Shown here piece after piece: positions 1 through 46,524 of a stretch of DNA of 46,524 nucleotides (position 1 is the first letter of the stretch; each line of letters opens with the position of its first letter). This stretch comes from Candidatus Methanocorpusculum faecipullorum (GTDB taxonomy: Archaea > Halobacteriota > Methanomicrobia > Methanomicrobiales > Methanocorpusculaceae): assembly GCA_018883755.1 (NCBI GenBank), contig JAHLFR010000005.1, positions 1-46,524 of the forward strand. The letters run 5' to 3'. The position numbers and the translations under genes are program-made. The notes under the pieces were generated by a model that did not search any database, was not told where the DNA came from, and saw nothing but the letters and a program-made list of their open reading frames with translations.

Positions 1-1005
1 TTTCCGGCAGTACCGGTTATTGCCCTGACCGCGACCGCGACCGAGCGTGTCCGCGAAGACATCGTCCGGGAACTTGGTATGAAGAATCCTCGCGAGTATG
101 TCGGCAGTTTCAACCGGAAAAATCTCCGGTATGAGGTGTATGAGGAGCCGACCAGCTCGATCCGTGTTCAAAGGATTGTCAGCTACGTTGTTGCCCATCC
201 GAATGTTTCAGGTATTATCTACTGTTTCTCCCGAAAAAGCTGTGAGGAGATTGCAGAACGCCTCAGGCGTTCCCGCATTCTGGCAAGCCCGTATCATGCG
301 GGAATGCCGACCCCTGAACGCAGCCGCATTCAGGAAGGATTTCTCAACAACAGCATCCGCGTTATCTGTGCAACGATAGCGTTCGGAATGGGAATTGACA
401 AACCCGATGTTGGCTATGTCATTCATGCTCATCTCCCCAAGGATCTTGAATCCTATTATCAGGAGACTGGTCGTGCAGGCCGTGCCGGTGGTCGTGCCGA
501 CTGCATTCTCTACTACTCTTCCGGTGATCGGGCAAAAATATCCTCTATGCTGGAGCGTGAGTACTCCCAGTCGGAGAAGCTGCGCATTGCAAAACAGAAA
601 CTCGCTGACATGTACTCGTACTGTGTAACTCCTGGATGCCGGAGGAAAGTTTTACTCTCCTACTTCGGTGAGGAGATCTCCGACTGCGGCAACTGTGACC
701 GCTGTGATCGGGAGAAAGTAAAACAAAAAAAGACAGCTGTCCCTTCCGGGGATCTCTCCCGCATCGTTTACGATGCAGCAAGCAGCCTTTCTGGGCAGAT
801 GACGGTTTCATCGTTTGTTTCATTTCTTCTCGGGCTGGATCGTGCCCACACCAAAAGTTCCGGTCTGACCTCGCATCCGTTTTACGGTGCTGCACAAAAT
901 CATGAACGGTCCGAGGTCATGGGAGTTGTGCAGGATCTGATTGCCGCAAAAAAACTTTGTCTCAAGGGGAATGCGGTTATGAAACTTTGCCGTGCGGGGA
1001 AGTAA
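1..1005 (+). CDS. recQ: ATP-dependent DNA helicase RecQ (5' end outside the window)
   Basis: Superfamily 2 3'-5' DNA helicase for recombination and repair. The reading frame is open from base 1, so the gene starts upstream; 334 residues are visible. They begin just before helicase motif III (ALTATAT, residues 9-15). Motif IV follows (GIIYCFSRKS), then motif V (CATIAFGMGIDKP) and motif VI (QETGRAGRAG, arginine fingers). A RecQ zinc module comes next, with its cysteines in YCVTPGC and CGNCDRC. The last 90 residues fit a winged-helix (RQC) domain ending at KLCRAGK. No HRDC domain is present, so this is a short RecQ. The Walker A and DEAH motifs would lie before the window. It converges on the ATPase gene that follows, with 88 bases between the stops. 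The family call is secure; the substrate range is not visible. Confidence 0.95.
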   Translation, partial: FPAVPVIALTATATERVREDIVRELGMKNPREYVGSFNRKNLRYEVYEEPTSSIRVQRIVSYVVAHPNVSGIIYCFSRKSCEEIAERLRRSRILASPYHAGMPTPERSRIQEGFLNNSIRVICATIAFGMGIDKPDVGYVIHAHLPKDLESYYQETGRAGRAGGRADCILYYSSGDRAKISSMLEREYSQSEKLRIAKQKLADMYSYCVTPGCRRKVLLSYFGEEISDCGNCDRCDREKVKQKKTAVPSGDLSRIVYDAASSLSGQMTVSSFVSFLLGLDRAHTKSSGLTSHPFYGAAQNHERSEVMGVVQDLIAAKKLCLKGNAVMKLCRAGK

Positions 1006-1093
1006 TTTTTCATAACCGAACACTTTTCCAACCTCGAGACTGGATCACCCGGAGATTTTCGTTTGGAAAAATGAGGGGATATTGTCTTTAATG

Positions 1094-3190
1094 CTACCCG
1101 TGTGTTTCTGTTTCGCATAACAGCGGCTGCATACTTCCTGCACTGATACCCATAGTGGATATGTTGTGGAGAACTGCACTTGTTGCCGGGGTCAGGATCC
1201 CAAGCTGGCCAAGTACCAGAAGCCCGGTATTGAATCCGAGAATGAACCGGTAGTTTGTGTTGATGCGGTCCAGAAGTTTTGTACTCAGCTGTCGGAGATG
1301 GATCAGCTCCCGCAGATCTGCTGAGAGGAGGGTGATATCCGCAACTTCCTGGGCGATGTCTGATGCATCCTTCATTGCAACCGACACGTCGGCTGCTGCA
1401 AGTCCGGGTGTATCATTTACACCGTCGCCGATCATGATGACCTTCCTGCCGGAAGCTTTCAGATCATTGATAATTGCAGCTTTGTCTTCGGGGAGTACCT
1501 GTGAGTAGTACCTGTCGATACCAATTGTGGATGCAACCGCACGGGCGGTTGCTTCGCCGTCACCGGTTATCATTACCACGTTGGTGATACCCAGATCTTT
1601 CAGAGATGTGATCACCTCTTCTGCCATTGGGCGTATCGCGTCTTCAATGCAGATAATTCCGGCGAGTTGATCGCCGATCGCAAGAAAGATCAGCGATCTT
1701 CCGTGTTCACTTTCCTTCTCAATTACTGCTCTCTCCTCATCTCCAAGGGGAACACCCTCATCATCAAAAATGAAGTGGGCGCTACCGATCAAAGCACGTT
1801 TTCCATGAAGCTTGGTTGCAATGCCGTGCGCAACCACATACTCCACAGCTGCATGTTCCTCACAATGCTTGAGGTTTTCCTCTGCGGCCTTTCGGACAAT
1901 TGCCCGTGCAACACTATGCGGAAAATGTTCCTCAAGGCATGCTGCTGTACGCAAAACATCCTGTTTGGTGTAACCGGCGAAGGGAATTACATCGACAACC
2001 TTCGGGCTTGCAACGGTAAGTGTTCCGGTTTTGTCAAACACAATTGTGTCGGCAAGTGCAAACTCCTCCAGGTACTTTCCTCCCTTTACCATGATGTTCA
2101 TCGTGGATGCCTCACGCATAGCGGAGATGACAGAGATCGGTGTGGAGAGTTTGAGAGCACAGGAATAATCAACCATCAGGACCGACAGTGCCCGCGTCAG
2201 GTTGCCGGTAAGGAGAAATATGCCTGCAGCTCCAAGGAAGCTGTAGGGAACAATCGAGTCCGCAAGCTGTTCTGCTTTGTTTTGCACATCTGCTTTCAGT
2301 GCTTCGGACTGATCGATAAGATCCACAATTTTGTTAATGCGTGTTTCTCCGCCAAGGGATCTGACTGCAACTGTAATCTCTCCTTCCTCTACAACAGTAC
2401 CTGCATATACAGTTGCACCGGTTGTTTTGTGGACCGGGAGGGGTTCACCGGTCATCGAGGATTCGTTAACCATTGCATCTCCAGAGGAGATCATACCATC
2501 AACCGGAATCATGGTTCCAGTTCGTACAATCACCTGATCGCTTTGGGAAACCTGGGAGATGGGGATTAACATCTCTCCGTCAGCGTTTTTCACCCAGACA
2601 CGGTCAACATTGATTGCAAGACTGTGGACAAGGGCATTGCGGGTGCGTTTTTTTGTGTAGTCCTCCAAGAGTCCGGAAAGTTTCAGAAGAAACATGATTG
2701 AACTTGCTGTCTTGGTGTCTCCCTGCAGGATCGCTGCCCCGATTGCGGATGCGTCCAGAACCGAAGTGTCGAGTCTTCCGTGCAGGAGACTTGATCCCCC
2801 GCGTCTGAAGTAGCTGCATGCACGAACAATGGTTCGAATGCGGCGAATCGGCAGTGGAAGCAGGGGTCGAATCACAAACCGCCGGAACAGCAGTAATGTA
2901 AGATCACGGACGAATGCTTCATCCGTCCTTTTGGTCTCCAGCCCGTACACAGATGGTTCAGGCAGGTTTTTAATCCGGATACTTGTAAGAACCGCAAGAA
3001 GATCTGCTCTGCAGTTTTTTTGATAAAGGATCAGGATACTGCCGTTTTTGTGATTTACCGAGACATTACACACGTAGGGTATCGTTTCCAAATACTCTTC
3101 AAGAGAGACGCTTTCCTCTCTGGTGAATGCGTACATCCCTCCCCTGATCCTCATCCGTCCGGGAAGGTCATGAATAATGGTGTACTGCAT
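1094..3190 (-). CDS. P1B-type metal-transporting ATPase with an atypical membrane metal motif
   Basis: A 698-residue P-type ATPase of the inner membrane. An N-terminal HMA-like segment (HDLPGRMRIRGG, residues 7-18) lacks the CxxC metal site. The actuator TGEP is at 247-250, the phosphorylated aspartate at D386 (DKTGT), an HP-like motif HFPHS near 422, and the nucleotide and hinge motifs at 541-544 (TGDG) and 588-593 (GDGVND). In place of the usual CPC/SPC/TPC triplet in the sixth helix the protein has Y-S-C followed by ALKLSTP (342-351). One cysteine is kept, and the first cysteine and the proline are lost. Among characterised P1B pumps this is closest in my memory to the CtpC-like Mn/Zn group, so the metal could be Mn or Zn, but that is inference. 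It is co-transcribed behind the DUF6110-like gene with a 7-base gap. Confidence 0.9.
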   Translation of the reverse strand: MQYTIIHDLPGRMRIRGGMYAFTREESVSLEEYLETIPYVCNVSVNHKNGSILILYQKNCRADLLAVLTSIRIKNLPEPSVYGLETKRTDEAFVRDLTLLLFRRFVIRPLLPLPIRRIRTIVRACSYFRRGGSSLLHGRLDTSVLDASAIGAAILQGDTKTASSIMFLLKLSGLLEDYTKKRTRNALVHSLAINVDRVWVKNADGEMLIPISQVSQSDQVIVRTGTMIPVDGMISSGDAMVNESSMTGEPLPVHKTTGATVYAGTVVEEGEITVAVRSLGGETRINKIVDLIDQSEALKADVQNKAEQLADSIVPYSFLGAAGIFLLTGNLTRALSVLMVDYSCALKLSTPISVISAMREASTMNIMVKGGKYLEEFALADTIVFDKTGTLTVASPKVVDVIPFAGYTKQDVLRTAACLEEHFPHSVARAIVRKAAEENLKHCEEHAAVEYVVAHGIATKLHGKRALIGSAHFIFDDEGVPLGDEERAVIEKESEHGRSLIFLAIGDQLAGIICIEDAIRPMAEEVITSLKDLGITNVVMITGDGEATARAVASTIGIDRYYSQVLPEDKAAIINDLKASGRKVIMIGDGVNDTPGLAAADVSVAMKDASDIAQEVADITLLSADLRELIHLRQLSTKLLDRINTNYRFILGFNTGLLVLGQLGILTPATSAVLHNISTMGISAGSMQPLLCETETHG

Positions 3191-3197
3191 GAGATCC

Positions 3198-3479
3198 TTA
3201 CATCTCGATCTTCTTTACCTCAACCGGCGTGTACTCTTCACCGCTTTCATCGTCAGGAGTCTGGAATTTTTCGACGTATGCATCCTCTACATCCTCTTTG
3301 AGACTGCTGAGAGCGGCTTCTGCATCATCTCTCATCTTCATTCCCTGAACAAGTCCGGCAACCGCAAGGTCGCGTGCGGTTTTACTTCCAAGAAGGGTTA
3401 CTGCTACTGCTCCGACGGCAACGCCGCCAAGGAAAAGCCAGGTTCTCTGGTCTTTCATGATGTCTTGAATCTGCACCAT
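3198..3479 (-). CDS. DUF6110-like small membrane protein, first gene of the ATPase operon
   Basis: A 93-residue protein with one N-terminal membrane segment (about residues 14-31, TWLFLGGVAVGAVAVTLLG), then SKTARDLAVAGLVQGMKMRDD and an acidic tail. The layout FLGGVAVG..LLGSKTARDLA resembles the small DUF6110 proteins that sit next to P1B ATPases in anaerobes; this rests on recalled family appearance, not a search. The ATG at 3479 is the first start in frame and lies 7 codons before the membrane segment's charged lead. Its position as leader gene of a metal ATPase operon suggests a chaperone, regulator or subunit of the pump. No catalytic residues are visible. Confidence 0.7.
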   Translation of the reverse strand: MVQIQDIMKDQRTWLFLGGVAVGAVAVTLLGSKTARDLAVAGLVQGMKMRDDAEAALSSLKEDVEDAYVEKFQTPDDESGEEYTPVEVKKIEM

Positions 3480-3488
3480 GCCTAGTAT

Positions 3489-3540
3489 TTTTCCTGTTAG
3501 GTGAACAAATAGCGTCTCCGAACTTTTTTCGGAATAATGG
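3489..3540 (-). repeat. Leader repeat, copy A (in front of the ATPase operon)
   Basis: Read on the minus strand, this 52-base leader contains TTCGGA, a 13-base spacer, then CACCTAACAGGAAAA ending 9 bases before the ATG at 3479. A second copy with the same spacing occurs on the plus strand at 3887-3938. By hand alignment, 35 of 52 positions match, including all 15 of the last block. The conserved block holds TTAGGTG on the other strand, which looks like half of a DtxR/IdeR-type box; that resemblance is weak. Confidence 0.5.
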
Positions 3541-3550
3541 TTATTCCGAA
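3528..3550. promoter_or_regulatory. Perfect 10-bp inverted repeat upstream of the ATPase operon
   Basis: TTCGGAATAA at 3528-3537 and TTATTCCGAA at 3541-3550 are perfect inverted complements around a 3-base centre (TGG). The site lies 49-71 bases upstream of the first start codon of the DUF6110-ATPase operon. It has the size and symmetry of a dimeric repressor or activator site, and a metal sensor would be the natural candidate. It is not followed by a T-run in either direction, so an operator is more likely than a terminator. Confidence 0.45.
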
Positions 3551-3886
3551 GGTATTTTGTCCTTCCAAAACAGGAGTTGTATCTTTTTCCAAATAATTTT
3601 TGGACAGGGCATTTATCCTCCTAATATCTTACGAATACTCTAGGAACATTTGTGTTCCAGTCCCTGCAGACGGTGCAGAAAGGAGGTTCTGATAAAAAAC
3701 GATGTAGCGAAAATCCTCAGACATGCAATTTCATGGATTAACCATTTTGTCCGGCAACATGGGCGATGTTACCCGCCTGCCGTGTGTCCACAATATTCTC
3801 TATCATCGGCGGAGATACCATTCAAACAAATGGTCAGATCTGATCTGTCCTACCTCAAATATCCGCCTATCCCCTTTTGGTTTTTG

Positions 3887-3938
3887 TTATATTTCCGATT
3901 GATGTTCGGACTGTGTTTTTTACCACCTAACAGGAAAA
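3887..3938 (+). repeat. Leader repeat, copy B (inverted, no gene behind it)
   Basis: Plus-strand counterpart of copy A, in inverted orientation about 350 bases away. It shares TTCCGA, TTCGGA, a 13-base spacer and CACCTAACAGGAAAA with copy A, but the perfect palindrome of copy A is not preserved. An ATG at 3938 immediately follows but opens only a 21-codon frame. It may be the relic of a lost second operon or a divergent regulatory element. Confidence 0.45.
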
Positions 3939-4237
3939 TGATATGTTGGGACAGTGCGATGTTTATCCCCCAAAGAAAAACACTGCTGTTTCCACAAATA
4001 TAGCATCAGAAAAGCAGGCATCACCCGCATAGGTGCTGTACTGGTATTGTTTGATGCTGTTTGCACTTGAGTTGTCTCTATCAGGCAGCAGGAGAGACAC
4101 AACAAGAGAATTTCTGTCATTGGAGACTGCATTGAATAGAGTCGGATTTGTGGTGCAGTCTCACCAATTTCCCGAAAACCCAACTTATTTCTTCATTTCA
4201 GGGTTTTCAAGAACAGATTTACATACTGGATAACAAA

Positions 4238-4867
4238 ATGTTTAGGAATTATTTTCAAAATGTCCGCAAACCGAATGGTTTTGGCGGAAGAGTAATGGTT
4301 AGTTTTATGAATAGGGGTCATGCTGCTGTATCAGCGTGGGGTTTTTCTCATATCTCTCCGCGTAAAACCGATGATGTACTTGACATCGGTTGTGGAGGTG
4401 GCGCAAATCTAGCTGTTTTTCTGGAAAAATGTTCGAATGGAACTGTGACTGGAATAGATTACTCTCCGGTGAGTGTTGAGATGTCGAAAAAACTGAACCG
4501 ACGTGCTGTATCTTCTGGGAAATGCATGGTACTAGAAGGAGATGTCTCTGCACTTCCGTTTCATGAAGGGATGTTTGATATTGTTACAGCGTTTGAGACG
4601 ATCTACTTTTGGCCGGATATTGAAAACGCATTCCGTCAGGTTCTGCGTGTTCTAAAGGAGGGAGGTATATTTCTGATCTGCACTGAGGTTGAAGGTCGTG
4701 GGCAAAAGACAGAGAAGTGGACAAAGCTTATTGATGGCATGAATGTTTATAACGGAGATGATCTTATTTGTCTACTGGAGTCAGCAGGATTTTGTGAGAT
4801 TACAGTGCATCGGAAGCAGGATCGCCAGTGGCTCTGTGTTCTTGCCAAAAAGCCTTTGAATTTTTAA
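4238..4867 (+). CDS. Class I SAM-dependent methyltransferase
   Basis: About 209 residues from the ATG at 4238 (MFRNYFQNVRKPNGFGG). This start matches the usual beginning of this small family; the frame stays open 30 codons further upstream but runs into the inverted repeat at 4174-4208. The SAM-binding motif I is VLDIGCGGGANL. An acidic strand-2 end (GIDYSPVSVEMSK), the motif II region (GDVSALPFHEGMFDIVTAFETIYFW) and RQVLRVLKEGGIFLI follow in Methyltransf_11 order. Such proteins act on unknown small molecules or lipids, and the substrate cannot be read. It stands alone, with a T-rich stretch (4889-4902) after the stop that may end the transcript. Confidence 0.85.
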   Translation: MFRNYFQNVRKPNGFGGRVMVSFMNRGHAAVSAWGFSHISPRKTDDVLDIGCGGGANLAVFLEKCSNGTVTGIDYSPVSVEMSKKLNRRAVSSGKCMVLEGDVSALPFHEGMFDIVTAFETIYFWPDIENAFRQVLRVLKEGGIFLICTEVEGRGQKTEKWTKLIDGMNVYNGDDLICLLESAGFCEITVHRKQDRQWLCVLAKKPLNF

Positions 4868-4995
4868 TTCCTCTCTTTCGTTTACAGCATTTTTTATTTA
4901 CTCATTCTGCCGGATATTAATGAGTCAAAGCTCATAAATAGGGGACCGTTTAATATCTTTCTCATTCAGGTAATATTACCCTGAGGTGTGTTCTT

Positions 4996-6822
4996 ATGGA
5001 AAAATCAAAGATGGTAGATATCATCGCCCTGATTGTGGTAATCGCCGCCTTTGCAATACCACTTGCAACTGGTCTTGTCGGTGCCGCACCCGAGGGGGGC
5101 TCAGCAGCAGAGTATGCTGAGATTCTTGGAATCTGGACGCTGATACCGCCAATTCTCGCACTGCTTCTGGCATTCCTTACCAGAAACGTGATTCTCTCAC
5201 TGTTCCTTGGTGTACTTTCCGGTGCATGGATGCTTGCCCTTCTTGGAGGCGACATTCTGGGTGCCATTGGCGGGGCATTCTTCGGTTCTACGGAGTACTT
5301 CATCTCCACCCTTGCGGACCGCTGGAATGCAGGTATTATTATGCAGGTACTCGTGATTGGTGCACTGATTGCTCTCATTACTCGTATGGGAGGCATGCGT
5401 GCAGTTGCCGAGGCTGTTGCAAAGCGGGCAAAAGGTCCGCGTACCGCACAACTCGCAACCTGGATCATGGGATTTGTTATCTTCTTCGACGATTACGCAA
5501 ATGCCCTGATCGTTGGTCCGATTATGCGTCCGGTCTGTGACAAGTTCCGGATTTCCCGTGAACGTCTTGCCTACATTGTGGACTCAACAGCAGCACCGAT
5601 TGCAGGTATTTTTGTGATCTCCACATGGATCGGAACTGAACTTGTGAACATCAATGAAGGTCTTGCCATTGCCGGAATCACTGGTGTTTCAGCATACAGT
5701 ATCTTCATCGACACAATCCCATACCGCCTGTACAACATTCTGGCACTCTTCTTCGTGTTTGCCTCAGCGATGCTTCTCCGTGAGTACGGTCCGATGCTTA
5801 CCGCCGAACTTCGTGCCCGCCGGACAGGCGAAACCATCCGCCCGGGTTCTGAGGTGGAGCAGGATGATGACGCTGTTCCTGTCGAAGAGCAGGAGATCTG
5901 CAAGGAGGATCACGCCGTTGTTGCAACATCCAAGAAAGCTGCTCCGGCAAACATCTGGAATGCTATCATTCCGGTTGGTGTGCTGATCGTCTCTTCCCTG
6001 ATTCTGTTCTTCACAAACGGTGCCGATGCAATCATGGCTGGAAACGGATTAATCTCTGCTGAAGAGTTTGTCCAGCTCGGATTCATTGACTCGGTGCGTG
6101 AAGCTTACAGTTCATCGGATGCAAGTATTGTACTGTTCCAGGCAGCACTTCTTGCCTGTATTGTCTCCATTGTGATGGGCTTTGCCCAGAGGATCTTCTC
6201 CTTAAAGACCGGTATTGAAACCTGGGCGCACGGCATGAAGTCAATGCTGTATGTGTGTGTTATCCTGATTCTTGCCTGGTCGATTGGTTCGATCATTGGT
6301 GATCTGGGAACTGCACACTACCTCGTTGGTGCCCTGTCCGACTCCCTGCCGATCTGGATTGTTCCGGCTCTCATCTTTGTCATTGCCGGAGTTATCTCGT
6401 TTGCAACAGGAACTGCATACGGAACAATGGCAATTCTTCTGCCGCTTGTTATTCCGCTTTCCGCAGCCATCGCCGGTTTCTCAACAGGTACACCGGATGC
6501 CTCTATCTACTCGTACATTGTTGTCTGTTCATCAGGTGTGCTGACCGGTGCAATCTTTGGAGATCACTGTTCACCGATCTCCGATACCACCATTCTCTCG
6601 TCAATGGGTTCGGGTTGTAGTCTGATCGATCACGTGGACACGCAGTTGTGGTACGCCTTAACGATTGCAGCAGTTGTTACCATCGGCTACATTATCATCG
6701 GTCTCGGCATCAATGTGTGGATTACTCTCCTGATTACGATGGCACTTCTCGTTGGTGTTCTGTTTGTTTTCGGAAAGAAAGTTCCGACCTGGAAGCCAGA
6801 CGAGGAAAAACTGGTGGAGTAA
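4996..6822 (+). CDS. NhaC-family Na+/H+ antiporter
   Basis: A 608-residue polytopic membrane protein, with about a dozen hydrophobic segments split by a hydrophilic loop (about residues 270-315, rich in D, E and K). The family signature is near the C-terminus (GAIFGDHCSPISDTTILSS), and IFFDDYANALIVGP occurs in the first half. Proteins of this type exchange Na+ for H+, or carry amino acid-linked counter-ions, across the cytoplasmic membrane. In a methanogen it would help balance the sodium gradient. A possible TATA element (CATAAATA, about 4931-4938) lies about 60 bases upstream of the ATG. It is followed by a T-run terminator and appears monocistronic. The ion specificity is inferred from the family. 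Confidence 0.88.
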   Translation: MEKSKMVDIIALIVVIAAFAIPLATGLVGAAPEGGSAAEYAEILGIWTLIPPILALLLAFLTRNVILSLFLGVLSGAWMLALLGGDILGAIGGAFFGSTEYFISTLADRWNAGIIMQVLVIGALIALITRMGGMRAVAEAVAKRAKGPRTAQLATWIMGFVIFFDDYANALIVGPIMRPVCDKFRISRERLAYIVDSTAAPIAGIFVISTWIGTELVNINEGLAIAGITGVSAYSIFIDTIPYRLYNILALFFVFASAMLLREYGPMLTAELRARRTGETIRPGSEVEQDDDAVPVEEQEICKEDHAVVATSKKAAPANIWNAIIPVGVLIVSSLILFFTNGADAIMAGNGLISAEEFVQLGFIDSVREAYSSSDASIVLFQAALLACIVSIVMGFAQRIFSLKTGIETWAHGMKSMLYVCVILILAWSIGSIIGDLGTAHYLVGALSDSLPIWIVPALIFVIAGVISFATGTAYGTMAILLPLVIPLSAAIAGFSTGTPDASIYSYIVVCSSGVLTGAIFGDHCSPISDTTILSSMGSGCSLIDHVDTQLWYALTIAAVVTIGYIIIGLGINVWITLLITMALLVGVLFVFGKKVPTWKPDEEKLVE

Positions 6823-6835
6823 ATCTCCAAAAATA

Positions 6836-6848
6836 TTTTTTTTATTTT
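6836..6848 (+). terminator. T-run terminator after the antiporter gene
   Basis: Eight T, an A and four T begin 14 bases after the stop codon. Archaeal RNA polymerase stops at such runs without a hairpin. The preceding AAAAATATTTTT is self-complementary and could also serve the converging dipeptidase gene. Confidence 0.55.
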
Positions 6849-6900
6849 ATCCGTTTCAGGAATAATTTTGTCTTTACCTTTGTTGATGCAGAACCGTCCT

Positions 6901-8325
6901 TTACGCCGCTGTTCCGATCTCCTTGAGGAGTTCGGCAAGAAACAGTCGGACCTTTTCAACCGATGATATCTGCAGCCGTTCTTTTGGGGAATGTGCACCG
7001 AGAATGTTCGGCCCAATCGAGATGATGTCAAGTGCAGGATAGTTTCTGCGGAACAGCCCGCATTCAAGTCCTCCATGGGTTGCAGTTATCTTGGGTGTTT
7101 CTCCAAAGAGATTTGTATACACCGTTATTGCCGTCTGCAGGAGCGGAGAGGAGGGATCAGGCATCCAGCCGGGATATTCACTGCTGGTATGAATCTCCGC
7201 CCCGCAAGATTGGAACGTGTTTGCCACCATCTCTGATGCCTCGCGTTTTTCATTTTGACTAACACTCCGCTGAAATGTTGCTACAAGCAGGGAACGACCA
7301 TCCATCCGAACCGAGGATAGGTTTGTAGAGGTCTGTACAAGATCCGGAATTGTACTGCTCATGGCAAGAACACCGTTCGGACATGCATCAAGAGCGCTGA
7401 TAATCTTCGTTGCGGAAGGAATCATCTCATCCCTTGGAGACTCCGGCAGAAGAGCAAGAGAAATGCCGGGATCTGTACTGCTCCACCTCTCCCTCATCTC
7501 TTCTGAAAACTGGGCAAATATTTGTTCAACCTCGGCGGTCCGTTTTGCGGGAACTCCAAACACTGCGGTTGCGTGACGGGGAATGGCGTTTATCAGATTT
7601 CCCCCTGAAAGTTCACAGATATCTGCGTCCGGTATTCTTCGAAGAAATGCGGCAAGAATTTTTATTGAGTTTGCACGTCCCCGGTGAATGTCAGTTCCGG
7701 AATGTCCACCGGTAAGCCCGTCGATATCTATCCGGTAATATACATCATCCATCGGTGCCGGGTACGGTTCCCATGAAACTTGTGCAAATGTTTCCACACC
7801 ACCCGCACACCCGGTACAGATACTTCCCTCCTCCTCGCTGTCAATATTTATCAGCATCTTTCCTGTGAAAAAATCAGGTCCCATCGCTTCTGCCCCAGTA
7901 AGTCCGGTCTCCTCTTCCACCGTGAACACACACTCAATCGGTCCTGTGGGAAGTTTTGCGGTAAGCACGTCAAGTGCGAGGGCGATACCGACTCCGTTAT
8001 CTGCCCCGAGCGTTGTTCCGCATGCATGTATCCAGTCTCCTTTGGTTATGGTTTCGATTGGATCGGTCTGAAAGTTGACTGCCTTTTCCGGATCCTTTTC
8101 ACAGACCATGTCCATGTGTGCCTGCAAAACGACTACTGCCGCATCCTCAAATCCGGCTGCGGCTGGTTTTCTTATGCAGACATTTCCTGCCGCATCCGTT
8201 TTTGTCAACAGTCCGTGACTCTTTGCAAATGAAAGAAGATATTCCCGCATCTTTGCCTCGTATCCGGATGGTCGGGGGATTTTTGTAATCTCTTCAAAGT
8301 ACTGCAGAACGTGTCCGTTAATCAT
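6901..8325 (-). CDS. pepD: M20 family aminoacyl-histidine dipeptidase (PepD-like)
   Basis: A cytosolic di-zinc dipeptidase (beta-alanyl/aminoacyl-His dipeptidase type). The start chosen is ATG 8325 (MINGHVLQYFEEITKIPRPSG), which has AGGG about 8 bases upstream and begins like the family. An ATG 21 codons further up (8388) would add an unrelated leader. From 8325 the protein has 474 residues. Metal ligands appear in order: QAHMDMV (His and catalytic Asp), LGADNG (bridging Asp), VEEETG (catalytic base Glu and ligand Glu), NIDSEEEG (Asp) and, near the C-terminus, THGGLECG (His). The lid or dimerisation domain lies between. It converges on the antiporter gene. Role: turnover of short peptides. 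Confidence 0.9.
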   Translation of the reverse strand: MINGHVLQYFEEITKIPRPSGYEAKMREYLLSFAKSHGLLTKTDAAGNVCIRKPAAAGFEDAAVVVLQAHMDMVCEKDPEKAVNFQTDPIETITKGDWIHACGTTLGADNGVGIALALDVLTAKLPTGPIECVFTVEEETGLTGAEAMGPDFFTGKMLINIDSEEEGSICTGCAGGVETFAQVSWEPYPAPMDDVYYRIDIDGLTGGHSGTDIHRGRANSIKILAAFLRRIPDADICELSGGNLINAIPRHATAVFGVPAKRTAEVEQIFAQFSEEMRERWSSTDPGISLALLPESPRDEMIPSATKIISALDACPNGVLAMSSTIPDLVQTSTNLSSVRMDGRSLLVATFQRSVSQNEKREASEMVANTFQSCGAEIHTSSEYPGWMPDPSSPLLQTAITVYTNLFGETPKITATHGGLECGLFRRNYPALDIISIGPNILGAHSPKERLQISSVEKVRLFLAELLKEIGTAA

Positions 8326-8517
8326 GAGTGTCCCTGCGTGTGTATTGGCTGCAACGTATTGGACGCAGAAAATAATCATCTTTCCCAAGGAGGATACTGC
8401 ATCCGTATTCTCTGATGTTTTTTCCTCCAGAATATTCTCATCATTGTTGGCAGAGGGACCTCATCGTTTATGAACCTATCCTTTATTGCCTCTTCCCTGC
8501 TATTACTACATTATATC

Positions 8518-8982
8518 ATGCTTGAAACACTTTTGGATCCTGCGGTATTTCCGTGGATTCTCATCGTCGCCGGAGCTGCTTTCCTCGTCATCGAAGTAGC
8601 AACACCGGGATTTTTCATGGCTGTCCCCGGAACCGCCATGATTGTTCTCGGTCTCATGGTCCTTGCCGGCGTTGACATCTTTGCCTCTCCTGTTGGTGTT
8701 GGCATCGCTGTACTTGCCGCTGTTGCTGCGGCCGCGGTAAGTGTTCTCATTTATCGGAGAATATCTCCTGATCAGACGCCGGTTACCACCGGTCAGGATA
8801 CCATCGTTGGAAAAACCGGTGTTGTTACGGTGACGGTCGTCCCGGATACCATCTCCGGCAAGGTCGATGTTTCCGGCGTCGTCTGGAGCGCAAAAAGCAC
8901 GGGGGCAGTACTTGCGCCCGGTACAAAAATACAGGTGACCTCCGCATCCGGTGTTCACCTGATCGTTGAGGAGGTCCGCTAA
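8518..8982 (+). CDS. NfeD-like membrane protein
   Basis: A short NfeD protein: N-terminal hydrophobic helices (FPWILIVAGAAFLVIE, then a pair around 40-75) followed by an OB-fold-like C-terminal domain (GKTGVVTV...GVVWSAKS..LAPGTKIQV). ATG 8518 gives 154 residues, normal for the short form; ATG 8470 is in frame but adds a hydrophobic 16-residue leader. A TATA-like stretch near 8479-8488 would give a leaderless or nearly leaderless message. The stop TAA is followed directly by the start of the SPFH gene, the classic NfeD-stomatin pairing. NfeD proteins anchor to and regulate SPFH assemblies in membranes. Confidence 0.9.
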   Translation: MLETLLDPAVFPWILIVAGAAFLVIEVATPGFFMAVPGTAMIVLGLMVLAGVDIFASPVGVGIAVLAAVAAAAVSVLIYRRISPDQTPVTTGQDTIVGKTGVVTVTVVPDTISGKVDVSGVVWSAKSTGAVLAPGTKIQVTSASGVHLIVEEVR

Positions 8983-10041
8983 ATGGACGCATTCACGCTC
9001 ATATCCATCATACTGATAATTATTATTCTCTACATCTTTGCCAAAGGTGTGGTGATCATCCAGCCGTACCAGAAAGGTCTCGCAATTCGTCTCGGAACAT
9101 ATGTCGGTCAGATGAACCCGGGGTTCAAGTGGGTTGTACCGTTCATCACAACCGTCATCAAACTCGATCTCAGAACCCAGGTTATCGATGTTCCATCACA
9201 GGAGGTTATCACCAAAGACAACTCTCCTACCGATGTGGATGCCATTATCTACGTCCGTGTTATGGATCCCGAGCGTGCCTACTTTGAGGTATCCAACTAC
9301 CGCCAGGCAACCGTAGCCCTTGCACAGACAAGTCTCCGCGGCATCATCGGCGACATGGAGCTCGACGAAGTTCTCTATAACCGCGATATGATCAACCGTC
9401 GTCTGCGGGACATCCTCGATAAGGAAACTGATCAGTGGGGCGTCAAAATTGAACGTGTAGAGATCAAAGAGGTCAACCCGATCGGCGCTGTCAAACAGGC
9501 TATGACTGAACAGACCGCAGCAGAACGTGAAAGGCGTGCGGCGATTCTCCGTGCAGACGGAGAAAAACGTGCGGCAATTCTCAAAGCAGAAGGTCTGCGT
9601 CAAAGTATGATTCTTGAATCTGAAGGTGAACGGCAGAGTAAGATTCTCCGCGCAGAGGGTGAGCGACAGAGTAAAATCCTGCAGGCGCAGGGAGAGGCCC
9701 AGAGTCTCCGGATTGTGGCACTTGGATCCCGCCCGCTGGACAAACGTGCAATCACTGTTCTTTCCCTGAATGCTTTGGAAAAGATGGCGGACGGTCAGGC
9801 AACAAAGATCATCTTCCCGTTCGAGGTTTCCAGTCTTATCAAACAGGGTGCAAAGTTCCTTGGCGCTGAGGATCTTGTTGATAATGATGAGGCACTGCAG
9901 ATTGAACTTGATGAAAGTATTCTTGGCGATCTTCCTGATCCCGAAGAGATCGCAAAAGCTGTTGAGTCCGTCAAACCTCCGGAGAGCCCGACAGCTGATC
10001 CGGCCTCCGCGGATGATGTTCCGCTTGGCGGATCAACCTGA
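8983..10041 (+). CDS. SPFH/band 7 (stomatin-like) membrane protein
   Basis: A 352-residue protein with one N-terminal membrane helix (residues 5-25), the SPFH domain (RLGTYVGQMNPGFKWVVPF...VDVPSQEVITKDN..VDAIIYVRV) and a long charged coiled coil. The coiled coil carries tandem repeats of the form (R/K)ILRAEGERQSK (about residues 183-240), typical of QmcA/stomatin-type oligomers. The C-terminus is acidic and Pro-rich (PPESPTADPAS). Such proteins form large ring-like membrane assemblies that scaffold channels or proteases. It directly abuts nfeD. The mechanosensitive channel gene two positions downstream fits a membrane-tension or microdomain role. Confidence 0.92.
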   Translation: MDAFTLISIILIIIILYIFAKGVVIIQPYQKGLAIRLGTYVGQMNPGFKWVVPFITTVIKLDLRTQVIDVPSQEVITKDNSPTDVDAIIYVRVMDPERAYFEVSNYRQATVALAQTSLRGIIGDMELDEVLYNRDMINRRLRDILDKETDQWGVKIERVEIKEVNPIGAVKQAMTEQTAAERERRAAILRADGEKRAAILKAEGLRQSMILESEGERQSKILRAEGERQSKILQAQGEAQSLRIVALGSRPLDKRAITVLSLNALEKMADGQATKIIFPFEVSSLIKQGAKFLGAEDLVDNDEALQIELDESILGDLPDPEEIAKAVESVKPPESPTADPASADDVPLGGST

Positions 10042-10152
10042 TAATCTCTTTTTCCGCCGCATTTTACAGAGGGAGCCGCTGACCGCTCCATATCTTCGTT
10101 CAATAGAAACTACATTATACTTTTCACACCTACCTAAAATCACATCAGACAC

Positions 10153-10158
10153 GGAGGG
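10153..10158 (+). promoter_or_regulatory. Shine-Dalgarno GGAGGG that points to an AUA start
   Basis: GGAGGG sits 7 bases before ATA at 10166, the ideal spacing. A TATA-like CATTATAC lies at 10113-10120, about 50 bases upstream of that codon, allowing a leader of about 20 bases. No ATG, GTG or TTG occurs in the DUF432 frame between 10025 and about 10420. Confidence 0.6.
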
Positions 10159-10165
10159 AACGACA

Positions 10166-11008
10166 ATACCACTCAGACGAATTACTCGCAGCAGCCGCCC
10201 CAAACCGGCACCCGCAAAACTTCCGTCACCCGCTCCGCCGGCGGGCGATGAATCCTCCGAATCTATCCCTGCCTTTAACTACGGCAGATTTACATTTGAT
10301 TATGCCGTCAACTTTGCCGGACTATCCATTTCGCTTGAGCAGACTCAGGGACTCTATCATTATCGCCGTGCCATCGGCAGCTGGGTTCGTGAGGCAAATA
10401 TCTCTTCTTCGAACGGGAGAATGCTCATACATCCGGTAGAACCGCTGTACGTTCCTGATGCGGTCACGGACTTTTTGGAGATACGGTTTGAGGAGATTAT
10501 GATCGAACCGAATGGAAAGACCGTGCTTTTCCTGACATTCCCGATTGAGATCGGTGTCTTTATCGATTCAAAGGGAAAAGCGGACGTTATTGATGTGTTC
10601 ACATTCAAGCCGCCGAAGTACTCGTTGTACGGAGCATCAAACCGCGGTGTTATTACCCGCTGGCATCAGTCAAAGGTCTATTACTATCCTCCGCAGGTCA
10701 AAAACTATGAGGACGGTGTCCTTCGTCTGACCATTGAGAACTCATCCGGAGACTGGGTATATGTCTCACGCGTTATCCTCTATGAGAAAGGCATGTATGT
10801 CTATTATGATGACCAGGTTGTTTCCATGGCTGCTGAGATGACCATTGTCAACCGGGAGACTGCTGATGTGACCGGTGTTGATCGCCCGCTGCATGAGGAT
10901 ATGACCCGATCGCTGCGGATGTACCGTCCGCGGAGGACCACATCATTTGCTAATATTCCCGGTGCGGTCATTGACACCACATTTACCATGGACTCGGGGC
11001 TGATCTGA
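10166..11008 (+). CDS. DUF432 family protein, probable AUA start
   Basis: An uncharacterised archaeal family usually found beside MscS channels. The conserved part runs from YGRFTFDYAVNFAGLSI through MLIHPVEPLYVPDAV, TVLFLTFPIEIGVFID and DVFTFKPPKYSLYGAS to the C-terminal half with VSRVILYEKGMYVYYDD. No membrane segment is evident, so it is probably cytosolic or peripheral. Only starts inside the upstream gene (ATG 10013 or 10016, TTG 10025) are canonical. They have no ribosome site and would add 47-51 residues translated from sequence with rare codons and a TATA-like box. ATA 10166 with GGAGGG 7 bases upstream gives 280 residues with a basic, Pro/Ala-rich lead. The stop is 1 base before mscS. 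A base error or true AUA initiation are both possible. Confidence 0.8.
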   Translation: MPLRRITRSSRPKPAPAKLPSPAPPAGDESSESIPAFNYGRFTFDYAVNFAGLSISLEQTQGLYHYRRAIGSWVREANISSSNGRMLIHPVEPLYVPDAVTDFLEIRFEEIMIEPNGKTVLFLTFPIEIGVFIDSKGKADVIDVFTFKPPKYSLYGASNRGVITRWHQSKVYYYPPQVKNYEDGVLRLTIENSSGDWVYVSRVILYEKGMYVYYDDQVVSMAAEMTIVNRETADVTGVDRPLHEDMTRSLRMYRPRRTTSFANIPGAVIDTTFTMDSGLI

Positions 11009-11009
11009 A

Positions 11010-12023
11010 ATGGCTGACATCAATCTCAGCGGTATTGCGGATAGTCTGTTCAATGCCACAGGTTCGCCCTTTAATGAGATAGACGATCCGGGATTTCTGG
11101 GTACTCAGCCGTTCCTCAACTTCGGGATTAAGATGACGTACGGTGATCTCATTGCGGTTCTCCTCATTCTTATTGCCACATTCATCATCGCAAAAATTGT
11201 GTCCGGCCTTGTCCGAAGGATGTTTTCGGGATCCATCGAGAAGAGTAATCTCTCGTTCATGGAGAAACTGACGCGGTGGATCATCTACTTCTTTGGTTTC
11301 CTTGCGATAAGCGGTCCTCTGGGTATTGACTTCAGTGGTCTTCTGGTTGCGGGAGGTATCATCGGTGTTGCGGTAGGTTTTGCCAGTCAGAACACGTTGT
11401 CCAATGTGGTTGCTGGAATTTTGCTGATGTTTGAACGGCCGGTGAACCTTGGAGACAATATCAGCGTGAAAGATACCGAAGGGTATGTTGAGGACATCGG
11501 CCTCATGTCAACGACAATCCGTACCTACAAGGGTGTGTACGTTCGTGTCCCAAATGAGGCAATGTTCACCTCTGACATTACAAATTACGTTGCCCATGTT
11601 GCCCGCAGGTTTGATTACAGAATTACCATCCGGTACAAAGATGATGCAGACAAAGCGGTGAAGATCATCAAGGAAACCATCGAGAAGCATCCTTATGCTC
11701 TGAAAAATCCGGCTCCGTCCGTGTTCGTGGACGATGTGGGACCGAACGGTTCGAATCTTGATATCCGTATCTGGTCGCCATCGGGGTACTGGTGGGATGC
11801 AAAGACCGAACTTTTGTGGAAAATTGTCCGGGAGCTTCGCTCTGCGGGGATTGTTATCCCGTTCGATCAGAATGTTGTCTGGTTTGGACACGATCAGACG
11901 AAGTCAACTGACAGGGCAATGTACGGTCGTTCCGCCTCTTCGAATGATCCCGGTGAATATCTCCAGTCCGCAGCTCCGGGGAGGGATCAGCAGTCTCCGG
12001 AAAATGTTCCTCAGGTGAAGTAA
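11010..12023 (+). CDS. mscS: MscS-family small-conductance mechanosensitive channel
   Basis: A 337-residue membrane channel that releases solutes on hypo-osmotic shock. Membrane segments lie at about 45-68 and 88-112. The pore helix TM3 follows (GIIGVAVGFASQNTLSNVV, then AGILLMFERP). The beta domain (VNLGDNISVKDTEGYVEDIGLMSTTIRT) and the alpha/beta C-terminal domain (FDYRITIRYKDD..) complete the fold. A 35-residue polar N-terminus precedes TM1. The last 45 residues are polar and low in complexity. The start ATG is 1 base after the DUF432 stop, and its own stop overlaps the next start (TAATG), so the genes are translationally linked. Confidence 0.93.
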   Translation: MADINLSGIADSLFNATGSPFNEIDDPGFLGTQPFLNFGIKMTYGDLIAVLLILIATFIIAKIVSGLVRRMFSGSIEKSNLSFMEKLTRWIIYFFGFLAISGPLGIDFSGLLVAGGIIGVAVGFASQNTLSNVVAGILLMFERPVNLGDNISVKDTEGYVEDIGLMSTTIRTYKGVYVRVPNEAMFTSDITNYVAHVARRFDYRITIRYKDDADKAVKIIKETIEKHPYALKNPAPSVFVDDVGPNGSNLDIRIWSPSGYWWDAKTELLWKIVRELRSAGIVIPFDQNVVWFGHDQTKSTDRAMYGRSASSNDPGEYLQSAAPGRDQQSPENVPQVK

Positions 12024-12505
12024 TGACAGATCTTAATGTGTATTTCAGTTCTCTTAGTGATGCGTCTCTTGACGTCCGTCATGCCGCAGTTGAAAAGATT
12101 GCCGCAGCAGGCCGTGCCGATCCCGGGACGGTTGTCCCGGCTGTAGTATCCGAGCTCCGGTCCGGTACGCTTGATACCCGCTGGTATCTCGGTCGCTCTC
12201 TGGTGAAGATGGGACCGGACATTATTCCTCTCATTCTTGAGTACGCCGAAGTGGAGAAGGATATGGATATTCAGAAGTACTTTGGGGCAGTTCTTGCTTC
12301 ATTTGGTGAGATTGCAGTTTCGCCGCTTGTGTCATTATTCTCCTCCTCCAATCCGATGGCCCGAGGTATGGCATCCGCTGCCCTCGAACGGCTTGAGGAA
12401 AAGGCGGTTCCGGCACTGATCGAAGCAGCTCTGGGTGATGATCCGCAGGTGAAACTCTGCGCTGAACTGACACTGACGAAGCTCAACATCTTTGACTACA
12501 AATAA
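12023..12505 (+). CDS. HEAT-repeat protein
   Basis: A 160-residue all-helical repeat protein, about four HEAT-type repeats, for example [57 protein letters not shown] and [13 protein letters not shown]. Such proteins are protein-binding scaffolds; no catalytic motif is present. Its ATG overlaps the mscS stop and its TAA overlaps the polC start (TAATG at both ends), so it is translated together with both. It may help either the channel or the polymerase; the sequence does not say which. Confidence 0.85.
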
Positions 12506-15500
12506 TGGCAGAGCTTGCAACATCTCCCCGGTACCGTGCGTATCTGGATCATCTGATCAGTGAACTCGATCGGGCAATGGCGATTGCGCAGGCTGCAAAG
12601 GCGAAGGGTTTTGATCCGCGTGCAGAGGTGGAGATCCCGATCGCAAGTGATCTTGCAGGCCGTGTCGAGGCACTGCTGAGTTACAAGGGTGTTGCCGCCC
12701 GTATCCGCGAGCTTGAGGAGCGGATGAGCCGTGAGGAGGCGTCTCTGAAGATCGGCGATGCGTTTGTGTCCCGCGAGTTCGGGGAGACTACCCGCGAAGA
12801 GATTCTGGATCACGCGATTCGTGCGTCGATGGCACTCCTGACCGAAGGTGTTGTTGCCGCCCCGACGGAAGGCATCGGAAAGGTTGGTATCAAAAAGAAT
12901 GATGACGGTACCGAGTATCTTGTTATCTACTATGCAGGGCCAATCCGATCCGCGGGTGGTACTGCTCAGGCATTGTCGGTACTGGTCGGGGATTATGTTC
13001 GGCGTCTCCTCAATCTCGATCGTTATAAGCCTCGGGAGGAGGAGATTGAGCGGTATGTGGAGGAGCTAAAGCAGTACAACAGTATTCAGAGTATGCAGTA
13101 TCTTCCCAAGGATGATGATATCCGGCTCATTATCCGTAACTGTCCGGTCTGTATTGACGGTGAACCGACGGAAAAAGAGGAGATATCCGGGTACCGGAAT
13201 CTTGAGAGGGTGGAGACGAACGTTGTCCGGGGCGGTATGTGTCTTGTGATTGCGGAAGGTATCGGTCTCAAAGCTCCGAAGATCCAGAAGAATGTAGCGA
13301 AGATGCACCTTGACGGGTGGGAATGGCTGGAAACGCTGATCTCGGGAGCGGCATCGACATCCTCTGAGGAGGAAGAGCCGGGTATTCATCCAAAGGATAA
13401 GTACATGCGGGATATGCTTGCAGGCCGTCCTCCGTTTTCGTATCCGATGCGCAAAGGGGGTTTCCGCCTGCGTCTTGGCCGCGGAAGAAACACCGGCCTT
13501 GCAACCTGCGGGTTCAATCCGGCAACACTCCATGTTCTGGGTGATTACCTTGCGGTTGGTACACAGATGAAGGTGGAACGGCCGGGAAAGGCGTGCGGTG
13601 TTGTTCCCTGTGATACGATCGAAGGACCGACGGTCCGTCTCAGATCGGGAGAGGTTCGGCGCATCGACACACTCGCGGAGGCGAACAAGTATGTTGACGC
13701 AGAGGAGATTGAGTACATCCTTGATGTCGGCGAAATTCTGATCTCATACGGCGAGTTTCTTGAGAACAATCATGTACTTGCCCCGCCGAGTTACTGTGAG
13801 GAGTGGTGGATTCAGGAGGGCGGGCCCCGCCATCCGAAGAGCGAGGCCGAGGCGATCTCTTTTGTTGCAGATGGTGCATATCTGCATCCCGATTATACTT
13901 GGTTCTGGGATGACTGTACCGAGGATCAGATCCGGTTCCTCTCCGACAAAGTTTCCGAGACCGGTTCGGTACGGGATGGTGTTCTGTATATTCCTGTGGA
14001 TCCCCAGGTTAAGGCTGTTCTTGAAGAACTGCTTGTTCCGCACACGGTTGAGGAAGGGAACTATGTCATCCGGACACCGCTTGTACTGATTGCCGGACTT
14101 GGTCTTTCCTATGATTTGCGGAAAAATGCAACCTGGAATGCTCTCCCTCCGTTTACGAATGGCCTGGTGATGGCCGAGCATCTTTCCGGCATCAAAATGC
14201 GCTCAAAGGCGGGGACCCGCATTGGCGGACGGATGGGCCGTCCTGGAAAGTCAGCTCCCCGCAAAATGAAACCTCCGGTACATGTACTGTTTCCGATTGG
14301 GGAGTCCGGAGGAATGAAACGGTCCATTGACAACGCTGCCAAGGTCTGCAATGCAAACCTTTCGGGCGGCGTGTTTTCGGGAACTTCGGTTACCACCGGT
14401 CAGGTGGAGGGCATGATTCATGTGGAGACCGGTGAGCGGAAATGTCCGTCATGCGGTACGGTGACCTACAAAAGCCGATGTCCCGAGTGCGGCACACATA
14501 CCGATGCGGTCTACCGCTGCCCGCGGTGCAACACGATATCTCTTCCAAACGAAGAGTTGTGTCCGCGATGTGGTGCTCCGGTGGTCTGCCAGAGGGACAG
14601 TGTCTTAAGCCTCCGGCAGGAGTATGACGCTGCGCTTGCAGTAACTGGTCTTTCTGCAAGTGATATCCCTGAGCTGAAAGGTGTCCGCGGTCTCATCTCG
14701 AAAGAGCGTGTCGTTGAACCGCTGGAAAAAGGAATTCTTCGTGCAGCAAATGATGTGTATGTGTTTCGGGACGGGACTGTGCGCTATGACATGATTGATC
14801 TGCCCCTGACGCATTTCCGGCCTGCGGAGATTGCAGTTTCGGTTGCAAAACTTCGCGAGATTGGCTACACGAAGGACATGCATGGGGAGGAACTTGTCTC
14901 ACCTGACCAGGTGGTGGAACTAAATCCGCAGGATATTCTCGTATCAGAGGACTGTGGGGAGTATCTGGTACGGGTGGCAAAGTATATGGACCAGCTTCTG
15001 GAAAAGCTGTATGGTCTCCCGGCATTTTATCATGCGGAAGTACCCGAGGATCTGGTAGGTCAGCTTATTCTTGGTCTTGCTCCGCATACCAGTGCTGGAG
15101 TTCTTGCACGGCTGATCGGTTTCACCAAAGCGAAGGCGGGGTATGCTCATCCGTTCTACCATGCGGCAAAACGGCGGAACTGTGACGGTGATGAGGACTG
15201 TGTGATGCTGCTGATGGACGGTCTCGTAAACTTCTCGCGTTCCTTCCTTCCGAGCACCCGCGGCGGTACGATGGATGCCCCTCTTGTTCTGACAACGACG
15301 CTCAACCCAAAGGAGGTGGATAAGGAGACGCTGAACGTGGATGTGATGGATCATTATCCGCTTGAGGTGTATGAGGCGTGTCTTACCTACACCCCGCCAA
15401 AGAATCTGGAAAAAATCGTGGATCATGTGGAGAGCAGGGTCGGGACGCCGGGACAGTTTGAAGGATTTTCCTTTACACACGATACCCGTGACATCTCGGA

Positions 15501-15939
15501 AGGCCCGCTGGACACCATGTACACGAATCCTATTCTGAAAGGAACCACGGACAAGATCAAAGCGGAACTGGAACTTGCGGATCGAATTCGTGCGGTGGAG
15601 ACGGATGATCTTGCGGAACGGATCATCAACAGCCATCTGATGCCGGACATGATAGGAAACCTTCGTTCGTTTTCCAAGCAGTCATTCCGCTGTCCGCGGT
15701 GTAAGACGAGTTTCCGCAGAATTCCAATCTCGGGAAAGTGTACGAAGTGCGGTGCGGTTCTCAAGGCAACAATGCACAAAGGCAACGTCACGAAGTATCT
15801 GGAGATTGCAAAGTACATGGCCGAACACTATCAGTTATCGGAGTACACAAACCAGCGTATTGCGGTGACGGAGATGAACATCTGGTCAACATTCGGGCAG
15901 GAAGAAAAGCAGCAGATGGATCTGTCGGACTTCTTCTAA
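12505..15939 (+). CDS. polC: DNA polymerase II (PolD) large subunit DP2
   Basis: Catalytic subunit of the archaeal replicative polymerase PolD, 1144 residues, intein-free. The N-terminal domain begins [18 protein letters not shown] zinc module around 645-690 has repeated CPxC pairs (CPSCG, CPECG, CPRCN, CPRCG). The double-psi beta-barrel active site shows the diagnostic NCDGDED at about 892-898, whose aspartates bind Mg2+. A further zinc finger is at about 1062 (CPRCKTSF, then CTKCG). The C-terminus QMDLSDFF fits the PIP box Qxx-L-xx-FF, which docks the polymerase on PCNA. The DP1 exonuclease subunit is not in this window. It is the last gene of the nfeD-to-polC run and is followed by a strong T-run. 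Confidence 0.97.
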
Positions 15940-15991
15940 TCAGAGTTTCTCGGTACGGAATGTTGTGTGATCGGACTGTCTATTTTTAGAA

Positions 15992-16001
15992 TTTTTTTTT
16001 T
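15992..16001 (+). terminator. T10 terminator after polC
   Basis: Ten consecutive T follow the polC stop by 52 bases, preceded by another TTTTT (15983-15987). This fits archaeal U-run termination for the plus-strand operon. Confidence 0.6.
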
Positions 16002-16040
16002 GAAAATGTGTTGAGAAAAATGTAGGGGATTTTATTCCGG

Positions 16041-17330
16041 TTACGGGCTGACTCTGTGCCGGTCGCGGGGGAAGAGTACTCCCTCACGGATGTTGGGGAG
16101 ATCGAGCATCGTCATGATAAGTCTCTCAGCACCCAGTCCCCATCCTGCGTGCGGCGGCATTCCGTAGCGGAACGGGTTAAGATAGAACTCGAATGCATCT
16201 GGGTTGAGGCCCTTTGCTTTGATCTGGCTTACCAGCAGATCATAGATGTGGCACCGCTGAGCACCGGAGGAAAGCTCCATTCTCGGGTGCATCATATCAA
16301 ATGCTCTGCAGACCTCAGGTCTGTCCTCAAACGGCATGGTGTAGAACGGTCTGGTTGAGGACGGCCACTCGGTGATGAAGTACATCGTGCCCATCTCGTC
16401 ACCGACGATCTTCTCTGCGGCGGTGGTGAGATCATCACCGAAGACAAGGGCTTCACCTTTTGCTGTTGCAATGTCGATTGCTTCCTGATAGGTGATCTTG
16501 GGGAAGGGAGTTGCTGGAACCTCAAAATCGTTGAGACCAAGGACGGCAAGTTCGTTGCTGCACGTATCGGCAACCTTCCGGTATGCGTACGAGACGGTCT
16601 CTTCGAGTACTTTCATGGCGTCCTGTTCGTCGGCAAAGGACATCTCAATATCAATCGAGGTTGCTTCGTTTAAGTGACGGACGGTGTTGTGCTCTTCTGC
16701 GCGGAAGATTGGACCAATCTCGAAGACACGGTCGAACCCTGCGCTCATGAGCATCTGCTTGTAGAGCTGCGGGCTCTGGTTGAGGAATGCTTCCTTGTCG
16801 AAGTATGCAAGGGGGAAGAGTTCTGTTCCGCCTTCGGTTGCGGCTGCAACGATCTTTGGTGTCTGTACCTGGGTGAAGTGGTGGTCCCAGAGGAACTCAC
16901 TGATCGCACGCAGGGCTGCGTTTCGGATCAGAAAGATTGCGTTGACGCGGGGCTTGCGCAGGTCAAGATAACGGTTGTCGAGGCGGGTGTCAAGATCTGC
17001 CGGAACTTTTTCGGAGACATCCAGCGGCAGCGGGGTGTCTGCGCGGGAGATAACCTTGAGGGTATCGGGGACAAGTTCCCGTCCTCCGGGTGCTTTTTCG
17101 GTTGCCTTGACAACTCCTTCGCAGGAGATAACAGACTCTCTGCTTACTTCTTTGACTGCGGCGAGTACTTCGGGGCTGACTTTTTTCTTGGGGATGGTTA
17201 CCTGTAAAATTCCTGTTCTGTCGCGGACCAGGAGGAAGGTGAGACCGCCGAGATCACGCTCTTCGTGAACCCATCCGGCGATCTCTGCCCGCTCACAGTC
17301 GGGGGTGACGTCTTTTATTGGGATGCGCAT
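16041..17330 (-). CDS. aspS: Aspartyl-tRNA synthetase, archaeal type, probably non-discriminating
   Basis: A 429-residue class IIb synthetase without the bacterial insertion domain. An N-terminal OB fold binds the anticodon (IAGWVHEERDLGGLTFLLVRDRTG), and the catalytic core follows with class II motif 2 (FRAEEHNTVRHLNEATSIDIE) and motif 3 (GAERLIMTMLDLPNIRE). In archaeal AspRS a Trp after GWV and a Lys in the loop near residue 85 mark the enzymes specific for tRNA-Asp. Here they are His (GWVHE) and Pro (EKAPGG), as in the non-discriminating Methanothermobacter enzyme. It therefore probably also makes Asp-tRNA-Asn, to be amidated by GatCAB. It is separated from the por operon by 164 bases. Confidence 0.95.
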   Translation of the reverse strand: MRIPIKDVTPDCERAEIAGWVHEERDLGGLTFLLVRDRTGILQVTIPKKKVSPEVLAAVKEVSRESVISCEGVVKATEKAPGGRELVPDTLKVISRADTPLPLDVSEKVPADLDTRLDNRYLDLRKPRVNAIFLIRNAALRAISEFLWDHHFTQVQTPKIVAAATEGGTELFPLAYFDKEAFLNQSPQLYKQMLMSAGFDRVFEIGPIFRAEEHNTVRHLNEATSIDIEMSFADEQDAMKVLEETVSYAYRKVADTCSNELAVLGLNDFEVPATPFPKITYQEAIDIATAKGEALVFGDDLTTAAEKIVGDEMGTMYFITEWPSSTRPFYTMPFEDRPEVCRAFDMMHPRMELSSGAQRCHIYDLLVSQIKAKGLNPDAFEFYLNPFRYGMPPHAGWGLGAERLIMTMLDLPNIREGVLFPRDRHRVSP

Positions 17331-17470
17331 AAAATCTCTATGTTATTTGCGGTCTGGATAGATTAGTGTTTGTTCTGCCTCATGCTGTTGCAAAGTCACC
17401 CGTCTTTCTGTGATAATGGCATCAGGGGAGAACTCTTTTCCCTTGATACATTTTCAGAACACAACTGAGA

Positions 17471-17482
17471 AAAAAAGAAAAT
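17471..17482 (-). terminator. T-run terminator after the por operon
   Basis: On the minus strand TTTTCTTTTTTT begins 12 bases after the porD stop, suiting U-run termination of the four-gene por message before aspS. Confidence 0.5.
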
Positions 17483-17494
17483 CAGAAAGAAGCC

Positions 17495-17746
17495 TTAGTG
17501 CTCCTCTCGTATCATCTCAATACACTTCTTCGGGCACTCGTTTGCGCAGATACCGCAGCCTTTGCAGTACACCAGATCGATCTCCTCGTTGTCCGGATCA
17601 ATCACCGCATCAGGACAGTACATCGCACAGATACCGCAGTGATTACAGATCTCGCGGTTTACCACTGGGCGGAATGTTCTCCAGGAACCGGTCTGTCCCA
17701 TTGCCCCTTCCTTTGGAGTACTGATTGTCATCTTCGGCATTGTCAT
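17495..17746 (-). CDS. porD: Pyruvate:ferredoxin oxidoreductase, delta subunit (2[4Fe-4S] ferredoxin)
   Basis: An 83-residue ferredoxin subunit. An N-terminal arm (GSWRTFRPVVN) contacts the other subunits. Two CxxCxxCxxxCP clusters follow: CNHCGICAMYCP and CKGCGICANECP. They pass electrons from the TPP and cluster site of PorB to ferredoxin. The start directly follows the porC stop (TAAATG). Length and arm match PorD rather than a free ferredoxin. Confidence 0.93.
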   Translation of the reverse strand: MTMPKMTISTPKEGAMGQTGSWRTFRPVVNREICNHCGICAMYCPDAVIDPDNEEIDLVYCKGCGICANECPKKCIEMIREEH

Positions 17747-18274
17747 TTAGATCACCTCATCGTATGCCTTCTTTGCAACCGTCACATTCCGGGTGTCCGT
17801 AAATGTATCCGTGATAGCTGCCTCTCCCGACTCAGGCGTGAACAGACCAAGTTTTGCAAGAGCTCCGATCACCGGCGTGTTCAGAATCGGGCTTCCGGCA
17901 ACAACAAGATTCTCTGAAAGCGCGATTCCTGTCAGATCCGCTTTGTGCACTGTGAACTTGTCAGGGAACTGCACGTTCTCATGGGTGTTGATGAAGATTG
18001 CTCCTCCGTCTTTGAGACCGTCCAGTACGTTTACGGTTTCCATCACCGTCGGATCGAGAACGATGATCATATCCGGCTTTTTGATCTGTGAGTAGATCCT
18101 GACCGGGTGATCATCAATCCGCACGAAGGAGACGATCGGCGCACCACGGCGCTCTGCGCCGTAGAACGGGCATGCCGTTGCAAACTTTCCGTCTTTAACT
18201 GCTGCTGCTGCCATCATGCGTGCAGCGGTCACACCACCCTGTCCGCCGCGTGAATGGATACGAATCTCGTACAT
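17747..18274 (-). CDS. porC: Pyruvate:ferredoxin oxidoreductase, gamma subunit
   Basis: A 175-residue gamma subunit of the 2-oxoacid oxidoreductase superfamily. Its N-terminal motif IRIHSRGGQGGVTAARM and the segment FYGAERRGAPIVSFVRID are diagnostic. It corresponds to the CoA-binding domain of the large one-chain enzymes. It is packed between porA (stop adjacent) and porD (start adjacent). The substrate assignment to pyruvate rests on the four-subunit set and the nearby pyruvate carboxylase; ketoisovalerate is less likely. Confidence 0.93.
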   Translation of the reverse strand: MYEIRIHSRGGQGGVTAARMMAAAAVKDGKFATACPFYGAERRGAPIVSFVRIDDHPVRIYSQIKKPDMIIVLDPTVMETVNVLDGLKDGGAIFINTHENVQFPDKFTVHKADLTGIALSENLVVAGSPILNTPVIGALAKLGLFTPESGEAAITDTFTDTRNVTVAKKAYDEVI

Positions 18275-19405
18275 TTACTGTTCCTCCTCGGGGATGCCGA
18301 ACCAGAACTCGGTTCCAATTTTGCGTGTGCGGACAAGCTCTGCCATATCCTCGTATGTTACCTCCTGACCGCCAAGACCGGCGATGACCCGTGCAATCTT
18401 TGCATCCGGATATCTTGCCTGGATCTCTCCTGCGATCACACCACCGAATCCGAACGAGTAATCACGGTCGATCACAACCAGTTCCTTTCCTTCGATCTTC
18501 ATGTCAAGCGGGAACGGCCGGAGCCAGCGGATGCGCATCACACCTGCTTTGATACCTTCTTTGCGGAGAAGATCCGCTGCAACCTCAGCCTCTTTTCCAA
18601 GAGTTCCCATTGCAACGATCACAACATCTGCATCATCACAGAGATACTCTTCGACCGGTGCATAGCTTCTGCCGAACCGCTTTGCAAACTCTGCCTCTGT
18701 TTCGGCAATCACGGTACGGGCATTCTTCATTGCCTTCTCCATATCATGCCGGAAGGTGAAGTGAATATCAGACGGCGACATTGCCCCGTATCCCATCGGG
18801 TTGTTCACATCGATCTTGTGCGGCAGATTGATTGGCGGGATGAAATCTCCTGGCTCTGTCATCTCGAACGGCTGCATGATGTGAGAGAGCAGGAATCCGT
18901 CCATGTTGATCATCACCGGCAGCAGCACTCTGTTATCCTCGGCAATTCTGAAGGCCATCAGTGTTGCATCGTATGCTTCCTGGACCGTTGAAACATACAC
19001 CTGTAGCCATCCGGTATCACGCTGGGAGAGAGCATCCGAGTGTTCAGCCCAGATGTTCCATCCAGGCGCAAGTGTACGGTTTACCTGTCCCATCACAATC
19101 GGAAGCCGTGCGCCTGCTGCCCAGTGCAGCATCTCATGCATGTACAGAAGACCGTGCGAACTTGTTGCCGTAAACACACGGACGCCTGTGATTGATGCAC
19201 CGATACAGGCGGTCATTGCAGAGTGTTCCGATTCGACCGGGATATACTTGGCATCCATTGCACCGCTCTCGACATAATCTGCAATCGACTCAATAACCTC
19301 GGTCTGTGGTGTGATCGGATATGCCGCAACCACGGTCGGCTTTGCCATCTTCACTGCAGATGCCATTGCCTTGTTACCGGTTGACATTACCAGTTTGTCG
19401 CTCAT
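18275..19405 (-). CDS. porA: Pyruvate:ferredoxin oxidoreductase, alpha subunit
   Basis: A 376-residue alpha subunit. The N-terminal pyrimidine-binding domain has AAYPITPQTEVIE and the conserved IPVESEHSAMTACIGASITGVRVFTATSSHGLLYMHE. The transketolase C-terminal-like domain carries VIVAMGTLGKEAEVAADLLRKEG. It binds TPP together with PorB and, in this organism, works mainly in the direction of pyruvate synthesis from acetyl-CoA and CO2 with reduced ferredoxin. Its ATG overlaps the porB stop by 4 bases, and its stop abuts porC. Confidence 0.94.
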   Translation of the reverse strand: MSDKLVMSTGNKAMASAVKMAKPTVVAAYPITPQTEVIESIADYVESGAMDAKYIPVESEHSAMTACIGASITGVRVFTATSSHGLLYMHEMLHWAAGARLPIVMGQVNRTLAPGWNIWAEHSDALSQRDTGWLQVYVSTVQEAYDATLMAFRIAEDNRVLLPVMINMDGFLLSHIMQPFEMTEPGDFIPPINLPHKIDVNNPMGYGAMSPSDIHFTFRHDMEKAMKNARTVIAETEAEFAKRFGRSYAPVEEYLCDDADVVIVAMGTLGKEAEVAADLLRKEGIKAGVMRIRWLRPFPLDMKIEGKELVVIDRDYSFGFGGVIAGEIQARYPDAKIARVIAGLGGQEVTYEDMAELVRTRKIGTEFWFGIPEEEQ

Positions 19406-20292
19406 GCGTTCTCCTCCGAGTATGCCGCTTCTGCTGCAACTTTCTTCAGATTCTTGTCAACCTGTGCCTGAATCCGTGCAGCGGTTGCCTCATCCACCTT
19501 GCGGAATCTTCCCTGGGCTTTCAGGTAGTCAATCACCGGTGCAGGTTTTTTCATCGCTGCACGCGACGGGGCACTGATGGTAAATTTGTCGTACTCCTTT
19601 TCCCAGAGCACCCAGATACCTGATTTTACTGCCATCTTTCCGATCTCAACCGTCTTTTCCGATGGAGTTCTCCATCCGGGCGGGCAGGGTGCTAAGATGT
19701 GCATAAACTTTGGTCCGGGAATCGAGAGTGCCTTCTTTACTTTATTGTAGATGTCGGCAGGATATGATGCACAGGCTGTTGCCTGATATGGAAGGTTGTG
19801 TGCCTCAATGATTCTGTCAAGATCTTTTTTGTTGACGGTCTTTCCGTTTGGCGTTGTTGTTGTAATTGCACCAAGCGGGGTTGCTCCTGACCGCTGCATA
19901 CCGGTGTTTCCATATGCCTCATTGTCGTAGCAGATGTAGAGGAAGTCCTCTCCCCGCTCCAGAGCACCGGATAGTGCCTGAATACCAATATCAGCGGTTC
20001 CTCCATCGCCTGCATAGACGATGACATTCGTCTTCTTCCCAACTGCACGGAAGGCCTCGCTCATTCCCGAGGCGCACGCGGCAGCTGCTGCGAACGCAAT
20101 GTTGTACACCGGCACGGTGTGCAGCATATATGGGTACACACCCTGAATTACACTGTTACAGCAGGCAGGAATCACAAGAACCGTGTCCGTTCCGGCTGCT
20201 TTCAGAATATAGCGGAGTGCCAGTAAAGATCCGCACCCGGCACAGGTGGACGGACATTTTAACAGCATTTCCTCTTTTGGAATTTCCGTCAT
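19402..20292 (-). CDS. porB: Pyruvate:ferredoxin oxidoreductase, beta subunit
   Basis: A 296-residue TPP-binding beta subunit, first gene of the operon. Cysteines in CPSTCAGCGS (residues 13-22) begin the proximal [4Fe-4S] site. The TPP/Mg motif is GDGGTADIGIQALSGALERG followed by ICYDNEAYGNTG. Toward the C-terminus, LAPCPPGWRTPS is a typical PorB segment. Gene order here is B-A-C-D, whereas many methanogens have C-D-A-B. The start follows a TATA box by about one promoter length, so the message is probably leaderless. Confidence 0.94.
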   Translation of the reverse strand: MTEIPKEEMLLKCPSTCAGCGSLLALRYILKAAGTDTVLVIPACCNSVIQGVYPYMLHTVPVYNIAFAAAAACASGMSEAFRAVGKKTNVIVYAGDGGTADIGIQALSGALERGEDFLYICYDNEAYGNTGMQRSGATPLGAITTTTPNGKTVNKKDLDRIIEAHNLPYQATACASYPADIYNKVKKALSIPGPKFMHILAPCPPGWRTPSEKTVEIGKMAVKSGIWVLWEKEYDKFTISAPSRAAMKKPAPVIDYLKAQGRFRKVDEATAARIQAQVDKNLKKVAAEAAYSEENA

Positions 20293-20315
20293 GAAATGGG
20301 TACTTATTTGTCATG

Positions 20316-20323
20316 ATTTATAA
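20316..20323 (-). promoter_or_regulatory. TATA box of the por operon (leaderless promoter)
   Basis: On the minus strand TTATAAAT is centred about 28 bases before the porB ATG, so transcription would begin at or within a few bases of the start codon. No Shine-Dalgarno is present, which agrees with a leaderless message. Confidence 0.6.
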
Positions 20324-20406
20324 TGAGGCTTTTTCTTGAGTATGAATATCCCTTGGTTTTAACCCCGAAAAAACTATTTATCTGTATCCGCTAATGAACT
20401 GTTATT

Positions 20407-21117
20407 ATGAGTGAAGACCCGAGTACGGGTGCAGACCCAAAAAAGATCGAAGAACTTCAAAAGGAGGTGGAACGTCTCAACCGCGAGAAAGCAGATGCGG
20501 AGGCTCGGGCAGCTGCTGATGCACAGGCAGCTGCCGTAGCAGCCGAGGAAAAAGCTGCAGCTGAATTAAAGATGAAGGAGGAGCTTGAAGCACAGCGGAT
20601 TGCGGCGGAGGATGCCGAGCGCAAGAGACTGGAAAAGGAGGCAAAAAGTAAAAGTCGCAAAAGAAAAATCATTGGCGGTGTCATCCTCCTGATCGTTGTT
20701 GTGTTGATCGTTCTGGTAGCTTCATCAGGAATTTCTGTCCAACCAGGTACCGCAACCAACTATCCTTACATCACTACTTATGACGTCTGGTTCCCGATTG
20801 GCGAGCAGGTTGACATCAGCGGTCACAAGCTGATCGCTCTTTCCGATGGCAATGAGATGATGTTCTCCGCTGACGGTAGTGTGACCAAACTCGTCCGTAA
20901 TGAGCCGATAACGATAGGCGAGCAGTCTGTAACGCTAACCACCCTCTTTGGCAGCGTTCCGGTAATGACGGTAAACTACAAAGTCATTCTTGAGTATCAG
21001 GGAAACACTGAAGCAAATCAGGCCTACTTCAAGATGCTTATCCAGAGTGACAAATCCATTCCGGAGGTGTTCGTCAACCTTCTGCTGCCGAATAACGTCA
21101 TTGCCCGACCGGCATAA
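20407..21117 (+). CDS. Unknown membrane-anchored coiled-coil protein
   Basis: A 236-residue protein I do not recognise. Residues 12-85 are a charged, Ala-rich coiled coil (EELQKEVERLNREKADAEARA... with EEKAAAELKMKEELEAQ). A basic stop (KSKSRKRK) and one membrane helix (IIGGVILLIVVVLIVLVASS, about 96-115) follow, then a 120-residue beta-rich domain. By the positive-inside rule the coiled coil is cytosolic and the C-terminal domain outside. ATG 20407 follows ACTATTTATC, a TATA-like box about 30 bases upstream. It is divergent from por and 12 bases upstream of birA1, so it may share its transcript. Confidence 0.8.
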   Translation: MSEDPSTGADPKKIEELQKEVERLNREKADAEARAAADAQAAAVAAEEKAAAELKMKEELEAQRIAAEDAERKRLEKEAKSKSRKRKIIGGVILLIVVVLIVLVASSGISVQPGTATNYPYITTYDVWFPIGEQVDISGHKLIALSDGNEMMFSADGSVTKLVRNEPITIGEQSVTLTTLFGSVPVMTVNYKVILEYQGNTEANQAYFKMLIQSDKSIPEVFVNLLLPNNVIARPA

Positions 21118-21129
21118 CCCCCCTTTTTT

Positions 21130-22098
21130 ATGACAACCAAAGCGTCTGTACTTCGTATCTTAGAGGAAAACCGTGATCGGTTCTTTTCCGGGGAAGAGAT
21201 AGCATCCATGCTTGGAGTATCCCGATCCGCGGTGTGGAAAGCGGTGAAATCACTTGAGGCGGACGGTTATGCCGTGTCCGCAGTCACGAACAAAGGCTAC
21301 TGTCTTTCTGCGGATACAGATATTCTGTCGCCGGAGGGTATCCGGCTGTATCTTTCACCAAAATATCGGGATCTTCCGATTACTATTCACAAAGTAACCG
21401 GTTCCACAAATGATGATGCGAAGACTCTTGCTGTTGCAGGGGCAGTACACGGAACAATGGTTCTTGCGGAGGAGCAGACTGCCGGTCGCGGGAGACTTGG
21501 CCGATCCTTTTACTCTCCAAAGCGTTCCGGAGTTTATATCAGCATTGTCCTCCGGCCAAATCTTGCGATAACGGATGCCGTTTTAATCACAACCGCGGCT
21601 TCCATTGCTGTATGCCGTGCAGTTGAAGAGCTGTCCGGTGAAAAACCTGAGATCAAATGGGTCAACGACGTGTTTGTGCAGGGTAAAAAGATCTGCGGCA
21701 TTCTCACTGAGGCGGTCAGCGGCTTTGAGTCCGGTGTGGTCGAGTGTGTTGTTGTCGGTATTGGCATCAATGTGGTGGACACAGGTTTTCCCGATGATAT
21801 CAAACAGGTTGCAGGTTCGCTCTTCAGTGAACATCCGGAATTTTCCCGCAATCATCTTGCAGCGCTTGTTGCAAATCATCTTCTTGATCTCTCCTCTGCA
21901 CTGCCGGATCGATCCTTCCTTGATGAGTACCGCACACGATCCCTGCTTCTGGGAAAACCGATCCGTTTTCTGGAAAACAATGTCTGGCATGATGCGGTCG
22001 CCGTCGATGTGGACAACTCAGGGGGCCTTGTGGTGGATACCGACACCGGACGCAGGACCCTTTCCTCCGGCGAAGTTACCGTCCGCCCGATCAGATAA
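21130..22098 (+). CDS. birA: Biotin protein ligase with N-terminal HTH (BirA1)
   Basis: A 322-residue bifunctional-type ligase. Residues 1-62 form a winged helix (FSGEEIASMLGVSRSAVWKAVKSLEADGYAV). The ligase core has the intact biotinyl-AMP loop GRGRLGRSFYSP, the lysine motif KWVNDVFVQGKKICGILTE and GIGINV, then a C-terminal SH3-like domain. It attaches biotin to PycB-type carriers through biotinyl-5'-AMP and may repress genes. Its last 8 bases overlap the 3' end of cbiB on the other strand. A second ligase gene with a changed loop lies at 43341-44327, so this canonical copy is the likelier housekeeping ligase. Confidence 0.95.
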   Translation: MTTKASVLRILEENRDRFFSGEEIASMLGVSRSAVWKAVKSLEADGYAVSAVTNKGYCLSADTDILSPEGIRLYLSPKYRDLPITIHKVTGSTNDDAKTLAVAGAVHGTMVLAEEQTAGRGRLGRSFYSPKRSGVYISIVLRPNLAITDAVLITTAASIAVCRAVEELSGEKPEIKWVNDVFVQGKKICGILTEAVSGFESGVVECVVVGIGINVVDTGFPDDIKQVAGSLFSEHPEFSRNHLAALVANHLLDLSSALPDRSFLDEYRTRSLLLGKPIRFLENNVWHDAVAVDVDNSGGLVVDTDTGRRTLSSGEVTVRPIR

Positions 22099-23014
22099 GT
22101 ACAAGCGTCAGAATTACCACTGCGGAGAACAGTATTAGTGTTTCCCGCAATGTTCTGATAATACAACGCCCTCCTTTTTCCAATGTTTGTTCGGGAACAC
22201 CGATTGTATACACTCCGGGCTTGTCAAACATCACACCGCATCCACCGGCGATCAGACTCATTGGAATCCCGCCGTTGAAGCCGGGGCGTTTTTTATGGTC
22301 TGTACGGTATGCTGCAACCGCCTTTCCTGCACGTTTACGGCAGACAAAGATAAGGATCAGCAGGGCGCCGGTGACTCGTGCCGGAATCCAGGCAAGAACA
22401 TCATCCATCCGTGCGGAAAACCAACCGATGCGGATACGATCGTCTGTGTAGCCAAGCATCGCATCCATGGTATTTGCCGCCCGGAACAGTGCAGCCCCAA
22501 CAATTCCCATTCCGAACAGCAGTTCAAAGACAGCAAACCAGAATATCGGTGCAACAATACTGTCCACCAGATTTTCCGCAGCCGATTCATAGGCGGCGGA
22601 ACGTATCTGTTCCGTGGACAGTTTCTTTACATCGCGGCTCACAAGCATCTGTACCGCTGCTCTTCCCTCGATATCTCCCTTTCCGAGTGCCGTCTCAACG
22701 GCAGCTACGTGCTCCTCGAGTGATCGTGATGCAAAACAGAATGACAGCAGTACTGCTGCAAGGGGCAGCTGAATATACCAGTATGTCTCTGGAATCAGAC
22801 AGATCACAAGGAACGGCAGGATAAAGATGAGAACGGTTATCAGCCACCCTACAATACCGGTGATCCGTTCTAGCCGTTTTGGATAGGTATTTGTTTTTCC
22901 CCACCAGCCGATCACAGTTCCCAGGAGAGCTACCGGGTGCAGGCGCGATCGCGGATCACCGATCAGCCGATCCAGAACTACTGCACAAAAAAGGATTATT
23001 GCGCCGAACGCCAT
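22091..23014 (-). CDS. cbiB: Adenosylcobinamide-phosphate synthase (CbiB/CobD)
   Basis: A 307-residue polytopic membrane enzyme that joins the aminopropanol phosphate arm to adenosylcobyric acid in B12 and corrinoid synthesis. Family motifs: VLDRLIGDPRSRLHPVALLG at the N-terminus, YESAAENLVDSIVAPIFW and RAANTMDAMLGYTDD. Methanogens need corrinoids for the Mtr methyltransferase. Its start overlaps the preceding membrane-protein gene by 19 bases, and its end overlaps birA1 on the opposite strand. Confidence 0.94.
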   Translation of the reverse strand: MAFGAIILFCAVVLDRLIGDPRSRLHPVALLGTVIGWWGKTNTYPKRLERITGIVGWLITVLIFILPFLVICLIPETYWYIQLPLAAVLLSFCFASRSLEEHVAAVETALGKGDIEGRAAVQMLVSRDVKKLSTEQIRSAAYESAAENLVDSIVAPIFWFAVFELLFGMGIVGAALFRAANTMDAMLGYTDDRIRIGWFSARMDDVLAWIPARVTGALLILIFVCRKRAGKAVAAYRTDHKKRPGFNGGIPMSLIAGGCGVMFDKPGVYTIGVPEQTLEKGGRCIIRTLRETLILFSAVVILTLVLI

Positions 23015-23541
23015 GCAACGATGACTCCGGCGAGCATTATAAGGTACACAATAATTGTCATGGCGTGTCCGTCAATATTCAGGAGACCGAACTGCCACAG
23101 TGCAATAATGATTGCAGCGATGATTGGCATAATCAGTATCATCGCTGCTTTTTGACCAAAGGATCCTTTTTTCGGATCCTCTGTCGGTTCTTCCGGGAAG
23201 ATAACCGGTTCCGGTACCGGGGCAGGACAGGACTTCAGCACATGGATCGTGAACGCCTCGCGGCGCATACCATAGCCGGTAATGACCTGCATGTCGAAAC
23301 TTCCGGTTCCCGCCTCCTCCTTCATCTTGATCTCAAGCTCCGACTCGCCCTCAACGTAGATGTTTTCGTACGTAAAGTCCGTGTAAGCTGATGCCTCACA
23401 CCGCAGTGTTGCGTGTGTCGGAGATCCGTGATTCACAAACCGGACGTGCAGTGCGGTTCCTGCGCTTACATCCACGGCATCGGTGGATAGTTCAAGGGAA
23501 TTTATCCCCAGACGATTCAGCTGAATTTCAACAATTGCCAT
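22996..23541 (-). CDS. Unknown membrane protein with N-terminal beta domain
   Basis: 181 residues, function unknown. Residues 1-105 look like an immunoglobulin-like beta sandwich. A Pro-rich linker with CPAPVPEPVIFPEEP follows, and then two membrane helices (about 130-150 and 156-176). No signal peptide is visible, so the beta domain is probably cytosolic. It sits between the Trm112-like gene (11-base gap) and cbiB (19-base overlap), in a run starting at purA. The tight overlap suggests co-translation with cbiB but does not prove a corrinoid role. Confidence 0.8.
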   Translation of the reverse strand: MAIVEIQLNRLGINSLELSTDAVDVSAGTALHVRFVNHGSPTHATLRCEASAYTDFTYENIYVEGESELEIKMKEEAGTGSFDMQVITGYGMRREAFTIHVLKSCPAPVPEPVIFPEEPTEDPKKGSFGQKAAMILIMPIIAAIIIALWQFGLLNIDGHAMTIIVYLIMLAGVIVAWRSAQ

Positions 23542-23552
23542 AGTAGAGCACC

Positions 23553-23732
23553 TCAGTCCTCCTGATTTGGGAGAAGGTTTGCAATGCCGGAGGAGATCGG
23601 ATACACCCGCTTGCAGGATGTGCAGGTCAGCAGTCCTTCGACAATATCTGTATCATTACCCTCCATCTCTGTAAGCATAAAGTTTCCCTTGCAGACAGGA
23701 CAGCAGATAATATCGAGGACCCAGCGTTTCAT
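23553..23732 (-). CDS. Trm112-like zinc protein, 59 residues
   Basis: A small gene between purA and the membrane-protein gene. The product begins MKRWVLDIICCPVCKGN and has a second pair of cysteines in LLTCTSCKRVYPISSGIANLL. The layout LDIxxCPxCKG...IxEGxLxCxxCxRxYPIxxGI is that of archaeal Trm112/YcaR proteins, which bind and stabilise several SAM methyltransferases acting on tRNA and translation factors. Its ATG lies 3 bases after the purA stop, so it is in the same transcript. Four zinc-binding cysteines are present (CPVC, CTSC). The next gene starts 11 bases downstream. Confidence 0.85.
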   Translation of the reverse strand: MKRWVLDIICCPVCKGNFMLTEMEGNDTDIVEGLLTCTSCKRVYPISSGIANLLPNQED

Positions 23733-23735
23733 GGT

Positions 23736-24746
23736 TTACAGCTCGGATCTGATATCAATGATCTGGGACTGTTCAGGACCAGTTGAGATAATACCAACCG
23801 GGCAGCCTGTGTCAGACTCGATCTGTTCAAGGAACTCACGGACCTTCGGTGTGAGTTTGCTGTACTCTTTGACCCCAAACACATCCTTGTCGATGTGGTC
23901 AACACCGGTGATGGCGATGGCCGTACATCCGTTGATCATTGCGGAGTAACGTGCCATCTTTCCGTCCCATGTACCGATTCTCCGCTCGCGGTGCGTAACG
24001 GTACCAAACTCCTGAATACCCATTGCAAGGGACTGTTCATGGGTGAGTTCGGTGGGGAACGGTCCTTCACCGACTCTGGTCGGGAATGCCTTGAAGACCA
24101 CAACCACATCATCGATTTTGGTCGGCCCGACACCGACATCGGCTGCCATCTGCGATGCGGAGGTGTCTTTACTTGTCACGAACGGATAGTTTCCATAGTA
24201 GAGGGAAATACCGAACCCTTGCGTACCCTCGATGATAACCGAGTCACCCGCGTCGATTGCATCGTTCACGTTCTGGGCAACATCAATGATGTACGGGGCA
24301 AGTTCGGGAACATCCTTTGCAAGACGTGCCGTGCGCATGACACGATCGGAGTTTGCCGGGCCACAGCCGGAGCCGGTTGATCCAACCGTCTTAGAGAGGT
24401 GGTCATCGTGTTTGTCCTTGTAAATATGATCCTCTTCGATGATTCCACAACGGCCGTCAATGAAGGTCCGGTCTCTGCATCCAAGCACCTCCAGCTCGTG
24501 GGCAAAGACCCGCGGGTCAACAAGAACTCCGCTGCCGATCATAAGTCTTGCGTGGGGATACACGAAACCCGACGGCACCATCCGCACACCGTATTTCTTA
24601 TCTCCCACCTCGACGGTGTGACCGGCATTCGGCCCGACACCGCCGCGTGCAATAATTGTTGCTTTATCCTGCTGAGCAATGTGGGCGACGATCTTTCCTT
24701 TTCCTTCGTCACCAAAAAAACCGCCGACAATGATCGTACTTGGCAT
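23736..24746 (-). CDS. purA: Adenylosuccinate synthetase
   Basis: Converts IMP, aspartate and GTP to adenylosuccinate, the first step to AMP. At 336 residues it is the short archaeal form; bacterial enzymes have about 430. Motifs: [16 protein letters not shown] (GTP-binding loop with the catalytic Asp), [11 protein letters not shown] with the catalytic His, [19 protein letters not shown] (IMP site), [25 protein letters not shown], and RRIGTWD near the substrate loop. It heads the run purA, trm112-like, unknown, cbiB. Confidence 0.95.
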
Positions 24747-24774
24747 ACTGTATCAATATCTATGTGCGGCTCAA

Positions 24775-25467
24775 TCACATAAGGTCTTGGTTTTCATGAG
24801 TGTCATTTCCGAACGCCTCAAGCACACTCAGGAATCCGTCGCACGGTCCGATGATGAGATGATCCAGCAGTCTGATCCCGAGAATTTCTCCTGCTTCCTG
24901 AATTGTTCTGGTCATGAGGATGTCCCGCGTACTTGGTGTGAGGTTTCCTGACGGATGGTTGTGGACGAGGATAATTGCTGCAGCCCGATCGGTTACTGCA
25001 TCCGCAAACACTTCGCGGGGGTGAATCTGACTCTGGTTCACGAGACCTCTTGTCACCACCCGGATATTGAGAATCTCATGAGCCCCCGACAGTGTTGCTG
25101 CTATGACGTTTTCCTGCTGATCATACCGATACTGACTGACAAACGGAAGAAGATCCTCGGCACACCGTATCTTTGCGGACTTTCTGTCCGGCGGGGGAAA
25201 ACGCCTGGCAAGTTCTAATGCTGCAAGAATCTGACAGGCCTTTGCCGGTCCCATTCCGTCAACAGCGGCTACGTCCTGTATGGATGTTGTATAGGTGTGT
25301 TCCATCAGGATGTCTGCAACAGCTTTGCCGATCTTGAGTGCGTCGTTTTTTACGGTTCCGCGTCCGATGATCGCCGCAATCAGTTCCGCGAGTGTCAGGC
25401 TTTGCGGCCCGTTTGCGATCAGCTTTTCCCGCGGTCGATCGATCTCTGCTGTATTTTTCAGACTCAT
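24775..25467 (-). CDS. radC: RadC/JAMM domain protein
   Basis: A 230-residue RadC family protein. An N-terminal UPF0758 helix-hairpin-helix region (RPREKLIANGPQSLTLAELIAAIIGRG, VDGMGPAKACQILAALELARR) precedes a JAMM metalloprotease-like domain with the metal motif VHNHPSGNLTPSTRD. The name comes from an old repair assignment that has not held up; function is open. ATG 25467 (MSLKNTAEIDRPREKL) is preferred; a TTG three codons earlier is possible. It stands just before purA in the same direction, with a 28-base gap. Confidence 0.9.
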   Translation of the reverse strand: MSLKNTAEIDRPREKLIANGPQSLTLAELIAAIIGRGTVKNDALKIGKAVADILMEHTYTTSIQDVAAVDGMGPAKACQILAALELARRFPPPDRKSAKIRCAEDLLPFVSQYRYDQQENVIAATLSGAHEILNIRVVTRGLVNQSQIHPREVFADAVTDRAAAIILVHNHPSGNLTPSTRDILMTRTIQEAGEILGIRLLDHLIIGPCDGFLSVLEAFGNDTHENQDLM

Positions 25468-25611
25468 GCCGATCAATGGAGTTATCGGGAAAGAAATTAT
25501 ATTAATGTGTCGCCGATCTCGGCAGTATTTTTTTCAAGAACTTTTGGAATTTTTCCCTCGACGGGTACCCATACCAAACCTTTATTCCCCAACTTCTGCA
25601 AATAATATTAC

Positions 25612-26112
25612 ATGGACACTAAGACATGCATTGCAGATGCTTTTGCCGGTGAGTCACAGGCAAACCGTAAGTACAAATCCTTCTCCGAAGCAGCAGCAGA
25701 CGAGGGATACGACCACGTTGCAAAGCTTTTCCGCGCAACTTCCGCAGCAGAGGAGATCCACGCACGCCGTCTTCTCCGTGTCGGCGGTTACATCGGAACG
25801 ACCGTTGCAAACCTTGAAGCCGGTATGGAAGGCGAACTGCACGAGACCAACGAGATGTACCCCTCCTTCATCAAAGTTGCCGAGGCAGAAGGCCGTCAGG
25901 ATGCAATCATTACCTTTGAGCACGCCATGAAGGCAGAGGCTGTTCACGCAGATCTCTACAAACAGGCACTTGAAGCAGTCAAAGCAGGTCGCGACTATGA
26001 GGTTAAGACCGTGTACCTCTGCCCGGTTTGCGGAAACATTGAGATCAACAAGACCTCTGACCGCTGCCCGATCTGCGGTATCCCCGGCGCATCCTTCAAG
26101 ATCGTCGAGTAA
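25612..26112 (+). CDS. Rubrerythrin
   Basis: A 166-residue peroxide-scavenging enzyme of anaerobes. A four-helix ferritin-like domain holds the diiron ligands (EXXH-type segments such as TSAAEEIHARR and FEHAMKAEAVHADLY). A C-terminal rubredoxin-like centre has CPVCGNIEI and CPICGIPG. It reduces H2O2 with electrons from a rubredoxin or reductase. It lies upstream of the Grx-TrxR fusion, with 92 bases between. Its own AT-rich promoter region precedes the ATG (AAATAATATTAC). Confidence 0.95.
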   Translation: MDTKTCIADAFAGESQANRKYKSFSEAAADEGYDHVAKLFRATSAAEEIHARRLLRVGGYIGTTVANLEAGMEGELHETNEMYPSFIKVAEAEGRQDAIITFEHAMKAEAVHADLYKQALEAVKAGRDYEVKTVYLCPVCGNIEINKTSDRCPICGIPGASFKIVE

Positions 26113-26204
26113 TCCGATTCTCCATTTTTCACTTTTTTCCACATATCTCTCCAATCCGTGCCCCTATCCTATCATTTTAATTATCACGCACCCTATGTTG
26201 GAGT

Positions 26205-27371
26205 ATGACTGTTCCTGAGATTATGGTATACTCCACCAAACAGTGTATGTACTGTAATAATCTGAAGGCATGGCTTGCACAGAACAATATCCCCTATCAC
26301 GCGATCGATGTGGGTGAGGATCCTGTTGCCGCCCGAGAGATGATTGATCTTACCGGCCAGCGTGGGGTACCGGTGATCGTTATTGACGGTGAGGTGATCG
26401 TGGGATTCGATCGCCCGAGAATTGAAGCACTGCTCAACATTGACAAAGGCAAAGATATCCCTGCTGATCACGAACTGATCATTATCGGTTCTGGTGCCGC
26501 AGGACTTTCGGCCGCACTGTACTCCGGGAGAAAAGGTCTTGAGACACTGGTTATCGGAGGTGTTCGTGGCGGAATGATTACACGAACTGCCGATATTGAG
26601 AACTATCCCGGTTTTTACCGGATATCGGGAGAGTCTCTGATGCGTCTGTTTGCAGATCAGGCAGAGGATGCTGGGGCTGTTATTTTGGATGACGTGGTTA
26701 CGGATTTATCTGTACGTGACGGAACGTTCGTTGTTGAAACACTCTCTGGTCGTGTGTTCACTGCAAAATCCGTGATTGCCGCATCCGGCAGAACTCCGAA
26801 GCTCAGCGGCGTACCGGGTGAGGCGGAGCTGTTTGGAAAAGGAGTTTCCATCTGTACTACCTGTGACGGGCCGCTTTTCAAAGGAAAACGTGTCGCGGTG
26901 TACGGGGGTGGAAACACCGCCGCGGAGATGGCTCTTGAGATGAGTAACATCGCAGCGGTCGTGTATCTGATCTCCCGCAGTCCCCTGAAGGCGGATTTGG
27001 TCACCATTGAACGTCTTAAAGAGAAGAAGAATGTGGTGATTATGACCGGAGTTGTAATCACCGGTCTTCATGGTGAGGGAGTACTTACCGCCGTCGAGAC
27101 TGCACCGCGTCAGGATCTGGCAAACACAACCCGTCTTCCAATCGATGGTCTCTTCCTCGGACTCGGTCTTACGCCGAACTCTGCGGTCTTCTCGGGTGTT
27201 GTCGGAATGAACAGCGTTGGTGAGATCTTTGTTGATGAAAACTGCAGAACAGATGTCCCAGGGCTGTTTGCCGCAGGGGATGTCACCTCTGTTAAGGGTA
27301 AACAGCTTGGTATTGCAGTGGGAGACGGTATCAAAGCATCGCTTGCCGCCTATGAGTATCTGAGAAAGTAG
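26205..27371 (+). CDS. Glutaredoxin-thioredoxin reductase fusion
   Basis: 388 residues. Residues 1-82 are a glutaredoxin/NrdH-like domain with active site CMYC and the cis-proline loop GVPVIVIDG. Residues 87-388 are a thioredoxin reductase: FAD site LIIIGSGAAGLSAALYSGRKG, redox pair CTTCDG, second Rossmann motif YGGGNTAAEMALEM and FAD site LFAAGDVTSVKGKQLGIAVGDG. The HRRxxxR motif that grips NADPH is missing: the position reads ISRSPLKADLVTIERL. An F420- or NADH-dependent enzyme is therefore possible. The fused glutaredoxin is a likely direct electron acceptor. Gene order behind rubrerythrin suggests peroxide and disulfide defence. Initiation at ATG 26205 has GGAG too close; ATG 26223 is an alternative. 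Confidence 0.92.
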   Translation: MTVPEIMVYSTKQCMYCNNLKAWLAQNNIPYHAIDVGEDPVAAREMIDLTGQRGVPVIVIDGEVIVGFDRPRIEALLNIDKGKDIPADHELIIIGSGAAGLSAALYSGRKGLETLVIGGVRGGMITRTADIENYPGFYRISGESLMRLFADQAEDAGAVILDDVVTDLSVRDGTFVVETLSGRVFTAKSVIAASGRTPKLSGVPGEAELFGKGVSICTTCDGPLFKGKRVAVYGGGNTAAEMALEMSNIAAVVYLISRSPLKADLVTIERLKEKKNVVIMTGVVITGLHGEGVLTAVETAPRQDLANTTRLPIDGLFLGLGLTPNSAVFSGVVGMNSVGEIFVDENCRTDVPGLFAAGDVTSVKGKQLGIAVGDGIKASLAAYEYLRK

Positions 27372-27443
27372 ATCTCATTAACCAGGGACATGTTCTTATA
27401 CAGTACCCGCACATAACAGTACAAAACGAGGTCTGCCCGAATT

Positions 27444-28172
27444 ATGCCACCACGTCGCACCCGGTTTAATCAGGATCAGTATGCGTTGCTCCGCCGCGGT
27501 TCTGAGTTGATGGATTTCACGGAGTGGAACCGCTGGTATGCAAACTATCTTGCAGATAACCTCTTTCTCCGCAGTACCGACGCCTATGGTGCACATCTTG
27601 CAGGAGCGGATCTTGCGTACTGGTATCTGGAAGGTGCCGATCTTCGGTTTGCCCAGCTGCAGAATGCCGATCTCTCCTACTCTTATCTGAAACATGCCAA
27701 TCTGGCAAATGCAAATCTTGCCGGAACAAATCTCTGGCGGGCATTCCTTGCAGGTGCTGAACTCTCGGGAGCAAACCCTGACGCTGCAGTGTATGATCCT
27801 GCGGGAAGAATCAAGTTTGATCCAGCACAGGAATCCCGTCTCCGTAAAGCTGCGGAGTCCGGAACCATTGCGGCATGGAATGCGTGGTACCGGACGGAGC
27901 TTTCCAAAGAAGACAGCGATGTGCGGCTGTACGGGGCATATCTTGAGGAAGCATCACTGCGCAATCTGGATCTCTCGGGTGCAGTACTGTGTTATGCACA
28001 TCTGGAAGGAGCTGATCTCCGGCACGTGAATCTTTCCGGGGCGAATTTGTCCCATGTACATCTGGAAGGTGCCGATCTCTGGCAGGCAGATCTTACGAAC
28101 GCAGATCTCCGGTATGCAGAGCTTGGCGGCGCAAATCTTGCAGGTGCAAAAAAGGATCACGCACTGTTTTAA
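27444..28172 (+). CDS. Pentapeptide-repeat protein with internal duplication
   Basis: A 242-residue protein made of two arrays of A(D/N)Lxx pentapeptides (about residues 48-112 and 165-235), which fold as right-handed quadrilateral beta helices. Each array is preceded by a related lead: FNQDQ..LLRRG..EWNRWY (8-32) and FDPAQ..RLRKA..AWNAWY (125-149), an offset of 117 residues, so the gene arose by tandem duplication. No signal peptide or catalytic domain is seen. Its stop overlaps that of the convergent pilin-like gene. Function unknown; some family members mimic DNA, but this one has no hallmark of that. Confidence 0.88.
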   Translation: MPPRRTRFNQDQYALLRRGSELMDFTEWNRWYANYLADNLFLRSTDAYGAHLAGADLAYWYLEGADLRFAQLQNADLSYSYLKHANLANANLAGTNLWRAFLAGAELSGANPDAAVYDPAGRIKFDPAQESRLRKAAESGTIAAWNAWYRTELSKEDSDVRLYGAYLEEASLRNLDLSGAVLCYAHLEGADLRHVNLSGANLSHVHLEGADLWQADLTNADLRYAELGGANLAGAKKDHALF

Positions 28173-28597
28173 TCGGGGATAACATCAGTTATTGGGGTAA
28201 CGCCGGTCTTTCTGTTTACGCCGTACTGATAGATGATCTGCTCCTTTTCTCCATTGTGCCAGAGAATGTACACATCCGAGAGGGTCTGTTCACTGTAGAG
28301 ATACTCTCCGCTTTTCCACACAGTCCAGTCCTTGTTTCCCGCTACTATAGTCCGGTGGGTAATGTCATTGTCAAGATTATAGATGGAAATGCCATTGCGG
28401 AACAGCGATTCTCCTCCCGCATGGTACAGGTAGTGGGTACTTTCGGCTGATGTCTGGATCCTTACATTCGGAACAGTGGTCTCCTCTGCGTTCATCTGGT
28501 GAAAAACGATGACGCCAATCGTTGCACAGCATCCGATAACCATGAGAAGCAGGAGAACTGATGTCACTACAGGTGTAACAGCATCGTCGTTATGCAT
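28169..28597 (-). CDS. Archaeal type IV pilin-like protein
   Basis: 142 residues from ATG 28597 (MHNDDAVTPVVTSVLLLLMVIG). The short charged lead before a hydrophobic helix matches class III signal peptides of archaeal pilins, with cleavage expected before the helix near AVTPVV. The rest is a beta-rich, tryptophan-containing head (for example GNKDWTVWKSGEYLY). The frame continues 13 codons upstream inside the preceding gene, but ATG 28597 overlaps that gene's stop (ATGCATAA) and gives a normal pilin lead. It is probably assembled in or attached to the membrane as a minor pilin. Confidence 0.78.
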   Translation of the reverse strand: MHNDDAVTPVVTSVLLLLMVIGCCATIGVIVFHQMNAEETTVPNVRIQTSAESTHYLYHAGGESLFRNGISIYNLDNDITHRTIVAGNKDWTVWKSGEYLYSEQTLSDVYILWHNGEKEQIIYQYGVNRKTGVTPITDVIPD

Positions 28598-29501
28598 AAA
28601 TGATCTCTGCAGGTCCTGTCTCATAGATTGCCTCACGGAGGACTACTCTGGATAGTGTTGTGTTTGTACTCGTCTCAATCCTGAGTGTAAGCGGATCGGT
28701 TTGTCTGATACTGAACAGAGGTATTCTCTCCTGTGTCTGAACAAGGAGCGTAAATGAATCAGGATGTGCTGTCCGATACACAGTTCCCTTTGCGGTACGT
28801 TCTTTTGTTTCAAAGAACACTGCCTCCCACAGCTTTCGCTGTTCGGGATCAGGACTTTCGAACCGGAGCGTTGCATTGTCTTTCCAGTACAGGACTTTTG
28901 TTGTGACCTCTTTCAGGCTTAGTGTCACCGGCAGATGACCGCTGCCGCTGATCTCTGTATCATCCGCGAAAGAGATCTGATTGATCTCAATTTGTACCGC
29001 AGTTGGATCGACTGGTGATATCTGCAGCATTGCCGGAGTTATCCATGCCGGGTTACTGCCCGCGGTTTTAAGATGTACGCCTCCTGCCTCATAGGCAACA
29101 GCCGATCGTTCTCCGGAGAAACCGGTGAATTCTGCTGAAACTTTTCCGATCGAAATTACAGTAGCGTTTTCAACATCATCATCGGCGATGATACTGAGTC
29201 TTCCCCCAGTATCTTTCGTGACGGAGTACGTGAGTCCCTGCATGTTTGGCAAAATGATCCCGACATCTGCTGCGGACTCTTCGTCTATTCTGAGGATATC
29301 GGCTGCAAGCTTGTACTGGAGAAATGATCTTTCCAGCTGCTCTAACGTCTGTTCATCCTGTGTTTTCAGTTGTTCAGGAAGCCCTACTGCTGCCCAGACA
29401 CCAAGAACAACGGCTGCAAGAACCAGCAGCAGGACAAACCCTATCACAACCGATGATGCAGTATCCTCGTTTTTCACCCGCTCCGGAGAGGTTGATAGCA
29501 T
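28590..29501 (-). CDS. Pilin-like secreted/membrane protein (larger partner)
   Basis: 303 residues. The lead MLSTSPERVKNEDTASSVVIGFVLLL is again a charged N-terminus followed directly by a hydrophobic helix, resembling archaeal pilin-type precursors. The head domain (45-303) is beta-rich and extracellular, without known motifs. It overlaps the smaller pilin-like gene by 8 bases; the two are surely co-expressed. No pilus ATPase, membrane platform or prepilin peptidase is in the window, so they would depend on machinery encoded elsewhere. Confidence 0.75.
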   Translation of the reverse strand: MLSTSPERVKNEDTASSVVIGFVLLLVLAAVVLGVWAAVGLPEQLKTQDEQTLEQLERSFLQYKLAADILRIDEESAADVGIILPNMQGLTYSVTKDTGGRLSIIADDDVENATVISIGKVSAEFTGFSGERSAVAYEAGGVHLKTAGSNPAWITPAMLQISPVDPTAVQIEINQISFADDTEISGSGHLPVTLSLKEVTTKVLYWKDNATLRFESPDPEQRKLWEAVFFETKERTAKGTVYRTAHPDSFTLLVQTQERIPLFSIRQTDPLTLRIETSTNTTLSRVVLREAIYETGPAEIIYA

Positions 29502-29640
29502 CGTGTCAACAGGATACTATATTCCCTGGCATTATTTGAATCGATCCTCAGGATCTGCCGATGGTGATACCATGTGGAAAGAAAATGCTCTTTATCTTTG
29601 ATGTCCCATTTGTATACTATCACTAAAAACTGGTGAACAT

Positions 29641-30525
29641 ATGGAATTCAACGGTGTTATTCTCGAAGACACATATGCAGAAGGCTTCCCGGTGTGGGTT
29701 GCCCGTGTCGTAATCACTGCAGTAACGAAGGAATGGGCTTACAAGGCAGCAACCGAAGCAACCGGATTTGCAACCTCCACAATCGGATGCCCGTGTGAAG
29801 CAGGTATTGAGAAGTTCCTGCCGCCGGCAGAGACTCCTGACAACCGTCCGGGATTCTCCATTCTGATCTGCTGCAGCAAGAAAGCACTCAAGGAACAGGT
29901 TCTTGAGCGTGTATCCGAGTGTGTTCTGACCGCACCGACCACTGCAGTCTTCAATGGAAAGGCAGGTTCTGAAGAGATCATCCCGATCAAGCTCCACTTC
30001 TTCGGTGACGGCTATGAGTCCAAGGTCGAAGTCGGCGGAATCCAGTGCTGGTCTATCCCAATTATGGGCGGCGACTTCATCGTTGAGGAAGAGATCGGTG
30101 CAGTCAAGGGTGTTGCAGGCGGTAACTTCCTGATCATGGGCGACTCCCAGATGTCCGCACTCATTGCAGCACAGGCAGCAGTCGATGCAATTAAGGGTGT
30201 TCCGGGTACCATCACTCCGTTCCCCGGAGGCGTTGTTTCGTCCGGTTCCAAGGTTGGTTCCAAGAAGTACAAGTTCATGGGAGCATCCACCAACGAGAAG
30301 TTCTGCCCGACCATCCGCGAGAAGGTTGAAGAGACCGAGATCCCGGAGAATGTCAAGGCAGTTTACGAGATCGTTATCGACGGTGTTGATGAGGCAAGCG
30401 TCATGGCAGCTATGAAGGCTGGTGTCCAGGCAGCATGCAGAGTTCCGGGTGTTGTCAAGATCACCGCAGGAAACTACGGCGGCAACCTTGGTCCGTTCAA
30501 GTTCCACCTGAAGGACTGCCTCTAA
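29641..30525 (+). CDS. ftr: Formylmethanofuran:tetrahydromethanopterin formyltransferase
   Basis: A 294-residue cytosolic enzyme of the CO2-reduction branch of methanogenesis. It moves the formyl group from methanofuran to tetrahydromethanopterin. The N-terminus [23 protein letters not shown] and the central [30 protein letters not shown] and [25 protein letters not shown] segments are characteristic of Ftr. A TATA-like CTTTATCTT precedes it, with GGTGA just before the ATG. Strong promoter spacing and codon bias (many ATC, GGT and AAG codons) fit a highly expressed gene. It leads the DUF1890-DUF1894-mntP run. Confidence 0.97.
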
Positions 30526-30595
30526 ATACTCTCTTTTTTGTGTAATCCGCAAGACCAATGTTTATCCCTTTTCAGCACTGACGTGTACTCCACGT

Positions 30596-31060
30596 ATGAC
30601 CGATGAAGTGCTTCTCCTGCTGGGATGTCCGCAGATACCGGTCCAGTCTCCGATTGTTCTCTATGTGGCGGATCTCCTGCAGGATCTCGGAAAAGTTCCG
30701 GTGGTTGCGGCAAACCCCTCGGCAAAACAGCTGATCGCGGCAAGTGATCCTAAGAAGCATTATGTGGCAGAGTACCGTGACGTTGACCGCACCATAGCTG
30801 ATATCGCCGATGGGAAGGTGCGTTATCCGCTGATCGTTTCCTTTATTCACAACGATGCGGGACTCACCTATACGGCAACCGTTGCGGCCCTTGCTCCTGA
30901 GTCGCTTCTGGTGACTGTTCTTTTCGGAGAGCATGCATATGATATTGCCGCAGAAATTGAGTTCCCGGCAGAAAAGATTGTAGCACCGGTAACACACAAC
31001 ACACGACCGCTTCTTGCAAAAATCGATGAGGTGATGGAATGGGCTGTCTTGAAAATATGA
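30596..31060 (+). CDS. DUF1890 family methanogen protein
   Basis: 154 residues. Begins MTDEVLLLLGCPQIPVQSPIVLYVADLLQ and contains AANPSAKQLI, HYVAEYRDVDR and LIVSFIHNDAGLTY, as in the methanogen-restricted DUF1890 family. It looks like a small Rossmann-type (flavodoxin or cobalamin-binding-like) fold. No function is known. Its end overlaps the DUF1894 start region by 22 bases, which agrees with the usual pairing of these two families, here next to ftr. Confidence 0.88.
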   Translation: MTDEVLLLLGCPQIPVQSPIVLYVADLLQDLGKVPVVAANPSAKQLIAASDPKKHYVAEYRDVDRTIADIADGKVRYPLIVSFIHNDAGLTYTATVAALAPESLLVTVLFGEHAYDIAAEIEFPAEKIVAPVTHNTRPLLAKIDEVMEWAVLKI

Positions 31061-31323
31061 ACTATGAAATTCTCGCAAAAAACTGTAGTTTTAAAGAAGC
31101 GAGAGAGATCATTCGGGAGAACTGTTCAGAAAAGTATGAGGTCCCGGCGGGCTTCAAGCTGCTGGACAAACCTCTGCTTGGAATTCCGCCGATTCTTGTC
31201 GGAATTAAAGACGAGAAACTGGTGTACGGGTACACGAAACCCTGTCACGGAACCTTTGTCGTTGTCGTAGAGGATCCGGAAGGCATGGAGAATGTGAGAA
31301 AGAACGGAAAACCGGTCTGGTAG
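31039..31323 (+). CDS. DUF1894 family methanogen protein
   Basis: 94 residues, MGCLENMNYEILAKNCSFKEAREI..., with PPILVGIKDEKLVYGYTKPCHGTFVVVV in the core. ATG 31039 is supported by GAGGTGAT at 31028-31035, close to a perfect anti-SD match. ATG 31057, which overlaps the DUF1890 stop (ATGA), is less well placed. A family restricted to methanogens, of unknown function. Tight coupling to DUF1890 suggests a complex. Confidence 0.87.
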   Translation: MGCLENMNYEILAKNCSFKEAREIIRENCSEKYEVPAGFKLLDKPLLGIPPILVGIKDEKLVYGYTKPCHGTFVVVVEDPEGMENVRKNGKPVW

Positions 31324-31330
31324 TTTTTTC

Positions 31331-31891
31331 ATGTTCACCTCACTGCTTTCCACTTTTTTCATCGCTGTCGGTCTTGCAATGGACGCATTCTCCGTTTCGC
31401 TTGCGGGAGGTGCGGTACTGAAGAAAGATGTCTTCAGAACAGCACTGGTTGCAGGTCTGCTGTTTGGTTTTTTCCAGTTTGCCATGCCGCTGATCGGCTA
31501 TGTGATCGGTGTCCCGATCACTAATCTCATTACGCCGTACGGGTACTGGCTTGTCTTTTTCCTGTTCCTGTTTGTCGGGGGCAAGATGATCTATGACGCG
31601 GTTTTTGGTAGTGAGGAGTGCGGGATCGATCTGACCGGCTGGAAGGTTCTCCTTCTTCTTGCGGTTGCTACAAGTATCGATGCCCTTGCCGTTGGTGTGA
31701 GTTATGCTCTTCTTGGAGAAGAGATTCTTCTTCCTGCTGTTATCATCGGTGTGGTCGCTTTTGGTTTTTCTGCGGCAGGTGTTTTTGTTGGCAACAGACT
31801 CGGCTGTGTGCTTGGAAACAAAATGGAAATTCTTGGCGGAGTCATTCTTGTTTTGATCGGTTGCAAGTTTCTGCTGGAAAATGTTTTGTGA
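31331..31891 (+). CDS. mntP: Manganese efflux pump MntP
   Basis: A 186-residue, six-helix membrane protein. The paired MDAFSVSLAGG (residues 18-28) and SIDALAVGVSYALLG (about 118-132) motifs carry the conserved aspartates of MntP, and HG-less GFFQFAMPLIGY and KMEILGGVILVLIG complete the family pattern. It exports Mn2+. It follows DUF1894 by 7 bases and is probably in that transcript. No mntP-type riboswitch is expected or seen in this archaeon. Confidence 0.92.
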   Translation: MFTSLLSTFFIAVGLAMDAFSVSLAGGAVLKKDVFRTALVAGLLFGFFQFAMPLIGYVIGVPITNLITPYGYWLVFFLFLFVGGKMIYDAVFGSEECGIDLTGWKVLLLLAVATSIDALAVGVSYALLGEEILLPAVIIGVVAFGFSAAGVFVGNRLGCVLGNKMEILGGVILVLIGCKFLLENVL

Positions 31892-31945
31892 ACTGGCATA
31901 CCCTATTTTTCGTAATATGGATTTTAAAAAAGAAGACTGGGGATT

Positions 31946-33028
31946 TCACCTTCGCAGGCACAGCACTGCAGCTCCCAGCAGGGCGATGATACCTGTAAAT
32001 ACAAAGGGTGAGGACTGTTCGGGCGCGGTCGGAACAGAAGGTTCTGTGGTCGCCGTGGTTGGAGGCGGTGTTATGACCTCAACGGTTGCTGTGGGAGTCG
32101 GCGTAAAGATCTCCTCCGGGAGCTTCGTTACGTTTTCGGCAAATCCTACTGCATAGTAGGAGAATCCCGGTGATTTTGCGGCATACCAGTCCATGCCGGC
32201 CTGCTGCCCAGTTCCTTCCCCGACATATGACGTTTCCAGTTTTTCCCACGAATCGGTGTAACGGAGCAGCTGGATGTCGTACCGCGGATCAAATCCAGCA
32301 TCGGTTACCACACCGACCGGAACACCAAAGAGGAAATCCACCTGCTCAATTGCATCAACCGGAATATTCTCGACCTTCATGTCGTAGAGTGCGGTATACG
32401 GCTGGGATGGTGTTGGGATCGGGTTTGCGGAGCTCTGCGGAACGAGTACTATTCTTGCGTTCTGTGAAATCTCAGATCCATTTGTCGTTACCGAGATCAC
32501 CCGGATGTACGGGGCATTATAGGGATCTCCGAAACTGAAGAGTCCTTTGGTGTTTCCTTCCTGGAGAACCGGGTACTCATCGGAAAAGATCAGCGTATAG
32601 CGGTTCGGATACTTTGCGTAGATGGAGTCGGCATATGAATCTCCGCCGACATCGCCTATGTTGAGGTTCAGAGTGATGGTCTTTGGTGCACCGTTTGTGT
32701 AATAGACAGACGGCACGTTGTAGGTGACGGAGTACAGTCCCTGAACATTACCAAAACTCAGCTGGATGATCTCTTTCCCTGATGGCTTTACCGGGTAGAG
32801 GTTTGGAACGGTAACCGTCCACTTTCCTCCAGGATACTGGGTTGCCCCAATCCAGACGGTACTTCCATAGGGAATAACAACAGTCGATCCGTCTGCATAA
32901 CTTTCAGCGGGAGAGGAGTCGGCATATCCGTCAAAAGATACGGTTAGTGTATTGTCATACTCCACTGCTGTTACCGGTACGGCAAGAAACAGGACTACTA
33001 AAATGAGGAGAAGATATCGATGATCCAT
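31946..33028 (-). CDS. Secreted surface protein with C-terminal anchor
   Basis: 360 residues. A Sec signal peptide (YLLLILVVLFLAVPVTA) is followed by beta-rich extracellular domains (for example VVIPYGSTVWIGATQYPGGKWTV). The region DIQLLRYTDSWEKLETSYVG..GFSYYAVGFA resembles the PGF-pre-PGF domain of archaeal surface proteins. A Thr/Pro-rich stalk (TPTPTATVEVITPPPTT) follows. The tail is SPFVFTGIIALLGAAVLCLRR, a hydrophobic helix with a short basic end, which looks like an archaeosortase-type or membrane-anchor signal. The exact sorting motif is not the canonical PGF triplet. Role in the envelope is unknown. Confidence 0.8.
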   Translation of the reverse strand: MDHRYLLLILVVLFLAVPVTAVEYDNTLTVSFDGYADSSPAESYADGSTVVIPYGSTVWIGATQYPGGKWTVTVPNLYPVKPSGKEIIQLSFGNVQGLYSVTYNVPSVYYTNGAPKTITLNLNIGDVGGDSYADSIYAKYPNRYTLIFSDEYPVLQEGNTKGLFSFGDPYNAPYIRVISVTTNGSEISQNARIVLVPQSSANPIPTPSQPYTALYDMKVENIPVDAIEQVDFLFGVPVGVVTDAGFDPRYDIQLLRYTDSWEKLETSYVGEGTGQQAGMDWYAAKSPGFSYYAVGFAENVTKLPEEIFTPTPTATVEVITPPPTTATTEPSVPTAPEQSSPFVFTGIIALLGAAVLCLRR

Positions 33029-33054
33029 AGTAGTCCATGTGTGATTGAATTATA

Positions 33055-33552
33055 TTAACTTCCTGATTGGTTCAATAATCCGGTCAGACGGTTAAAGGAC
33101 TCCTGCATGCGGGAGAATGCATCATCCCAGTTGATATCGTTGATAGTGGTGTTTTTATCCCGGTTGGTCAGCGGCATGTTGAATACTTCATCCATAAAGG
33201 AGGTGAGATTCGACTCTGCGTCATTGGCATTCAGGGTTATCAGGCCGGAACTGTTGATAAACGACATGTTTACCCCGCCGTCTTTATCCAGAATACTGGC
33301 ACTGATGTTATCGGCTTCGGCCCGGGTGACATTATCCTTGGTAAATACCATCCCGAATATCTCCAGCTTTACATTGAACTTATCCCCGAGTGAACTGTTG
33401 GAAAACATATTTTCGTACACCGGTGTTACAGTGATCGAACCTATGCTCTGATTGCCAAGCATGATATCGGTGGTCTGATCCCCGATACATCCTGCGGAAA
33501 ATGTGATGAGAACAAGAACTGCAAGAACTCCTGCGGCAACCGGAATTTTCAT
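33055..33552 (-). CDS. Putative archaeal lipoprotein
   Basis: 165 residues. Signal peptide AAGVLAVLVLITFSAGC with the lipobox FSAGC, so the mature protein would be anchored through that cysteine. The rest is polar, Asn/Ser-rich (several NxS/T sequons) and without known domains. It precedes the surface-protein gene in the same direction, with 26 bases between, so they may form a two-gene envelope unit. Confidence 0.75.
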   Translation of the reverse strand: MKIPVAAGVLAVLVLITFSAGCIGDQTTDIMLGNQSIGSITVTPVYENMFSNSSLGDKFNVKLEIFGMVFTKDNVTRAEADNISASILDKDGGVNMSFINSSGLITLNANDAESNLTSFMDEVFNMPLTNRDKNTTINDINWDDAFSRMQESFNRLTGLLNQSGS

Positions 33553-33622
33553 AGAAATGTGTTTGTGCCGACTGGAAATAAATATTTGCGGATATCCGCT
33601 GAAAAATAAATTTAAAAATTTT

Positions 33623-35089
33623 TTATTTGGCCATGATGTCCATCACAATCTTACCATAGGCAGGTCTCGTGATAAGAACACCAATCAGGATACCAAGAAT
33701 ACTGATTATGGCAAAACCCTTGAGGGTTGAGAGATCCATCACAATCAGCGGGAACATTGCAATGATCACCGTTGCTGCGGATGTCATGATAATGGCAAGT
33801 GCCCGCGTAAGCCGCTTGAGATACAGTGTCTGCGAGGGAACCTTTCCTTCATGCACCACTTCATCGGTGATGATCACCAGCTGATCGATACCGGTTCCAA
33901 GAATCGCGATCAATGCTGCGATTGCTGCAATATCGAGCTGCTGGATGAAGACAGCAATACCGAGCAGGATGATGATCTCCGCCATGTTGGTTGCGATCAT
34001 CGGCAGCACAATCTCGGCAACCCGGTACCGGAGATAGACCATTGCCGCCACTGCCGCAAGGGCAGCAAGTCCTGCAATCAGACAGACGATCTTGAAGTAG
34101 TCACCAAGTGCCGCAGAGGTTGAACCGGATCCGGCAATCTCAACCTGCACCGGCAGAGCACCTGCCCGCAGGTGGATCTCCAGTTCCTGTGCCTGCTGGT
34201 ATCCTTCCTCACCGGAACCGGTTCCAGCATACAGACTGTTGACCGGATGTGTTGCAATCTGCATTGCAAGGTCATTGGAGAGCGGAGCACTGTATACCTC
34301 AACGCCATCCAGATACATGTTCAGGTTATGTGCCTGCGGGTTGGTGGTTGCTCCATACTGGATACAGGCCTGCTGCAGTGCCACTGCTCCGTCGTTGTCC
34401 AGGTTGAATCCAACACCCCAGTTGTCGGAACCTGCCGGGTTCTGTGTGGGATTCTGAACTGATGATACCGAGTCACCGTACAGCACATGGGCTGTTTCGT
34501 TGCCGGTTGTTACGATCCGAATCTCAAAGAGACCCTGTTTTCCAACGATGTCCTGAGCGGTCTGCATGTCAACGCCTGCCATCTCAACACGGACATACTG
34601 TGAAACTCCGTTGGTGTTGGTCAGGGTGTTGACCTTGACGTCATTGGTTCCAAGACTGTTTACCTTGGACTCCAGAATCCGTTTGACGGTCTCGGCGGTT
34701 GTAGATCCCACTCCGTTTTCGTATCCGATGAAGCTCGCACCGGCTGCTGCGACCGCGGCCCGGAGTTCTTCTTCGGTTGCATCTTTCTGGACTTCCAGAT
34801 GGTACTGATCAATTGGTGTTACTGTGCAGTCGAGATACTCTCCCATCTTTTCTGCAACATCGTTCACGTCAGCTCCGGCGCCGATGGTGACAACTTCTGC
34901 CTGGAACTCAAGCTGAATCCAGGATCCTCCGTCGAGATCGAGACCAAACTGAAGGTTGGTCATAGCATCTCCGCGATCGCCGATCGGTACAAAGATTGCA
35001 GCAAGTGCAATGATAACCAGAACGATGACCAGAAGGACACGCATATCCTTGATGGTGTTAATCCATCCGGATGCTTTCTTTTCACTCAT
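33623..35089 (-). CDS. secD: Protein-export membrane protein SecD
   Basis: 488 residues. An N-terminal helix (RVLLVIVLVIIALAAIFVPI) and the conserved NLQFGLDLDGGSWIQLEF are followed by a large extracellular P1 domain and five C-terminal helices (IAVLGTGIDQLVIITDEVVHEG with the conserved GTGIDQ, then LIGVLITRPAYGK). Together with SecF it uses the ion gradient to aid protein translocation through SecYEG. Its start overlaps the secF stop (ATGA). Confidence 0.95.
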   Translation of the reverse strand: MSEKKASGWINTIKDMRVLLVIVLVIIALAAIFVPIGDRGDAMTNLQFGLDLDGGSWIQLEFQAEVVTIGAGADVNDVAEKMGEYLDCTVTPIDQYHLEVQKDATEEELRAAVAAAGASFIGYENGVGSTTAETVKRILESKVNSLGTNDVKVNTLTNTNGVSQYVRVEMAGVDMQTAQDIVGKQGLFEIRIVTTGNETAHVLYGDSVSSVQNPTQNPAGSDNWGVGFNLDNDGAVALQQACIQYGATTNPQAHNLNMYLDGVEVYSAPLSNDLAMQIATHPVNSLYAGTGSGEEGYQQAQELEIHLRAGALPVQVEIAGSGSTSAALGDYFKIVCLIAGLAALAAVAAMVYLRYRVAEIVLPMIATNMAEIIILLGIAVFIQQLDIAAIAALIAILGTGIDQLVIITDEVVHEGKVPSQTLYLKRLTRALAIIMTSAATVIIAMFPLIVMDLSTLKGFAIISILGILIGVLITRPAYGKIVMDIMAK

Positions 35090-35988
35090 GATTTTGCCCC
35101 CTTAATCTTTGGTTTATTCTGTACGGGCTGCTTCTTTCCTTCCTCTTTTTCCATGTAGAGCCGGAGAACACCCGCATTGAATGCCCAGGTGAAGATCATA
35201 TCGCAGACAAGACCGATGACAAGGACGGCTGCGATGTTGTAAAGGGTTGGAACCTGACCGATGAGGGCAACCACCAGCATGGCAACGATTGCGGCAAGGG
35301 TTGTAGTGGTCATGATAAATCCGGTGTGGAACGCACCTGCCATCTTGTCGGCAAGCTTTCCCTGACGTTTGAGGACTTTGCTGGTCAGGAGAATGTTGCT
35401 GTCCACAGAGTAACCGATGAGCATGAGAAGTGCTGCGGTTGTTGCAAGTGAGAGTTCAATTCCGATGATGTTCATGACTCCTGCGGTGATGGTGATGTCG
35501 GCGACTCCTGCGAAGACGACGGTTGCTGCGGGAATCAGTTTGCGGAATGCAATAAACACGACGACCGCCATACCGATAAATGCGAAGAGCAGGGCAACCA
35601 TTGCCTGTGACTGAAGCGTTGCACCGAAGTTTGCTCCTATCTGATCGATACTTGCATCAGGGTATTTGGCGAGGGTTTCTTCGTTGAACTTCATCATCTC
35701 TTCATTGGACATCGGGCCGAACTTGATGTAGTATCCGGCGTTACCGACTCCTTCGTCGATGGAGGTCAGGGGGTACCCTGCATAAAATGCCTGTATCTGT
35801 TCTTTGGTATCTGTGGTGTGGATTGTGACCGCGGTACCTCCGGCGAAGTCAATGCCGGGGGTGACGGGCATGCCGGTGTTGATGAACGTGAACCCGACGA
35901 TGGCCGCGGCAACAAGGAAGATCAGAATCGGGATGAGCATCATCCGTTTCGGATCGTATTTGTTGATATCATACCGGGGAAATTCCAT
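35086..35988 (-). CDS. secF: Protein-export membrane protein SecF
   Basis: 300 residues with six membrane segments. Conserved features are GIDFAGGTAVTIHT in the first loop and LLMLIGYSVDSNILLTSKVLKRQGK (the typical GYSVxxxIV motif). It is the first gene of the secF-secD pair, and the two overlap by 4 bases. It ends in a basic tail (KKQPVQNKPKIKGAK) on the cytosolic side. Confidence 0.95.
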   Translation of the reverse strand: MEFPRYDINKYDPKRMMLIPILIFLVAAAIVGFTFINTGMPVTPGIDFAGGTAVTIHTTDTKEQIQAFYAGYPLTSIDEGVGNAGYYIKFGPMSNEEMMKFNEETLAKYPDASIDQIGANFGATLQSQAMVALLFAFIGMAVVVFIAFRKLIPAATVVFAGVADITITAGVMNIIGIELSLATTAALLMLIGYSVDSNILLTSKVLKRQGKLADKMAGAFHTGFIMTTTTLAAIVAMLVVALIGQVPTLYNIAAVLVIGLVCDMIFTWAFNAGVLRLYMEKEEGKKQPVQNKPKIKGAKS

Positions 35989-36061
35989 GGTTTACTTATA
36001 TTGATTTTCAAAGGATATAATAAGCCATGCCTGTCCGGAAATCCAGATTGAAAAAGAGGGG

Positions 36062-36880
36062 TTATTCGGTGCGGCCGATTTCTGCTGCGCCTTTCTGGGC
36101 TTTCATGTCGGCTGCGGTGATGTTTGGGTGGTGGTATCTGGGGCGTTCATCGGTTTTGCCGCCGCAGGAGATGGCTTCAACGGGACAGAACTGCAGGCAG
36201 GCAAGACAGCCTTCGCAGTGGTTAAGCCACTCTTTTTTGCCTTTGGGGAGTACCTGGATGTTGTTGACGGGACAGACATCGACGCAGACCATGCACCCGT
36301 TACAGTTTGAGCTGACGACGAATTTTTTGCCGAACGCGGGGATCTTTTTCATGAACGGTTTGTACATTACCATTCTGAGGAGTTTTCCGGTTGCGGTGAG
36401 GTCAATGTGCCGCGGCCGCCGTTCCTGAACTGCTTCAACCAGGACTGCAACTTTTCTGAGTGCGTCTTCGCGGATGGTTTTCTGCTCTGTTTTTGCGGGC
36501 GGTGCGGACAGGGGGATGTAGTTGTCCGGCATCTGGATCCACCATGCGGCGTCGAGGTCATGCCCGCTTTGTTTGGCGAGGGCTGCTATTTGTTTGGTGG
36601 GTGATCCGTATCTTCCCCCTTCGGTGACGACGGAGAATACGTATCCGGCATCCGAGAGATCAAGGATGCCAAAGAATCTGATCACAATATTCGGCAGTCC
36701 CATTGCATACAGCGGATAGACGATACCGATGTTGGTATCCTTTGGCACGCGAACCGTTTCCCCTTTGAGGAGAAGCATGGGGATGGGGACGAGTTCGGTT
36801 TCCGGGAGCCGCTCGGCGATTGCCCGGGCTACGGCGAGGCTGTTGCCTGTTCCGGTAAAGTAGTAGAGTATTGTTTTCAT
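36062..36880 (-). CDS. EFR1-type flavodoxin/ferredoxin protein
   Basis: 272 residues. Residues 1-150 resemble a flavodoxin (YYFTGTGNSLAVARAIAERL is the FMN phosphate loop). The C-terminal part carries two [4Fe-4S] clusters: CNGCMVCVDVCPVNN and CEGCLACLQFCPVEA. It is a soluble electron-transfer protein whose partner is unknown, probably linking ferredoxin to a flavin-dependent reaction. It is monocistronic, about 70 bases from secF in the same orientation. Confidence 0.88.
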   Translation of the reverse strand: MKTILYYFTGTGNSLAVARAIAERLPETELVPIPMLLLKGETVRVPKDTNIGIVYPLYAMGLPNIVIRFFGILDLSDAGYVFSVVTEGGRYGSPTKQIAALAKQSGHDLDAAWWIQMPDNYIPLSAPPAKTEQKTIREDALRKVAVLVEAVQERRPRHIDLTATGKLLRMVMYKPFMKKIPAFGKKFVVSSNCNGCMVCVDVCPVNNIQVLPKGKKEWLNHCEGCLACLQFCPVEAISCGGKTDERPRYHHPNITAADMKAQKGAAEIGRTE

Positions 36881-37138
36881 GGCGGTGATCGACCGGACTT
36901 TTTGGTATTGGTATAGAGTCCGGCGTTCCTCCTGTGCATATATTTGTCGGGCGTGTGGTTATAGATTGTGTTAGATAAAAGGGGAATGTGTTTCTGTTGT
37001 ATGATGATGTTTGGGTGTGTCTCATGCAGGAAAAAAAGATCAGCTATCAGGAACTGGACAGCAAACAGCAGATCACCATCTGCACCCTGCCTGCCATACC
37101 AGCCAAATAATAATTGATCTTTCTTCTTCTTTTCTTCT

Positions 37139-37164
37139 TGTACTGTACTAATAAGTACAGTACA
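37139..37164. repeat. Perfect 11-bp inverted repeat with 4-base loop
   Basis: TGTACTGTACT (37139-37149), loop AATA, AGTACAGTACA (37154-37164). It is preceded by a long TCTT-rich stretch and followed by TAGTAGTAGTAC. Without a T-run after it on either strand, it is not a textbook terminator. Confidence 0.8.
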
Positions 37165-37234
37165 TAGTAGTAGTACTAGGTAATAGAAAATGAAAAAAAT
37201 CCCGGACGGTCTGCGGTCACATCCCCTATGTATC

Positions 37235-37261
37235 TGTCGAAAAAATCTAAAAATTTCGACA
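37235..37261. repeat. 8-bp inverted repeat with AT-rich loop
   Basis: TGTCGAAA (37235-37242) and TTTCGACA (37254-37261) are perfect complements around 11 bases. A neighbouring CGACAG (37262-37267) could pair alternatively with CTGTCG (37234-37239), so two mutually exclusive folds are possible. Confidence 0.6.
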
Positions 37262-37355
37262 CGACAGGTCTGACGTGTTCACGGAGTATACAGATAAAAC
37301 ATCCTCATGATCGATATGTACGAAAAACGACTGAACAAAAATCCTTGAAAAGAAG

Positions 37356-37429
37356 TGCTGCGAGAGGGATCCGAACCCCCGACTTCCAGATTATGAGTCT
37401 GGCGCCCTAACCAGCTAGGCCACCGCAGC
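37356..37429 (-). tRNA. tRNA-Met (CAU), elongator type
   Basis: A 74-base cloverleaf. Acceptor arms are GCTGCGG and TCGCAGC with discriminator A, and the CCA is not encoded. The D stem is GCC/GGC and the anticodon stem CCAGA/TCTGG around the loop CTCATAA, with anticodon CAT at 37393-37395. The T arm (GGGGG/CCCTC) has the loop TTCGGAT. No intron. The lack of an initiator-style acceptor (AGC) and the body sequence fit elongator methionine. A tRNA-Ile2 whose C34 is modified to agmatidine cannot be fully excluded. Confidence 0.95.
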
Positions 37430-37460
37430 AAGAAGTGCATTATAAGAAGGACGTTTCAAA

Positions 37461-37468
37461 ATATATAG
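37461..37468 (-). promoter_or_regulatory. TATA box of tRNA-Met
   Basis: On the minus strand AACC followed by TATATAT gives a BRE and TATA element centred about 35 bases before the tRNA 5' end, so transcription would start a few bases upstream of the mature tRNA. Confidence 0.55.
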
Positions 37469-37501
37469 GTTACTGAATCTCTCCGGAAAATGAGAGGGAA
37501 A

Positions 37502-39004
37502 TTACTGTTTCCCTTTCGCCTGTTTTGCCGCTGCCGCTGCAAGATATGCGTTCACCGCAGCGGTTACCGCGATTGTTTTCTCCTTTCCTTTTCCAAGTGA
37601 ATCCGCAAGCTGGTGCATCCGCGTCTCGCTCTCACGCATGTACCGCGGGAGATGCTTTCTGACCTCCGGCTCTTCGAGGAAATGCGTGTGCGTGTTTCCT
37701 GCAATGAACTCCGGATTGTTCATGATTGCGTAATGCAGCGGGAGTGTTGTCTTAACGCCGAGGATCACATACTCCATTAACGCACGGCGCATCCGTGCAA
37801 TTGTTTCCTCACGGGTCATGGCACGGGCACAGAGCTTTGCGATCATCGAGTCATACAGCGGCGGAATTGCATATCCTACGTGAATACAGCTGTCGATACG
37901 GATACCGGGTCCTCCCGGAGACCGGTACCGGGTAATCTTTCCTGCATCGGCTGCAAAGTTGTTCATTGGATCCTCTGCATTGACCCGGCATTCGATTGCA
38001 TGACCGCGGCAGATGATCTGGTTCTGTGCATAGGGCAGCGGCTCACCGGCTGCCACCTTGATCTGCATCCGCACCATGTCCATACCGGTGATAAGTTCTG
38101 TAACGGTGTGTTCCACCTGCAGACGGGTGTTCATCTCCATGAAGTAGTAGTTTCCGTTGTCGTAGAGGAACTCCACCGTTCCGGCATTCTCATAGTTACA
38201 GGTCTTTGCGACCGTAATCGCCGACTGGGTCATCCGTTCGCGGAGCTCCGGTGTCATGATTGGGCATGGTGCCTCTTCGATCAGCTTCTGGTGACGGCGC
38301 TGGATGGAGCATTCGCGCTCAAACATGTGCACCACATCTCCCTGTGAGTCTGCAAACACCTGCACCTCGATGTGGCGGGGGTTTTCGAGATACTTCTCGA
38401 TGAAGACCGTCGGGTCTCCGAAGGCGGAAGCAGCCGTACGCATTGACTTCTCAATTGCCTCGTCCATCTCTTCGGAGCTGCGGACGATCGTCATTCCGAT
38501 ACCTCCGCCTCCAGCGGACGCTTTTACGATCACCGGATATCCGATGGACTCGGCAAACGCTTTTGCCTCATCATGCTCCGTACTCCGTGTCCAGGGGAGA
38601 ACCGGGACACCGGCATCCGACATCGCCTGCTTGGATCCGATCTTTGATCCCATCATCGCAATCGTTTCTTCCGACGGGCCGATGAAGGTAAATCCTGCTT
38701 TCTTTACTGCTCCGGAGAATGCAGCCTTCTCTGCAAGGAACCCGTATCCCGGGTGGATCGCATCGGCTCCTGCCATTTCTGCGACCTCCAGGATCCTCTC
38801 CATATTCAGATAACTCTTTGTCGGATGTGCAGCACCGATTAAAAATGCCTCGTCCGCATACTTCACATGCAGAGCATCTGCATCCGCTTCCGAGTAGACC
38901 GCAACGGTCTCAATTCCCATCTCGCGGCATGCCCGCATCACACGGATAGCGATCTCTCCGCGGTTGGCGACCAGGACTTTGTCAAAGTAGCGGTCTTTGT
39001 TCAT
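37502..39004 (-). CDS. pycA: Pyruvate carboxylase subunit A (biotin carboxylase)
   Basis: A 500-residue ATP-grasp biotin carboxylase that carboxylates the biotin on PycB with bicarbonate and ATP. Motifs: VLVANRGEIAIRVMRACREMG, KASAGGGGIGM (phosphate loop), FIEKYLENPRHIEVQVFAD, ERECSIQRRHQKLIEEAP and the active-site MEMNTRLQVEHTVTE. It overlaps pycB by 4 bases. The last 40 residues are helical and Ala-rich. Oxaloacetate from this enzyme feeds the incomplete TCA branch and aspartate synthesis. Acetyl-CoA carboxylase is unlikely, since its partner is PycB. Confidence 0.95.
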   Translation of the reverse strand: MNKDRYFDKVLVANRGEIAIRVMRACREMGIETVAVYSEADADALHVKYADEAFLIGAAHPTKSYLNMERILEVAEMAGADAIHPGYGFLAEKAAFSGAVKKAGFTFIGPSEETIAMMGSKIGSKQAMSDAGVPVLPWTRSTEHDEAKAFAESIGYPVIVKASAGGGGIGMTIVRSSEEMDEAIEKSMRTAASAFGDPTVFIEKYLENPRHIEVQVFADSQGDVVHMFERECSIQRRHQKLIEEAPCPIMTPELRERMTQSAITVAKTCNYENAGTVEFLYDNGNYYFMEMNTRLQVEHTVTELITGMDMVRMQIKVAAGEPLPYAQNQIICRGHAIECRVNAEDPMNNFAADAGKITRYRSPGGPGIRIDSCIHVGYAIPPLYDSMIAKLCARAMTREETIARMRRALMEYVILGVKTTLPLHYAIMNNPEFIAGNTHTHFLEEPEVRKHLPRYMRESETRMHQLADSLGKGKEKTIAVTAAVNAYLAAAAAKQAKGKQ

Positions 39005-40743
39005 TTCACCACCACAAGCACGTCGCCGCTCTGGACGACTGCACCGTTCTCCACAAAGATCTCCGTGACCGTTCCGTCAACCGGACTGACCACCGGATTT
39101 TCCATCTTCATGGCTTCCAGCACAAGGAGTGTGTCACCGGCAGAGACTTTCTGACCCATCTGTACCTTGATGTCGAGTACCATTCCCTGAATACTGCTCT
39201 TCACACCGCCCGGCACGTCACCGTGAGGTGTCTGGCGTTTGCCGGGCTCAGAGCTTCCTGCGGCAACAGATTCTCCTTCGACAGAGAGGATTCTGACCAT
39301 GAACACCTCACCGTCAACCTCAACCTCCATTGAGCGGGGGATGTCAATGTCAACCGGTGCTGCTGCCACCGCTGCTGCGGGAGCTGCTTCCGGAAGGGCT
39401 TCTGCCTTCTTCTCGCCTTTCAGGAATGCCGGGGCAATTGCCGGATAGAGGATGTATGTCAGAACATCCTCATCCTTCTTGATAAGACCCTGGCTCTCGG
39501 CGTCTGCTTTCATCTTGTCGTAGATGGGGCCAAGCGTATCTGCCGGGCGGCAGCTGATCCGCTCTTCACTGCCGATGATCGAGGAGACCAGTGCGTCATC
39601 CAGTGGTGCCGGTGATTTTCCGTACATGCCTTTCAGATAATCACGAACCTCATTGGTCACCGTCTTGTAGCGTCCGCCCATCAGAATATTGAGAACAGCC
39701 TGGGTTCCGACGATCTGTGAGGTCGGGGTTACAAGCGGCGGGTAACCAAGATCCTTTCTGACCACCGGGATCTCTTTGAGTACCTCGTCCATCTTGTCAA
39801 GGGCATTCTGCTCCTTTAACTGGGATACAAGGTTGGAGATCATGCCTCCCGGAAGCTGATAGATCAGGACATCACTGTCGATGCGAACCGAGATTGGATC
39901 GATCAGACAATCATATTTACACCGGACGGCAGCTGCGGCGTTCTTGATGTCACGGAGTGTGGTCAGCTCAATGCCTGTATCCCGTTTGGTACCGGCAAGG
40001 GATGCGACAATGCTCTCCGTTGCGGGCTGTGAGGTGCCCCCGGCGAACGGGGACATTGCGGTGTCGAGAATGTCAACGCCTGCCTCAATTGCTGCCTGAT
40101 AACTCATCGGCGCAATACCGCTGGTCGAGTGGGTGTGCAGACATACGGGGATATCGATCCGCTCTTTGATACCGGTAATTAACGCACGGGCAGCTTCAGG
40201 CATGATGAGTCCTGCCATGTCTTTAATGCAGATCGAGTTACAGCCAAGGCTGTACAGCTCCTCGGCCATGTCGATAAACCCTTCAGTACTGTGAACGGGA
40301 CTCGTCGTGTAGCTGATTGTTCCCTGCAGGTGTTTACCTTCATTCAGGACGGCAGTCATTGAGCGCTGCATATTGCGGATATCGTTGAGCGCATCAAACA
40401 CACGGAAGACATCAACCCCATTCTTTGCGGCTGCGGCGATGAACTTGTCAACCACATCGTCCGGATAATGTTTGTAGCCGACAAGGTTCTGACCACGAAG
40501 CAGCATCTGAATGGGGGTCTTGACAAAGATCTTTTTAAGATCCCGTAGCCGCTCCCACGGATCATCGTTCAGATACCGAATGCAGGTGTCAAATGTTGCT
40601 CCTCCCCAGGCTTCAACAGACCAGAAGCCCGCTTTCTCCATCGCGGCTGCGAGTTCAAGCATGTCTTCGGTACGCATTCTTGTTGCTGCGAGCGACTGAT
40701 GCGCATCCCGAAGGGTTGTATCAGTTATATAGAGCTTTGTCAT
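39001..40743 (-). CDS. pycB: Pyruvate carboxylase subunit B (carboxyltransferase and biotin carrier)
   Basis: 580 residues from ATG 40743 (MTKLYITDTTLRDAHQSLAATRM), which has GGGAG 7 bases upstream; a more distal ATG at 40764 is less likely. The HMGL-like carboxyltransferase domain (metal-binding DTTLRD and CLHTHSTSG) is followed by the PycB conserved domain. An Ala/Pro-rich linker leads to a biotinyl domain with LVLEAMKMENPV, whose Lys receives biotin. It transfers CO2 from biotin to pyruvate. It is transcribed before pycA. This is the only biotin acceptor in the window, 3 kb from the biotin transporter genes. Confidence 0.96.
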   Translation of the reverse strand: MTKLYITDTTLRDAHQSLAATRMRTEDMLELAAAMEKAGFWSVEAWGGATFDTCIRYLNDDPWERLRDLKKIFVKTPIQMLLRGQNLVGYKHYPDDVVDKFIAAAAKNGVDVFRVFDALNDIRNMQRSMTAVLNEGKHLQGTISYTTSPVHSTEGFIDMAEELYSLGCNSICIKDMAGLIMPEAARALITGIKERIDIPVCLHTHSTSGIAPMSYQAAIEAGVDILDTAMSPFAGGTSQPATESIVASLAGTKRDTGIELTTLRDIKNAAAAVRCKYDCLIDPISVRIDSDVLIYQLPGGMISNLVSQLKEQNALDKMDEVLKEIPVVRKDLGYPPLVTPTSQIVGTQAVLNILMGGRYKTVTNEVRDYLKGMYGKSPAPLDDALVSSIIGSEERISCRPADTLGPIYDKMKADAESQGLIKKDEDVLTYILYPAIAPAFLKGEKKAEALPEAAPAAAVAAAPVDIDIPRSMEVEVDGEVFMVRILSVEGESVAAGSSEPGKRQTPHGDVPGGVKSSIQGMVLDIKVQMGQKVSAGDTLLVLEAMKMENPVVSPVDGTVTEIFVENGAVVQSGDVLVVVK

Positions 40744-40758
40744 GGTTGTCTCCCGGTT

Positions 40759-40775
40759 CTGCATTGTGAATGCAG
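40759..40775. promoter_or_regulatory. 7-bp inverted repeat upstream of pycB
   Basis: CTGCATT and AATGCAG around GTG, 15 bases before the pycB ATG and partly in its leader. Immediately upstream on the minus strand GTTTA/TAAAC (40775-40786) forms a second small palindrome. Either could be a regulator site; it does not match the BirA box seen before bioY. Confidence 0.35.
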
Positions 40776-40874
40776 TTTATCTAAACCTATACTGTTTTGG
40801 AATGAAAAGGTAAAAAAGTAGTCCTGATTGATCCGGTCCGGAATGACGTATCCGGATACTATTTATATGAGATA

Positions 40875-41522
40875 TCACAATGCAGGGGAGGCGGCTGAGA
40901 GGACGGCAGCAGCGCAGACTCCTGCGGTGCAGAGCATGAGAATATCCGTTTTTGTTGTGGGAAAATGCGGCAGATAGGTGCCTCCTGTATGATATCCTCT
41001 CCTTGCAAGATATGCGCCTATCCTGCCCGAACGGGAGAGAGAGAGGAGAAGGAGTCCTGTTGCGAGCGGCGGGATGGTTTTGCGGGTGAGTCTCTCTCCT
41101 TTGATCCTCAGCGCGGATTTCATATGGGAAAGATCGTCTGAGATGCCGGAGAGGTACTGCATGGTAAGTTCGGCGGAGAGACCGAGGTCGAACCCTGTTT
41201 TTCTTCCAAGTGCCCATACCCCGAGATCAAGAAACTCTCCCGGTTTGTGTGATACACCCAGCCAGAATGCGAGGCAGAATATGACAAAGATCTTTGCGGC
41301 ATAGATCCCGCCGTCACCTCCGGAAAGGTACAGGATGAGTCCCGGAAATCCTGCGGCAAGAACTGCGGATGGCATGAACAGTTTCCAGGAGTTGTGAGAG
41401 AATGTTTCTTCTGCACAGAATACTATCCAGCAGGCCGCGGCAAGGAGTGTTCCAAGTACTCCGGTGAATGCAGATAGGGAGAGGAGAATCACTACGATGA
41501 GGCGTATGCGGATGTCAGTCAC
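40875..41522 (-). CDS. ecfT: ECF transporter transmembrane subunit EcfT (BioN-like)
   Basis: 215 residues from GTG 41522 (MTDIRIRLIVVILL), which overlaps the end of the preceding ATPase gene by 8 bases and has GGAGGG about 11 bases upstream; no ATG fits. It is a membrane protein with about five helices. The two coupling motifs that dock the ATPases are near the C-terminal half: ALRIKGERL and AYLARRGYHTGG (the A-R-G type). It links ATP hydrolysis to the substrate subunit BioY. It is the last gene of bioY-ecfA-ecfA'-ecfT. Confidence 0.88.
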   Translation of the reverse strand: MTDIRIRLIVVILLSLSAFTGVLGTLLAAACWIVFCAEETFSHNSWKLFMPSAVLAAGFPGLILYLSGGDGGIYAAKIFVIFCLAFWLGVSHKPGEFLDLGVWALGRKTGFDLGLSAELTMQYLSGISDDLSHMKSALRIKGERLTRKTIPPLATGLLLLSLSRSGRIGAYLARRGYHTGGTYLPHFPTTKTDILMLCTAGVCAAAVLSAASPAL

Positions 41523-42081
41523 GATGCAGTTTTCCCTCCTGAATTGTCCAGTGTTCCGCTGTTGTTGGCAGATACTCGGTCTCATGAGAAAATATGAGAG
41601 TGATGCCGGTGCGCTGTTCAAGCAGTTCGGTGAGTTCCGGTTTTGCGGCCTGATCCAGTGATGCGTAGGGTTCATCGAGTATCAGGAGATCACTTTCCCG
41701 GGAGAGGATACAGGCGAGTTCCAGCCGGCGAAGTTCTCCGCGGGATAAGGTGAGTGGATCACGGGAGGATGGTCCGGTGTTCAGGCGATGAAAGGGTTCC
41801 TCGTTTCCAGTAATGTTCCAGGAGGTAATCTCTTCAGATACCGTGGTTCCGGTCACCTGATACTCGGGAAACTGCATCAATAGCAGCGGCGTATCCATGA
41901 TTTCTTCGTATAGGATCTCTCCTGAGTTTGGAGAGAGAATTCCTGCTGCTGCAAGTGCGAGTGTGGATTTTCCGGTACCAATCCTCCCTGAGATGAGATG
42001 AATGCCACAGGAAAATGCTGCATCCACGGATAGTGTAAAGTGATCCCGCTGAAACCGTACTGCATCAAAAATAAGTTTCAC
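41515..42081 (-). CDS. ECF transporter ATPase (second, EcfA')
   Basis: 188 residues from GTG 42081, which overlaps the preceding stop as GTGA. ABC motifs: Walker A GRIGTGKST, Q-loop MQFPEYQ, signature LSRGELRRLELA (LSRGE instead of LSGGQ), Walker B LLILDEPYASLD and H-loop FSHE. It is much shorter than the usual 270-290 residue EcfA, lacking the C-terminal dimerisation part. It pairs with the next ATPase to drive EcfT-BioY. Confidence 0.9.
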   Translation of the reverse strand: MKLIFDAVRFQRDHFTLSVDAAFSCGIHLISGRIGTGKSTLALAAAGILSPNSGEILYEEIMDTPLLLMQFPEYQVTGTTVSEEITSWNITGNEEPFHRLNTGPSSRDPLTLSRGELRRLELACILSRESDLLILDEPYASLDQAAKPELTELLEQRTGITLIFSHETEYLPTTAEHWTIQEGKLHRD

Positions 42082-42677
42082 AGATCACTCACCTTCCCGT
42101 ACACGAGTGTGATCCGGTGATCTGCTCTTTCTTGGACGCTGCGTGAGTGTGTACTCCAGAGTACATACGGGCAGCCGCTGTTTCTGATGATCTGAAACAG
42201 TTCATCTGTGGTCTGCGGATCAAGATGGGAATCGGGCTCGTCAAGCGTGATCAGTACCGGTTTTGCGATGAGTGCTGTTGCAATACCTACAAGCATCTTT
42301 TCACCGCCGGAAAGTGTCCGGCACTCTCTGTCCAGCAGATGTGCAATTCCAAGCCGGTCCGTGATCGAGGTAACTGCATCGTCTATTTCTGCGGGTTTGC
42401 GGTGTGCGAACCGGAGGGGAGATGCGATCTCGTCACGTACTACCGAAAAGATCAGATGCCGGTCCGGAAACTCGGAGACACAACCGACTTCACATGCTCG
42501 CGGTGCAGTCCCGTTGATGGTGATTGTTCCTGTTTCTGGCAGCAGCATTCCTGCAGCAAGACGGAGAAGTGTGGTTTTTCCTGCACCATTGTCTCCGGTA
42601 ACAGCGGAGATTCCCTCTGGAATGGAAAGGTGGGGAATATCCACAATGCCGTACCTGAGATCAGCTATGGATATCAT
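42078..42677 (-). CDS. ECF transporter ATPase (first, EcfA)
   Basis: 199 residues. Walker A GDNGAGKTT, Q-loop-like EFPDRH, canonical signature LSGGEKMLVGIATAL, Walker B VLITLDEPDSHLD and H-loop STHS. Again it is reduced to the nucleotide-binding domain. It overlaps bioY by 17 bases and the next ATPase by 4. The two ATPases differ enough to form an asymmetric pair, as in group I/II ECF systems, but here dedicated to BioY in one operon. Confidence 0.9.
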   Translation of the reverse strand: MISIADLRYGIVDIPHLSIPEGISAVTGDNGAGKTTLLRLAAGMLLPETGTITINGTAPRACEVGCVSEFPDRHLIFSVVRDEIASPLRFAHRKPAEIDDAVTSITDRLGIAHLLDRECRTLSGGEKMLVGIATALIAKPVLITLDEPDSHLDPQTTDELFQIIRNSGCPYVLWSTHSRSVQERADHRITLVYGKVSDL

Positions 42678-43215
42678 TGTTCGTCTGTGATGTTTTGTTT
42701 TTTGCGCTGCGCAGCCGGAGAATTACTGCTTCGACAATTACGCATTTGATGATGTCTCCTGGAATGTACGGTACAGCACACGCGAGTAGGGCTGCCGTAA
42801 GTTCTGCTCCGGTCGAGATCATAAACCAGGCGGTTCCGAAGACATAAAGGCCAGTGACAAATGCAGCGCAGGCGAGTATGTCATAGCGGATGGTTTCTTT
42901 TTCAAACAGCCATCCTGCAACTGCACTCATTATCACAAATCCTATCAGAAATCCTCCGGTTGGTCCGAGAAGTACTCCAAGTCCTGCGGTTCCGTTATGG
43001 AAGATCGGCAGACCAAGTGATCCAAAGAGGACATAGAGTCCGACCGGAATTACTGCATATCGCTTCATTACGGCTGCGGCAAGCAGTATGAATATATTTT
43101 GCAGGGTAAAGGGAATTATCAGAATTGGAATGGATATCCATCCGCCAACTGCGATGAGGGCGATGAATGCCGCTGACTCTGCGAGCAAACGTGCCCGTTT
43201 TTCATTACCGTACAT
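42661..43215 (-). CDS. bioY: Biotin transporter substrate-binding subunit BioY
   Basis: 184 residues, six membrane helices. BioY features: PILIIPFTLQNIFILLAAAVM, GLPIFHNGTAGLGVLLGPTGGFLIGFV (the conserved GxxxLxGPTGGYLxGF block) and the final VPYIPGDIIKCVI. It binds biotin outside and topples inside with EcfAA'T. It is the first gene of the operon. The BirA-type operator lies 3 bases upstream of its ATG, and no ribosome site is present, so the message is probably leaderless. Confidence 0.95.
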   Translation of the reverse strand: MYGNEKRARLLAESAAFIALIAVGGWISIPILIIPFTLQNIFILLAAAVMKRYAVIPVGLYVLFGSLGLPIFHNGTAGLGVLLGPTGGFLIGFVIMSAVAGWLFEKETIRYDILACAAFVTGLYVFGTAWFMISTGAELTAALLACAVPYIPGDIIKCVIVEAVILRLRSAKNKTSQTNNDIHS

Positions 43216-43217
43216 GA

Positions 43218-43249
43218 TTGTAAACTACTTGTTTGATTTTGGTAAACAA
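43218..43249. promoter_or_regulatory. BirA-type biotin operator at the bioY promoter
   Basis: TTGTAAAC at 43218-43225 and GTAAACAA at 43242-43249, 16 bases apart. The BirA consensus (TTGTWAAC, about 16 bases, GTTWACAA) is matched at six of eight bases in each arm pairing, the centre W's differing. The site covers the likely TATA region and ends 3 bases before the bioY start codon, so binding would block transcription. BirA1 and BirA2 both carry the DNA-binding domain required. Confidence 0.65.
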
Positions 43250-43340
43250 TAAGGGTGCTGATTGGAAGCGGGATAAAAAATCAGTGTATATGGTATCAGG
43301 GAGTTTTCACAAGATGCGCAAACTCTGAAAAAGAAAATGA

Positions 43341-44327
43341 TTAGAGCATGAAGCAGTCGCCCGCAATCACGCGTTCGACCTCTCCGCCGTCGCGGTGCAC
43401 CAGCAGTGCCCCGTGTTCATCAATGTCAATTGCCTCTCCCTCGAAGCTCTCTTTCATTGTCCGGATGCGGACCCGGCGGTGCAGTGTGTAGGACAGACTG
43501 CGCCACTCGCGGAACAGCGGCTCGGTTTCACCCATCAGCACCATCTGATACCGGCGTTCAAACTCTTTCAGGAACTTTGCAAAGAACTGGGCCCGCTCCA
43601 CTTCATGGCCGAGCTCATCCGAGATGGAGGTGACAAGCTTTGAGATGTTCGGCATTGTCCTTTCCACCGAGACGTTTACATCGATTCCGACGCCAATCAG
43701 ACAGTAGCGGAGAATGTCTTCATCTGCTGCAAGCTCAATCGTCATTCCTGCAACCTTTTTGTCGCCGATGAACACATCGTTCGGCCATTTGATCAGAGCT
43801 GACAGGCCAAACTCATGACGGATTGCCCGGGCGAGGGCAAGGGATCCGGCCATCATGATGCTGAACGTCTGATCGACATTCAGCTTCGGCATGACTACAA
43901 TTGTCGCCCAGATTCCTCCTTCAGGGCTCATCCATACACGGTTCATTCTGCCAAGGCCGCCTGTCTGCTGCTCGGCAATCAGTACAGTTCCCGGCTGGAC
44001 CTCATCGCCTACCTCATGCAGCATCTGACGGGCAAGGGCATTTGTTGAGGGAACCTGTTCAAAGTGGTGCATCTCCTGACCAATGGTCTGCGTCTTGAGG
44101 AACCGTTTGACTTCATACGGCAGCAAAAGCCAGGTTCGCTTCTGGAGTGAATACCCCGTCTTCGGTGATGCGTCAATACAGTATCCTACCTCCCGAAGCA
44201 GATTCACATATTTCCATACGGCGGTACGGGTAATCCCAAGGCGTTCGCTGATAACCTCTCCGGGTACCGGATTGCCGATACCTGCCTCGTCAAGGATTCG
44301 CAGAACATCAAATATTGTCTGTGTCAT
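43341..44327 (-). CDS. Biotin protein ligase-like protein with HTH and altered loop (BirA2)
   Basis: 328 residues from ATG 44327, with GGAG 5 bases upstream; GTG 44333 is an alternative. N-terminal winged helix (VISERLGITRTAVWKYVNLLREVGY), ligase core with KWPNDVFIGDKKVAGMTIEL and GVGIDVNV, C-terminal SH3-like domain. The biotinyl-AMP loop, GRGRxGR in most ligases, reads GLGRMNR: the first Arg is Leu and the third Gly is Asn, while the Arg that mutates in promiscuous E. coli BirA is kept. It may hold or release biotinyl-AMP differently. Position beside bioY suggests it is the biotin-responsive repressor of that operon. Confidence 0.9.
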   Translation of the reverse strand: MTQTIFDVLRILDEAGIGNPVPGEVISERLGITRTAVWKYVNLLREVGYCIDASPKTGYSLQKRTWLLLPYEVKRFLKTQTIGQEMHHFEQVPSTNALARQMLHEVGDEVQPGTVLIAEQQTGGLGRMNRVWMSPEGGIWATIVVMPKLNVDQTFSIMMAGSLALARAIRHEFGLSALIKWPNDVFIGDKKVAGMTIELAADEDILRYCLIGVGIDVNVSVERTMPNISKLVTSISDELGHEVERAQFFAKFLKEFERRYQMVLMGETEPLFREWRSLSYTLHRRVRIRTMKESFEGEAIDIDEHGALLVHRDGGEVERVIAGDCFML

Positions 44328-44418
44328 GACCACTCCGTCCCGGATTTCTCCGGAACATCTATACCTTCAATTTTCGGCATAGACCCACAAGAAGATTTCG
44401 CTCAAGATGGAAAAAAAG

Positions 44419-45012
44419 TTAGAACTGGATTTCGGTAGCTGCGGCACCAAACTGTTTGAGAAATGCATCGGACGGATACTCGTGTGCACTTGCGAGGAGA
44501 AGCGTTCCTTCGCCGACGGGACACTCTACCAACACCGGAAACCCGTTCTCTGCAACTGCAACCGGTTTTCCCGGATACTTCACAAACCACCCGTCTGCTG
44601 CAAATTTATCCGTATCATACCCGTCGAAGAGTGATTTCCATGGGGATGACGCATCAATCTCCAGTTTATGCTCGGCAAACTCGAAGTGGTACTCAACGTC
44701 CACCGGAAGCCAGTTGTACGGGTTACCGGTATTTGCCGGATCTGCCGCACCGTACACAAGCAGTTTTCCGCCGTTCTCAAGATAATCTTCGATGCGTCCG
44801 CTGACTGCCCTGAGTGCCGGAAGCAGTTTTGAGTACTGCAGATTCCCAAATCCGGTTGGGATAATGATGCCTGTGTAGCGGCCTTTGTAAAACGGTGCCG
44901 CGAGCATCAGGGGAGTTACCGCCTCGCAGTAGCCGCACGCGTCCTCAACCAGGCGGTGAAACATCATCTTGTTGTCCCAGAACACCGCAATGTGATTGTG
45001 TGTATCCATCAT
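44419..45012 (-). CDS. Unknown protein coupled to rtcB, glutamine amidotransferase-like fold
   Basis: 197 residues; I do not recognise the family. The pattern GIIIPTGFGN...RIEDYLENGGKLLVYGAADP looks like the strand-turn-helix core of class I amidotransferase/ThuA-like proteins. The nucleophile turn reads VYGAA with no cysteine, so an amidase role is unlikely. Other parts are aromatic-rich (WDNKMMFHRLVEDACGYC, WLPVDVEYHFEF). The first ATG overlaps the rtcB stop (ATGATG with TGA inside), so it is translated together with the RNA ligase. It could be a partner, inhibitor or unrelated passenger. Confidence 0.75.
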   Translation of the reverse strand: MMDTHNHIAVFWDNKMMFHRLVEDACGYCEAVTPLMLAAPFYKGRYTGIIIPTGFGNLQYSKLLPALRAVSGRIEDYLENGGKLLVYGAADPANTGNPYNWLPVDVEYHFEFAEHKLEIDASSPWKSLFDGYDTDKFAADGWFVKYPGKPVAVAENGFPVLVECPVGEGTLLLASAHEYPSDAFLKQFGAAATEIQF

Positions 45013-46451
45013 CCTTTGATCACCCCGAGAGGCCGGAACCGTGCAACGATCCGTGAAATTCCTGCATCATGTACCACCTGTACAACCTCGCTGCTCGGCT
45101 TGTACACGTCCGGTGCCTCCTCTGCAATTGCCGCGGCGTTTGGAGCACGGACAATAATCCCGCGTTTTGCAAGATCCTCGGCTACTGCCGTACCTGTTAA
45201 ACTCCGCTTTGCAGATGATCTGCTCTGTACTCTTCCTGCACCGTGACAGGTACTGCCAAACGTTCGTTCCATTGCGGTTGTTGTTCCCGCAAGCAGATAC
45301 GAAGATGTTCCCATGCTTCCTGGAATAATCACCGGCTGACCTGCATCCCGGAACTCCTGCACAATCTCGTTTCTCCCCGGACCAAAGGCGCGTGTTGCTC
45401 CCTTGCGGTGAACACAGACACGGCGGCGGCCTTTTCCGTCACCGGGGATCTCGTGTTCCTCCCACTTTGCCACATTATGGGCAACATCATACACGAGCGG
45501 CATCTCCTCATAGGCGATACCGAACTTCTTTTCCAGAAGTTCTCGGACAAGATGTGTAATGATCTGACGGTTTGCCCAGGCATAGTTTGCAGAGGCCGCC
45601 ATTGCGCCAAAGTATGCTTCACCCTCCGGAGAATGCAGAGGGGCACAGGCAAGCTGCCGGTCCGGCAGGGAGATGTTGTACTTTTTCACCGCCTCTTCCA
45701 GCACTTTCAGATGATCCGTACAGACCTGGTGGCCGAGTCCCCGCGACCCGCAGTGGATCATCACACAGATCTGCCCTTCCTTCACGCCAAAAATCTCCGC
45801 CGTCTTTGGATCTGCGATCTCATCAATCGCCTGAACCTCAAGGAAGTGATTGCCGGAACCAAGCGTTCCACACTGAGGAATTCCCCGTGCCCGGGCTTTT
45901 TTACTGACAAACTCAAGCTTTGCCCCGGCCATCGCACCGTTCTCTTCGCACCGGCGGACATCCTCCTCCACTCCATATCCCATCTCCACCGCATTTGCCG
46001 CACCATCTGTAAGTATATCGGAGAGATCATTCTGACTGAGCCGCACCGGACTTTTCGATCCGACTCCGGTGGGTACTGCTGCAAACAGATCCTCAATGAG
46101 TCCTTTCATATCGGGAATGTCTGATGCAGTCAGCGGTGTGGTGATCATCCGGACACCGCAGTTGATGTCAAACCCGACACCGCCCGGAGAAATGATTCCC
46201 TCGTCCTCGTCAAATGCGGCAACTCCGCCGATGGGAAATCCGTATCCCCAGTGGATATCGGGCATACCAAGCGAACAGCGGAGAATTCCCGGCAGTGTTG
46301 CAACATTTGCAAGCTGGGTCAGTGCCCCTTCCTCAAGTCCTTCGGCAAGATGATGGGAGAGGAAAAAGGTTCCCGGAACCCGCATACCGGGCACAAAATC
46401 CCGCGGGATCTCCCACTCGGTATCTGAAATATTTCGTATCTGATCGTTCAT
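45009..46451 (-). CDS. rtcB: tRNA-splicing ligase RtcB
   Basis: 480 residues, intein-free. It joins 2',3'-cyclic phosphate or 3'-phosphate ends to 5'-OH ends with GTP and Mn2+, in tRNA splicing and RNA repair. Seen: NCGVRMI with the metal-binding Cys, GTLGSGNHFLEVQ, IHCGSRGLGHQ, the catalytic histidine in STCHGAGRVQSRS (about residue 403, guanylylated in homologues) and FDINCG before it. Its start is 4 bases after the archease stop, and its stop overlaps the next gene. The set fits an archease-rtcB operon. Confidence 0.96.
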   Translation of the reverse strand: MNDQIRNISDTEWEIPRDFVPGMRVPGTFFLSHHLAEGLEEGALTQLANVATLPGILRCSLGMPDIHWGYGFPIGGVAAFDEDEGIISPGGVGFDINCGVRMITTPLTASDIPDMKGLIEDLFAAVPTGVGSKSPVRLSQNDLSDILTDGAANAVEMGYGVEEDVRRCEENGAMAGAKLEFVSKKARARGIPQCGTLGSGNHFLEVQAIDEIADPKTAEIFGVKEGQICVMIHCGSRGLGHQVCTDHLKVLEEAVKKYNISLPDRQLACAPLHSPEGEAYFGAMAASANYAWANRQIITHLVRELLEKKFGIAYEEMPLVYDVAHNVAKWEEHEIPGDGKGRRRVCVHRKGATRAFGPGRNEIVQEFRDAGQPVIIPGSMGTSSYLLAGTTTAMERTFGSTCHGAGRVQSRSSAKRSLTGTAVAEDLAKRGIIVRAPNAAAIAEEAPDVYKPSSEVVQVVHDAGISRIVARFRPLGVIKG

Positions 46452-46454
46452 GGT

Positions 46455-46524
46455 TTAGATATCAAAGATGATGATGAGTTCATAACCTGCGGCGGTTTCT
46501 CTGAAGGACAGCCCTGAGTATGAA
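46455..46524 (-). CDS. Archease, C-terminal end only (runs off the window)
   Basis: The last 22 residues, SYSGLSFRETAAGYELIIIFDI, are visible before the stop. The pattern TYxGLxxxExxxGYExxVIxDI is that of the archease C-terminus, including the terminal metal-binding aspartate. Archease speeds RtcB guanylylation and broadens its nucleotide use. The stop lies 4 bases before the rtcB ATG. With so little visible the call depends strongly on the neighbour. Confidence 0.7.
   Translation of the reverse strand, partial: SYSGLSFRETAAGYELIIIFDI

Follow-up and report, generated by a model that had tools for sequence, protein, structure and literature searches.

In thioredoxin reductases (TrxRs) and their relatives a GxGxxA nucleotide loop goes with use of NADPH and a GxGxxG loop with NADH; AhpF, which carries an N-terminal redoxin part and a TrxR core in one chain, is NADH specific. 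The Cp34-Cp9-Cp20 system of Clostridium pasteurianum comprises a small YruB/Cp9-type glutaredoxin (Grx) and a TrxR-like flavoprotein, encoded by separate genes with a peroxiredoxin gene adjoining; it is reported to be NADH dependent, with Cp9/YruB acting between the NADH-TrxR and peroxiredoxin (PMC3720550). At the HRRxxxR motif, which binds the 2'-phosphate, three arginines are reported to form seven salt bridges in EcTrxR, and one lysine was judged insufficient in the case of DvTRi (PMC5627308); in the M. mazei enzyme (MmNTR) a lysine occurs naturally at the third position (HRRDHLK; PMC6262447). Loss of the motif alone decides nothing, since TaTR, reported to use NADH, and MjTR, reported to use F420, both lack it (PMC6262447). 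Enzymes that use F420 or ferredoxin are described as having a less conserved pyrophosphate site (PMC5627308).

The window analysed here, a stretch of 46,524 nucleotides from Candidatus Methanocorpusculum faecipullorum (Methanomicrobiales), encodes a Grx-TrxR fusion (Table 1). The fusion resembles AhpF in its chain organization, but AhpF has 521 aa and an NADH-type pocket (GGGNSG, EFAPEMKAD). By contrast with the C. pasteurianum system, the locus is fused, is adjoined by a rubrerythrin gene and has what appears to be an NADPH-type pocket. Canonical NADPH TrxRs, e.g. MmNTR, share with the fusion the FAD loop, the CxxC site and GxGxxA, but have HRRxxxR where the fusion has xRSxx[RK]. The M. jannaschii enzyme (DFTR) is likewise a methanogen TrxR without HRRxxxR (PMC6262447), set apart in that it is reported from Methanococcales (PMC8498797) and that the accounts consulted mention no fused Grx. 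A literature search of openly licensed papers found no description of a Grx-TrxR fusion in Methanomicrobiales.

Table 1. Positions in the window of the fusion gene, its domains and motifs, and neighboring genes
Feature	Position	Strand	Details
RadC-family gene, divergent from rubrerythrin	24775..25476	-	Pfam; seen in 47/112 loci, often retained
Rubrerythrin, upstream partner gene	25612..26112	+	PF02915; 92 bp gap to fusion
Grx-TrxR fusion ORF	26205..27371	+	388 aa / 388 codons, ATG start; match in 139/150 order genomes
Glutaredoxin domain, YruB/Cp9-like	26220..26399	+	residues 6-65; Pfam PF00462, E 3.5e-18
Grx active site CMYC	26244..26255	+	residues 14-17; both Cys in 113/114 copies
FAD/NAD(P) two-domain TrxR core	26472..27323	+	residues 90-373; Pyr_redox_2 PF07992, E 5.9e-39
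FAD loop GSGAAG	26487..26504	+	residues 95-100; three Gly invariant, 109/109
TrxR redox site CTTC	26853..26864	+	residues 217-220; both Cys in 114/114
Pyridine-nucleotide loop GGGNTA, GxGxxA type	26904..26921	+	residues 234-239; GGG 109/109, N237 114/114, A239 112/114
SRSPLKAD	26973..26996	+	residues 257-264; Arg258, Ser259 and Lys262 as putative 2'-phosphate clamp, directly preceded by beta2 (252-257 in the AF2 model)

Architecture of the fusion protein

A preliminary description of this DNA had proposed that one chain carries both Grx and TrxR, and this was confirmed by Pfam, with translation showing CMYC, CTTCDG (residues 217-222) and SRSPLKAD as it had read them. The Grx domain scores 66 bits against PF00462 (gathering score 22.9) and has the CxxC site; its best Grx family is TIGR02196 (YruB/Cp9 glutaredoxin), at 81.2 bits below the cut-off of 88.55. 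The top NCBIfam match to the fusion is TIGR01292 (thioredoxin reductase; 277.8 bits, below the cut-off of 343.45), followed by the AhpF profile (250.4 bits against a cut-off of 502.9), the alignment with which starts at profile position 162. Two hallmarks of TrxRs are present, i.e. a CxxC site in the pyridine-nucleotide domain (CTTC) and the FAD GxGxxG loop (GSGAAG); the third, HRRxxxR, is replaced by SRSPLKAD.

The AF2 model of the fusion (pLDDT 90, pTM 0.81) matches TrxR and AhpF structures, in Foldseek and VIA-align comparisons covering mainly residues 84-388, the Grx fold being assigned from Pfam and the model only. It comes closer to the flavin-reducing state (1f6m, 3.0 A; 5usx_B, 2.2 A), in which the CxxC site meets a redoxin, than to the flavin-oxidizing state (5mjk, 6.9 A). 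Chance or a pseudogene was ruled out by dN/dS values of 0.10-0.13 between the window genome (G000) and three close orthologues, and by conservation throughout the order. The window copy has CMYC where all five window-type orthologues have CPHC, and forms the longest terminal branch within the window-type clade.

Distribution

Matches at E 1e-20 or better, mostly full length, were found in 139 of 150 Methanomicrobiales genomes, representing 33 of 35 genera and including 106 of the 108 genomes of good quality. In a phylum sample 381 of 392 genomes match, many of the matches outside the order being TrxR only or spanning the stop between two genes. The fusion recurs order-wide and is not peculiar to this genome. 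One single-copy fusion, in a closed genome of the genus (G042; L019 1480-2691), has an in-frame TAG in place of Gln52, a Grx-domain residue conserved in the other copies, for which a broken gene, an error or recoding are possible readings.

In Methanocella-type loci (L162, L164) and in f16 loci (L159, L166) a separate Grx ORF of 77-92 aa lies directly before that for TrxR, an arrangement checked with Pfam in L159 and L162. Against TIGR02196 the stand-alone Grx of L162 reaches 88.7 bits, and the loop of the Methanocella-type loci reads VRSTLKAD or VRSTIKAD. The side-by-side arrangement of Grx and TrxR genes in other families makes it plausible, by analogy, that the TrxR core of the fusion hands electrons over to its own Grx. 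Four Haloarchaea-like fusions (L154-L157; taxon inferred) likewise have an N-terminal Grx on TrxR (L154 by Pfam) but, unlike the Methanomicrobiales protein, keep an HRRE motif; the two that were placed in the tree both fall outside the clade of the order, and they probably represent a separate fusion event. Deep branching among the relatives is weakly supported in this quick tree, and no nearest outside sister family is claimed.

The nucleotide-binding pocket

The pocket was aligned for 114 fusions, one per genome, each being either the sole fusion of its genome or the first of two; genomes with matches number 141 in all (the 139 of the order survey and two more from the phylum sample). Arg258 and Asp264 are invariant in these copies and residue 262 is always basic (Arg in 69, Lys in 45); Ser259 is present in 102, and GxGxxA (A239) is kept in 112. 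No copy has an acidic residue at position 257, where beta2 ends (Val 99, Ser 7, Ala 7, Ile 1). Compared with HRRxxxR, the window loop thus retains two of three basic positions (Arg258, Lys262), has one Ser and is one residue shorter, so that one of the three canonical arginines is gone; these differences count against an NADPH reading. MAFFT places a gap at the beta2 end; which of the two arginines of HRR Arg258 corresponds to depends on that placement. In the AF2 model beta2 ends at residue 257, with Arg258 directly next, which would put it at the classical 2'-phosphate place.

The earlier statement that the enzyme lacks the NADPH motif therefore stands as regards HRRxxxR itself, but not as regards the pocket, where Arg258, Arg/Lys262 and, in nearly all copies, GxGxxA are retained. 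The same description had named replacement arginines elsewhere in the pocket as telling against its proposal, and conserved replacement basic residues are what was found. The idea that loss of HRR equals loss of nucleotide binding was rejected for the window copy on the basis of conservation in the 114 copies.

How the loop types relate to the pyrophosphate loop was examined in 103 script-sorted rows, namely the window copy, two reference sequences and 100 relatives from outside the order, all of which share ancestry. An acid at beta2 occurs in 28 rows, AhpF and TaTR included, all with GxGxxG, though many of these are mutually related and the 28 are not independent. The HRR class also numbers 28 rows, 27 with GxGxxA and one with T, and all 19 of the xRSxx[RK] class have GxGxxA; a further 28 rows have other loop types, which the loop classes leave unexplained. 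The xRSxx[RK] class includes TrxRs from Selenomonadaceae (L040, L042, L045, L066, L067 and others) with HRSxxRAD loops, e.g. HRSEFRAD, and since they branch elsewhere in the tree the short xRSxx[RK] loop may have arisen twice. The Fno of a same-genus genome has SREASK, with Arg/Lys spacing as in the fusion loop. The NRTxxR/K clamp motif is that of shikimate dehydrogenases; a literature search for this clamp found nothing.

These patterns bear on the possibility of an NADH-dependent, AhpF-like reductase. AhpF chains are the best sequence matches to the fusion among solved structures (E 1e-61), TaTR, also without HRRxxxR, is reported to use NADH (PMC6262447), and so is the TrxR partner of Cp9 (PMC3720550). 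Nonetheless, every acid-type relative combines GxGxxG with the beta2-end acid, whereas the fusion has GGGNTA and Ser257, and dependence on NADH appears unlikely.

The preliminary description had suggested that F420H2 could be the donor, as in the Methanocaldococcus DFTR; in such a reading F420H2 would reduce FAD directly, with the altered loop binding F420 or nothing. F420H2 is plentiful in methanogens, and the pair of invariant basic residues might accommodate a different anion, e.g. the F420 phosphate; like the M. jannaschii enzyme (PMC6262447), the fusion has no HRRxxxR. By contrast, the near-invariant GGGN+A pyrophosphate loop is at odds with the less conserved site reported for MjDFTR (PMC5627308), and DFTR is described as being from Methanococcales (PMC8498797) and as limited to deeply rooted methanogens (PMC5627308). 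With this loop and two invariant basic residues, the proposal of F420H2 as donor did not gain support, and we judge it improbable for the window copy. An enzyme independent of pyridine nucleotides, either a ferredoxin-fed FFTR or TRi-like, is a highly improbable alternative: anaerobe TrxR relatives of these kinds without the HRR motif are reported to exist (PMC5627308, PMC9025218), but FFTRs are described as having lost the GxGxxA/G motif (PMC9025218) and TRi as having GEGxxAxN and TQ/NGK (PMC5627308), while the nucleotide loop of the fusion is intact.

On sequence grounds the conserved features of the pocket point to NADPH, and the donor is probably this cofactor, bound via a modified loop, and not F420. 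The order-wide loop would then be an NADPH-type clamp different from HRRxxxR, in a fusion on which no paper from Methanomicrobiales was found.

A paralogue without the proposed clamp

G000 encodes a second fusion (L002, G000:C40:37121-38326; protein at L002 1498-2715, minus strand), 56% identical to the first, and five more genomes of the genus likewise have both, making six species. The loop of the second copy is SATPLDAD, with A258, T259 and D262, in every one of these genomes. Comparison of three second copies with the columns at least 90% conserved shows departures at L224, L255, R258, S259 and an insertion site only. These three are under strong purifying selection, with dN/dS of about 0.03 as against 0.07-0.13 in the window type. 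A formate/nitrite transporter gene (Pfam) precedes the fusion in 3/3 second-copy loci examined and in six single-copy loci.

In the tree the genus clade (support 100) splits into the window type (6 rows, 99) and another group (97), which consists of the second copies together with single copies of other species. Clamp residues persist in these single copies, with loops such as VRSKLKAD, so loss of the clamp is most simply seen as one event, in the lineage that keeps both copies. In four genomes (G030, G042, G054, G065; L135, L136, L137, L138) the single fusion is found solely in the formate-transporter context.

It may be that the two fusions have split their donors, the rubrerythrin-linked window copy being fed by NADPH and serving as reductase in a peroxide-defence unit with rubrerythrin, and the clamp-lost, formate-transporter copy using F420H2 or NADH. 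This proposal is tentative and on present evidence rather doubtful; if true, one cell would hold a natural cofactor-switched pair. The F420 claim, unsupported for the window copy, is better asked of this paralogue.

Linkage to rubrerythrin

Gene order was examined at 112 loci, of which 92 come from as many genomes outside the genus; the rest belong to the genus and are 17 first or only copies and 3 second copies. Among the 92, rubrerythrin precedes the fusion in the same orientation in 71 (by family or genus group 7/7, 16/16, 1/6, 7/10, 19/19 and 21/34). No different orientation was seen in the sequence examined, and at 13 of the 21 loci without the gene the upstream sequence extended just 1.2-1.5 kb. 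Within the genus it is linked in 6/6 window-type loci, and was seen in 0/11 other loci and 0/3 second copies. Exactly one rubrerythrin (47% identity or more) was found in 55 of 61 genomes of the order; of the others, three genus-mates (G030, G042, G054) have two copies, located elsewhere in the genome, two have weak matches only and one has none. Since rubrerythrin is single copy in most genomes, it is very unlikely that the link arose by chance.

A PF01594 permease gene lies between rubrerythrin and fusion in this family, including the genus orthologues, and is absent from the window (26113-26204). Downstream, window-type loci within the genus have a conserved gene for a pentapeptide-repeat protein (27444-28172 in the window). 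A sigma-70 and terminator scan, the scope of which excludes archaeal promoters, gave no more than did shuffled sequences, and the one TATA-like pattern used had no match in the window.

The earlier suggestion that electrons might pass on to the upstream rubrerythrin is upheld as to conserved gene linkage, which is not in itself support for electron transfer. In its strongest form, the fusion would be the missing rubrerythrin donor: NADPH would reduce FAD, and FAD in turn the rubredoxin-like domain of rubrerythrin, whether or not Grx takes part. As a proposal about the client it is compatible with any electron donor. The same-strand linkage and the single-copy state of rubrerythrin favor it. 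However, linkage may only mean co-regulation, T-runs in the 92-bp gap make a joint transcript uncertain, and stand-alone rubredoxins are encoded in all 25 genus genomes, such that a direct donor role seems a poor prospect. Thiol reduction of rubrerythrin via an extra cysteine was also considered and rejected: among 77 rows no cysteine is conserved beyond the four of rubredoxin type, position 6 being Cys in just 6, and a thiol route is not evident.

Discussion

Profile searches for redox genes in 25 genomes of the genus, 12 of them complete, provide the cellular context. Matches to PF00462 occur solely inside fusions or their fragments (21/25 genomes; 12/12 complete). Thioredoxin and a ferredoxin-thioredoxin-reductase-type subunit are encoded in 25/25, an AhpC-type peroxiredoxin in 19/25 (11/12 complete) and the Fno family in 23/25 (12/12 complete); Fno was not found in G000 itself, which is 80% complete. 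A search of G000 yielded no TrxR-type reductase besides its two fusions, a third match being of the glutathione-reductase/lipoamide-dehydrogenase type.

Architecture, conservation and gene linkage were read from the DNA itself, and from them we infer the donor (NADPH), the electron path and the client. The fusion would act as a self-contained disulfide reductase, AhpF-like or like the Cp34-Cp9 pair, with a single Grx fused N-terminally. F420H2 would be converted to NADPH by Fno; NADPH would bind the second Rossmann domain, where Arg258, Ser259 and Lys262 would hold the 2'-phosphate, and hydride would pass to FAD, with electrons then moving to Cys217/Cys220 and on to Cys14/Cys17 of the enzyme's own Grx. 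The reduced Grx domain would in turn act on protein disulfides, a peroxiredoxin being the likely client; no peroxiredoxin gene adjoins the fusion among the window neighbors scanned with Pfam, and in G030 (98% complete) there was no match to PF00578. Fusion and rubrerythrin together would form an oxidative-defence unit. Taken as a whole, an NADPH-fed, self-contained disulfide reductase in such a unit is the best explanation of the evidence and, in our assessment, a reasonably likely one.

How the thiol systems of Methanomicrobiales methanogens are fed seems, from the literature search, not to have been studied so far. If the order-wide xRSxx[RK] loop binds NADPH, it would be a second NADPH clamp for the TrxR family, and it warns against equating 'no HRR' with 'no NADPH'. 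A possible natural cofactor switch could be examined directly in the two paralogues, while linkage to rubrerythrin singles out the fusion as a concrete candidate for the reductant of a methanogen peroxidase.
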